This document shows, in pieces, positions 1 to 64,000 of a stretch of 64,000 bases of DNA. Position numbers and translations under genes: made by a program. Origin of the DNA: Polytrichum commune (lineage: Eukaryota > Streptophyta > Polytrichopsida > Polytrichales > Polytrichaceae); assembly GCA_950295325.1 (NCBI GenBank), contig OX485803.1, positions 76,213,554 through 76,277,553 of the forward strand, read 5' to 3'. Positions within the stretch are counted from its first letter, which is position 1. Each line of letters opens with the position of its first letter. The notes under the pieces are model-generated. The model worked only from the letters and a program-made list of their open reading frames with translations. It was not told the DNA's origin and made no database searches.

Positions 1-23
1 GTTATCGTTGTTTAAGATTGAAT

Positions 24-2180
24 TCAAAACCTCTTCATTTGCATATCGATAACATAAAATACTATGAGGACACCATCGTCATACAAGATGGACTTGCATA
101 AAGACATTGTTGTAATCATCCGGTTCTTATCATATTTATTCCATAGAGGAATTTCAGTAGGTTTATTTGAAAGGTTGAAGTCAAGACTGTCGGGGAATTG
201 GAGAAACACCAAGTCAACACTGAAGGGGGTCGGACTTTCCATCACATAAAATTTCCACTTGTTGTTGAACTAGAATATCACAACACATCACAAAATAGAA
301 ATTAGAAACAAAACCAAATCCAAATGGAAGTAACATTAATAGAATATATAAAAATTTAAGATTACATACGTTTTTAATAAATACCCACTCTTGGATCGAC
401 TCAGAACGGCTTACATCCACCCTTTTAGACTTGTTCCAGATAACAGTAGATCAAGCAAAAGAGAATATGAAAAAATTCTTCAGTGAAATAATGATTTTCT
501 CAAAATATTCATTGTTGCACGATGAATAGCATCATAGATACTCGAGTAATGAAATTCCAATTAATTGCACCCATAATTTTTAAAATTTTGTTTCCAAGTG
601 TACAAGTGTATTCTTATCCAAATCATTAAAAAAAACAATCAGTTCTTCAGGTTGTGAAATTTTTGATTGAATTTGTCTTTTTTTTCATTAATTTTTTTTT
701 CTTTACGACGTTTTGTCTTTTTTGGTTCTAGCTCTCGAAGTTTGAGCTATACAATTTGCGCTTGTAAAATGAAGCTCTGTTGTAACGCACTTGTGCGGAA
801 TAAAAATACAATAAAAATATATACACACAAAAATATTAAGAGCCAAATTTTGGATAACCATTTAACAAATGTAATGAAAAAAATTAAAAAATAAATAAAT
901 AGTAGGTTGTCCATGTATAGTGCATGTTTCATAGCAAGATCAATATTGGGTTGCTCATGCCAAACATTATGTTTTTTACTTTCCCACTTTTAAATTCATA
1001 ATAAAATATTGAATTGAAAGCTGCAAACTTTCAAGTATAGATTTACTTAGAGAGAGTACGGATATATGTTGGCAATTGAAAATGATATGAAATAATATTG
1101 TGAAGCTCTACAATAATAAAATTTTCTAACTGTATTCAATATGTAGATTTTAATAACCAATCATCAAGTGCAAAATCAAAGAGGAACGATTTCGGAAAAT
1201 GCAATGCATCTTTGTGAAATCTATTGTCATTCCCAAATTTGAGCCATCTAACTTTGATATCTGCATCAAAATTACTGATGGCAACACAATGAAATTCATG
1301 TTATAACATTTCAGGCACCGAAAATAATCCCTAGTGGTGTTTAACTTCTTCAAGGAAAACATGTGTGAGATTGATATCGGCAATCGCTAGTTGTTTAGTA
1401 AAACCAAAAAACAACATTTTCATGTTTTTTGTTGACAGCTATGGACATTGCTTTTGAAATTCCTTCTAACATTTTTTCAAGGGAATAAATTTAATTATAA
1501 TGGTTGAGAGCATTATCGCTAGCCTCAGCAAGTTTTTACTGAATAATGAAACAAAAAATCCCACAAATTATGGATACATATATATATATGTGATGTGAAT
1601 ATGAATAAATATACAGTACATAGTCGGGACAATTTTGTGAACTTACACTATACATGTAATCCAAAAAAATTGGTTGTGTTAAATATTACCACGTTTTGAC
1701 AAACTTCTTTTCATATCATTATAATTTTTTTGATTTAATTTTTTTCTTAAAATTGTTAAAGGCATGTTGCCAATGTTTTGCATCCGATGTAAAGTGTGCA
1801 CCAAATTGGTAGAAACGTAAGAATTCTCTGTAGACTTGAAAAATTATTAGATTGATCATATTTAAGATGACATAATTTAACAAATATAATGTAATATAAT
1901 AAATAAATAAATAAAACCAATAATTGAAAATCATATTTATTAATATCGTGCATAGTATTTAATAACCTTGGAATGTTGTCAGGCTGGAGGCTAAAATGAT
2001 AGAATTCATAATCTTTGGTATGTACACAGTCAATGTATTTTTTCTAAGCAAAAAACTTGTGATTACTATTCTACACAAAGAAAATTTTGTTCTTGTATGA
2101 TGTGAATGAAAAACTCTGCATCCAATTGAAATTCAAATACGGCATTGGCTTGAGTCCAAGATTGTGTCCACATACATAAT
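24..2180 (-). pseudogene. Shards of a decayed multi-exon gene, last exon methyltransferase-like
   Basis: Several protein-like blocks lie in order on the minus strand: 2035-1963 (DCVHTKDYEFYHFSLQPDN), 1838-1750 (YREFLRFYQFGAHFTSDAKH), about 1370-1150 (FSLKKLNTTRDYFRCLKCYN), 438-370 (SRSESIQEWVFIKN, ending at a GTATGT donor), and 290-24 after a TTCTAG acceptor. The last block contains FSVDLVFLQFP, then WNKYDKNRM and SILYDDGVLIVF. This resembles a motif IV plus the strand after it in amino-methyltransferases, but the DPPY-type catalytic motif is not intact. Stops and short blocks suggest decay. The gene would run off the left edge of the window. The family assignment is weak, and the blocks may not all belong to one gene. 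Confidence 0.35.
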
Positions 2181-2467
2181 TAATGTTGAAATAATATAAC
2201 CTCGATGTCAAAAGCAAATGAAGAACTTAAGTAACACTTAAAAAATAAGAAGGAAAAAAATCAAGAGCAAGTTAAGTTAAGTTAAGTTGAGAGGCAATGA
2301 AAGGCAAGATAAAAAAATTTAAAAAAAATCAAGAGATAATCTCGTCTTTTCTTGGGCTGCCCCAAAAATGCCAGGCGGCGCGGGAAAAAATGAGAGAAGC
2401 TAGAGGGGTCCCGGGAGCTTGTGCAAGAGAGGCTCATTAGGCACACGTAGAACAGGAGAGAGGTCAT

Positions 2468-5106
2468 GTGCCGCACACTAAAGAAGATGCAGAGGTTATC
2501 AAACTTTCAGACGATACCACGTTTGATATAGAGGGTCACCAAAACCAAGATTTAGGGGAGGATAATTCTTGGTTTGATCAGCTCCATACCCAACCCCAAT
2601 CCCTGCGCTCATCTGAGCTAAGGGTTGAACAAAATGACGATGCTCCACTTCATGCAAATATGGGTGATGAGGACGAAGAAGAATTAGCAGTACTTGATCA
2701 AATGGAGGAAGGACGTAGGGTAAGGTCATTAAACCTTAATCTACTGGAAAGAGGAGAAGAGGCGGTTCTAGGACATTTTGTGGACAAGGTGTTTAGTGAC
2801 CTTTACGATGAAGTTGAGGCTGAACCTGAAGGGCCAGTCGCAGAAGAAGGGCTAGCTGCTGAAGGTGAAGTGCTAGCAACAGACTGTGAACAACTAGCTG
2901 CAGAAGGCGAATAGCTAGCCAGACAAGGTTATCAGTTGGCCGCACAATGTTATAGGCTTGTTGTTGAAGGTGAATTGCTAGCAGCAGAAGCTAAATATTT
3001 TGCCGTACAAGGTGAACAGTTAGCCATACAAGGCTATCAGCTGGCCGTACAAGGCTATGAAATTGCCGCAGAAGGTGAACAACTGGCTGCACAGGGCTCC
3101 CGGCTAGCCACAGAAAGTATCCGGCTAGCCTCAGAAGCAAAAGGGCTAGCTGTAGAAAATTATGCACTAGTTAAAGATCTAATCGCAGACGAACAAGTGC
3201 CAGGTGAAGACTTAATTGCATAAGAACTTGTAGTAGGTGAAGACCTAATTGAACCAAAACTTGATCCGGTATTATAGTCAATTGTACCAGATGCTACACT
3301 TGTTGTAGACCTAATTGCAGAAGATTTTGCGCCGGGTTTAGAGCCAATAGTACAAGAACCTACTCTTGTACCAAAGCCAGTTGTACAAGAACATGAGCAT
3401 GTACCAGAGCCGATTGCTGAAGATACTCAACGACTTCCTAATTTTCGCCAACAACGCAATACGCTGCGATATGTATATCAGCCCTTAGTCCTTCATTCTT
3501 CCAGACCTTGTGACCATTTGCAATCCTTTCGCCCAACTATGGGTCAATTTGCAGATGGTAGGGAATTGGGAGAAATTAAGAATCCTCAACATATGGATAT
3601 CGATGCAGCTTGCTTCATGATGTTATCTTAAGATATGCCTTTGTTGTTGGGAGCCATAACACGGCCAGGCAATCGTAAAGTAAGGCTTAGAGATTTTGAA
3701 GGTTTTAGGGATTGGTTGCATATAATTTCAGATCCAATTGTCGTTAGGATCTTTGCTAGTGAAACAGACGTCGAGAAGGAGTTAACCAAGATTAAAATTC
3801 TAAAAGCCCTTAAAATTAGTTTTGGCATCACTTTGACTAAAAATTCAAATAGTTTCATATTGTCTAGAAATCAAGTGAATGTCTTTACCATTGTTATGGC
3901 AGAAGCTCTTTATATCAGAGGTATTAGGATATGTAGAGTAGGATTTTTTGGAATGAAGATGCCAATAGGTATAGCTGAACCCCTTATAGATAATTTGGTT
4001 TAGCGTTACTTAGAATCTTTGATTCCAAAATTAGATACTTGAGTTTTACATCATAAGAGTATATTTGATATTGTAATTGTCACTCCTACGGAGAGTATGG
4101 AGTTTTATTCATTTGACATTGATCAAAGGCACGTAAAAAAATATCGCGAGGAACAAATGCACAAGATATGCAACCAATCAAAATTCGGCTCTTTATCTTT
4201 CACGCCAACGAAATTTGGGGAGATCAGACAAATCAAGACCTATCAAAAATTGATTCACGTGGTGTTATCAGTCATCCCAAGAGATTATTTGGATGACATG
4301 CCAATAATCATGTATACATTTCATATTTGAGCTCTACAATTACGAGCGTTGTTGCAGATGTTAGAGCTAATGCAAATTATGACACGTAACATAGAAATTA
4401 AGAAAACTAGATTGGAAGTCACTGTGCAACATGTGAACACAGTGCAGGTTGCTCGTCACATGTGTAGCGAGTTAGATATCTCGCGTGTGCAAGGTGTAGA
4501 AAATATGCTAGAAGAAATTTTTGATAGAATACTTATAAGGGTCCAAATTTAATCCAAGCTTTTAAGGATAGCTTAGAAAAATTGGAAGCTGCAATGCGGG
4601 GTCTTGCGAATGTTGTTGTGCCTCCAATACGCATTCGTGCTGCGTTGACTTTGGCTCGGCACACGATTGGTTGGAGCGGAAAGAATATAAAACGTCAACT
4701 TTGACAAGCAAAGTCTTGGGAGGATAGAGAAATTAGAGTATGAATTAGGAGACAAGATGTTGACCACGTTTATGACGGTTACAAGTTAGATGATGCTGAA
4801 ATGCGTGCCAAAGTGGCTGAGTTTTTGGATCGTGCAAGGTGGTATCATCATCCAAGACTTCGTGATTAAAGTAGTGAAACATTGTTGTTAAGAAGAGATG
4901 ATGGTCGTGCATTTTGGCCAAAGCAAAATATTTACGATGATCGTATTGGAGCTACACGATATTTTATAGAAAAATGGGGCAAACTGGAAAATACATGTAT
5001 GGTGCCGACCAGAAACATCTTCATTATCTGGATCACCCTGATCCTCATCCTCTTCCGATTGATATACGGTTTAAGATTTAGGCGTTATTCTGTTGATATA
5101 ATTTAG
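2468..5106 (+). pseudogene. Long heptad-repeat protein pseudogene, unknown family
   Basis: One reading frame (2468 to about 4550) encodes protein-like sequence throughout but is cut by stops at 2912, 3221, about 3274, 3629, 4001, about 4040, 4328 and 4550. The frame then shifts by one and continues through 4882-5106 (for example IRAALTLARHTIGWSGKNIK, DDGRAFWPKQNIYDDRIGAT). Most of the stops are TAG, TAA or TGA where CAG, CAA or CGA would fit, so C-to-T decay of a methylated copy is likely. Order of parts: an acidic N-terminus, about 15 heptads (2838-3165), a degenerate 12-residue repeat rich in DLIAEE/VPEP (3166-3420), then a globular region (3480-4990) with no motif I recognise. The frame has no ATG at its left end; the first in-frame ATG is at 2660. 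It could derive from a mobile element or a lineage-specific gene. Confidence 0.6.
2838..3165 (+). repeat. 21-bp tandem repeat encoding a heptad (x-E/Q-G-E/Y-Q-L-A)
   Basis: About 15 imperfect 21-bp units encode heptads such as AAEGEQL, AVQGYQL, AVQGYEI and AAEGEQL. CTAGC recurs at the unit junctions. The spacing of Leu and Ala every seven residues predicts an amphipathic coiled coil. The stop at 2912 falls at the Q position of one heptad, so the original codon was very probably CAG. Confidence 0.85.
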
Positions 5107-5134
5107 GGTATAAAATATTTTTCTTTATTTTCTT

Positions 5135-5480
5135 TAAATATTAGTATTATATGGTTCAGGGTTTAGTAGAATATGGTAGATTCATTACTTGTATAAATTT
5201 TAAATATATTACAATACATTAAATAAGAATTAATATATATTTTGTATAAAGATCAGTCATTATTTGTAAGGCTCTGATGAAAATCGTATATTATATTTCT
5301 TATATAAATTCATAAATAGGGTAAAATAGATTTTTTTAAATGTTTTTATAGTCTATGAATATCAGTCATTATATGTAAGGGTTTGAACAAGATAATACAT
5401 TCATTGCTAATACAAATTTACGAATACTTTATAAAAGACTAACTAAGAAATTATCTTTATATCCTATGAATATCAATTAT
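5135..5480. repeat. Degenerate ~110-bp tandem repeat, three copies
   Basis: Units near 5140, 5251 and 5358 share TCAGTCATTAT-TGTAAGG, then ATTCATT-CT-ATA-AAATTTA. The spacing is about 107-112 bp. The block directly follows the pseudogene and is strongly AT-rich. Confidence 0.6.
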
Positions 5481-6963
5481 CATGTGAATTTTGGTGAAGT
5501 GGAGACCAACTACGAGTGACCATTAGCCAGCAATGACCACTCATGTACACCTTATGGGGATTTTTGGAATCGACCATAGACCATAAAAAAACGGCTGATA
5601 TTGAGATATGAAAGTAATTTGTGGTTGAAGTTTGTCTCAATAGTGGTGTCTCAATAGTGGCCCGCAATGGGCCCGCTATAATACTCGGTGTGGCCCTCAC
5701 TCTCTATAAGTCTAGACCTAATTCTATCCTACGCCCGGTAATCTTCCACCGTGGCATCGTAATAAATCAACAATAGAATCTGCGTAACAATGGATTCACC
5801 TTATTAAATTTACCACAATAACCCTTTCATAATTAACATAAGATGAAATTTTAGGATCAATTCTTTCGTAACACCTAAAACCTAGAGCATTCGTTCTTTC
5901 TTCATAACTTATAGCCAATTAAAAAATTGAGTACATATATTATATCAATAGATCCCTCACGAAAATGCACCCAAAATATAATTATCCCGCTCTTGAAAAG
6001 ACCAAGTTTCTACTGCAAATTTGCCTATCAAAGAGTGATGGTCAAAATTCTAATATAAATTAGTTTTTTGATGATAAGTTTTTGTAAACATCAAATTGAA
6101 AGGTGCGTAATAGCTCATTGAAATTGCCCTTTCAAAGAGCCCAAAATGGACTATTCAATTGTACACATTCATCACGATTTGCAGAAGAAAATTTATTTTG
6201 AAGTGTTTTGCACCAATAAAAGTTAACTTTAGTATTTTGCTTATAACTTTCTACTGCAATGGAATTATAAGTTCTACCTTACATCATTAGATTGACCTTG
6301 AAATTACATTCAAGATGCATATATCACTCGATCAAATCGCTGAAAAAATCACTCGAAATTGTTCCGCAAAGTTTGTTATTAAAACCCAAAACCAGGTTAA
6401 GTTTGTTCATTATAACTCCTAAACTTCAATCATCAAATTAGAAATTGAGTATGGTCTCAAAAGAAACGCCTTGTACAAACGTATCAATACATATCCAATT
6501 TGCTAATATTGAACAAAAATTAGGACGGATATTTGCATTTGTTATGTGGGGCCCACCATGATATTTACATACAATGTCATATATTCGTTGTGTGGGCCCC
6601 ACCACGACCTATTGCATGCGGGCCCGACAATAAGATTGGATTTTTTAATCCATGCCATTATATGTGGACCCCACAAATGGTCTTTTAGGACAACCACAAT
6701 ATCCTACCCTTTTAAGTCCTTAAAGTCAACAAAAGTATTTAAAAAAAAAATCAACACAAATTAAAGGAAGTAAAACCTCTCATAACTCCTAAATACAGAT
6801 AGATTAGGGAAATGTTTTTACAAATTCAGATTCTTTATGCCTTAAAATGAGGTGGGGTACATACCTTTAAAACTTTCATCACCCCTTTTAATTTAGCAGC
6901 AATTGCCATTTTAAAATGTTAGCTTTGACTGCCTATAAATACCCATCACCACCTTTGAGGGAA
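5481..6963. other. Intergenic, no gene seen
   Basis: AT-rich sequence with no supported gene. At 6545-6670 there are several GTGGGGCCCACCA-type palindromic words (6546, 6592, 6664). Two TCTCAATAGTGG direct repeats lie at 5635-5660. Confidence 0.6.
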
Positions 6964-6971
6964 CTTTGTGG

Positions 6972-8282
6972 CTCGGGGGGGGCACTGGCGAAAAACGTAG
7001 GAACTACGTGCGATAAAATATAGGGTCTTGTATAAAAATTTGGCGTAAAATTTGTAAAATTATTAGATGTAGTATAGGGTGCTCTGGGATTGTGAAACAT
7101 GATTATATGTAATATAGCATTTGACAAAACATGATTAAATTACCTAAGTGGTACATATAAAATAGCATGGAGAAAAAACTATAGTTTCAAAAATTAAATA
7201 CTTTGCCACCAAAATATGGCATGTTCTATATAGGAAGGGTTCAAAAGATAAGGGTGAAGGTTGGTACTAAGTGGGGCAATTGTTGGCAACCCATTGACTT
7301 GACGAAACGTGCAGTCCATAACGGAAATAGAGAAACGCTCTTCCCAACTGCTATGGCTTACCTCCATTGGTTCAAAAAACAGCCGGGTCTCAACAAATAT
7401 AAGTATGTTGAGAGTGACTGTGTGTGGGTTGATGTGGATGCTATTATCTCCACTGTGTCTCTAGTGTATGAATCAACTAGCAAAATCTACACCTTAGATG
7501 AGGTAGATGCAAACTCATTGAGTGAGTTCATTTCAAATAAAAAATTAAACCTGCTAAATTTGTACTATCTCACACATGTGGAGATATAATTTGGAAAAAG
7601 GGTTGAATGATCATTAGTATACCTTGAAATCTGTAGTAGTCATTTCACTTCGAGTACCCTCATATCTCCCACATGTGTAAATGGTAGCCTAGCTAGTTTA
7701 GGTGGATTTTGCTTGCATGGTGTGGGATTTTCCTCCAATGTGTAGGATTGGAAGATCAAGGCATCAATTGTAGGGCTTCTGCAAACCTTGTAAATGTGAC
7801 TTTGAGACACATGTGGTTGGCCTGTTCCCTAAGACCTCAAGGTTTCTAACTGTGTTATCCAACACAACTTTTATTCGTTGGCTCGTGTTGCTTAATGACA
7901 TGTAATTGCAATCTTTTGTTGTTATTGTTTAGTGTTTTGCTTTGCCTGGACTTCAGTGTGACCCTGAACCCTAAACCCTAGTAAATGTTTGTTTCTCTTA
8001 CTCTGTACACGTGCTTCTAACGAGAATTCTACTGTATCATACACTTTAAGGAATGGGGGCAATCAGGGGGAAAAAATTACATATAAGTAATATAGGGTAC
8101 CATAAAATCAACCATCCAAGAATTTATAATTACCAATAGGGTGCAAATAATCACAACAATTTACCATTATTTCAAAAATTAGCATCCCTTATAATCCTTT
8201 CTCATAGGTAAATAGCCCCCATTTTAATAGGTCATTATCGCAGGTGTATGCAAAATATACAAGGGAGTGCCCCCCCCCCGAG
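6972..8282. mobile_element. G-run-ended DNA transposon carrying foreign DNA
   Basis: The element begins CTCGGGGGGGGCACT and ends in the inverted form (AGTGCCCCCCCCCCGAG). It is flanked by perfect 8-bp direct repeats CTTTGTGG (6964-6971 and 8283-8290), a target-site duplication. Subterminal TATAGGGT words recur at both ends. The left ~205 bp matches 10574-10780 (for example CGTAG-AAC-ACGTGC-ATAAA and TAAAATAGCATG). The middle, about 7190-8040, has no counterpart there and holds an open frame. An 8-bp duplication fits hAT-type or some Mutator-like elements; the termini match neither textbook consensus. No transposase is seen, so it is probably non-autonomous. Confidence 0.85.
7203..7589 (+). 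CDS. Unrecognised ORF inside the G-run transposon
   Basis: The frame is open for 129 codons including the stop, with the first ATG at 7221 (MFYIGRVQKIRVKVGTKWGN). The composition looks like real protein (Trp, Tyr, Val-rich, with VESDCVWVDVDAIIS) and not low complexity. No acceptor or donor is obvious. Since the closest related left end (10574) lacks this region, I infer that it was captured from a host gene. It is not a transposase I can recognise, and function is unknown. Confidence 0.45.
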   Translation: MPPKYGMFYIGRVQKIRVKVGTKWGNCWQPIDLTKRAVHNGNRETLFPTAMAYLHWFKKQPGLNKYKYVESDCVWVDVDAIISTVSLVYESTSKIYTLDEVDANSLSEFISNKKLNLLNLYYLTHVEI

Positions 8283-8545
8283 CTTTGTGGACCATCCTTT
8301 AAATATAACTAAAGACAACCATATAGGCTTTTGAAATTTGCAAGATTGCTTTATATAGCCCTTAGTCAACGACCCTAGACAAAAATCAACGGTGCTATAT
8401 CTTCCAAATTTAGATAGATTAGGAAAATGTTTTGCATATTTGAATTTCCCATACCTTAAAAATGCATATTTTAAATTAATGTAGTACCAAATTTAGTTTA
8501 TGAACCCTAATCCCATGCACCTTTACTAAATTTGAATTCATTACT

Positions 8546-8630
8546 CATGTGTTACCGCTCATTGCTCATGTGTTACTGCTCACTGCTCATGTGTTACTGC
8601 TCATCGCTCACTATTCATTGTTCATCGCTC
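8546..8630 (+). repeat. 21-bp minisatellite, four copies
   Basis: Units CATGTGTTAC-GCTCA-TGCT start at 8546, 8567 and 8588, with a fourth, more diverged copy at 8609. The open frame across it is a repeat by-product. Confidence 0.85.
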
Positions 8631-9203
8631 ATAAGATAGCTTCCCTCGTTGCATGGGCCTCAATTGAACAATATCAAGTTAGGAATTGCTTTGGCCCTCT
8701 AACCCACTGGTTGCAAACCCCTTTGAAAAACAAATGTTCGCTATACCCAAACTACCCTTTCCAAGATGTAGCACTAAATCTACAATGAAAAGAATGCTAG
8801 AGGCACAATCCGGGCACAAACTCAAAAATATTCATGGGTCCCCTGAACGAGGTGTATTTGCTGAATAATGTTACAGAGGTCCAACGAAAATAAAGTTGGG
8901 AGAATCATAGCAACCTTTTTAGGTTTCTTTTGTTGGTTTTAAACAAGTCACCAAGAAGGGACGACTTCTCCACATGACTTGGTTGAGGTAATTATACACC
9001 ATAGCTTTTAGGCAAAGGTACCACATATCATGATAATTTTCTTGCCTTTTCTCAAAGGGCAGGCATGTGCTCATTGCTTACGACCTATCCCTTTGAGTTA
9101 GATCGTACAACAAGATCCTTTTGCAATGTAAAATGGGACTACATATTGGTGTACATTATAACTCATGATGGCTAGTTTGACAAAAAACCATGATGGACTT
9201 CAT

Positions 9204-9250
9204 GCACACACACACACACACAGACATGTGTGTGTGTGTGTGTGTGTGTG
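9204..9250. repeat. Self-complementary (CA)n-(TG)n microsatellite
   Basis: About nine CA units, a GACA spacer, then about twelve TG units. The two arms are complementary and could fold into a long hairpin or cruciform. Confidence 0.95.
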
Positions 9251-10573
9251 GAAAGACATATTTATGAAGCTATTTAGGACTTAATTGTTATATGATGTTA
9301 GTGGGCATTTGAAAAGTCTCAAGTCTTTAAAGATGTCTTAAAAATTATCTACTAACATCAATTATATAATCCATACTACATTCGTGAATTCTAAAGAGAA
9401 TATTATACATTTTTACTACACAAGTTGAAAATAATAAGCCAATATATATGTTTCATAGGGACCATAACCTTGGATATGTAATTGATACAAAACTCCCCTA
9501 TATGATGTAAACATTTGGTAAGACAATATTTTTTTTCTCTAAACCTCTTGTTATTAGTATTATATCATATACATGAGTCTTATTTTATATGATGCAAAGA
9601 TTATTGAGTGTAGGATTTATTGTAACTTATTGATGGGTTATAAAAATTACAGTGGGACATTAAAATAAGGACATTGTAGTTTGCTTACACCTTGTAGTGG
9701 TTGGATCTCCCCATTTGTAGACCAAAACTTGCTAATGAATGAAAGTCAATGGCAATCACACTTTCATTTGACATCCTTGAGTGTAGATTTAACGCTATCA
9801 TGATGTCAGTTGTTTTTGGCATTATTGGAAGTCAATAAGACTAGAGATGAGATTGCACAAGCATATAGACATACACAAAGGCATATGAACAATGCTTGGA
9901 GTGAGATGATCTCATGCTCTCCTTGCTTTGCCTTTTATTGCTTTTCTTATTTTCTTTGGTTCATACAAACAATATGGGATAGCTCTTATCCCTCTTCGGA
10001 CTAGCTTTGTGGCTTTATTCTAAAATTATTGTTTCTCATGCCTCTTCCATTACATTTCTATTGATTACAAGCAATCTAGTGCTCTACCTTCTACATGTAT
10101 GACTATGGGGCTAACTTATGGAAAGTTGTCCCAATCTCTCACCTAGTTCTATCCTTTGTCGTTTGGTCTTCTAACACATGCCGAGGGGATAATGTTATAA
10201 ACATGCCCCCGATATGTTGATTGCTAATTCATCTAAAATCAAGCTCACTAGATTAAGCCAGGATCTTTGACCATGATTTAGGGGTTTTGATTTTCTACTA
10301 ATAAAACTTCATGTGCCCTATGTTAATAATCAACATTTTGACCCTCTCCCTCCCCTGGTTCGCCTTCTAATTCAATAGATTTTATGAAACTTCATCCATT
10401 ACCTATAAGATAGATTTCCATGTGCCATCCATTCTAGTGAAGAAATTAAACTATGCTAGGAATAACAAATGCATAAGGATATCAAATATGGGCTTTCCTA
10501 AATGTTTTCAATAACATACAACCATGATTGTTGATGGATACTTGCTTTAGGGTATGTGTGCCTAAAGTAACAC

Positions 10574-10780
10574 CTCGGGGAGGTCGCTGGCAAAAATCGT
10601 AGAAACAACGTGCCATAAAAAAATAGGGTCTAATATATTCATTGTAGATAAATTTTGCAAAAAACATACATATGGTATAGGGGGTTTTTAAATAATGAAA
10701 TATGTTTACATGTAAAATATCATCACATATAAAATATCTAGTTTATCTAGTCAGTACATGTAAAATAGCATGAAAACAAT
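10574..10780 (+). mobile_element. Left-end fragment of the G-run transposon family
   Basis: CTCGGGGAGGTCGCTGGC at 10574 and the next ~200 bp match the left end of the 6972-8282 element, including ACGTGC, ATAGGGT and TAAAATAGCATG. No matching right end or 8-bp duplication was found, so this copy is truncated. Confidence 0.7.
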
Positions 10781-12395
10781 TATTAAGGGTAGTGGGTCTA
10801 GGGTAGGGTCCATGCTACTGTAGCTACTCTCATCTTCTCAAATCTGGGCCCACCTACTAACCTCCTCCTCCTAAAATCGATCTTCAATCCTTCGGTGACC
10901 AACACTTGCAGGTTAAAAGGTGATTTGGTTTGCACATGGAAGTCTAGTAGTCCATGTCATGGCCCTCCACATTCTAGTAGGCCACATTATGTGGTTAATT
11001 GGTGGCTTGTGCTTATCTACATGTGAACACCTCCGATCCATTATTATCGAGAATCTAGTGGGTGAGTGGCCCACATGGGAACTCACCCTTAGTGCCCACA
11101 TCTTTGGGTGCTCTTTATAAATAAGATTGATTGAAGTTGATTGTTGGTTGCAAGACATGGTAAACAAATGCACAACTTTCATATACCACAAGAGAATTGC
11201 ATTATATTGTCCTATTAGTCTAAGCCACATTAATCCTCAAGAGCCCCATTCAATTTCAACTCAAGTCAAATATCTATTTTAGGTAGATAAATAGATAGAT
11301 AGATAGATACGATGGTTGCCTATTAGAAAGGCAAGCAGAAATGAAGAGTCACTTTGTTTGAAGGCTACTATCATCACCTATCCTGGTGGTGCTTTAAGAC
11401 TAGGATTGACAAATCTTACATTTAAATTAGTGTGGGCATATTAATCATCTATTTGATAAATTGATGTGAGTGAGTATTTTATTTTATGCTATATTTGTTG
11501 AGGCACTGATAGCCCAAAGAACATAAGAAAGATCGATGCAGCACAATGAAGATAGACATTAAAGTTGTTATGAAGTGGACAAAACTAAATCTAAAGAGTG
11601 CCATCATTTACATGCATTAGAGGGAACAAAAAGTGTTTGTCAAAAATAAGACACATCAAGTTTAGAAAGTCAGTTCGACATATGCATCAACTTCCAGAGC
11701 CTCTTGAGCTTGTGTTGAAAGTTTGCTTACACATTTAGTAGCCACCACCTTACTCCAATATGAATCACTTCAATTGTACAATGTTCCAGCCAGTTGTTCC
11801 AAATCTGAAGGAGAAAGACAACCTTGTACAATTGTGCAAGGACTCGGAATTCAAGTAGAAATTATTTATCTGAGTATCTACATTGATACAAACTACTTGA
11901 CTTACAATACACCCAATTACCTTTACTATGTTGGTGCACATTCATCATGAATTTCAGAACAAAACATTCCTGTGGTCCAAATCAAATATAATACAAACCA
12001 AGTAGGTGTCCAAGAGTTCTCAACCCTACTCGCCACTTCTTCACACTCAGTCTCATAGATCATGGCGTTCTCTGGGCTGAGGGTAAAAAGTCTTCAATTG
12101 CGTCTTGAAGCTGACTCATTTGCAGCTTTTTTAGTGTAGAGCTTAGTCTCCATATTGATGTTCCATGGTTCCACATGTGCAAAAGCACACCCCTGCTTCT
12201 TCAACCTCACAACAGAATTCATGTTTGTGGACGAGCCTCAGCCAAGCATGTTGAATCATGTTCACCCTCAAGTAGCGCTTCCTCCTTGTGGTTCACATGG
12301 TTAAATCAACTGACAACGAATAGAAGATTGTTTTCTTCTTCACTTCCACTGCCTCGTCTCACATTTAAAAAAACCCCATCTCATATTGAGACACC

Positions 12396-12602
12396 CTATG
12401 GACCCTGAGTATCCCTTTCATTACCCTGATTCAATCGAAAACCTGTATCCTTGACCCAGTAGACATCAGGGACACTATCACAGGTATAAACATCCACGGT
12501 TACACTCACCGCCCTTATGCATTTTTTACCCAGATTCTCTTTCCCAATGACCTGACAAAGACCTGCAGCAATTATAGAAGAATGATCCCTGTAGTGGATC
12601 AC
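12396..12602 (-). other. Open stretch in or beyond the COP1 3' region
   Basis: Between 12396 and 12602 the minus strand is open for 68 codons just downstream of the COP1 stop at 12980. I do not recognise the protein and see no conserved motif. It may be 3' UTR, or the remnant of another exon. Nothing else between 11950 and 12979 supports a gene. Confidence 0.2.
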
Positions 12603-12979
12603 CTGCAGAACAAATCCCAGGAGCTAATTACATCAAACTATGAACTTCCTGCAAGTTAAAGAAAATTTAGTTCCTCAGTCATCTATTGTACAGCCAGCTC
12701 TTCTCATAGATGGTGGTTCAACCCTTCCATAAAAATGTCACTTCCCAATGAGTACAGTGAGCAGGGGAAATTATATCGTCAAGAGAAAGTCAAGGAATCA
12801 AAGGCAGACCTGAACAACAACCTGCAAATCAAACATTAGAACATCCCAAGCTTAGGATACCACATGAATAAGACTGCTTCACAGAATTTGAACAAACAAG
12901 AGGACGGAAATGTATCAGTTGAGTTTGTCTGTCAGTAAATGTGAGTAAAATTGGTTGTACATAAATGATAACTGTCTTG

Positions 12980-15900
12980 TTAAGGTGCCATTGCAAGTAC
13001 TTTGATTGTGCCTTGAGAGTTGGCCGCCAACATGGTTGGGCTATCACTCTTCCAACATACAGCACTAATGAAATGCGAGGTATCATCGTCACTATCTTCA
13101 GGGTTTTGAGACCCAAATCTATGCGAGGAAGCTGGTCTTGACATTGCCTGCCAAACAACAAGCACGTGCTTTAAAACTAACTGCACACAAACACAGCAAA
13201 ACATGGCAGATTAACTCCATCATGCTTGCAACCTACATATCCAGGAGAAATGCACGAGAGATTAAAGCGGGGATCTTGTCCAAAAATACAGTAAGCAGGG
13301 AAAGGATGTTGTTTAGTATCATCACCAGCCAAGGCCTTACCTTATGATACACAAAGACCTCATTTGTCTCACTGCCGCAAGCAATGTATTCACTATTCAC
13401 AGTCAAGCCCACGAAGTTCTTTTCATTTGTATGCCCTTTAAGGGTTCGTATCTGCAAAATAATACAGCAGTCAGTAGCACATATAGACTCTCCCACACTT
13501 CCCACACATGTTGCCAAGCACATTGCAATTTTGTGAAAAATCTTCAAGCACAACCTGCAATGGCTGTAAGAGAAACGACTTAGTTTGTAAAGATCCAAAG
13601 CAAGATCAATGGAATGAGAAGAGGTAAATCTCCCAAGGTGAGTACACTTAAGAAAATGAACATAAATTTCAAGAAAAGCAGATCTATTTCCAAATAGTTA
13701 CAAATAAGACTAAAAGTTAACTCAATACTGTTGATATCCTGGCTGACAACATTTCCACATATAGAAAGCACACAACAAAGTGCAAGCTACATAGGTTGTC
13801 GACAAACTGTGTCCCCATGCTTTCAAGGGGAGGCAAGTCACTAACTACAACAACATTAAAAGGAAGAGGACACATACAGAGCAATTTTTCCGCACGTCCC
13901 AAAGGCGCAATGTGCTATCAGTAGAAGCAGAAGCGAGCTCATTTGATGATAAAAACTTCACATAAGATACAGCTTTTTGGTGCCCCTTAAATACATATAG
14001 CGGAGCACTAGCATTCCGCAGATCGTAATAATGAATGTGATGGTCAGCTGAGCCAACCTGCAAAGTATTCCACCAAAGCAAAAGTTGATATTTAGTAGTT
14101 CAAGGGTATAACAAGCACATCGCACAATCATAGACTATGTTGTAACAGTTTCAACTCTTTGCCCATCCCATCCACAAAGATGAAATCTTGATAAAAGTGA
14201 CTTCCAGGATATAAATCTAAGCAATGCCTACTCTACTTCTCAACAAGATTTCAATATGGATCATGTATGCAGTTCAATTGCTAAGAACAAGTAAACAACA
14301 CTTACTGCAATGTGGTTACTGGAACCAGGATTATACTTCACACAACAGATGTTGGCTTTCATATCTATGTTAAGAGCACTAATTTCCTGCCTGGTACACC
14401 AAACTTTTACCTGCAAAACCTCCCAAGTGTATTCTCAGTCTCCAAGTTAGCTAGCAATTTATTAAGATAACATTATTCTAAGTGAGCAATTCAAGAGCAA
14501 GTAGAGAGCAGTTGTCAAATTATGGCAATTCTCAATACTTTCTCTGAGCACATTATAATTTTGATCCCACATGCAGCAAAAACGTAAAAGCAAGTCAAAA
14601 TGCAATTACAACAACAACCAGGGAACATGCCTTGCAATCGTCACTCCCAGAAACCAGCATTGATGGATCTGTGCGAGAAAAATCAACACTCCATGCACGC
14701 TTCTCATGCTCTTCATACTCCATAACACTCTGCAGTATAATACTAGGTGAGCTTGCAAATACAGACTCCAACAGAAACATCTGAAAATATTGAATTTATC
14801 AACTCGCAAATGAAGAACAATACACAAAAGTCCTTACAACAGCAGTCACTGTGGCTTTGTTCTCTGGTAAAAACCCGAACTTATTCACACCATCTAGTGG
14901 GTTACCTGCTTTGTGTTCACATCCCATACAGTGACAATGCCTTCATAATCGCTACTTGCAATAAGAGGTTTAATGCACTTATTCCAGCTAAGGCAGCTCA
15001 GCTTAGAGCGAGTTGGTATTTCCAGCACTGGGCAATGAACATTTGCCATCTCATTTACAACCTGTTAAGAAAAACCAATCAGATGTCAGACAAGCGTTTG
15101 GGAGGTTCATAAGGTCATTTACATGAAAAAAACTGTAGTGTAGTAGCAAATCTCTGTAGGAAAATGTATGACTTTACATAGCTCTACAGCTAATCTACAA
15201 TTGCATATTGATACAGATGTAGGTTATAATAATAACTGCAACAGGCCCACATAATCTACCAAGACTGGAAGATAAAAGTAAAGGTGCATATTCAGTTGAT
15301 CCCGAACGTACTGTGGCAAAATCAAAGATTTTGATGCGCCGTGAAACACCCGCCGTGGCAAACAGCTCATCATCCCGGTCAAACTCAATACTGCGGATAA
15401 AATGGAAAAGTCTGCACTTTCAGCGACAGCGATGCGGATATTCCACCAGAAACACCCACCCCCAGCAAACCATAAACAACCTCAAAAGGATAAATCGACA
15501 AAAAATGAATCTATTCTATGCTTCAAGTTCTTCTGTAGCAACAATAGCTATCATCATACTGAATTCTCCAATATTTCCCATGCACTTGAGTCACTTTCAC
15601 CCCAAAGCTCAGAACATCACAAACTGTTTCATAAAACTGGCCTGCAACACATATCCAGATGACAAACAAACTATGCCATAAATACAATCCAGATGCCATA
15701 CCTAGAAACTATGTTGGAAGTATGAAATAAGTCCCCGTGATGCACCTCAGCGATGACACGAAGGCGGCTGTCATTGATCATAATAAACAGAACAGAGAAT
15801 CATAAATCATCCTTGTCACGCACTGCAAGCAGACCAAGTGAAACTCATAATTTTCCACAAGAAAATAACCTAATTAAATCAAATGTCACATATCTGATAC

Positions 15901-18900
15901 ACACTAAAATCACATCAATACATATGAAATAATATAGAAATTCATTTGAAGAAAGACATACCTGTACCGAGTGAAAGCTGTGAGAACAGACTGGAAATCA
16001 TCTAGACCATCTTCGAGACTGTCTATAGCTCCACAAGCATCATGCTCAGATGCTGATTGCAACAGCTTTTGTTGTTGTGCAGCTGCAACTTGTCGCCTTC
16101 TCGTGAGGTAAGCTTCTTGCAAGTCTTCAAACTGCAATAAACATGAATCAACAGATTAGAGCTCTAATTACTGGAAACATCACATCCACGCTGACAGGCT
16201 CACACATCAACTTTGTTAAAGTATTGCAAGAATTGAAACCATTTCAAACCAAAATCTCCAGTCTGGAAACCATCGTATGATAATGTACTGTCTCAGGTAT
16301 GAGATCAAAACTCTCCAACAAATAAGAGAAAGGTCTTGATATTCGTATATAGATGATGTAGCAACGATATTGTGAGCTCCACAGGCATTAGGGATTTAGC
16401 AATCAACTGAACAACTGCATAATGCTGCAAGGGAAGAAGAACTATACCTGTTCCAGTACCTTGCTCTTCTTTACTTTTGTAAGCACCCCTGCAGATATAC
16501 CTTGCGAATCTGACAATGAATTTTCTAATGAGACATTGACTATTCCTAAATCATTGTTGCCTGAACTGAATGTCGAATTCCCAGTCTCAAGACGACCTAC
16601 GGAAAATGGTTGCTCACTGGGTGGAGTTGATGCACGTCCTTGCCCATCTTGCCATATAGCTACAGCGGCTCCATCACTTGCATCATCACGGCCTGGATGC
16701 GTATCTAGATCAGGAGCTGATGCACCTGTGAGGAGCCTAACTTTTTTGCACCGAATATCTTTTGCCCTTAACAGATCTTGTCGCCGTTTCTCAACTGTGG
16801 CAATGTCCTCTTTCAAGAATTGGAGATCATCCTCAATCTAATTTACAATCACGATAAGCAGAAGTCAATTTAGTCCAGGTAAGATGACTGTACAAGAAAC
16901 TAAACACTGCTGTTGACATCTGCACTTCATAGAGATATGTACATATTGCAATGCACCGCCTCAAACATAAACGCTAAATGCAAAATAATGGTGACCCTCC
17001 TATAAACAAAAGCCATGGAAAAAAACAAGCCCTTCAGTGGTATGTCTACATAGTTAAGATATAGAGTTGAACTACACAACAAGCTGAGAGGTAGTACCAC
17101 AACCCTGTGTGAATGGTGAATTCTCACCTCATGCAGTTCTTCTTGTTTCCTTTGTCTAGAGCGATGCAGAAATTCAAGTAATATCTCCATGTTAGACTCT
17201 GACTCCTCTTCTTCAAGCTTGCGCTTTTTTTCGCCCAAAAGAAGCAGTAAGGTATCTAGCTCCTTTGCTGGCAAATCAGCTCCCTTAAAAATCATGACAG
17301 CACTACCAAATCAGGACCTCATGAAATTAATATTCTCTCAATCACAAACATGAGGAAAATCATATGACTGTGAGCATGTCCTCCTCTTTTATAATCAGAC
17401 ATCTAATTTTCCTCATGAAAAGACATGTCTTGGTGTGCAAGAGAAACTCTAGACTCCCTAGCCCAAAATGATCCTCATCATTCAAAATATGGGCAGGAAT
17501 GGATAGTAATTAATGCCCCAGTGCCCACCACCAGAATAGGGTAATTAGTTACTGCGGGCCTTCTTCCTTCCATATTATGGACTTGTGGTCAGAAGCCAGC
17601 CATACTGACCCAAATTGCATATCACTGATAATACCAATTCAATAAAAAGTGAGAATCACCATCACTCAAACTTGGGTATGTTAACATTGAGGAGCTCCCG
17701 GCGTACATCCGAAATCCCAGGTGTCAAGATAGCACAGAAATGAATCTTTCAGTTCTCCTGATAGGAATCCCACTCCCAAAGAATTGTTGGCAGTTTAAAA
17801 TGAAGGAACGTAGGACTCAAAGGAGATATTATAGCAGACTATGTAGAATAGCTAGATCACAAGATTAAGCAACTGAGAAACAAAAGATGCAAGTTGGTAG
17901 GGCCAGTAGCATGTACAGGAAACATGCATATACCGCAATTAAGGCTCAGATGAAGAAATTACCTGCTGGAGAGCAATACGTAATTGCTCTGCCGGGGTTG
18001 CATTACTTAGTAACTGGGATGCTGATGCCTTCTTCATCAACTGCAACAATTTGCAACCACACATTCTGAAATGTGTCCCTAACCTCCACTTTCTTGAGCT
18101 CGTGAGTTAAATCAAAGTCCAAAAATGATCTATTGATGAAGTAATAGGTTAACATAAACTGATCAATCATGAGAAAAAATCTCACTAAGCCTTATATAGA
18201 TGATTAAAACAGTTAGATGTTTAGTATGTAGCCTACAGCATAACAAGCTGTCACATAAAGGTCACATAATCCTTTACTGAATATGACTTTTGGTTTGGAG
18301 TTAATTGTTTAGCATACAAGACCTTCCATGTTCGGTAAGTATCTGTTACATGCTTGGAGGTAGTGCGGGTGTTTGAATGAGAAACATTCTATATGGGCTC
18401 GTGGAGGGTCATACTCATTTTGGAGAGGTGCTAAAATGAGTTTGGCCCTCAATGAAATGAAATTTCTTGCTCTTCATTCAGCTATCCAAACACTATCTCC
18501 GAGCATGCACCACAAATGAGAAGAGATTATTGACATCATGTGCAGACCAACCAAAGGACAATCATAGGGGACCAAACTCCTGACGAAAACTCCCAGAGTT
18601 CAAGGAACCCTGTTGAGTTAGAGGATAACCCTGTTTGAGTTAAAGGGAAAAACTCTCTTGAATTGAAGGATAACTCTGTTGAGTTTGAGGATAACTATAA
18701 TTTTTTTTATATTATGCAACCAAAATGAAACTAACATGTCAAGGACGAGCTCACCTTGGTCAGCAGAATGTTGGGGATCAGTTGGTCATTCGTCAGGTAC
18801 CGGGCACAAGAAGGGCAGTTGTTCCGGTTGTTCAAATGAGTCATGATGCATGTGTAACAAAAACTGTGTCCACAAGAGGTGAGGAAAGCATCCTCCATCG

Positions 18901-19069
18901 TTTGAAAACAAATTGGACACAGAAAATCCTTGTCTACATTTGCCCTGGCGCGGACTGCAGATTCGTACTTGTCTTCGTCCGACGAAACCGAACCTGACCC
19001 ATGATGAGGCTCCTGTTTCACAAGTCCACCCATTGAGGGAACGTACGTCCCTCCTGATGACCCTTCCAT
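12980..19069 (-). CDS. COP1: COP1 E3 ubiquitin-protein ligase, 13 exons
   Basis: COP1 is the RING E3 ligase that, with SPA proteins and CUL4-DDB1, targets light-signalling factors such as HY5 for degradation in the nucleus. Exons (minus strand): 19069-18755, 18040-17963, 17283-17128, 16837-16448, 16131-15962, 15767-15702, 15390-15312, 15061-14906, 14729-14631, 14410-14306, 14057-13878, 13451-13341, 13147-12980. Together they give 2073 bp, 690 codons plus TAA, with every intron phase agreeing. A C3HC4 RING finger uses C51, C54, C66, H68, C71, C74, C85 and C88. A Glu/Lys-rich coiled coil spans about 140-215, and a variable linker encoded by exon 4 reaches about 313. A seven-bladed WD40 propeller covers about 370-690 (for example [14 protein letters not shown]). 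The ATG at 19069 is the first in-frame Met. Length is close to the 675 aa of Arabidopsis COP1, which also has 13 exons. The intron after exon 9 uses a GC donor. Identification is secure; transcript ends are not visible. Confidence 0.97.
14411..14630 (-). other. COP1 intron 9 with GC-AG splice sites
   Basis: Exon 9 ends TGCAAG (SGSDDCK) and the next bases are GCATGT, not GT. Exon 10 begins after TTTTGCAG with GTAAAAGTTTGG (VKVW). Only the AAG|GC junction keeps the conserved DDCK-VKVW segment in phase 0, and there is no nearby GT that would. GC-AG introns are a known minor class, usually with a strong AAG|GC context as here. It may splice less efficiently than the other twelve GT-AG introns of the gene. 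Confidence 0.85.
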
Positions 19070-20206
19070 TTTCCTTCCTCCTCTTCTTCTTCGCGCCAAC
19101 TCTCTCACCACTAAGGTAGATGGTGCTCAAACCAACACCCTAAAATCTTGCCGAGTAAGTACATGTTGATTTTGAGAATGTCCACCACCTTGACATCATC
19201 AGGCTCCCGAGTCCCGCGTTGATGCTTTTGGGTCTCTTACCAATAAAACTTTGAACGCTTATAAATTTCGCATACGAAATTCAAATAAGGCATACTTTGG
19301 TGCGTTGGAATCCCCTTTCAATTGCTTGCAAGAACAATTTTACTAATTTCATCCCTGCTTACCAAGTAGTGCAAGAGATCACTAGTCCTCCTCTTCCTCT
19401 TCCGCGGGGTCCATTTTCTTCCTTAGAATGCATTTACAAACAGACCGCGACGGTCAGGAAGGAAGTGGAAATTCTATGCATTTTTACAGCGTTTGAGAAA
19501 GAGAATTATGAACATTAGGAGGAACGTAGAGCGTCGGCGCCTATCATTGCAGTTGGTGATTCACCGAGTTTTTCACGAATGCTGCCCTTGTGATAATGAT
19601 CACCATATCCATAACCCAAACAAAATAATCTTCGATTCACCAGCCTAAGCAAGCTTCTCAGTTTACTTGCATAATATGCTGAAAGGTTAATTTCGAATCA
19701 GTATGTATACGCCCACTAAGGGCTCTTGGAACGCACTCATCCAATTTCTGCACCTCCACAGACCATTCTCGATGACATTATATTTCCAGCTCTTCAATCA
19801 GCTCCAAGTTCAAATACTTCACCACACCAGCTTCAAGAGTAGTAGCTTCTTGACAAATCCGGAACTCTCAAATTGACGGAAGTGCCGAACTCCAGAGTAG
19901 AGTAATCGTCAAATCTGATAAAGGTTTCCTAGTCCTCTCCATTCAGATGACGACACGTGTCAATGCACCAAATTCCTCAATTAAGCAACACACAACCACA
20001 CCTGTAATCAAAACTCCGAAGACTCCACCGAAAACACAACCGGAATTCGTCAACCGTCAGCTCCGCTCGCAGACTTCCAACAACACACGGAGATGAATGC
20101 GAGTATAAAATGTTGATGATGATGATGACGACGACTTTGCCATCAATCTCTCCGTTCAAAACAAAACCGCCACGAAGGCGACCCTACACTGAGCCTCCTA
20201 TCCTAC

Positions 20207-20424
20207 CTGCAAACACCGCAAGTGCCACGTACTTCGAGCTCTACCAACAACTGGACTGGGCGTTTCCTGGTGCCATTCTTCACGGCGTTTTCTGCGCTAG
20301 TGAAGTTGCGCAGAATCGCTCGCTCGGGCCGCGACATTACCGAACGAGTTCGCGCGCGGATTGCTTGCGCACCATCGCAGTCGCGAAGGAAATTCGAAAC
20401 CCTAAGCTTAGGGGGCATCGCCAT
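20207..20424 (-). CDS. Hypothetical first exon or leader upstream of COP1
   Basis: A 73-codon open stretch runs from an ATG at 20424 to a plausible donor GCAG|GTAGGA at 20207. It is Arg-rich (for example MAMPPKLRVSNFLRD) and lies in a GC/CpG-rich block. The block includes CTTAGGGTTTCG, a telo-box-like AGGGTTT element common in plant promoters and leaders. It could be a non-coding leader exon of COP1, about 1.1 kb upstream of its ATG, or a small independent gene. I do not recognise the protein, and no second coding exon is convincing. Confidence 0.25.
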
Positions 20425-20914
20425 GTCCGTCACAACATCCAAGCTACCTTTTAGTAGAAGTGAGGTTGCCAGGCAAACTCGGACTCGCGGATGATGAGGC
20501 GACTAAGTTATGACGTGTCAGCGTCTCTCGGCGTCTCTTCCCGTGTGCTTCGTTGCTGCAATGTACACCGTGGATTCGCACTAGATTGACGCGCTTTACC
20601 GCACATTAGCGCTGGGGCTTCATGGCGTCTAGTAGGTGAACCTACAATGCATGGGCTTCCACGTGGCTCCATGGGGATCTAGCAAAACAAGCTCCCTATA
20701 GGAAGGTTGAGGTCCCATTTATTTCCAAGTGGACCCCACTAGGTAGGTTGATTTGGGGCCTAGTCTGATGCTATTTCAGAGTCAAACAGTATAAAAATAA
20801 ATGGTTTGCATGTTCCATACAAAGTTCATTGCGTCAAGTTTCCATAAGGTATATGCGGGTCTTAAGTGGCTCATTTCTTGATCGGACCCCTAGTTTTGGC
20901 ATGTAAGTGGTTTA

Positions 20915-21128
20915 CTACACTGATTATCCCATTTAGTGCCTGTTACTATTCAGAGTTATGCAGTGCAATAACATCTTACTCGGGAGTTTGATGTTTATTA
21001 ACATAGGTTGGACGGACATTGTAGAACACAGATGACTTTGCTCGGTAAAATGTCACATTTTCATTAAATAGTTCTAGTATTGTGTAACTCCGAATAGTAA
21101 GACACATTAAATGGGATAATAGGTGTAG
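20915..21128. mobile_element. 214-bp MITE with TA flanks
   Basis: Long imperfect terminal inverted repeats: the left end is CTACACTGATTATCCCATTT and the right end, reversed, is CTACACCTATTATCCCATTT. Both continue through TACTATTC-GAGTTA. TA dinucleotides flank both ends (20913-20914, 21129-21130), as expected for Tc1/mariner-type MITEs. A related but damaged copy lies at about 24750-24965. Confidence 0.75.
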
Positions 21129-21583
21129 TATACCTTAATGGTGAGCTGCCCACCAGAAAACGCCATGTGTCATACCTGCCCGAAAACAAAATCGAGGAGG
21201 TCAAGAATAGCTACGTGCATGTCCACATTAGGCATAAGGTTGTTGCCTTGGACGCCAAACCTCTGAGCCACACTTCGGCGGTCTTTGCGCTCACGGCAAG
21301 AGCAAAGAGAGCCGAATTTTGCAATTTGCTGCGCCAGCAGATTGGCGGCACGAATGCATTTCTGTATCTTCACATGTCCACGATCTAACCATAAGCAGAT
21401 TCGCAATCTTCTGAATGCAATAGTTCCGAGTTCACTTACTGCTCAGTCACGGCAGATAATTCCTAGGCATTTAGTGGTAGTTTTGGCTAAATTCTAATGG
21501 CTGACGGTTGTACTAGCGCTGATCGATGGCGATTGCCACCTGACACAAGGGAGGAGGAGCATGTTTATGATACTGAGGACCGG

Positions 21584-21778
21584 TGATCGGGGAGATTTTT
21601 GGGCATAATTAGTTGAGATCCTAGTGTTTGCAAGTCCAACCGGTTACATGTTGACATCCTTCGGTTTTCCTTTATTAAATTTGGGGTATATTCTATAAAT
21701 TCATCTAAAAGGATCGGTAATTTTCCTGCAGTCTTGAACTTCAACCGGTTCATCTGTAACTAACTGCCGGTTCTCCCA
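21584..21778 (-). repeat. AACCGGTT-rich dispersed repeat, copy A
   Basis: Read on the minus strand it starts GGGAGAACCGGCAGTTAGTT and ends GCCCAAAAATCTCCCCGATC. It carries the internal words GATGAACCGGTT and CATGTAACCGGTTGG. It is the same family as 32996, 33350, 39385 and a fragment at 22370-22455. Confidence 0.85.
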
Positions 21779-22369
21779 GATCAAAGCTGAGGACGCCAGT
21801 AATCCGAGTTGGCTTTATGAGGACGCTCAACGGGTTATTAACCCTGAGCTCGACCACTTCAGCTCTTCGGAGGAGTCTTCGGGGGCTGAGGAGAGGGAGG
21901 TCGATTTCGTCCAGTGCACACAATTCAAGCAGCTGAGTGAGCCTCATTTGAAAGTTGTGAGGGCAGCTGTACGTAGCTCGTTGCAGCTACGGCCAATGAC
22001 CAGAAGGTCAGCTCCGACTTCGGTGAACTCTGAAGGTTCATCCCAGTGTGATTGAGCCACCCATCAAACAAACAGTGAGGCCAATATTTTTCAGTGCTTT
22101 TGGGTTTGTAATCGGAGTGTCTGTGAGTTTCAAATACGTGTGTCTCTTGGTTTTTGCCTAATCGAAGAGTCTGTCAGTTCGTGCCTCGAGGCATTATATG
22201 TCCCTGCCTCCGAGCTTATGGTTGCGAAGTTGCTTTCCAAACTCAGAATTTCTGAATTAGCCGCCTGAGAATTATGGTATTTCTCTCGCCGAAGGAATTC
22301 GATGAATTACTTGCAATCTGTGTTTAACTTAGATTTTGAAAGCATGTGTGCCTCCAGGTATAAGATGAC

Positions 22370-22455
22370 GCGTAATTCTCCTGAAATCTTGAACTTAAAC
22401 CACTTATCTCTCAAACGCAACCGCTTCATCTGTACCTAGCGGCCGGTTCTCTTTG
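22370..22455 (-). repeat. AACCGGTT-rich repeat, partial copy E
   Basis: The minus strand reads GAGAACCGGCCGCTAGGTAC, then a degraded AAGCGGTT and TTCAGGAGAATTACG. This matches the first ~85 bp of the family. Confidence 0.6.
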
Positions 22456-22987
22456 TTCAGCGATCATGGGTTCATGTGAATGTTTTGTTGTCTGTTTGCC
22501 AGCTCAGGTGGGTCTCCAAATTCATGTACCTAGCTGGCAATGGTCTTGATTTGTGCGGTAATTGAGGTGATAGGTTCTTATATGCAGCCTGGCTACTTGA
22601 ATGGGACATGGCACTAATTGTGAGTGATACAAGTGTACCTCAAGCCGTGTTATTGATTGCAAGCTGATTTCAAAAGGTTTTGGAAGCTAAACCCAAGGCG
22701 TGTTCTTGAAGGGGCCACGGTCACCAAAAAACGTGAATCCACGGAGGGTTGGTCGACCACCCAACTTGCCTGGGAGGTTTTATAGCTCCCAACCCAGCCT
22801 TTCTCTTCCACCCACATCCCAAGCACCGTCAAGGGTTGAAGATGGTCCTCTTCCCACAAATGCTACATCTCCAACTTCACAATTTGGAGCCAACCTTGGT
22901 CCATGATTGACATGGGTCTGAATTGGTCCATGTCTAGGTGCGCCACACATGTAGAAGATATGAAAAAGAGGTTGTGCATTCATTGTA

Positions 22988-23570
22988 AGGTGGACAATGG
23001 AGCAATTAGATGCAGCATTGGAAGTGGTTGAGGCCGGCACAAGAATTAGAAAGGTGGCACATGATTTTGAATTTCCTTCTTCTTCATTGAGGAACCACTT
23101 GTTTGGCATATCCACATAGTGAACGAGGGGGAAGACGGGTGTCTTTACAACGGAGGAGGAGGAGGAGCTTGTTGAATACATCAAGAAAATGGTGGCTCTT
23201 GGTTATGTTTGACAATCTTGCAACTTTTATAAAGGTGGCAGAGATGACTTCATGTTGAGCAACTCCATGGTCAGGAGGTATAGCCGGGTTGAGATGGGTG
23301 AGATGGTTCCAAATTTGACATGTGGATCTCTCATTGCGGGTGGCACAAGGACTCCGAACATGAAGAGCCAAAAGTTTATGTCCGGAAAATGTGAACAATT
23401 TCTACACCAGTCTTGAGAATGTGTATGTGTTGCAATCCACAATTGATTATTCAAGGTTATGGTTAATATATTATAAATAAGTACATTGAAGCATTGCATA
23501 AGAAGGCAAGAAAAAAATGTGAAGCGGAGAAAGAGAGAACAAGACGAAAAAAAATCATTAAAAATTATTA
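22988..23570 (+). pseudogene. Pogo-like (HTH_psq/CENP-B) transposase pseudogene
   Basis: The frame from 22988 reads RWTMEQLDAALEVVEAGTRI and then RKVAHDFEFPSSSLRNHLFG, a pipsqueak-type helix-turn-helix. This is followed by GVFTTEEEEELVEYIKKMVA, which matches the start of a CENP-B-type DNA-binding domain. Stops at 23117, 23120 and 23210, plus a later frameshift (NFYTSLENVYVLQSTIDYSR in another frame), show it is dead. A Lys/Arg/Glu-rich tail at 23495-23570 resembles the basic C-terminus of this family. The DDE catalytic core is missing between them, so it is a deletion derivative. The motif match is by eye. Confidence 0.65.
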
Positions 23571-23949
23571 AAAACAAAAAATGGAAACCACAAAACAAAA
23601 AAGACAATGAGATAAAGAGCAACAAGAAGGCGATAGTGAGCAAGGGTAGGAAATGGGGAGATTGATGAAACAATTCAATGAGTTGTGGTCGGCCAAAAAT
23701 TGTACAATGATTGGACATACATTACATTACATGCCAAGATCAAGGATAGTGCATCCATTATGGGTTTTTCAAGAAGAGATTATGAGTTCATGCCTCTTTT
23801 ATGCCAACACAACATGAAAATTGCTATAGGTAGGAGACAAATGAAGACTTGGATTGGGCGATCACCTCCTGCTAGCCATCATTGTAGGGCCACGGACCTA
23901 GAAGGAACACAACCTAAGGTGAGGGAGGGGCCAGGAAGGAAGGGTTGGT

Positions 23950-26900
23950 AAACGGTAGCTAATTAAGTAGGATATGTACTTCAGGACAGTTCGTAAGCCT
24001 TAATTTTATGAATAAAGGTTTTTTAATTTATTTAAGCTGCCAAATGTGCCGAGGTATGGACAAATGGAATTTCTGATTGTCCATTTAAGTAAACCACATT
24101 AGGCAGCTAAGGAGTTAGCCACTCAACTTTGGTATATCATGAATTTGCTTTATCATGATTGGATTGAACACACCTATAACACATGACAAAGGATTTAAAG
24201 TATGTGCTTCAAAAAATCGCCAATAGATCACACCTTACTCGATGTTAAGATCATATTTGCTTACCATCTTATTTGCTTAAGATCTTAACATCTTACCCAA
24301 ATGATATTGTGCGCTTGAGATTAGGTTATTACAAGTACTTGATTTGAGAAAATGACAAAATGACAAAACATTATCTAGATCCATAGCAGTGTTTTGTGGG
24401 ACTAGCAATATTCCACGTGATATTCTTGAATATTCTCCACAATCATTTCCACATAACATTGTTATGGATCTTAATAATGTTATGGAACCACTTAACATAC
24501 ACATACCTTAGACATCATGAAGTTCTAGTTCTCCACGGTATAGTAGCCATGTAATTCCATCCATCAAAGATGCAGAGGCTCACGGATGACTTGGACCCCA
24601 CTAGACTCATTGGGGTCTCCGATGCGATGTTGTAGTCAAATGGTCTTAAAGTATAATATTGCATGCAACATAATAGTTCACTGCATTTTCACATTTTCAA
24701 TTATGCGATGAATGAGTTTTCATAACATCATGAAGCTCTCTATTGTTTATGGTATGTAATGTCACTTACTATTGGGAGTTACGTTGTGCTATAACATTTT
24801 ACTATAGGTTTCATTTTTTTATCAATATAAGTCAAATTGGTTGTTTGAACGTTATAAAACATTAACATCTTTACTTGGTAAAATTTTACACTAACAAATG
24901 TTAAAATGTTATAGGTATGTGTAACTCCAAATAGTAAGTGACACTAAATATCATAACCAGTGTAATGCTCCAGAATATTGACTAAGTTACGTAAATACAT
25001 CCAATGTGGATGAAGGGTTGAGAAGAATATAAAACAAACTCTCTATAAGTTGAGCTTTGATTCAATCTATCCCATTGGACAAGATCGAGGTCTTTGATGC
25101 CATTTCTAGAGTCAAATAGTCTTTAAAATGAATGTTTTTATGTCATAAAATAATTCACTACATTCCAATTGATTAGTTTACACAATCACCATGAAGTTCT
25201 AGCCACCCCACATCGTCAATGAAGTTGTACTAAATTCCCTTGTGGTAAAATGTACCTATAAGTTCAATTTGAGGAATATGGGTTTTTGCTACACAAATTT
25301 GAGATCTTTGATGCCAATTCTGTAGGATTGAATGAACTTAGAATATTAGGTAGCTTCCAACTTCTAAATAACAAAGCAATCTTGAATTATAGTATTGTGA
25401 CCATTTGTGCAAAAGATAAGTTATCCAATTGAATGTGGGAAAGTGTTATGGAGGATTCATTGTGGCATGTGCATTAAGTTGAAACCCATATAAGTTCCTC
25501 ATGATTGTGATCTCCACCTACCAATTGTTGCTTCCTTTTTGCTAGTGTCAACCTACAATCATGGGTTGCCCACGACTGTAAATATATAATATTAATAATG
25601 AATGTCATTTATGGTCCATCCATGGGGCTCCCAAAATTATGAAAGGAATTTGCAAATTAAGCCCATGTCATTGCGCTTCTCATTGGATATGTCAAATGAA
25701 AGCCCAACCCGTGAAAGAATGTGACCAATCTATCTTATTATAACATGTGTTTATTTATTAATTACCTTTGTTGTCTCTAATTCCAAATAGACACTACTAT
25801 ATGTAAGACAAGAGGACTCTAATTCCAACTAGACGCTACTACCGGTATATGTAAGGCTAGAGAACTCCACTCCTGAAGATCTAATAATTCTAAAAGGTAA
25901 ATGAGAATTACCCACTAGTTAGGACTATAGTGTTACATGATGTTCTCACCTCATAAGAAACAATCATTAGTTAAGAGCACTTAACTCACCCCAAAGGCAT
26001 GGAAGGAGAGCCGATTAACTATATGCTTGAGGACTAGTTGAGGGAAGCTTCAACTCTTAGTTCTAATAAGTATATAAGGCTCAAGGTTGGGTGGATCATG
26101 CCTTTAATTTATTTTTTTTGTCTTTTTTGGAAATACGTTACACTTATTTAGGAGGAACTTCTAACATATTAGAGTAATGCCAATGGAGATCCTTACTAGC
26201 CCAACACCCTCAGCACATGTGGAAGTATGCTTATTTTTATCAAGGCTATACCTACGAGTATTTGGTTATTCTTTGATTGTGTTGACCAGATTGTAAAATT
26301 TTGGATGCCCAAGTGAACGAACAACCCATGGTTTAGAATGCATTGAATGCATCACGGTGACATGTTAGGACAATTCACCCTATAAACTCACAATACGTAG
26401 CTTGGACTTAACATTTACAGGCCTCGAGAGTGAAGCATTTTTCTACAATGTATGAAATAACAATTTAAAAAGTTTCTTGAAAATAATCACAACAAAGAAC
26501 TTGCAAAGCACCATTGAAGGATCAAATCCATACGATTATAGTCACAAAGCACAACATAAAAAACATTAATGGTCAAGGACAAGGCTACCTTCAAGAATGT
26601 AAGGGCAACTTTTTTTTGAAGCCATGTAGGGTGGGCAACATTTTGTGGTCAAGTTTTGGAAAATTTTGTTTGGGGGTTGCTCAAAGGTGGCAGGTGGCAG
26701 CCTCCGGCCCTAATCCTATCAAGAGACCCCTTCCCCCAAAAGCTTTTACATAAGGGAAGGGTTAACGTACGCCGTTTTGGTGTGGTAAAGGTACATTTGG
26801 TACTCCTCTTGGAGACCTCACAAATTACAATGGACAACATTGGATGCTACCGTTGCAATTTGATCCACCACTTTCTAGCATGTAGAAGACAAAAGAATAA

Positions 26901-27141
26901 TTGTGACAATGTGTACCAATTTCAAGGGTGGAGTAAAGTGTGTGCACAACGTTGATTTGGACGATATCATCACCCTTTGTGCATGTCATACTAGGTGTAC
27001 ATTGATTATTTTTGGCCTAAAAATGTCACATTTCACCATGTTGATAGTCAGAATCTCTTCATAGATAATGTGGAAATTAAACAAGCCAGAAATACGCCCA
27101 AGACATGAATGTACAATATTTGGACATATCAAGGCTTGTAG
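23950..27141. other. Intergenic, dispersed repeats, no gene
   Basis: Blocks at 20740-20840, 24580-24740 and 25080-25205 share phrases such as GATGC-ATTT-AGAGTCAAA-AGT and CATCATGAAG, marking an old dispersed repeat. I see no supported coding region. Confidence 0.5.
24750..24965. mobile_element. Damaged relative of the 20915 MITE
   Basis: Inverted TGTCACTTACTATTGGGAGT (left) and the reverse of CCAAATAGTAAGTGACA (right) match the inner part of the 20915 ends. The right end keeps CACTGGTTAT (reversed); the left outer end is lost. Confidence 0.55.
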
Positions 27142-27149
27142 ACTTGGTA

Positions 27150-27495
27150 CTCGGGGGGGGGGGGGTAGTCATTGGTTGGAGTAGCAATATACGTGCGAAC
27201 AAATGATAGGGTATTTTAAAAACATGGGGGCAAAATTTTATAAATGGACTTAAGAGTAATATAGGGTATCAAAAATGACACTGGACATCTTTAAAGTACT
27301 ATAGGGTATGGAATAATAGGTAATTTGGAATTATAAGTAATGCAAGCCATTTTTCTATTAACCCAAAGTAGAAATTTACATAATGATAGCATGTGAAAAA
27401 AAAAAAAGAATTGAAAGTAATACCCCCCTATAAAATAGTGGTTGTTCGCACCTATATCCTTAACTTTTTAACACACTGCCCCCCCCCCCCCCGAG
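27150..27495. mobile_element. 346-bp MITE of the G-run family
   Basis: Starts CTC followed by 13 G and ends with 14 C followed by GAG. Perfect 8-bp flanks ACTTGGTA lie at 27142-27149 and 27496-27503. Inside both ends is ATATA-GTGCGAAC in inverted orientation, and ATAGGGTA recurs three times subterminally. There is no ORF. It shares the CTC-G-run ends, the ACGTGCGA word and the 8-bp duplication with 6972-8282. Confidence 0.9.
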
Positions 27496-28065
27496 ACTTG
27501 GTATTGAGAACTCATTCAAGAGGAACAAATATGTGTAAAAACATTCATAACATCTACTAAGTGAGAGGATGAACACATTGATCACCATGTAAAGCATGTG
27601 GAATACTATTTTTTAAATACCTTAACACCAAAATTAGGGCTAAGAAACCAAAGCAATGAACCTGATTTATTTTATTGAATAAACATACAATTAAAAACAT
27701 AATCATGTGGAATGAATGTGGAGCACTCTTGTTACGAAAATGTTGTATTAGTCACCTCTTTTGGTGACACTTGGAGCACTCTTCAATTCAAAGGTGACAT
27801 GTTATGTTTACACTCGCTTAGATGTTGACAAGGCAAGGATATCCATCACATGTATTATTTTCACATATTTGGTGCACTACATTGTTGTAGGGGTATGTAA
27901 TGTCACATACACATATACGTGAAGGATTACACCAAATTGTCTTCAACTCTAATATGTGCACCATGTTCAATTTTGGGTCATTAATTGGGGAGATACCATT
28001 AATATTTAGAAGTTAATTCCAAGTGGGAACTTGAGGGGAGGACTAACATGGGCGATTCATCCTTT

Positions 28066-28995
28066 GTGTATTTTATCCTTATTGGGTAGAGGTAAAATCC
28101 TAGCAAAGGTATAGTGCTAAATTGGAGGTGAATATGTTCATGAAATTGTTAAAGATACATCATTCTCGAGAGTGGAGGCAAATTGTCAGTCGATATCTTT
28201 GATAATGGAGGGCAACTCATCCTTTGTGTATTCAGTGGTGAGGCATTGTATAGAATTTTTGTGCATCACGTACAATGGAGGGGTATATGTTTAGGAGCTA
28301 TTTACTCCAGTCCATGAATTAAAGGATCCCTATACTTACAAAATTATCTAAAATGACCTAGTTGGTTGCACTCTATTGTTACTTATATTTCTTATGCCAA
28401 TGCAATTTATTATAGTCTATACTCTTTTTAAGTAATAAAAAGTAATCGATGTTCATAGATACCATTACATACATACAAAATCCTTGCTCATACATACTAT
28501 TGCAAACATGATTCCATGCAAGCCATTGCAACAAACTTGTGCTTGAGGATCATATAACAAAACATAACAACACGTTTTCTGCAAACATCAAATGCATCTT
28601 TCATCCATCCAATGTGCAACATGCTTACAAACGTATCATATTAAACATAAACTCTATGATCCTAAAATTTAACCTCTAATGGCCAACATTCTATACTTAA
28701 GTATTTTACTTGTAATGGGATTGTTTGCTTTTAATGGACCCTTTAATATTTGGAATGTCTTTATCATTTTGATTTCAAATGAATCTAATCCTCCATATAT
28801 TATGTCGTGCATTGCTTGTAAAATGCACTAAGTGTCCCACCGAAATGTGTATCCTATCCTTATAAGGCAAAGGAAAATTCATAGTAAGGGAAAAGTTTAG
28901 AAGTGAATATTTTATGGTTACGCTGAAGATACATCATGCTCAAGAGTGGAGATGAATTGTTAGTCAATACATTTGAGGATACAACCATGAGCATT
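28066..28995. repeat. ~150-bp direct repeat pair
   Basis: 28066-28215 and 28846-28995 share AGATACATCAT-CTC-AGAGTGGAG followed by AATTGT-AGTC. The flanking words match through GGTAAAATCCTAG and its counterpart. They are about 780 bp apart. No gene lies in or between them. Confidence 0.6.
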
Positions 28996-30170
28996 TCATT
29001 TGTTAACTTGGACAAGTAAGTTGAGTTCTAACTTCTTGGTTGTTTCATTTGCTTTTGCAACCGTGAGCATTGCTTTTGCATACTAATGTTGGCACACAAA
29101 ATGATATCCCTCAAGACAACACCAACCCATATTGGATCTTGAGTTGTGTTTGTGATATCATAATATGCACATGCCTAGACAAAGCTCCGTCTATACATTA
29201 TATACATAATTAAAAAAAAAAAAAAACCAATGTTGGGTCGAGAGAATATGCTTTAGAGATACACATGGCACTTGGCTACAAATCTTTTGGATTCTTTCAA
29301 ATGTTCCAGGTCATATCGACAATAAACTACATCAATTAACATGTTTAAATCACCTATCAACTTAACTTTTTTCCTCTTCACTATTCAACTTCACTAGATT
29401 CAGTTGCATGCATAACCCCATTTTTCATATCAAATAATGAAATTTCAGCCTCATTACTATTTCCAAACATCAAGTGATGATTTTGGACGCATTAAATATA
29501 AATCCAATCATTATTCACTATTTTAGGACATTAACTCTACCATCTAGCACAAAAATATACAAGCACAATATATTTTCTTGCCATACTTTGCAACAATCAA
29601 AACTAATCCAATACTACTCAGTCTTTCCTCTCTCCTTTCTTTCCCTTCTTCTCTCATTGTACAAAGTATCTAGTGTCTTCCTTCAAAATGGTTCTTTTTT
29701 AAACTCCTCCAACACTTTCCAACTAAAACTATTAACTAGACCGAAGTTTTCTCCTCTGGAACCCATGTGGGAGTTTCTTCGAGTGGCCGCATTAATTGTT
29801 CGGCATCAATTTCAATTTTCCATGTTCACACTTGTAGATTAGTTTGACTTATTTCCATTTAGAATGGTCTCCGCCAATTTTTCATGCAAACCTTCTACTT
29901 GTTTACTTGATGTTTAATCTAAGAGGTATAGTATTTAACTTAATGAAAATTAAGATTTTAAAGAAAATAAAGCCAAATCAAATCTAATGATTTTTTTAAC
30001 AAATTGGAAAATAAATGTAGCAACATGTTTAAAAAATTGTGAATTTCACCTTGATAGCAAAATTGTTGGGATAAGGTTGGCTAAGTAATGCAATGCACCA
30101 TGCTACCAATCCAGGTTCAAATTATGTTGGGCTCGTTGAATTGAATTGTGGGGCATGTGATTTGGTATTG
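28996..30170. other. Intergenic, no gene seen
   Basis: AT-rich sequence with a short A run near 29212-29226. The 29474-29842 open frame is low-complexity (Leu/Ser/Phe) and unsupported. Confidence 0.5.
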
Positions 30171-30485
30171 CTACACTAAATATGATATTTAGTGTTTGAT
30201 ACACTAAATACAAATGCATACACTAAATGTCAATAACCCTATGAAAGTAAGGAACATTAAATGTAAACTCAAACACTAAATACCAACTATAGTAATATGT
30301 GGAAGTTACATGTTTGAATTTAGTGCTAGTAAGGATATGAATAATAATAATAAAAGGAGAGTTCCAAAACATTTCTAGCATATCTTCTAGCACTAATTGT
30401 CAAGGAATTGAAAATTAGTGTTGAGCAGGGTAGGGTGGTAACAAAATTAAATATAAATAAAGGCTAAATATCATATTTAGTGTAG
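30171..30485. mobile_element. 315-bp MITE with perfect 22-bp inverted ends
   Basis: 30171-30192 and 30464-30485 are exact inverted repeats beginning CTACACTAAATATGATATTT. Internally, short CACTAAAT words recur. Near the right end is ATTAGTGTTGAGCAGGG, also present in 62495-62783. No clear target duplication remains. Confidence 0.8.
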
Positions 30486-32343
30486 TGAGTAAGCAAGAAA
30501 AATAAGTCAATCTCCCACCTACCCCTACTGTGACAAGGTAAAACCTTGGTTTTCACCACAACCTTCTCATTTTTGTCTAATACCCTTTTTAATCACACAC
30601 TCCGTATTTTTAGCTTCTTAAAAATACTAACATTCTAGACTAGACTAATTATATATTTTTACATTGTGCATACATAAACAATGCAACACCACATTTGAGC
30701 ATGCATGCCACCCACACTTGACCTCACCGTCCAGATGATCGAATACACAATCATGCATGATAGATTCCTCGACCAAGCCATCAAAACAAAACATGATAAA
30801 TACGATCTCTTGATAATTAAGTAACACAAGGATGGGCTCAATTTCCACACAAAGCGCTCTAAAAGTACAACAAGATGCTACATCTTCCTACTTTACAAAA
30901 GGAAGGTCACAAAAGAAATGAAAGTCTCTTTGTAGACGTTGTTGGTGCTATGTCACGTGCTGCATTTAATGAGTGCCCTTGGTATCCATAAAGAATGTCA
31001 ACATGGCGCATGATAGTCAAAGATTCCAAACTCTACGTGCAAAAATCATGACAACTTTTGGGTAGAAAATCCCCGCTTCTTGACACCACTATATATGTAG
31101 CTCTATTTGATCCATTCCGTGTGGTAAGTTACTACACAACAATCTATTATGGGTGGGGGTTGGAGCTTGGTACCTATGGAAACTCAACCCGGTGTGGATA
31201 AAGGAGCTCTACTAGAAATAGAGCTCCTATAAGTTGAGGGTTGTATTGCCAATTGAGTTTCTCTACATTCATTTGGGGTTTGTGATACGATTTATAAAGT
31301 AAAAAACAATTACAATGAAAGTTTTCATGTTAAAGAGTAGACTTTTACATTTTCTCCTTCCCAAGGAGGTACGTAGACATCATGAAGTTCTAAAAACACT
31401 TAGAATACTTCCTACCAACCAAATATTGCATCATATTTTAATTGTATTGGTGACACTAGTAGAAAACATGGCGAAAAAAAACCTGTAGTTGTTTTCCCAT
31501 TGCGGTTCTTTTGACCACTGTTTTCTCACATGGTCCACCAAACGCCAAATCGAGTTACACTTGACATTTCCGTTGACTGCCAAGTGGAAATACACATTTC
31601 TTTCATGTGCGTTCGGAGTGGCCATGGCTTGCATGATGTTCACAACTACATACATGTATATTTTGCTCTCGTTAAATTCCTTTAGTGATATTGAAGAAGT
31701 AATTCGAAGCAAATGTTGTTAATATATGAAATTCATTCTCATATGAATGGAGTTGTTGCAATTCCCACTGTACTGCTCTTTCATCGTTCTTAAGTGCATG
31801 CGATTTATTGTGTAAAGCTAGCTAGCGTGCAAAAAGCAAACATAAAGACTTTTTCATACAAAACACTCAATTTTTTTCGTGAGGTTCCCTACGCCCTCAA
31901 AAATTCACAAGAGGATGCCAACATCCATCCATAGGTTTCTCTATCTCTTTATATTCATGTTGAATTTGAAGAAAAGTGGTGTTTTGTTTAGAATCTTTCG
32001 AAGAGGCTCATTCCTAAACCCATCTCACCCTTCACAAATTCCCAACATAGAGAGGAATGAGCTTAATAACCTTGGGTTATGAAGATAGTTCCTACGCATA
32101 CAAGTTTAAGGAGATTGAAACTCGGTACTTAAGTGAATTTAATACACATATTGGGTGAAATTTAAAGCGAAAGAAACCATGATGGAGTAGTACACTAATG
32201 ATCCCAAACAGTGCGGGAGGGGGCTAACACTACATGTGGAAACTTAGTGAAGATGATACTAAATTTCTTCACGCTATGAAATGAGTGCCACCAAACTATA
32301 TAGAAAGCACTATTCATTGAAAGTGCTATTCATAGCAACATTA

Positions 32344-32531
32344 AAACTGAAAGTACCGACACTAAATGTTTTTGACATATTGATACTAAAAACACACACA
32401 CATACATTGGGATAGTCAGTGTTGGAGGTGCTCATCAGTAAACTGAAAGTACCGACACTAAATATTTTTTACACATTGATACTAAAAACACACACACATT
32501 GGGATAATCAGTGTTGGAGGTGCTCATCAGT
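32344..32531 (+). repeat. 96-bp tandem duplication
   Basis: Two copies (32344 and 32440) of a unit from AAACTGAAAGTACCGACAC to GGAGGTGCTCATCAGT. Its middle holds a (CA)n run. The end GGGATAATCAGTGTTGGA resembles the right end of the 20915 MITE. Confidence 0.9.
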
Positions 32532-32995
32532 GATTATTATGGTCCAAGTAGACACAAGCAAATAGGTAGGTCCCAACTCTTCAGCCAATCAAAGGATGTG
32601 GGTGGAAACGAGGTCCATTGGTAACGTTGGATGTGAATTTAAGTTCCCAAAATGGCCACGTCTTCACTGATACATCATCGTCTTCTCCGAGAGATGGCAT
32701 CTTCATTAGATGGCATCCTGTAGGTAGAGTGCGATGTGTGACCTCTGGAGCTCTGGCGCTCTGCGCTTACAAAGGAAGGTCAAGAATCTTGGGTGACTCT
32801 CACCACACTTCATCGAATATGGAGTCTCTTCAGTCTAACCTGAGGTAGGTTCTTTGAGTGCCGCGAGAGAGCAAGAAGCGTCTGTATGACGAGCAACACG
32901 ACTTCAGAGTTTTAAAACAATAGTTTCTGGATATGGCACGTGAAGAAGGTGGAAGGAGGGGATTTGGGGACACTAGGGGTGTGGGGCACTGCTCG

Positions 32996-33190
32996 GGAAG
33001 AACCGGCGGTTAGTTGCAAATGATGTAACCGGTTGAGTTTGAGGAATAACCGGTTGAAGTTGGAGACTTCAGGAGAATTACTGATTGTTTTAGGGGAATC
33101 TATAGAAGAATATACCTCAAATGAATAAAGCAAAATTGGAAGATGTCCACATGTAACCAGTTGGCTTTAGAATCACTAGGACCTTGACCG
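32996..33190 (+). repeat. AACCGGTT-rich repeat, copy B
   Basis: Begins GGAAGAACCGGCGGTTAGTT and carries TGTAACCGGTTGAG and AATAACCGGTTGAAG, ending in the AACCAGTTGG region. It is followed directly by a CG-rich 160-bp segment that is duplicated downstream. Confidence 0.85.
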
Positions 33191-33655
33191 ACTACCATGC
33201 CCAAATACTAACTTCCCGGGCACTGGTGCGGGGATGCGGCAGTAGCCAACTGTGGGTCGCGGGCCTAGTTCATTGCAAGGTGACAATGGTCGCGTGCACA
33301 TGGCACTGGAGTGTTCCGCCATCTGCCTGGCGGAGGTCCAAGTGGTCCCCCGCGGTTGAAGTTGGAGACTTCATGAGAATCACCGATTGGTTTAGAGGAA
33401 TCTATAGAAGAATATGCCTCAAATGAATAAAGAAAAATCAAAAGATGTCCACATGTAACCGGCTAGCTTTGGAATCACTAGGATCTTGACCGACTATGCC
33501 CAAAGATCAACTTTCCGGGCACTGGTGCGGGGATGCGGCAGTAGCCAACTGTGGGTCGCGGACCTAGCTCATTGCAAGGTGACAATGGTCGCACGCACAT
33601 GGCATTGGAGTGTTCCGCCATCCACCTGGCGGAGGTCCAAGTGGTCCCCCGCGGT
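33184..33655 (+). repeat. ~300-bp tandem duplication (GC-rich plus AACCGGTT repeat)
   Basis: 33184-33356 and 33486-33655 are near-identical (GGGCACTGGTGCGGGGATGC through GGTCCAAGTGGTCCCCCGCG). The segment between them (33350-33480) is a partial AACCGGTT-family copy. The duplication therefore spans one GC block plus one repeat. Open frames in both copies are shared only because of the duplication. Confidence 0.85.
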
Positions 33656-34164
33656 TGGTCAACAGGGGCGCGTTCACACTGGCGGTGCCCTGGCTTCTCG
33701 GCCGGGCGGATAGGATGCGCCTTGCTGTGCCCGTCTCTACCTCCCCACCGTCTTCTTCACTTACCTCCTCCGGGTAATATTTGCAAGTGAAACTTTCTCA
33801 AGCAATTTGTGGAGCAACCCAATAAAAAAATTGCCTAGCGGAGGGCGGCGAACCCGTGGCTTGCGGGCTACAACAGAGGCTCCGCTTCACCACCCTTGTT
33901 GGTGGAGGGAGGACGTCCTGCACAAAGCAAGGATGAGATTCACTCACTCTGCCAGGCAGAACGGTTGATACCTGCTCATGTGCGCGGTACTAATACTGAT
34001 GTAACTAACTAGGGACGATCTCCAGGAAGAGAGCCACTAGAAACCTTGGTGCACCCATAGCAACACTCTTGGGGCTAATTTCCAAGGATACATGGGCGAG
34101 AAACCCCATTTTTTTTTTTGCAAACTCAAGTCACAGTGGGAAGCACCCCACATGAGATATACGC

Positions 34165-35077
34165 ATGGAAGAGGCAGTAGGGGTGGAAAATTCGAACATG
34201 AGCTCAGATTTTGGAAATGAACCACTCAAAGGAGAAGCTGGAGAGTGCCTTCCTGAAGGCTATTATTGCAATGCCAACGGCTGCCTCCTGGGACCGGGTC
34301 CTACACTTAGATCTCTAGATCTGTGTGTGCTTAAAGCTAAGATTCAATTTGTCTGGTTTGGTCACCTTCTAATTGCAACCTTCATTGGGCCTAAACCTAA
34401 GCTTGGAATCTTGCAGCCATGGTTGGAAGCTCTCAATTCTGAAACTAAGCAAGGTAGGGTTTCCTTCAATCATGAAGTTGGGGCACATATTCTTCTATCT
34501 CAAGTGTGACAATCAAGAGACAACCAAACAAATGCTAATAATGCAAACTCCTTTCCACAACGATTATGGTTCTTGTGTATTCCATCCTTGGGTACCAACC
34601 TTTGATGCTGACAACCCCTTGGGACTTCAACTCCCCACACGGAGAACTAACAAACGCCTTCCTCTAGAACACCTTCAATTAGCTCATGTGGTAGCACCTG
34701 AAGTTGGTGACGTTCTAGGTTGCGACCCAAACGATGCTACTTTTAAGCACCCCAAATTCTATGTTTCTCCAATGTTGAGAAAGGGTGTCAGAGCTACAAA
34801 GTTCAAATCAACTACATTAACACCAGAGTTTCTTCCAAAGCCATTATTTAATTACGACTCCTTTATGATCATGTGTTGCTTCTGTTTGTCAACAAAGCAC
34901 CTGATCAAAGGATGCAGAGAAATTCCAACAAAAGGTACGGCTCACGTGTTTTCTGCAAGACCACACCCTGGATCTGGTCTCGGCCACTATACTCTTCACG
35001 AGGCCAAGTCACATGGACTCCAGACCTCTAAGGTAGAAATACCCAAACTTGTTAGCCACCCTTTACCCGTGCACTAG
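34165..35077 (+). pseudogene. LINE ORF1-like (DUF4283 plus zinc knuckle), frameshifted
   Basis: The first frame (ATG 34165) encodes TFIGPKPKLGILQPWLEAL, like the start of a DUF4283 domain. It shifts near 34490 into the next frame (FYLKCDNQETTKQML, then FHPWVPTFDADNP). This is followed by RLPLEHLQLAHVVAPEVGDV and a perfect CX2CX4HX4C zinc knuckle (CCFCLSTKHLIKGC) at about 34874-34915. This order is typical of ORF1 in plant L1-type LINEs. The frame ends with TAG at 35075. The GC-rich 33640-34160 may be the LINE 5' leader. No ORF2 follows, so the element is truncated or rearranged. Confidence 0.75.
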
Positions 35078-35482
35078 ACTGCCGTCATAATAGTGAAGTG
35101 CTATTTCTGAAACCGATCATGCGAGGCGGTAAGTTCAATGCGTGCACACTTAGTGTAGCCAATGGGAGTCAAGTTTGATGTACTCATGAGTTAACCGGTT
35201 TAGGTGATGTTTTGTATGAAAATGCAGATTACCGTGTTCAGTGTAGGGAGAATCTAGTGAACGAGTAGGAAATTTGACAACTTTCCACTTTGAAAAATTG
35301 TAGAATTTTTTGTATAGGGTAAAAAAATATGAAACAACTTGCATTCTTCATGAATCCTTCTCGTCTATCTTGGAAAATTATCTCATGACTGTAAGACCAT
35401 ATCTTCAATGCGAATCACCTTATTTTCACCTTAGTCTCTCGCAATGGTGAGCCCTCGTCCAACGTTAACCCACAGGTACCCA

Positions 35483-35483
<1 letters not shown>

Positions 35484-35513
<30 letters not shown>

Positions 35514-35516
35514 GCA
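35484..35516. repeat. (CAGA)n microsatellite
   Basis: About eight tandem CAGA units. Confidence 0.95.
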
Positions 35517-35839
35517 CATGAAAATTGGATTCCTAGCCCACCTACTGCAGGAAAGATCTCTAAGTTTGTGGATCGATTCTTTTCAGCTTCTGGGCCTAGG
35601 ATCGAAGATACCAGAGATGTAGACAGACCTATTTTGGTAACACGAAGATGATCAAAAGGGAAGGCTTGAGTGGAGGTGATTTCATTCAAAGGATGCCGGT
35701 ACTGTATTCCACGAAACAAGCACGTGCAGTCAAATGGTGAAGATTCTGGATCCATTCTCCAAATGGACGATCAGGTACTTAAGGCCAGAAATTTACAAGC
35801 AGGTACTTCAGAAAAGACAGGGGAGCCTCTAGACAATAA

Positions 35840-36343
35840 GGGCCACTTCACACATGAGCCAAGAGTCGTGACCCTGAAGTTGTGAGAGCCCAAAAGAAAA
35901 GTGTTCAAAGGCCGTTTCAAGACACCTCCAAAATCATGTAGTGTGGTCACGGATCCTCAAGTGTAATGTGAAGTCATATGTGCCCGGGCCCTCAACCAAA
36001 TGCTATTTCAATGAATTTCTATCCATGTGGGTCCTCACACATGATAAAATAGAATAAATCAACGGTTGTGAGCGTTCGGAGTGCAGTGGTCTTCTAGTTT
36101 TGTATTAGGCCTACTTTCAAGAGATGGTTTTTGAAAACAGTCCATGTGACCACGAAACATGATCCATTTGATGCCATGTAAGAATTCATGTAGACTTTGA
36201 CATCCATCTTGCATTCACATACTCCGTTGGTCCCTCAAGTGTAGTGTGAAGTAGCGAACTTGGACCGGCTCCGCCTTTTCCACCAATGAGAGTGCTTGAA
36301 GTACAATGGTCATGGGCTCTCAGTCTTGTGAATAAAGTGGCCC
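35840..36343. mobile_element. 504-bp MITE, GGGCCACTT ends, TAA duplication (copy 1)
   Basis: Starts GGGCCACTTCACACATGAGC and ends, inverted, GGGCCACTTTATTCACAAGA. Similarity continues through GAGAG-CC-TGACC for about 40 bp. Flanked by TAA at 35837-35839 and 36344-36346, the duplication used by PIF/Harbinger (Tourist-type) elements. It is inverted relative to the copy at 60874-61371. No transposase. Confidence 0.9.
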
Positions 36344-36759
36344 TAACTCCCATACTTTGGCTGGTTTTGGTGTTTTGGGAATTGATCACAGACTCTACCC
36401 TGGAACAGGTTACTAATAGGGAGACAGGTCCAACAAACATGAAATCATCACCAAGAGAGGTATCAGGAACTAAGAGGTGAGCCACAGATGAGCAAGGAGA
36501 TTCGGATCTTGAAACTCCATGGAGAGAAGCTAGGACATGAGCATGAGTATGAGTATGTCCCTAATATCAATTATTTTGGGACATGTCTGTAATTTATGGA
36601 AGTGTTTTGAAGTGATTCTTAGATCCCTATATCCGAGTTTTCATGAGGGTTGTCCGTTCTAATATTTACTTTGCATGCTATAATTTTTATGTTGTATGTT
36701 TCACGACATGGTAGGGTGTGACAATCGGGGTTGAATCGCTTTGAGGGGACTTACAAAGA

Positions 36760-37145
36760 ATGTAGATGAGAGAATTTCATGAATATTGACAAATAAAATA
36801 AGAAGTTGGAGTTTTTTTGCACCTCATATGAAACTTGGAAGGTTGAGGGCTTCAGCTCGGCCCTAGTACGGCACAATACTTGTCTTGAATGGCAAAGCTC
36901 GTATACATGTAGATGAGAGAATTTCATGAAAATAGATAGAAAAATAAAAATAAAAATGAAAGCGATATTCGTTTGCACTTTCTGTGAAATTTTGAAAGTT
37001 GAGGGCTTGAGCTTGGCACTATTACTGCACAGTAATAGTCTTGAAGGACATAGCTCATATATATGCAAATGAGAGAGTTTCATGAATATTGAAAAACACT
37101 TAATCAAAATTGGAATTCGTTTGCACTTTCTGTGAAATTTTAAGA
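36760..37145. repeat. ~150-bp tandem repeat, about 2.5 copies
   Basis: TG-A-ATGAGAGA-TTTCATGAA recurs at 36761, 36909 and 37064. TTGAGGGCTT-AGCT-GGC and TTCGTTTGCACTTTCTGTGA recur in phase. Confidence 0.85.
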
Positions 37146-37708
37146 TTTGTGTTTAGGTGCTATGACTTCTTCTTCTTTTTTCCAAAAATTTATTTTTTCC
37201 AGATGTTGAGAAATTCATGTGAGACTTCAAAGTTCAAACTCTTTGTCCACATGTTCTGGTTTAAGTCTTTCTCATCACAAAACATGGCTACCAAATTAGT
37301 GAGAATGTAAGGAGTGTGTCAAATACTAAGTTTGACACAACTCCCCCAAGAACAAGGTTAATTGAATAGAAGTAGATGTATGAGCATTATACAGACATGA
37401 TGAAGACGGTAGTAACAAAAATTGATATTTGTTGAATTGCTTTTGTCAACACTGCAACTACAATAGATTGTCCAAAGAAAGTAGTAGTGTTTATTGAGAT
37501 ATTGCATTGGTTAAGTCATGCCTAATCCAAAATATGCAAGTTTGAATACGCAAATCATTTATGAATACCTTGCATTGCCTTGTCTGGTTTGTTAGGACTG
37601 GCAATAGCAATCTCCTCTTTGAAGAGAACAACACCTTGTGTATACAATGACCACTGTCCTATAAAGTCATATGGCTAAGCACAAGGCATACAAGGAAGCA
37701 ACTTTCCT

Positions 37709-38063
37709 TTGGCCATTTATTCACACGTCTACTTCACACATGAGATTGAAGGCCCGTGACCATTGCATTCTAAGATCTCTTGTTGGTCGAAAAGGCCATG
37801 ACTATTCAAGTTCACTTCACATTGGAAAGTGAAGGCCTAAGGGTCCAAAGATATTATCATGGATGAAAAGTCTACATGGGTTCCTACATGGCAAACTATA
37901 AATAACGTCTCATGGTTCACTGCAGTTTGCATCATGCCCACCTCCAAGAGGTAGGTTTGATTCAAATATAAGCAGACCATGTTAGTGATATGGCCTTTGG
38001 ATAAGAATCAAGGGCCCTTGCAACTACATGGTAACAACCCTTGGCTTGTGTGTGAAGTGGCCC
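37709..38063. mobile_element. Diverged, internally deleted copy of the GGGCCACTT MITE
   Basis: Contains GGCCCGTGACCATTGCATTC, AAGTCTACATGGGTTCCTAC and the end GTGTGAAGTGGCCC, in the same order as 60874-61371. The left end is disrupted and flanking TAA is not seen. Confidence 0.75.
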
Positions 38064-39384
38064 TGAGATGAGTTTGTTGAACACTTGATTTGTGTGACTA
38101 AGCTACATAATTTGTATGATGCTTATAGATTTGTTGTCCATGATGTTCTTTGTGTGGGGTTTAAACCAATAATTGAATCAAAAGTGTGATATTGTAATAC
38201 AAGGCTATGGAAATAGCAAAATTTATACAACCTATGAAGTTTGATATATTTAGTACAATAATCCATGCTGACATGGACTAGAGGCGGCGAATGGACATTG
38301 CACGTCCATGTAAAATAAATACTGACATTCATTTTCCTTTACTTTTCCTATTCAATAAGGTGAACAACTTCTTTATAATTTAACCTTCTGATGGATGAGT
38401 ATACATATAGGGGTAAGATATAGGTTAACCTAGAAATAGGATGGTTGACCTCTAAATTGCCCCAACTTGTGCATTTCATTGAGCTTGGGAACTTTCATAC
38501 TCCCCTTGATGTCAAGTGAGCATGTGAGCCCAACTTTTATCAACATTGTTTGTGATAGGCCAATTGTATGGAAACTTCTTCATTAACAAATATGAGAAGA
38601 TTGAACTGTCATAAAGTTGAAGGTTTTCATTAGGATAACTGCCTAGTGGTTTTTTTTGGTTTTTTAGTTTTGTTTTTTTGATGGGTGTGTATTAATCTTA
38701 ACATTGTGGAGAATGATCATGAAGAAGAACATGAGAAGGAAGAAGAAGTTGAATTTCCAAATTTGGAGATCATATGCCTATCCTAGAAGGGGTCAAAGTT
38801 CTTAAACTGGAATATGCCTCTTATATCAAACTCAATTGCCATCTTTGAAGCAAGCTTGTATTTACCAATTTCCATATTGCTAATTTAGCCATTAGAATAG
38901 GCAATAGTGTTTCACATGCAAGGCCGCTTGCCTCCTCCTTCAAGTGTTAACGTCCTCTTAAGTAATGACTGTCTACAAGCGTCAAAAGTATGTTGGAGCA
39001 CCGCTCACCTACAAAATAAAGCAAAATTCAACATGATTTGCAACAACCTCAATTTCCTCTTTTTGAAACACATGAATCATGAGGTGATGGTTTAGAGTAC
39101 TTTACCACCAAGAGGTGGCTTGTCATGTCAGTGGGAGCAATGAAGGGCTCATCAATTATGCATGTACTACATGCATGAGGCCACAAAAATCAATGTAAAT
39201 GTTCAAGTACATATCCACACAATAGCTAAAGGGATTGCGGCACTTGGCACAAGATGGTAATGAGATGCGGCCTTGGGGATAAAGAGTCCCTTTCAACAAG
39301 TACCTAAGTCCCTTACCATAACATTGTTGAAGCATGGTATACCTTCGTGGAACCTAAACCACCGAATAACTGCAAATCAATAAT
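38064..39384. other. Intergenic, no gene seen
   Basis: No coding region, RNA gene or clear repeat structure was found. Confidence 0.5.
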
Positions 39385-39600
39385 GGGGGAGAACCAGCAG
39401 TTAGTTACAGATGAACCGGTTGAGTTTGAGAAATAACCGGTTGAAGTTCAAGACTTCAGGAGAATTGCCGATCACTTTAGAGGAATTTATGGAATATACC
39501 TTGAATTATTAGAGAAAAACCGGACGACGAGAACATGTAACCGGTTGGACTTGCAAATACAAGGATCTCAACTGGTTTTGCCCAAAAATCTCCCCGATCA
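39385..39600 (+). repeat. AACCGGTT-rich repeat, copy D
   Basis: Full-length copy: GGGGGAGAACCAGCAGTTAG to CCCAAAAATCTCCCCGATC. Three perfect AACCGGTT palindromes lie at 39414-39421, 39435-39442 and 39539-39546. GGGGAGA at the left and its inverse TCTCCCC at the right could be short inverted ends. Confidence 0.85.
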
Positions 39601-39944
39601 TTGCTGCAAATTTGGTGCTCAAAGTGTACTTACATTTCTCTTTTTTGGACGCTTTCAACACCTCATGGGGGGTGCACTCAATGTTAGAAATAGGAATCAC
39701 ATGTGTGCATAACCATACAATCGATATCTTTAATATACAAAACTCCTTCCCTCCTTAAAAATGATATACAATACATACAAATATGTAGCTAGGAAATCCC
39801 TTCGAATACATTCACAAGTGAAAATAAATAAACGAATCATATAGAGTCCAATTATATGATAACACCAAAAGATCATGTAGAAAATATGGCTTAAATACTC
39901 TTAGCAAACACGCACACACACATATAAAACATTGATGAAATAAT

Positions 39945-40215
39945 TGATCTCATTGATCCATTATATGTAACTTATACATATTTGTTTCTACAATATAAGT
40001 CATTATAGCCAATGCAATGATAACATCTAACTCTACCGTCAAATAATATGTCAGATCATAGGTCCACATTGACCCATTTTTATTTTGATACCAACATAAT
40101 TTACATATTGGAAGGCCAGTCCAAGAGGTCAACTAGTTGTTGATACTCAATCCACCTATTGCCAATTGTGCGACACATCTTATAGACTTTTCCCAAATAC
40201 CAAGTCTTAGTGGTC
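39945..40215 (-). repeat. Diverged repeat, possible transposase remnant (copy 1)
   Basis: Matches 56495-56770 over about 270 bp (GATCATA-GTCCAC, CAGTCCA-, CTTATA-AC). Read on the minus strand both give YKM-R, then W(I/V)EY and L(M/L)D. In copy 2 this is MRRKFDNYWVEYRDP, reminiscent of the KFDKYW segment of hAT transposases. Both copies have stops. The hAT link is tentative. Confidence 0.4.
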
Positions 40216-43200
40216 AATGTTTTGGCCAGCTTGTTTATTTCCCTTTTTCCACTCTTTCAACTATTGCTTGGTAGACAAACAATACCACAAATTTACTTCC
40301 CAATTCCAATGAGTGAATATTATCTCTAACTCTAAATAGTCAAACTTTAGGTTTGACATACAACATACCAATCTTGATTATGGTGAGTCTATCCTTGAAC
40401 AATGAGGGATCACTATTTCAACTCACTACCCAAGGTACTCTTGTATACCTATCCACTTCAACAAATGACCATATAGAGAGTTGCAATAAATTTCTCTTAT
40501 GCTCATCGACAAGATTATTTGCCAGGCCTTAAATCACATTCAAGGGTTGGTACATTAGTCACTAAAAGTTCATCAAACACTATAAGCTCAATATCAATAC
40601 CTTTTGCACTGTCAACCTAAAGGTAGAAATAAAACTAAGTTTATATAAATAATACACCTAGTATATCTACAATTCTAGAGTAAAGAATACCCATATTATA
40701 TGTATAATTATAAACCCCTAGGCACAAGTAATGCCCCTTTTGTGCACCCAAGCAATTTTGTACATGCCACATTGGATGCATCCCCTGAGCAACACCTTCC
40801 CAATGTCAATGTTACAAACACTTTGAAAACATAAAACTGATAAGTAATGAATAGTGGAAAGATCAAAGTAGATAGCATTTTGAAATTATGATCACGTTAA
40901 ATCTTTGGAGACTCCTCAACTCCTTTGTAACGGGGAATGCTATCATGTGAGTGGTGGGAAGAAAAAAACATGAAAATACATGCAGTTGTAACCTAGACCC
41001 ATGGAATTTTAGAGTTGTTGGGGAGTTCAAAGAAAATTCTCTAATCCCAATCTTTGAAAGACACTAGTGTATTAAATAATGGAGGACACACATTGCAAAA
41101 TGGAGAACATTATGTTTTGAAGACAACTTATGAGGTGAATGGTGAAACTTCACATGTAAATCAAATTCCACTAATCAAGGTTATTGAGAATTCAAAAACC
41201 AACATTGAAAGCATTTGAACCCAAATTATACCAACAAATGCACTTAATGCTCTCTATGTAGAATGTTGCGTGGAAGCTTCGTGACTACCCATGTCATCTT
41301 GCATCCCTCATCATCATTGCTACCTTTATCCACTTCATGACACTCCTCAACTTTGTCATCTACAAATGCATGGCTATTCAAACATATAGATATGCGACAA
41401 GGTTCTGGTGCTGATGTCTACGCCAAAATCCTTTGTTACACTCTCTCTATATATGCACGAAGCACCATCAACCTAGGAGCAAACATTATGGATATTAGCA
41501 TTCCGGAAACACAAAACCAAACAATTAGGTGCCACAACATAGGAAAAGATGTTGTGAATGCAATAATTGATATTAATAAGCCTTACACTACATGAGAAAC
41601 TTACTTACTACCGGTAATGCAAGAGCACTTAGCCACCTTCCAAAGTGGTGCATCATCATCACCAAAGGAATAGGACTAGAACCCACTTCCACAAGGGAGT
41701 GGAGGAGGAGTAACATCACACAATGTAGCAAGAATAATGTTGTAAATGGCATAGTCACCCTCATATGCTACGAGGTGACGACTGCTACATTTGCAAACAT
41801 GGATAGAGGCACCTAGAAATGATTCAATCAACTAAAAAATTACAAGTTGTCAAAATGAATTTTTTTAATTTACAGTTTTTAATAATTGCCAAGGAAAAAG
41901 ATGCATCACCTAAAGATGCATAAGCATAAAAAAACCACAACTTTACGGCTTTGTCAATGATAGTAAACCCCTCACTGCTCACCACTCAATGCTCACATGC
42001 TAGCTTTCTCCCCTCATAACATCAATGCTACATACATTTTATAAAGGAACATCATATAACCTCCAATGATGACCATTACAAGGACCATCATTGAGAAATC
42101 AAAAATAAAAATAAAAATGGTTAGACTTCAAATCTACCCACATCAAATGTTTCCAGGATTAAATTTTAAAAAAAAAATCAATGTAATCCACACTCATCAT
42201 AAACAACACACCATTTGTTTGATTTAGTCCCAGGCCAATTGATCACCAAACTTGATGTGGCTTCCACCACGTTATTGGCCCCTCACACTAAATACAACAA
42301 TTCGGTGTACTTCTCACTTCGATTTCAAGACAACTTAAGTTTGTCTCGTCTCTTGTTGTAAACTTATTGCCTTGAACTCATGTAAGTATGTTATTGTCGC
42401 GTGTCTTTAAGTACCTTTTACCTTCTATTCAACTTCACCCGTTGTTGTCTTTTGGGGTGTCCTACTATCCGGGACGTCCTCAAAGCCTTCCCACCAACCC
42501 ACATGCGCCATGTCGGCAAGTACTTCCCTTGTTGGCAAGGACAAAGGGCGAGTCGAGTTCACGGGTTTCATAACTTCTTGTTATAAGTTAGTGTACTACC
42601 CGTGGAAGCTTTTCGGCTTGTGTAGTGTGACTCGTGTTAGAAGCGACCCCTCATCAATGCCGGGATTTCGTTTCTCACCAGGTGCCGTTTGAAAAGGCCC
42701 CTTGAAGGTTAACTTATTGTTTACTCATCTCAAATTTAACCCTAATAGATTTATCCAAGTTTTTGACTCCAATGCAATTAGGTTGTCCCACACTAATATA
42801 TCCACAATCCACAATTTTTTTTGAATATATAATATAATATTAAAAAACATATATAGTTTTTTTCTTACTGTAGTTGCTATGTGGATGAATACATAAAATT
42901 ATAAGGTTTTTTGATCTAGTTTTGATCCAATGTGATTTGCATGGGTGAGGAGGAAACCTATTCACAAAGGCAACCTAATTGCACATAGGAGTGTAGGTGT
43001 GAGTGTAGGGTGTTGTGAAGTCGTGGCACTTTGAGTGCCCCAAAGCTAATTATCACTTTGAATTGGATATGGATCTTGACCAATGTGGCTACGACATGCA
43101 ACAATTTTATTTCAAAAAAATGATGATTTTTTATTAAACCAAACAACGGTAATAAGGAGGTTAACATTCCATCCTGCATTTTTAATGCCTGAATGAGGGG

Positions 43201-43320
43201 TCATATTTTTTGGGGGTCCCCCCCCCTTCTTATGGTAGTATTTGAGAATATATCATGCTAGTAGGTGAATCTTATGGATTATATGGTGTTTGATGGGTTT
43301 GGGGGGATGGGTGTATGGGT
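40216..43320. other. Intergenic, no gene supported
   Basis: Open frames at 41353-41816 and 42388-42692 show no recognisable domain and have no paired splice sites. I see no clear repeats apart from a G-run/C-run pair at 43210-43229. Confidence 0.45.
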
Positions 43321-43324
43321 GTAT

Positions 43325-44091
43325 GGCTATCTATGGGGAACCCTAGTAGACATAATATGTCGGGTCTTAGCTAGACCATGGATGTGCATGTGTTGGGAAG
43401 GCATGTGCATTGTATGAACTATTCTAGGATTGTGATGTCTTGGGGCCAATTTGTGTTGGTTGCCTACATTTACAAGGGTTTAACACCTTGTGTGTTTGTT
43501 GGATTGGAGTGTGTGGGCTTATTGGTGTACTGCTTTGTTGTGTCGGGCTATGTGAAGGCCTTTTATGCACGAGTGCATGTCGAGAGTAGGTGTGGCCACG
43601 TGTCGATTTCGTGGTTTGGGCAAATTGTGCAATTGGGGTTGGGATATGCCAATGGCTAGAATATGTATTTTCAGTGGTCTCCCATGTATTGGGTGTATCG
43701 GAATTTTAAGGTTTGTGTAATTTATGCATCGGATATGCTTGAGGCTTTCCAAAAGTGGTTTAAGAGTTTTTGATTGATTTGCTCATTAGACACCCATTTA
43801 TCGACATATGTGAATTTGGATTTTCCAATTCATAGTTCTTGTTCGTCGTGGTATTTGTTTATGTATGTTTAGAGGTTGTAGATTTCTCCATAATGATCAC
43901 TTGTCGGGGTTCCGTTGAGCCAATAAGGTATGGTGCGTGTGATATGTATGCAGGGTGTGGGGGTTGGTTTGTTGCGGGTGGTTCCTTCGTTTGCTAGTTA
44001 ATTTGCAATTTCGTTGCCTAAGATTTTGATGTGAAGTATGGTTAAGATAAGTAGTTTGTCGAGGTGGTTGTGTTGGGATGAGGGGTGGCAA
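43325..44091 (-). pseudogene. LINE ORF2 C-terminal fragment (after RNase H to the CCHC end)
   Basis: Read across frames on the minus strand: ATKLQIN-QTKEPP (like the GNEIADKLA end of RNase H), then FRYTQYMGDH, CTICPNHEIDTWPHLLSTCT (a CCHC knuckle at about 43631-43575), CIKGLHIARHNKAVHQ, and finally QCTCLPNTCTSM with LRPDILCL. This series is characteristic of the tail of RNase H-bearing non-LTR retrotransposons. Several frameshifts and stops show decay. The start at about 44091 is abrupt, as expected for 5' truncation. Confidence 0.65.
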
Positions 44092-46414
44092 CTTGTGTGC
44101 AAATAGTTTTTACATTGAGCCCCTTACTTGGCCTCTTAGGTTAACATGTGATTGCACAATTGCAAAGGAGAAGTCATCTGGAAAGATTGCTCTCATATAT
44201 TTGTGCACACAACCAACCACCTTCAATTTTTCACAACAATTTCTGTGTGATGCAGTGACTAACCTACTAGTGTAACTATTCATATGTCAGTTCAAGTTCA
44301 CCTGCAAGTGCTCCCCCGCCCCTGTGGTTCACATAGTCAAATGAACCAACGGCCATTAGGAGATTTTTTTTATTTTTTATTTTTTCTCAACTTCTACAAG
44401 CTGACATTTGTAAGAACAACAAGGGGGGGGGACAAAGTGCTAGGAAAAGTCAAATGAGATTTGTGACGTACAACGTTCTTATGGAATTAAGATATGCTTT
44501 GATTCGTGTGATCCTAAAGTCGTTGTGCTTAAGTTATAACATGATTACTAATCCCAGGAAAGATTTGGATAATATGTATGGGTTAGGTAAGGGACAATAG
44601 TGCTTGAAGTGTCTATAATAGGCACTTCTACCCTAAGAATGGTCCAAGTGCAACAAATGCACTAGCTACAATAGACAATTTAAAATTTGGAATGTACACT
44701 CATGCCCGGGCAAGCCCACCCGTTGCCATATCCACATGACAAACATTGATTACAAATGAAATGTACATATTATGTCAAAATTGCGACGAGAGCTCCCACC
44801 CATAGCCATACCCATATACATTTACAAAAAGTAGATACAATCATCTACATTTTCCAACAAATTGAGACCGTTTGCGGCCATCGAAAACTTGCCAAAAACA
44901 TAATGAGACAAGCAATCAATACCCTTAACCTTTAGATGTGGCCAATAAGAGCCATTGGATGCAACCAATACTGGTAGAATCCATTCATTAGTGGCCCACA
45001 CCAATAGGTGTGCAAGGCTATTAATGTGACTCATTTCCACCTAAAATTTTGTCATTTGCCTAACATAGCCTAGGATGCTTCAATTGATGAGCTCTATATC
45101 ATGTCTTTTTGCAAGACAATGTGACATTCGAAAAACGAAATTGAAAGATACCCAAATGCAGATATAGCAACTGGTGGAAGAATGCACCGCATACAAATTT
45201 GCATCCACAATTACAATTTGTGGATGGCTGAGGGAGGATTTGCTACGTGGATACAGAATTGGATGGCAAATTATATAAGAGTCCACTGGCTAAAGTTTAC
45301 CTAACATAGTCTTCAAGATGTATGGAATCTGGGTGTACCTTCTGGACAGCCTCAGAGCAGAGCATTCATACACTCTTGCACATGATATGTACATTTATTC
45401 TTCACCTGCTATACACCTTTTCCCCAGCAAAATAATTGACCTGAAAAAGCTTCTGCTTATGCACCACGTGTACTATGAACCACAATCTGCAGACTTGAAG
45501 TGGAAACCATGCACCCCATAGAGAATAGAAAATTGGTATGCTACGTACACATAAAGATCATCACATAAACCACAAAGCTTGCCTACTATTAACATGAAGA
45601 ATCTCAAGTCATCTGAACTTCTAATGAGGTTGGAGCATGGAGCAGTCTGAGAGTACCAATCAAAGCAAATTTCTAGGTGGGTTAGGTTTTCAAATGCATG
45701 ATGATGTCAACTAGTAGGTTTATGCATCTGTGAAGTAGTCTTAATAAGGTTACAATCCAAGTCGGCTCACTGCTGGATTGGAAAAATACTCAACTACTCA
45801 AAAAGCTCAATTATACATCTGCCAAAGCTATTCCTTGAGTGGACAATATCTTCTTAGTCTACAATGATCTGTACGTAATGAGAAACTCGAGTTCCTGCAA
45901 AACGTAACTTTAAATCAGGTTCACAATGCTCTTACCCTCAAAGGCGAGCACTTGGAACAGCCAACACCAGCACAAGAAAACATACTGGTAATTTGGTCCA
46001 AATAATTTGAGATATTACAGCTCTAACAAGTTCCCCTGTCTTTAGAAGAGATAAGGGCAATAATGTGTTTTCGCGCATGGTATGGGTACTAAAGAGAACC
46101 TGACAACCCAGTAAGCTTTCTAAGCACCAATTCTTAGTTCTCACCTATCCCATACTTGAAGTCATAAAGTATGATCCAGTCAAAACTGACTGCGACATCT
46201 CAAGTGACGAATTCAGGAGGTGGGCTGCTGGCACTCCAGTATAAACACCATGGTTGTGGGTTCCTTGAGTAGAGGAATTTTGAAGCACAGCTGCAACACC
46301 TGTCTTCCAGCTCATCCTAAGAGCTGTCCTATACAATAGCTCATGAGGTGTAGTAAAAGGATTTTAGCATAAGCTTAAATCCCTAATTTGTCTACGGCCA
46401 GTAAGACAAATCAA
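44092..46414. other. Intergenic and 3' region of the methyltransferase-ACT gene
   Basis: No gene supported. An open frame at 46336-46145 (minus) just past the stop codon of the methyltransferase-ACT gene is probably 3' UTR. 44300-44360 resembles 12260-12330. Confidence 0.4.
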
Positions 46415-49400
46415 TCACTTGTAATTCAGGAGCTTGCGGCGCTCGACAAGGCGATCCAGAATGTGCCTCCTGACAGTTTCCCAATGTGACTCCAACAGCG
46501 GACCTTTAGTTCCACCATCCACCACATAAAAGATGTCTAGTACATAAGAGTCTTGTGTCGATATTTTGGCCTTCTTGACACTGCAATCAAAGCATCAGAA
46601 GAGTAAGGAGAAAATGAAGTGCCTCATGTTACAGTGTAAGGTGCTCCATCAAAGCTTCTGTACTTTGAAAATAATGTGTGAAGAGCAAGAGTTGTGGCAA
46701 TCATTCAGGGTGAATGAGGTCCAAACTGAATTATAATGTCATGGCCTCCAAAATACACAATATTATCAACACAACAGAAAGCTCTTGACTATACATTTCT
46801 TATACACTGGAAACACAACACACGTGCTCTCAAAGCAAGCTCAAATAGTCCAAACAAGACATGCAAATAGCTTAAATTCCTTGTTCTCAGAAAAGAAAAT
46901 TGCTGAAGAATGTGATTTACCTCACTCCAGTTTCATTGAATGCAAGTGTGAGGTCAAACAGTAACATGTCTTGGTCCACTCCCTCTACAGTGACTTCTGT
47001 TTGCCCATCATCATTCTGAAAATAAACTTGAAAAGTTGGTTCTTCGTTTCCAATATTAGTGACCTCCATTGAGACAACCGCCTCAGCATGTTCAAGGGGC
47101 TCAGGTGCTACTTTGCCTGCCATCGAGGCATCACTTGAAGACAACGAGGTATCATTGTTCTCTGGATCCATCTGCAAAAGAAAGGTGCCGTCCGTAAGCT
47201 ATACATTAGCCATTTCTAAGCTTTGCACTGTAAATATAGAATCATTGAGCTCTCCTTATCAAGCAACATGTTAATCCGTAACCAGCTAGCAATTGCATAT
47301 CACCTTCTCCCGCCCATCCCTCTCCAGTCACCAATTTCATTTCATTTGCATTTTCAACAACTCAACCTCCTTCCAAGTGTCTCTGTATCTTTGACTGCAT
47401 CATTAGGAAAGGAGGTGCCAGGGCACCACTACATCCAGTGTTCAACTTTCAGCCATGTCCTGTCCTGTTTTTTGGGACTCCCTAAACCTGCAGATTCAGT
47501 GATTTTTATGTGTGCACGTTTCTAAATCACATTAATTCCTAAGGTAGAAATCTTGTGACCTCCATACTGATTTAATCTTCTAGTATATATTGTGACAATT
47601 GTCATAATTACTTGAATAACAGATATTTAATAATAGACACGGTGCTTTTGATGCTATGACTATACATGTATAAAAATATTGTATTGAGATATGACATAAG
47701 AGCCGTACATCTCTCTAGTAGCTGAACATTTTCTTTAATTTCCTCATTTACATGGTATTTACTACGACCCACATTAAGTTAGGAGTCCATACTTCTTTTG
47801 ATAGTATGAGGTGTTGCAAAGTGATTGAAGTCTAAAATTATCATGGTGAAGAGTCATAAACAGAATGTAGACTTTCACAAGAAGGCCATAGAAATGCTTA
47901 CAGGCAAGTGCCAATGAAGCCTTGTAGCATAGTCTTCAACGTTAGAGACCTGAGAATTTGTGTGCCAAACATCATGATTAGAAAAGTTAAAAAGACAATT
48001 ATAGACACTATTGTACAAGAGGGGTGAGTCATATGAGGACAGAGCTCCCTAGTGGATGATACTTTGCATTTCTTTTGTGATTGACATGACATATCCAACT
48101 ATCTAATTAACATGACATATCCAACTGTTACTTAGAGACTACTGCCGAAATTGGGAACTGACAGACATAATAGTTTGGAATGATATTGACTCAGCATTAA
48201 CAAGGTAGAAGCTTCACCTTTACAACACCTTCATGTTGAGGATATACTGAAGGTGTGTTGCATAGTGACCCTACAGAAAGTTCACTTGCTGTGGAGTATG
48301 ATGCCGTATCATCACACAAGTGCACCGGAGGACCTGCTTGTGTGCTCTCGAAAGAGGTTCCAGAGCTATGATCAAGTGCAGCAAGCTGTAACCGCCACTG
48401 CTCAGCAAGACTCTGCATAGACTGGAACTGATCTCCCACACCATCTACAGAGGGGCTCACAAGAACAACGTCAGGACATCTTATAAACTAACTACAATTT
48501 CAACATTGCACTACATGTCACATAAACATATGATCCTTGACTCACCAGGATTGAATATATCATGTTGGCCAAGTTCACCTGGGTAATGAGTATCAACATC
48601 ACTCATATCAAGCCCCAAATAATTTACAAGATTATGTCCTCCACTGTTGGTCTTCTCAGAGTTCTGCTGTTCCAACTCAATCATGGACCCCTCTGCCGTA
48701 GAGCCTGAGCTCTGTGAAGAGACATCTGATTTTGCAGATAAGAAAAGGCTGCTGGAAGATAGATGGGCAGTGTACGATGGACTTCGACATATACCCTGTT
48801 CTTGAGAGTACTCCCTATCATTAATGGGATCTTCACAGCCCTCATACCACTTTCTCCTGTATAGCACACATAATTAGTGCATCTGATAAGTAAACGCCAT
48901 GTAGAAACAGTTCTGAGGAAACCCTGCAATATGACTATTGCAATTGTTACTGTCTATCCAGTTCCCTTACTCAATAAAATGAGGCACTTCAAGGATAACA
49001 TTGAAAATGTCACAAGTTTGACTCTTGTCTAAAAGACCAAAGTCCTTTGTCACAAGGAAGACAATATCCTCATATACAGGATGTGACAAAGTTTTAACAT
49101 GACTAAAATTTAAGAAAGATACATGAGACAATAGAACTGACAAGTAGGGGAAAGACAAGTTTGAAAGCAAAAGTAGGATCCTTATTAAAAGACGGTTTGC
49201 CAACCCCTCTATTCAATCCTTCAAATAAATCAGAAAATCAAAGCTAGAGTTTCGCCATCTCCTTAGATCTCCATTTTGAGATGATTAGTGCAACTCACCC
49301 TCGATTGAAATCCTCCCAGGTGACAATCTTGGTCACTTCAATCCCTCGGTTCAATGGAAGAGTAGAAGAATCAACACCAGGTTGTCTCCTCACATGCCGA

Positions 49401-52365
49401 ATGTACTCATTTGTGACATCATCTAGGGCATTATCAGCCACCACAACAGCTCCTTTTTTCAGCTTCAATAGGTCGAATAGTTCGATGTAGCGTTGAGGCA
49501 AGCCAGATAACAGCACAAATTCCAATCCTGTGTTCCAATTCTTGAAGTTAGATTTAGAATTTGAGCACAAAGCCATTACAGAATCAAATCATTCTGGAAC
49601 TAATTGCACATTCAAAAGCAGAAAACATGCTCTCGACCTTTGGCTTTAGAACTGAAGAGATAAATTTTCATCAATATTTGAACACTTCCTAAATTCCAGA
49701 CTGACAAGAGTCCAGACAATGTCCAAAATAAGATCCATCAACCACAACGAAGACCCCTTCTGCTTGTCTCTTGAATAGAGACACCCCAAATATACCGTCT
49801 CTCTGAGGAACGAAGGTTGAAGGATCCTCCGTGATGAAATCCACATAATCAATCAACCCAACCTCCTTCAAAAATTTCTGAACAATCTGCTGCTTCTCCT
49901 CCTCATAGTGCACAGACCACAAGTGGCCATTTGTTGCTCGTGCAGCTGCAGAAAGAGCAGAGTAAGTTCTAACAAAAGGATCTCCACATTTGGAGTAAGA
50001 CTTGGACAATGGATTCTGCAAGATGTCAATTACATCTGAAGGAGAGAACTGAGGCTGTAGCAAGAGAGGCAAGAAAGCAGAAAACAGATGAACATAGGTA
50101 GAAAATCAGAGATGGAAGAGTGTAGGTTCCTACCTGCAGCAAGAGTGACAGTCGACAATCCACATCCTATTTGCAGGATATGACGTGAATTGATCCCAGC
50201 TGCCAAAGCAGAAACAAATTCTGCACTTGAAGGTTCCACAATTGGGGCTCTTTGTTTACCCCTCCGAAACGAGTGCCTCTTCTCAAGTAGCACCCTACGC
50301 TGCAAACATTCAAAGCTGTATGGTTAGCTCTTTCAGGATCATTCGTACCAGTACAACATGACATCAACTTAAGAAAATCAAGAGGTGGATAGTGGATATA
50401 ACTTTCAAAGTGAACACCTTCTGACTGAAGCGCTTCTATTAGATTCAATATATAAACTACAATATCACTCACAGAAACCAGAACATACCAAATACATGTT
50501 AACTGTAGGTGCAATCGTCTTGAATATCGAAGGGAAGGGAAGGCGAAGTCAATGCAGCTTCACGAATGGTGACAGAACAGGTTATCGAAAGAATGCTAGA
50601 CTTACCAGGTCTAAAGATTCACAAAACGCAGTTGTTGAAATGTCTGAGTTCCACCGAATCTCGGAGAAGTAATTCCCAGGCATTCTCCTGCAGCCAGCTG
50701 CTTAGTGCGCCTCCTTTAGCGCACCCAAAAATCATCACACATCTACTTCAATGTTGTTAGGATCCACCTCTTCTGCCCTCCCTGCACCCCACTATCATTG
50801 ACCTTGTAAGGTTTTCTGAGTAACCTAACAACAAAACAAAACAAAACAAACAAGCACCCCCAAACACCACCAGAAAACAAACAAGTACTAGGATGATCTC
50901 AAACAGAGCCCGAGTGATTCTTCAAGAGCAAAAAACTCGATTTTAAGTTCAGCAACCACGGAGAGGTTAATACAAAGGGGCAATATGATTTGCAATAAGC
51001 GTACAAGTGAAGTCTTTCAGAAGGAGACACATCACAAAAGTAAAGTGACATGGAGGGTGCCCTTCAGAACGGGATCGGTGAAAATAATCTATGTGCATTT
51101 GTTGGGAGTACTCGAAATACTTTCTAGTTACAAGAAATTGAAGGCAAGTACTACAATGAACCAATGCCAGATTCCTTCTCTTTCCCAGTAGTTGTCAAAT
51201 CTCATCCAGCGTATGCAACATATCATAAATCTCTGAGACAGAAGGTGCCTTTCAGAACGAGATGGATGAAAATAATCTATGTGCATTTGTTGGGACTACT
51301 CGAAACACATTCTGGTAACAAAAAACTGAAGGCAAGTACTACAATGAGCCAATGCCAGATTCCTTCTCTTTCCCTGAAATCGTTAAAAGACCAGATAAAA
51401 AGAGAAAAAAAACTATTCATTTAAGAGTCCAGTTCTATTGTAGAGCTTGCCAAGGTGGAACATCACTTTACGTCACTTTGCAAACAGAAATGGCTGAGAC
51501 GTTGAACTAACGATGTCATTATAACGTTGTGACAATGGAGCTGCCATTAGTCACTCACACATTTCATAATTACACTGAACATCAGTTTGCCGTAACAGTA
51601 TTAATCGGACAAGCATGTTCGAAGTCCGAGGGCAAAGTTTCTGTCATAATTCAAGACATAAAAAGGAAAATTCGCTCTTTTACTTCAGTTGACTTCACTT
51701 TGCAAACAAAACTAGCTGAAGTTGTGACAGTGGAGCTGCCATTACTTTCTCATACATTTCATTATTACAACGAATATAAGGTTGCCTCAATAGTCTTGAT
51801 GAAACAAACATGTTCGATTCCGAGGGTAGACTTTCTGTTATCATTCAAGACATTGGGAGGAAGACTAGCTAGGTTCACTTTGCAAACAGAAATAGCTGAG
51901 ACCTTGAAGTAGCGATCGATTATAACACTGCGACAGGGGATCTATCATTACCCACCACACATTTCATCGTTACACTGAACATCAGGTTGCCGTAACAGTA
52001 TTGATCAGGTGAACATGTTCGAAGTCCGAGGGCAGAGTTTCTGTCATAATTCAAGACATAAAAAGGAAGACTCGCTCTCAAGGCATGTGCTAAGACGATA
52101 AAACCCTAGCATATGGGAGAGAGAAAGAGAGAGAGGAAAAAGAAGTATGGTGCATTTAAGTACTCACTTCCGCTGCACTCACAGGTTCAGGATGAACGAT
52201 ACAGGCGGTCAAGATGACACATAGTTGTGGTCTCTTATTACACAGGTGTCGTATGCCAGCCACTGTCTCAGGATCATTCAACAACGTCTGACAAGGAGGT
52301 CCACCACAAGCTTTGGCTGGCCGCACGGCTCTGTCGATTGTTTGCCCTTCACACATCACTCGCAT
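46415..52365 (-). CDS. SAM-methyltransferase-like protein with C-terminal ACT domain, 8 exons
   Basis: Exons (minus strand): 52365-52168, 50299-50134, 49945-49796, 49527-49299, 48856-48546, 48444-48218, 47171-46921, 46580-46415. They sum to 1698 bp, 565 codons plus TGA, and all seven introns are GT-AG with matching phase. The N-terminal half is a class I methyltransferase fold. It has SAM motif I ILQIGCGLST (107-116), an acidic strand-2 end in HLWSVHYEEEK, and a motif-IV strand EFVLLSGLPQRY (174-185) followed by KKGAVVVADNAL (195-206). The DN pair typical of O-methyltransferases (203-204) is kept, but the first Asp expected after FVLL is a Ser (S179), so catalysis is uncertain. A Ser/Gln-rich linker covers about 248-460. 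Residues about 484-550 read as a GlnD/ACR-type ACT domain (MLLFDLTLAFNETGV, then YVLDIFYVVDGG). ACT domains usually sense small ligands such as amino acids. The start is the first ATG of exon 1; an in-frame ATG follows three codons later. I know of no named family with this architecture. Confidence 0.85.
51000..51375. repeat. Two-copy ~188-bp tandem repeat in intron 1
   Basis: Copy 1 (about 51000-51185) and copy 2 (about 51188-51375) share long near-identical runs, for example AAAATAATCTATGTGCATTT and the stretch ending CCTTCTCTTTCCC. They are offset by about 188 bp. Both lie inside the first intron of the methyltransferase-ACT gene. Open frames across them are by-products of the repeat and not exons. 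Confidence 0.85.
51470..52090. repeat. Three-copy ~200-bp tandem repeat in intron 1
   Basis: Units begin near 51470, 51690 and 51880. Each contains CTTTGCAAACA, then GACA-TGGAGCTGCCATTA (51530, 51728; degenerate at 51932), then CATGTTCGA and TTCAAGACAT. Copies 1 and 3 are closest to each other. This array and the 188-bp repeat account for much of the 1.87-kb intron. Confidence 0.8.
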
Positions 52366-53278
52366 TTCAGCTCCTTGTGTACGAACCTCTCTTGTATTGG
52401 AAATTTCTCTCCTCTCCGCTTCTGTGAGAGTCTCTTATTAAGAACAGTAATATAGCTACTTAGAAAACAGAGAAGATCGTCGCCCCGCCTCTTAGTACCA
52501 ACTCCTTGGCTGCTGCCTCTCCATATCCATTGTAATTATCCAACCTATCGTCGAACAAAAGGCTTTTAAAAGAGGTTTATAAGAAAAAAGAGCGTTTCTA
52601 TGCGACGACTACAAAGCTTCCAATGCGATGGCACCTGAGCGAATACTTAGTTGCCTAAGTAGCAAAGAAAGGCAGTTGGTTGCAATAAGTAGTCTTTGTT
52701 GTTGTAACCCTCGGACCAAAATGTGATCTAAGATATTTTGAACCTGCAGTTGCTCTTATTACATTTTCCTTGTAATGCTAAGAAACGTTTTCTGGATAAT
52801 TCTGAGGTTGTAACTTAGCACACCTTTCTCCTCGCTCGCTCGCTCTCCACCTCCTTACCTCGTCATCTTATCCATAAAAGCTAGAAAAGGCAAAAACCTC
52901 GATGAAGAAGAAGCATCAAGGCTCGTCACGACAACATTCCAACCAAGACGAGAAACAATCATAAGCTAAGATTACTTTAACCTCCTCTTCTTAAAACCTG
53001 ATTTTGAGCCTCGCTGCGCAATCAATAAGCAATAACAATCTAATCAAATAAACCCCCACGGGCCGTGTCCAGCTCAATTTTCTTGATAAAAAGAGGCTCA
53101 ACGTTGAAGCTGGAGGATAGGAAAGGAAGATTGAAGGCCGTAAGTAGGTTGATGATGCTCGACGGTGACGAAAATCGCAACAATTTAGGGCAGAATTCAA
53201 GACCTTTGAAGGAGAATTGCCGGTTGAGCACAAGAGAAAGGCGGAGCGAAGGCAAGGGACCAGGAGCGCGGGCCGGGT

Positions 53279-53286
53279 GATATATA
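53279..53286 (-). promoter_or_regulatory. Candidate TATA box for the methyltransferase-ACT gene
   Basis: On the minus strand a TATATATC lies at the edge of a GC-rich block. It is followed by Ser/Leu-type pyrimidine-rich sequence that could be a leader from about 53250. The first coding exon begins at 52365, so a leader of about 0.9 kb, perhaps with a leader intron, would be needed. Upstream (53340-53520) are two CAGCACG-GTCGCCGGG direct repeats and a CGGGC-type repeat. This is inferred from position and composition only. Confidence 0.4.
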
Positions 53287-53589
53287 CAGGGGCTCCCATT
53301 GGAAACCCGACCCGCTATGGACACGGATTACCCGCCATCTCGCTGCTCAGCACGAGTCGCCGGGCTGTGAGGGGTTCGCATTGGGCGCCCGGGCCACCAT
53401 CGCCCACGTCAGCACGGGTCGCCGGGTTCGACTTGCTATTTCGTTGGCTGCTGACTTGTCGCAAGGAGAGCCCACCCCATGGGATCACGGGCCGGGCCGG
53501 GCCGGGCCGGGGTGTTCCCATCCATACACAAGGAACTATGCTGAGGACCCATAATTGATAAAGTATGGACCACATATTGAAAGGGTTGT

Positions 53590-54520
53590 GATTATTCCAA
53601 TCTTTTGGTCACATTTTTAGAGAACTTTTCAATCCAATCCTGTCACATTGTTATAACGCCCTTGGGGTTTTTGGGTACACAAGGATATCCTCATCCACAC
53701 TAAAACCACATACACAGCGTGTTGGTGTAATCCTTGCCACTTGGCACGTTTTCGAAGCCCCTCCAGTGAGTTTTTTATTAAAATATGGACGTAATTCATT
53801 CCATTCAAGCGTTCATGGATGCAAGAACAAAAATTTGAAAAGTTCGATTACTTTGAATTGGCATGAAACCGTCAAGTTATGTACTTCCTTGACAATGTTC
53901 TTGAGAACTTTGTGTTGATACCCAAAGCATTCTTTTAGGTCTTTGGTTCGGAGGCTTGTACAATGGACTCATAACATAAAATTAGGTTTGATGTCCCAAT
54001 CTTTATCCCAACCCGTCCATGTGATAGTGTGTCTATGCAGAGAGAGGCAGAGAGAGAGAGAGAGAGAGAGATCACCTTCATCACAGTTTGCAAGTTCATA
54101 TGTGAATATGAAACAAATTTACAGATTAGAGTTATGGGACAAGTGATAATGTCTTATGTCAGAGGTGGTCTCTTTTAAACACACTAATTAGACATTGTGT
54201 TACACATAATTGATTTTGCAATAAATAAGCTCAAGCGTATGAAGTATGTGTGGTGCCCAACTTTGATGCTCCTTTGACATTTCACAAAACCAATACATTT
54301 GACTTCATTGGGATAGAGATTAGGCCCAAGTTAAGGCTCCAACTTATTATATTTAAATAAATCGTTCAACTACATCAAATGTGCCTTTGAGAGAATGTCT
54401 CTTTGAGAGAATGTGCCTTTTAGGTTACATATGCCATAGGAAGCATGATCCACAAATTGTCCTTGGTTTACATATGAGTTTGTGGTCATGATTAAGGGTG
54501 AGCATCTCTCATTCACGATA

Positions 54521-54561
<41 letters not shown>

Positions 54562-57170
54562 ACTGTGTCAAAACCCAAATACAAAATTACAATTTTGGCT
54601 ATATATATATGTTTATTTATTTATTTATTTATATTAAAAACTCCTAAGATACTCAATGTAAGCCTAGGTTGAAAGTACCTTCCTAGGAGGTTGGTCAACT
54701 AATAACAATCCACTTGAAGCAATCTCCAAGCTAAAGATATTTGTGTGCCCTGGGGATGCACTCTAGTATGTTGTAGCTCCTACCCAAGTGGGTGCACAAA
54801 AGGGGTGTAAATGGAACAAGACATGCACATTGTACACATATGAGGGATATTGTTGAAGGTTAGGTTTGTATGTACATTTCGGATCGTTATGTAATGTTTA
54901 TGATTCGTAAAAATACATAGACCCACCACCATAAGGACAAGAAATGCATATTCAAAATTTGGCTATCATGAGTGGGTACAATATCAATTTTGGTGCATCA
55001 ACTAGGGGGTCACCCCCCCCCCCCCCCCCCGCGCCCAGAAAAAACAAAAAAAACAAACTACTATGATTATCTAAACATACAATATGATAATCCATGCATT
55101 GCTACCAACATTTGTTACATTATTTTTTTTAAACATTCGATACAATATCTTTACTTTTGAAAATTTAGCCTAGTAAAAAGAGATATTGAAAAGTTTCAAA
55201 TTTTATAAATAAAAGAACATGCATGACAATCTCATGTTGAGGTAGATGTGCCTTATTCAATTACCTATCTTAATCGGACACCTATATTTTAGTGGTATAT
55301 GGTTAGGTGTGACTCCAAGAACATGTACCAAAAAGGCATGTGTTCAAAAGAAACCAGACTACATGCTCAAAATATGATAACCATTCTAGGCTTTATAGTC
55401 AACCTAATTGGAGGGACCTATATGGCCATTTAACGAGCACAAGAATCTTCACTTTGATTGTAAATAAGATATTCATGTGAGCTTTGAAAATCATGAAGAA
55501 AATGGCTACAACCTCGATCTGGATTCACTAACTATCTCGTACTAATCGCATGTTTCATATCCTAGGAGGAGTGGACTAATTGGGAAACGTAACCATTGAA
55601 GACCCATCTACCTTACGCATGTAGATTGAAGTTTTGTGAGGAGATTAGAGACCGAGATCGTACGTAGACGGATGGATGCTTGATCGTATGAGGGTTTGCC
55701 TTCGTACAACAAACTCCTAATTTGCGACCATGATCTTATCCATGATGTAGATAAAGGTGTGGCTTCAAGGCTCTTGGGTCATGTTCAATAACCCCGGTGA
55801 TCATGCCCCACGTCTAAAAGGTTGGGGTGTCATACAACCCACATGGCTCCCTTTCCCTAATGACCTCGTACAAACTTCAATGTCATTGTGGGGTCTGCTC
55901 GGTTTGCCATATGTACCATACGAGGTACATACTAAGTTGCCTTGGTGTTTTTTTCCTTTATATTGTACTTTCTATTTTCATGAATGTTTAAATGCATTTC
56001 ACGTGTGGGAATAGCATCGTTGTATCAAGTCACATCACCTTTTAATTCACAAAAGTTTATTCCATACTTTATATCATTCAAAGAAACAAAGAAATTGACA
56101 TAACACTTCTAAGCAACTAGACTGTGATCTCTTTTCAAAGAAAGCGGCTATGATTAAAAAGAACTTTGATAAATTATAGTTGCTTCTCAAAAACTCTACA
56201 ATACACAACCTGAGTCCGAGGGGGTGCACCCTTCCATTAAAAACCAAGAATCATGTGCATTCACAACATACTCTAAAACCTTCCTAAATACAAGTTTTAC
56301 TTTGTAAAATTCAAGCAATACGCATGCAATTTCAATGACAAAAATACAAGTGACAATATGCATACACTAAATAAATATATAAATAAATATATTCATATAT
56401 AGTCATCGACATAAGTATGTAAATATACTTTTGAATAACAATCAACCCCTATCATATGTAAACTGCAAAACTCGAGCATTCATCATCAAGTTGTTGAAGA
56501 CTTATTTATCCCATGGATGTCACTCATAAAACATCTTAAGTCTACAATATATGTCATAAAAGCTAATGCAATTACTCTTTTGAAAGACCAAGAAGATCAT
56601 ATGACGTTTCTCATCAAATGATTAGTAAGATCATAAGTCCACTTGTTGTCGGGTTTTTTGCAACCAACTTAAGCCAATGTCCTTGTTTAATGGACAGTCC
56701 ATCAAGTTAATCGGATCCCTATACTCCACCCAATAATTATCAAATTTTCTACGCATCTTATAACCCACCCAACAAATCAAACCTTGATTGGAGCTGATTA
56801 TTTGGGTCTATAATCCAACTTTTTGGTTAGAGTAGTTTAAATGTCAATTTTTTTTATATATATTTGAGTTCAAATCTTCATACCGATTCTTGAGTTAGTG
56901 AAGAAACATTGATATGAGTGATTACTAGGACAAAAAAGGGTTAGTAATGCTAAAAACGAACATTCTGACCATTGGCAAGGGTTAGGAGGAGTTTTAGTGA
57001 GTACGCTATAGACATGTGGGAATTTAGTATAACCTCTTGAGTCTTTGGCTATGGATACTCACAACTTCTTGAGGGTTGAGCACCTTGCTCCCCTCCTCCA
57101 TTTTAATCATGTAGGCCATTGGTAGGGGAGGCAGTTGAGATACATACTCGAGTAGTTGTAAAAATAAAAT
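53590..57170. other. Intergenic with microsatellites, no gene
   Basis: (GA)n at 54048-54070, (CT)n(CA)n at 54522-54563, (TTTA)n near 54613-54632 and a C run at 55013-55030. Open frames here show no domain. Confidence 0.6.
56495..56770 (-). repeat. Diverged repeat, possible transposase remnant (copy 2)
   Basis: Partner of 39945-40215. The minus strand reads MRRKFDNYWVEYRDPINLMD, then DIGLSWLQKTRQQVDL before stops. A coding origin is suggested by matching substitutions in the two translations. Confidence 0.4.
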
Positions 57171-57179
57171 AAAATAAAG

Positions 57180-58540
57180 TGTCTCTCTCGGGAAGAGAAT
57201 GGATTTCTTGAGTTTGAGAAGGATGATTGTCTCTTGTTCAGTATTGGGTGTGAAGCCCTTGATTCTAAGGAGCACTCTAGTTGTTTTTCACTTGAGTGTG
57301 GATATTTTCTAAAGAAAATATTAGTTGCGACTCTCGAAAAGTGAGTAGACTTCTATTGCATCTTAATGGTATGTGTGAATTCGGATATGAAGACCATATT
57401 TTCTAAGTTGGTTTGTTACAAGTGATAGATGATGATGACAAGTGGCTCAACATTTGTGTAGGCAATTGTCCTAACTTGTAACGGAAATAATAGAAGTTTT
57501 TTTGGATCGTGAAGTTTGGCCAAGGGCCATAGTCTGAGTATAGCAAGATGGCGTGAAGCCTTTGTTTATGTTCAATGGTGTTTTGTAAGTCAATATTTGA
57601 GTGTATTGGCTTTGTGTGTTTATTGGAACCCCTTGACTAAACCCTCGGGAAGAGAGCAAATTCTCGTAGTAATCGAAAATCTTGAGTACTACAGTTTGAG
57701 TGTTATAAGAGGGTGTGTGCAATTGTCTTTACAAATCATAATAAGTTGCATTGATTGATGTAGTAATGGACATAAACTATTATTTATACTCCTGGGAAGA
57801 AAGTAAGAATTTTTAGCAATGTGAATACACCATGGCCATTGCCAATTGAATCACATGTGTGAAGCCTTTGTTCATTTGGTATCATGTGGCGTGGGTGTAA
57901 GGTGTGAGACCTTTAATTCACATGACATTTAACGTGGTGTAAGATCATTTACACGATGCATTTGTGGGGGCAGTTTTCCAAATTGTATGTCATAAATTGA
58001 GTGACCATTGTTTGGGATTGAATGAGGTTCAAGGTGAGAAGCCTTTATCTCTTATACAATGGTCTCTCTAAATTATGAGATGTTTGTCCCAAGGAAAGCA
58101 TCCTAATTGTCTACCCAATTGTCTTGATCCTCAAGACAAGGTCAAAGCAATAAACTACATGAATTGTTTGACATCATGGTTTGTGCATCGTACACCATTA
58201 TTTCTTTGTGAATGTGCATATAAAGGATTAAGATGACGATTCTCAAGAAGAGAATATAGTATTGAGTTGAAATTTTGATATGTACTAGGATTAGAGTGAA
58301 GCCTTGGTTTCATTTGATATCATTTGTTACGAAGCAATCTGAGTAACTTTCTTGGAAAAGTCAGTTACACTATAGTCTTGGCTCTTGAGAAGAGAGTAGG
58401 TGAATGGGATTGGAAGTATGTGCATTGCCATTGCATGGTATATATTAGTCTTATGTATGACCAATTGTCTTGTGCATAAGATACTTATGGGTTTGAGAGA
58501 ATGTGGGAATACTTACGAGCTAACTTGATTCAAATAAGTG
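57180..58540 (+). repeat. Ancient ~150-bp tandem array
   Basis: A CTCGGGAAGAGAGTA-like word recurs near 57185, 57333, 57648, 57791, 58242 and 58386, at multiples of about 150 bp. A GTGAAGCCTTTG-like word follows by about 55-75 bp at 57251, 57555, 57860 and 58295. Units are highly diverged. No gene is visible. Confidence 0.5.
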
Positions 58541-60373
58541 TCTAAGAGGGGAATATATGTTGAAACTCGGCATTGTGCCATAATCGATGGGATCCACCCT
58601 CAATTGTTGCTTAAAAGGGAACATGGAAGGGCCATGAAATGAGAACACATTATATGGTAGGCATGAAAATTACATGGTCCATCTTGACCATTGTCTTTTG
58701 AAGAGTCAAAGTGATAGTGCACTTTGACTGTATCAAGGATAAGGTGGTGTGTTTCCAATGGCTAATGGCCAAATGAGTTGGCCTACGTTTTTTACCCTTT
58801 TCCCCAGTGATTTTTTCATGGGTAATTAATCTTGTAGTTATGGCCAATAGATTGGGTACTTACATGTGGAAGTTCTTCAGTCGGTCTAGGTAAGGACAAT
58901 GGTCCCACGACCTCATTAAAATTTAGATAAATCAATAAATGTTGTAACCCACAAGGTTGTTACTATAATATTTCAAGGTCCTTTAAATTATCAAATTATA
59001 AAATAGAGACTATTGTTCATATTGGGGTGCCCTTGGCATGGATTACATATGGTTATTGATTATTTAAAAAGACTATTGATGAGTTATGACTCTTTGCATT
59101 GAATATCCATAGTATAGCAAGTCATTACTACTAAATTATGGTTGGTTGTAAGGGAGAGACCATGCAATTGCATGTATTGCACTAAGTGACCCTCATAATC
59201 AACTTCATAATTTCATAATTTTCTAAGAGCCACATGAAAGAGAGTCTAACATATGTTTGGTTCTCAAATCTTATCCTAAAGTCATTGTGACTTATCAATT
59301 AACCCAATAATGACGATTAGAGTTCAATTTGACACTTATTTTGTTTTCCCCGTGTGGTTTTGTTGAATGGAACCCAATCCAAAAAATATATTTACAGGGT
59401 GTACCGCAATTTTCAGGTTTGTTCTTATCTTGACTTTCTTTGTATGCATCTTGAGTCAATCAAGATAGCAATCAAACCTCAAAATATCATGAACAAAAAA
59501 AAACTACTTCACTTTTTTTATTCCACTTGTTAGTTAGTCTCTACCATGCATGCTTTAATAATAGCCACAACTTAATTTGGAGACAAGACAAACATTTTGC
59601 TCTCTACTCAAAATGAATGATTCAATTGTTGGAAGAATCTATCTATTATTGCTTCCACAATCAACTACAAAAAAACTACTAATGTGATGAGCATCCAAAT
59701 GAAGGTAGGAGCAACGTGCACACACGAAATGAATGAGAAAACGAGGAATTTTGAGTACCTTCACTTTTTCTACTCGACTTTGCAACAAAACCTAACTTCT
59801 AAGTCACCTAATGCCTACAATCACTACTTGCATCAAAGCACCCGCATCAACCATCTTTGATTAGCCTCCACAAAGAAGCGTGGCCCATTCCTCTTGCAAC
59901 CCTAAGCAAGAAGTGTCCTTTTTCTTGACTCATCGACCCCTTCCAAAACCCTCTTATTGCCTCTTCCATACATGCATGGATGAGATAAAGAAATGAAAAT
60001 TTTATTCATCCTAGTTTCATCCAATATGAATACTTATCCCATAAAGTCTAATGACACTATCATGCAAGTACAAATATTGCATATTTTCTAGAGGTCCTTC
60101 ATACATGTACATAACTATGAGCTACACTTTGTGTAAAATATGTATACCTAGTACGGCAAAGTTCAAATTAATACCCTCTTTTGTGCACTCACATATATTC
60201 ATATGTGTTATGAAATGTGCACCCCCAGAACATGAGTGCTCCCCAAAAACAAGGAATCCTAGAATTTTAAAAAGTTTACCCTTACCCAATACATGGTCCC
60301 ATGGAACGCAGTCAAAGAGTTGAGTTATGTCATGAAAGCAAAGTCATGTATTACGAGGATCATGTGGTCAATC
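58541..60373. other. Intergenic, no gene seen
   Basis: No coding region or clear repeat was recognised. Confidence 0.45.
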
Positions 60374-60386
60374 AATTAGTCTTAAA

Positions 60387-60669
60387 GATAGATAGATAGA
60401 AACTCCGGTCCCTTTTTAGCAAGGGTCCGGCGTGAATAAAGTGTCCGTTCGTAATGCCAATGACCCGATGCCCACTGGACAAGGGGACATTGGGACAATA
60501 CTACTCTCCCCTTTCGAGGATGGACACTATAGTGACACACTATACTATTTCCTAGCTAACCACTAGTGCCTTGAGGATACCGGACATGGAATCCCCCCAA
60601 AGGGCTTTGAGGTACCCATACAACAAGGTCCAAGGACCCCCCACCATAGTTGGGTGGACTAAGGTGGTG
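60387..60669. mobile_element. SINE-like insertion with 13-bp target duplication
   Basis: Perfect 13-bp direct repeats AATTAGTCTTAAA (60374-60386 and 60670-60682) bracket 283 bp of markedly different, GC-richer sequence. Near the left end are AGCAAGGGTCCGG (60418-60430) and CCGTTCGTAATG (60445-60456), spaced like Pol III A and B boxes. A GATA run sits at the left edge. The A-box-like word is also half of a GGTCCC/GGGTCC hairpin, so the tRNA origin is uncertain. The long duplication supports target-primed retroposition. Confidence 0.6.
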
Positions 60670-60873
60670 AATTAGTCTTAAACTATTGGAAGGCTCCAAT
60701 ATTTATCAATGTGATACCAAAATACTCACCATAATACCTTTTTGATAAGCTAGACACTTTATAACATTCTACCACTCTCAAATTTGTCTGCAAATTTTTA
60801 ATTGGAGAACACCTACTTTTGCCAAATATGGCGAACTTAACCTCATGCCTGCCATATATAATTTGCCACCTAA

Positions 60874-61371
60874 GGGCCACTGCACCCACGAGACTGAGAG
60901 CCCGTGACCATTACACATCAAGCACTCTCATTGGTGGAAAAGGTGGAGCCGGTCCAAGTTCGCTTCACACTATGCTTGAGGGACCAACGGAGTATGTGAA
61001 TGCAAGATGGACGTAAAGTCTACATGGATTCCTACATGGCATTGAATGGATCATGTTTCATGGTCACTGTGATTATTTTCAAAACCTCCCTTTGGAGGTA
61101 GGCCTAACACAAACCCGGGAGACCATGGCACTCCAAACGCTCACAACCATTGGTTTATTTTATTTTATCATTTGTGAAGACTTGCATAAATAGAAATTCA
61201 TTGAAATAAGATTTAGTTGAGGGTCTGGTCACATATGACTTCACACTACACCTGAGGATCGGTGACCACACTACATGATTTTGGAGGTGTGTTGGGACGG
61301 CCTTTAGACACTTTATTTTGGGCTCTCACAATATAATGGTCACGGCTCTCGGCTCATGTGTGAAGTGGCCC
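60874..61371. mobile_element. 498-bp MITE, GGGCCACTT ends, TAA duplication (copy 2)
   Basis: Starts GGGCCACTGCACCCACGAGA, ends TGTGTGAAGTGGCCC, flanked by TAA at 60871-60873 and 61372-61374. Aligns in reverse over its whole length with 35840-36343. Confidence 0.9.
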
Positions 61372-61374
61372 TAA

Positions 61375-62490
61375 GACGAAAGCAAGAGGTGATACTCATA
61401 TTCAATATGATGTTGAAGGTTGTCATATATCAATGCTTAAGATGCACGGGGCTTACTAAACAAGGTGATCTAGCTTAGCAATGTTAGTTTGTTGGCTTGT
61501 TGAATTGACTTTATTTTCATGCCACGTCAACATTTTTACATGTTCCACCAAACCATTGCATGACATGTGGCATTCTCACTCAAGGAAATAATCGTTTTGT
61601 GTTGAAACTAACGAGGTAGTGTAGTCTACAATCGCATCATCAATCCATATAGTAATAACATCACACACAAACCTTGTAGTGATCATAATCTAGACTACCT
61701 CCCATATTCCATTGATTCAATATCATGCAAAGCAAGTAGTTTCTATGGTCCATGTATCATCACAATAGCAACACACATTAACAAAGAGTTCATTTCAAAA
61801 TTGAAGTCACAACTCTTATCCATTTAGTCCACAATCAAAAACTAATCCACAACAATAAACTTATCCATATATAATCATCAAATATTTGACAATAATATCC
61901 AACACGCTTAAGAGTACTTAAGTCCTTTGCCAAATTGATTATTGTCAAGGTGTGAACCATGTTGTGGAGTACTTATATAGAAAAATCTAACTCATGCCAC
62001 ATATGGAACTTAGCGCCCATAATAATATTACTAAACTTCATGTGTGTGTTCCATGGGACCCGAAATCAATGACACTTCGATTCTAGGATCAAGAGCATGT
62101 CAAAGAATAAATCGTGGCAAATTCAATATGAATATATAAGTTGCAATATATAATATTATTAATATAGTCGAAGTGCCTACTAATATGTGCGTGACTAAGA
62201 CAAGTCCTCTAGATAGAATGAGAATGTGGAGTTGAGGTTTAGTGAGGTAGATTCATCCAAGTGACCCCAATTCCAATACCTACTTCCCCCAAAATGGGCA
62301 ATTATAGTTTTCGACATGAACGTTATTTGTAATGTTCTTAAAGCATTTATGGGTTAGGTAATGGTCTCTCTCTCTCTCTCTCTCTCGCGTTAATCATAAA
62401 GGCACCAAAGTTGGGGAATTTATCTTTACTTGGAAATGGTATACTATAATAAACAAGTACTTAACACTTGCATGGATAACTCAATACTAA
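61375..62490. other. Intergenic, no gene seen
   Basis: AT-rich sequence with a (CT)n run at 62366-62386. No coding evidence. Confidence 0.5.
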
Positions 62491-62494
62491 CTTA

Positions 62495-62783
62495 CTACAC
62501 TAAATATTGTTTTCATTTCAAAATGGTATTCTATGTCGGTGTGACAACTTCTCTAGTGACACTACCCAACTTACTTTTAGGGCGTCAAAATGCCGATTAT
62601 TGAAACAATGTTTGGGATATTTTGCATCCGCACATTTATGTAAAACGAGACATTGGCACGATTGATTGAAATTTGGATGAAAAATGGCTTAGTGTTGGTG
62701 ACACTACACGGGAGGTTTACAATTAGTGTTGAGCAAGGCAAATAGAATGGGTGGCACTAACTAAATACGATTATTTAGTGTAG
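62495..62783. mobile_element. 289-bp MITE, relative of 30171-30485
   Basis: Ends CTACACTAAATATTG (left) and the reverse CTACACTAAATAATCG (right). It contains ATTAGTGTTGAGCAAGG at the same relative place. Target duplication is not clear. Confidence 0.65.
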
Positions 62784-64000
62784 CGCGTTAGTGTCATAGA
62801 AGGAGCATGGGTCTCAAGTACATTGACATCCATATTCACTTGTGCTTCTTGGGGGAAGGCGATGGAGATTTGTAAAGCGACTCAACCTTGCATTTCCAAA
62901 GGTGCAAAAAGCGACTCGGGTATGGACACCACCCCTTGTGAGGACCGCGTTGTGCCAGGTGGACAAACCCAAAGAATGTGTTTACTTGTGACAAAGGAAT
63001 GACATAATAAGACAAAGCAAAGCGTGGATATTTATTTGCCAGGTCAGCACTCTACGTCCGCCAGCATGGCGTCAAAAAAATCTTTTTAATCTAACGTGAA
63101 CGATTGGGCTTGAAATATCTGTCGTTCTTCCCACTAAACGTTTGTAGTATGTACCGGGAAGCATATTCCCGATATGCTTATTCCTTCCCCTCTTAGAATA
63201 TCATTGTCCCGAGTCCATGATTTGAAGCCCTTGAGATTTGCAGCACGGATTTTGGATCGTTGTGAAAGGCCGTTAATTCTTGGCTATTGAGAAAGGTGGT
63301 GAGATACACCAAGATGCTAAGGTAGATGGGTCTTAAACGGTTACTTTTTTTTCTTCCAATTAACCCACTTCTCCTAGCACATGAAACACGTGATAAGTGT
63401 GAGATGGTTAGCAAATCCGAATCAAGGTTGTAGTCACTTTCCTTGTATTATTAAGAGTTCATATGAATAGTTTATTTTGTTATCAAAAAGAAGATTCTTG
63501 TGCTCATCAAATGGTCGTATAGGTCCCTCCGATTAGAGTGACTATGGAACCTAGAGTGGTTATCACATTTTGAGCATGTAATCCAAGCTCTTTTGACACA
63601 CATGTGTTTTTGCTATCCGTTATTGGTGTCAAACCTGACCATGTACCACTCAAATATAGGTGCTCGGTTAAGTTAGGTAAAACAAACCATGCACATCTAC
63701 CTTATAATATCTATTGAGCGTCCATAACTCATTACGTAACTTGCCATCCACACTAATAAGGACATGTGGCTCAACATGAAAGGCGTTTGACTCTTGATGC
63801 ATGCAACAATTGTGAATTATGCAAATGTTCATTTTAGAGTTTAAAATTGGAGCACATATGCAAAAGTTAGAAGAGTCCATAGTATTTTCTTTACAAATAA
63901 TCACGTCAATCCTTCATTTCATGTTCATTGTTGAACTTATAGTAAAGAAAAGTTGTGCATATCGTACAATCTTATTGTTACATGAATTGTTTTTTGGGTG
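62784..64000. other. Intergenic, no gene seen
   Basis: No supported gene. Two short minus-strand open frames (63193-63414, 63668-63904) show no recognisable domain. Confidence 0.45.

Follow-up and report, generated by a model that had tools for sequence, protein, structure and literature searches.

Ac/Ds elements of the hAT superfamily leave an 8-bp duplication of the target site, and Ds moves in trans with Ac. Duplications of the same length are described for Zisupton elements in the passages of PMC12730594 cited here and for P elements in those of PMC7776569, which also report many internally deleted P copies; the Mutator duplication is 9 bp (PMC2774946, in part). The catalytic signatures given in the cited part of PMC8230255 are D230-73-D303-36-D339(2)H-192-E531 for Drosophila P and D304-70-D374-40-D414-199-E613 for THAP9. 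The cited passages of PMC7776569, a review, confine THAP to animals, so a THAP domain may define animal P elements only. For plants, a table in a 2022 review gives Tc1-Mariner, hAT, Sola, MuDR, PIF-Harbinger and CACTA as the superfamilies with terminal inverted repeats, P not being among those tabulated (PMC9033089), and the cited passages of a 2023 review mention P-element MITEs in angiosperms (PMC10004981).

The window, the whole stretch of 64,000 nucleotides that was analysed, lies at C1:76213554-76277553 of the Polytrichum commune assembly, and genome searches covered this assembly (407.8 Mb in 64 contigs, of which C1-C7 are chromosome-sized at 42-78 Mb). Positions 6972..8282 (plus strand, 1,311 bp) hold a complete transposon, bounded by CTC-G(n) and C(n)-GAG and flanked by an 8-bp duplication. 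The preliminary description had reported a CTC plus G8 left end, a C10-GAG right end and a perfect duplication, and the sequence from 6964 to 8290 reads as it said: GAA-CTTTGTGG-CTC(G8)CACTGGCG ... GGGAGTG(C10)GAG-CTTTGTGG-ACC. The two copies of CTTTGTGG occupy 6964..6971 and 8283..8290 (no strand assigned), the left terminal inverted repeat, CTC-G8-CACT, occupies 6972..6986 (plus), and the right repeat, AGTG-C10-GAG, occupies 8266..8282 (minus). A subterminal motif, which is a putative transposase-binding site, reads ACGTGCGA at 7006..7013 (plus) and ACCTGCGA at 8238..8245 (minus; TCGCAGGT on the plus strand). The interior contains an open reading frame at 7221..7589 (plus) that is homologous to residues 1386-1491, the C-terminal end, of the 1,497-residue transposase described below, and the segment 7208..8282 (plus), comprising the coding end, the 3' untranslated region and the right end, matches the 3' part of larger members of the group in collinear pieces.

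Searching the genome with this element returned 41 matches, of which 40 were nearly full-length (97-100% identity) and one was partial (74%); the best 40 of 1,308 candidates were scored, and the family size of at least 40 near-identical copies is therefore a lower bound. The genome-wide presence of same-ended copies with 8-bp flanking repeats, proposed in the preliminary description as a check on its reading, was borne out: the duplication was found in 40/40 copies (36 perfect, 4 with one mismatch) and the termini were CTC/GAG in 39 and CTC/AAG in 1, in a scan that scored ends and duplication jointly. For eight copies the ends were placed solely from the CTC-G/C-GAG pattern before the flanks were read, and the duplication then proved perfect in 7/8 and carried one mismatch in 1/8. 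Comparison of flanks identified L033, L037 and L040 as one insertion and L034 and L035 as another, so the 40 copies stem from no more than 37 independent insertions. Individual copies match the majority sequence of the family at 98.2-99.2%, so the burst of the 1.3-kb family is young. The insertion with duplication CTTAGGGA sits inside a larger multicopy repeat (L053, L054, L066, L033, L037, L040), three members of which, L053, L054 and L066, are ~99% alike across nearly all of the 10 kb fetched; this position inside the repeat indicates that those copies multiplied as passengers. Two other copies, L001 and L006, have the same 8-mer CTTTGTGG with differing flanks and in opposite orientation, which chance or target preference may explain.

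The open reading frame evolves neutrally in the short family. Synonymous changes make up 40/167 (0.24) of those observed vs 0.26 expected, divergence is 1.29% inside the frame vs 1.37% outside it, and the longest open frame is 120 codons in 25/40 copies and 134 in six, the window copy included. The frame corresponds to the last ~110 residues of the ~1,500-residue protein of elements of 8.1-8.4 kb, with 36% identity over 106 residues between the window copy and the C-terminus of the 1,497-residue protein. Collinear blocks in longer relatives span element positions 237-250 to 1249-1308. All three blocks were seen in one such relative, L055, where element positions 4-149, 237-557 and 1100-1306 correspond in order to 555-706, 4863-5183 and 7009-7215. 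Four more, L056, L063, L064 and L067, have the coding-end and right-end blocks in order, ~2 kb apart; the left end was not found in the fetched stretches of these four, so that 1/5 collinear relatives has one. The termini of L055 read CATGGGG and its flanks are mismatched at 2 of 8 bases. All five relatives are decayed, and L056 and L063 hold nearly all of a long, broken protein. Nested in L055 (1770-4525) is a 2,756-bp element with like ends, CTCGGGAGGGGACACT and GTGTCC..CGAG, flanked by a duplication with one mismatch (TGCTCAAC/TGCTCAGC) and containing a 232-residue frame with weak, below-cutoff similarity to 2OG-Fe(II) oxygenases (PF13640, E 0.032).

A 531-residue piece of L063 used as query gave 85 matches, several in open frames of ~1,500 residues. 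The longer, transposase-bearing copies that the preliminary description had suggested looking for were thus found, and one of them is at C6:6798300-6806614, an 8,315-bp element with G-run ends CCCGGGGGGAGCACT and AGTGCTCCCCCCGAG, a duplication with one mismatch (ACTAGTGT/ACTAGGGT) and a single unbroken frame of 1,497 residues. Three further full-length copies have perfect duplications: C4:26234830-26243270 (8,441 bp; CAGCCTTC), C1:43684618-43692968 (8,351 bp; CCTGGAAG) and C5:35459807-35467932 (8,126 bp; CCAACAGC). The 8-bp duplication is thereby present in 4/4 full-length copies with located ends, three perfect and one with a mismatch, and in 5/5 sites with both ends located when a 1,154-bp derivative at C6:19752331-19753484 (perfect duplication, CGAAGTTC) is included. 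The full-length elements have CYCGGGGGGARCACT inverted repeats at both termini. Among the four copies the frame is unbroken in that on C6 only, the C4, C1 and C5 copies carrying stops. A whole-protein search of the genome gave 32 matches (31 candidates scored), of which eight extend, uninterrupted by stops, over at least ~1,480 of the 1,497 residues; two of the eight may represent a single local duplication on C5. A ninth open frame has 1,506 residues, and the nine open frames in the genome range over 1,493-1,549 residues. The copies on C6, C4 and C1 are nearly the same in sequence, with 100% identity across 300 bp of the left end and 900 bp of the right; the presence of such full-length elements on three chromosomes, all with 8-bp duplications, suggests that they moved recently. 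A query made of 300 bp of the left end gave 25 matches, 15 of them starting exactly at the terminal base. These intact elements represent a more distant subfamily than the 1.3-kb family (36% over the common C-terminus). Near the right end of the C6, C1 and C4 elements lies a ~324-bp piece of 28S rRNA (L069:149-472 in the C6 copy; Rfam LSU_rRNA_eukarya). In other family members the sequence to either side of this piece matches and the piece itself does not, so the C6/C1/C4 subfamily appears to have taken up a fragment of rDNA. The full-length element also contains a second frame (L069:1123-1638, minus), 172 residues long and situated between the transposase and the right end, for which Pfam returned nothing at E<=0.01.

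The full-length elements encode their ~1,500-residue protein in one unspliced frame. It carries zinc-finger-like C-x2-C..H motifs in the direction of its N-terminus and also comprises a putative catalytic region of 654 residues (L069:3429-5390, minus) and a C-terminal domain that is conserved. Four aligned members (47-65% identical to the first) have the invariant strings AEDET, GHASDGD, LHDQDxxHNxKK and GSDxCExFF. A D..D..D(2)H..E string, D163-119-D282-47-D329(2)H332-195-E524, is invariant in 4/4 members, its residues having been assigned by eye rather than by alignment to a P protein, with D1 the least certain. The catalytic region gave pS of 0.78-0.86 and pN of 0.24-0.39 between members (6/6 pairs of the four); the transposase is constrained, unlike the open reading frame in the short family. 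Pfam contains a THAP model and a KDZ model, and the 1,497-residue protein gave no match in Pfam at E<=10 to any transposase model, including THAP, P-type, hAT, MULE and KDZ. Six partial family sequences likewise matched no Pfam transposase model, and the transposase gave no significant match to NCBIfam or to PDB sequences. A genome search with PF21787 (TNP-like_RNaseH_N) returned 0 matches, and 14 controls were equally silent. Scans of IMG/VR contigs and GTDB genomes for relatives, with two short peptide patterns each, produced 74 and 131 hits, of which tblastn confirmed none, and tblastn against phages gave no relative. A keyword search of open-access literature on P-type transposons in plants or mosses, with Repbase outside its coverage, returned no description of the element, and a similar open-access search on superfamilies with 8-bp duplications returned no description of the element.

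Long, 1.3-kb and 346-bp elements all have C-Y-C-G(n) ends. The 346-bp miniature element, at 27150..27495 of the window (no strand assigned; CTC-G13 ... C14-GAG), has the same subterminal motif as the 1.3-kb element and is best read as a second short non-autonomous family of the group. Its window copy is flanked by perfect copies of ACTTGGTA at 27142..27149 and 27496..27503 (no strand assigned), duplications having been read for this copy only, and the family numbers at least 40 copies at 97-100% identity (best 40 of 1,587 candidates). Each end of the full-length elements has an ACGTGCG motif ~35 bp in from the terminus. The pattern A[CG][CG]TG[CT][CG], which was chosen after the ends were inspected, occurs at position 34-43 in 9/12 ends listed, with one chosen end per family in the table; its background in the window is 0.054 per 100 bp per strand. 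It is missing in the other three ends, L056_R (ACGTGCAC), L064_R (ACATACGA) and L058b_L (ATGTGCAA). The occurrence of this ACGTGCG-like motif in long and short elements is consistent with a transposase-binding site. A further relative, at 10574..10772 (plus), is a diverged and apparently lone left end of the group with 70% identity over 199 bp. The preliminary description was right that this end is related to the left end at 6972; it had also made a point of the absence there of the ~850-bp middle. Neither a right-hand partner nor a mate for the duplication adjoining this end was found up to 15000, which makes it a lone or truncated left end whose missing middle says little.

The preliminary description had explained the open reading frame as a captured gene fragment. 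Host gene capture was rejected, as the frame has its homologue at the C-terminal end of the full-length elements' protein and the adjoining blocks are collinear with longer elements. The segment 7221-7589 is present in 40/40 copies, an outcome that had been named beforehand as contrary to capture. It could also be produced if one founder element had captured a host gene fragment and was then amplified with it, because capture before amplification would put the frame in every copy, and the window frame does lack a Pfam match. The suggested search for a donor gene led elsewhere, however: a protein search of the genome with the frame recovered mostly the 1.3-kb family, then diverged relatives at 66-70% with frames of up to 251 and 261 residues, and the homologues found (150 matches listed, the best of 1,036 candidates) are the C-terminal ends of transposase frames. 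Together with the collinear blocks beside the frame, this leaves capture by a founder with almost no credibility, and the 1.3-kb element is best read as a deletion derivative and not as a carrier of a host gene. It had also been suggested that G-quadruplexes, formed by the G runs at the ends, play a part in recognition by the transposase; this idea fared little better and we consider it very improbable. Long runs do occur in many copies of the 1.3-kb family (8-22 at the left and 7-21 at the right, a few of them interrupted by another base, with the left run of L032 unreadable), but the runs are short in the window copy (8 and 10) and in the full-length elements (6). The runs of the 346-bp copy are 13 and 14. 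Within the one insertion represented by L033, L037 and L040 the left runs are 17, 15 and 14 and the right runs 8, 21 and 12, so length changes after insertion in a manner that looks like homopolymer instability. Divergence and the length of the runs are not correlated (Spearman 0.07 and 0.08 over 35/40 copies; five did not parse). Slippage or homopolymer sequencing error explains the variation.

For the class of the transposase, the P superfamily (Drosophila P, THAP9/Pdre2) offers the closest comparison. The group and the P superfamily share the 8-bp target duplication, seen here in 40/40 short and 4/4 full-length copies, inverted repeats together with an internal transposase-binding site (putative here), many internally deleted copies with intact ends, and the order D..D..D(2)H..E with similar spacing after the second D, to the extent that P elements are covered in the cited passages. 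The present elements differ in having ~1,500 residues in one open frame, a length of 8.1-8.4 kb, a plant host, no THAP match, a longer D1-D2 spacing and G-run ends. On balance we think it somewhat probable that the transposase works like that of a P-type cut-and-paste element; we do not file it as a member, and membership of the P superfamily is unproven because no THAP or P model matches. A sizeable minority of our belief goes to a separate, undescribed DDE/D superfamily rather than a plant branch of P. The lack of any Pfam transposase match at E<=10, a D1-to-D2 spacing of 119 vs 73 in P and 70 in THAP9, and ends made of a ~15-bp G-run repeat rather than a 31-bp repeat all favour such a separation, whereas the order of the catalytic residues and the later spacings, 47/195 here vs 36/192 in Drosophila P and 40/199 in THAP9 (cited part of PMC8230255), argue against it, as do the 8-bp duplication and the many internally deleted copies that P elements also have in the passages cited (PMC7776569). 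The fuller proposal, of a distinct cut-and-paste superfamily with recent activity in a plant, is possible but doubtful; it would be marked by ends with G runs, duplications of 8 bp and a transposase of ~1,500 residues that lies beyond the Pfam and NCBIfam models, and would include several subfamilies and two high-copy short families. A hAT or Mutator-like element with aberrant ends is quite unlikely. In the cited passages hAT elements usually give 8-bp duplications (PMC12730594) and both hAT and MuDR are present in plants (PMC9033089), and the group resembles Ac/Ds in having short non-autonomous elements with the ends of a long transposase-coding element and the same duplication length; however, the intact protein matches no hAT model or other transposase model in Pfam at E<=10, no MULE domain match was found in Pfam, and the duplication is 8 bp in 40/40 copies, not the 9 bp of Mutator. 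KDZ/Zisupton elements are alike in their 8-bp duplication, as far as the cited passages describe them, and unlike in that no Pfam transposase model matches the protein here.

Taken with the homology of the open reading frame, the collinear blocks indicate that the 1.3-kb element is very probably a non-autonomous, internal-deletion derivative of a cut-and-paste DNA transposon in a plant, presumably mobilised in trans by a transposase of the full-length group. It has both ends and the collinear interior of a longer coding element and no intact transposase. We infer that the short element lost most of the coding sequence and kept both ends, and that the last ~110 codons and the 3' region were probably retained by accident. 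The candidate transposase of the full-length copies would bind the subterminal motifs, cut at the G-run ends and insert with an 8-bp staggered cut, and both the 1.3-kb and 346-bp elements may move in trans by this means, much as Ds does with Ac. An odd-looking repeat thereby becomes part of a transposon group in which long members are coding and short ones are not, and the unexpected outcome is an unclassified, apparently recently active long element, perhaps of a P-like lineage, in a plant. As the searched libraries do not annotate the transposase, genes of this kind might be taken for those of hypothetical proteins. If the kinship with P is true, a plant branch without a THAP match would be added to a superfamily best known from animals, and it would help in studies of end recognition by P-type transposases.

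Several other features of the window and its contig were observed. Open frames in series with stops between them, bearing a repeated QGYQLA-like motif, occupy 2441-4330 (plus), and the pieces of these frames tested against Pfam gave no match. Two DUF1442 matches in the window are below cutoff. A gene with RING plus WD40 matches in Pfam, which we take to be COP1-like, lies at ~13845-19126 (minus), separated by ~3 kb from the lone left end (10574) on its left. The CCCTAAA telomere repeat is usual in most plants, and contig C1 carries CCCTAAA/TTTAGGG repeats at both of its ends.
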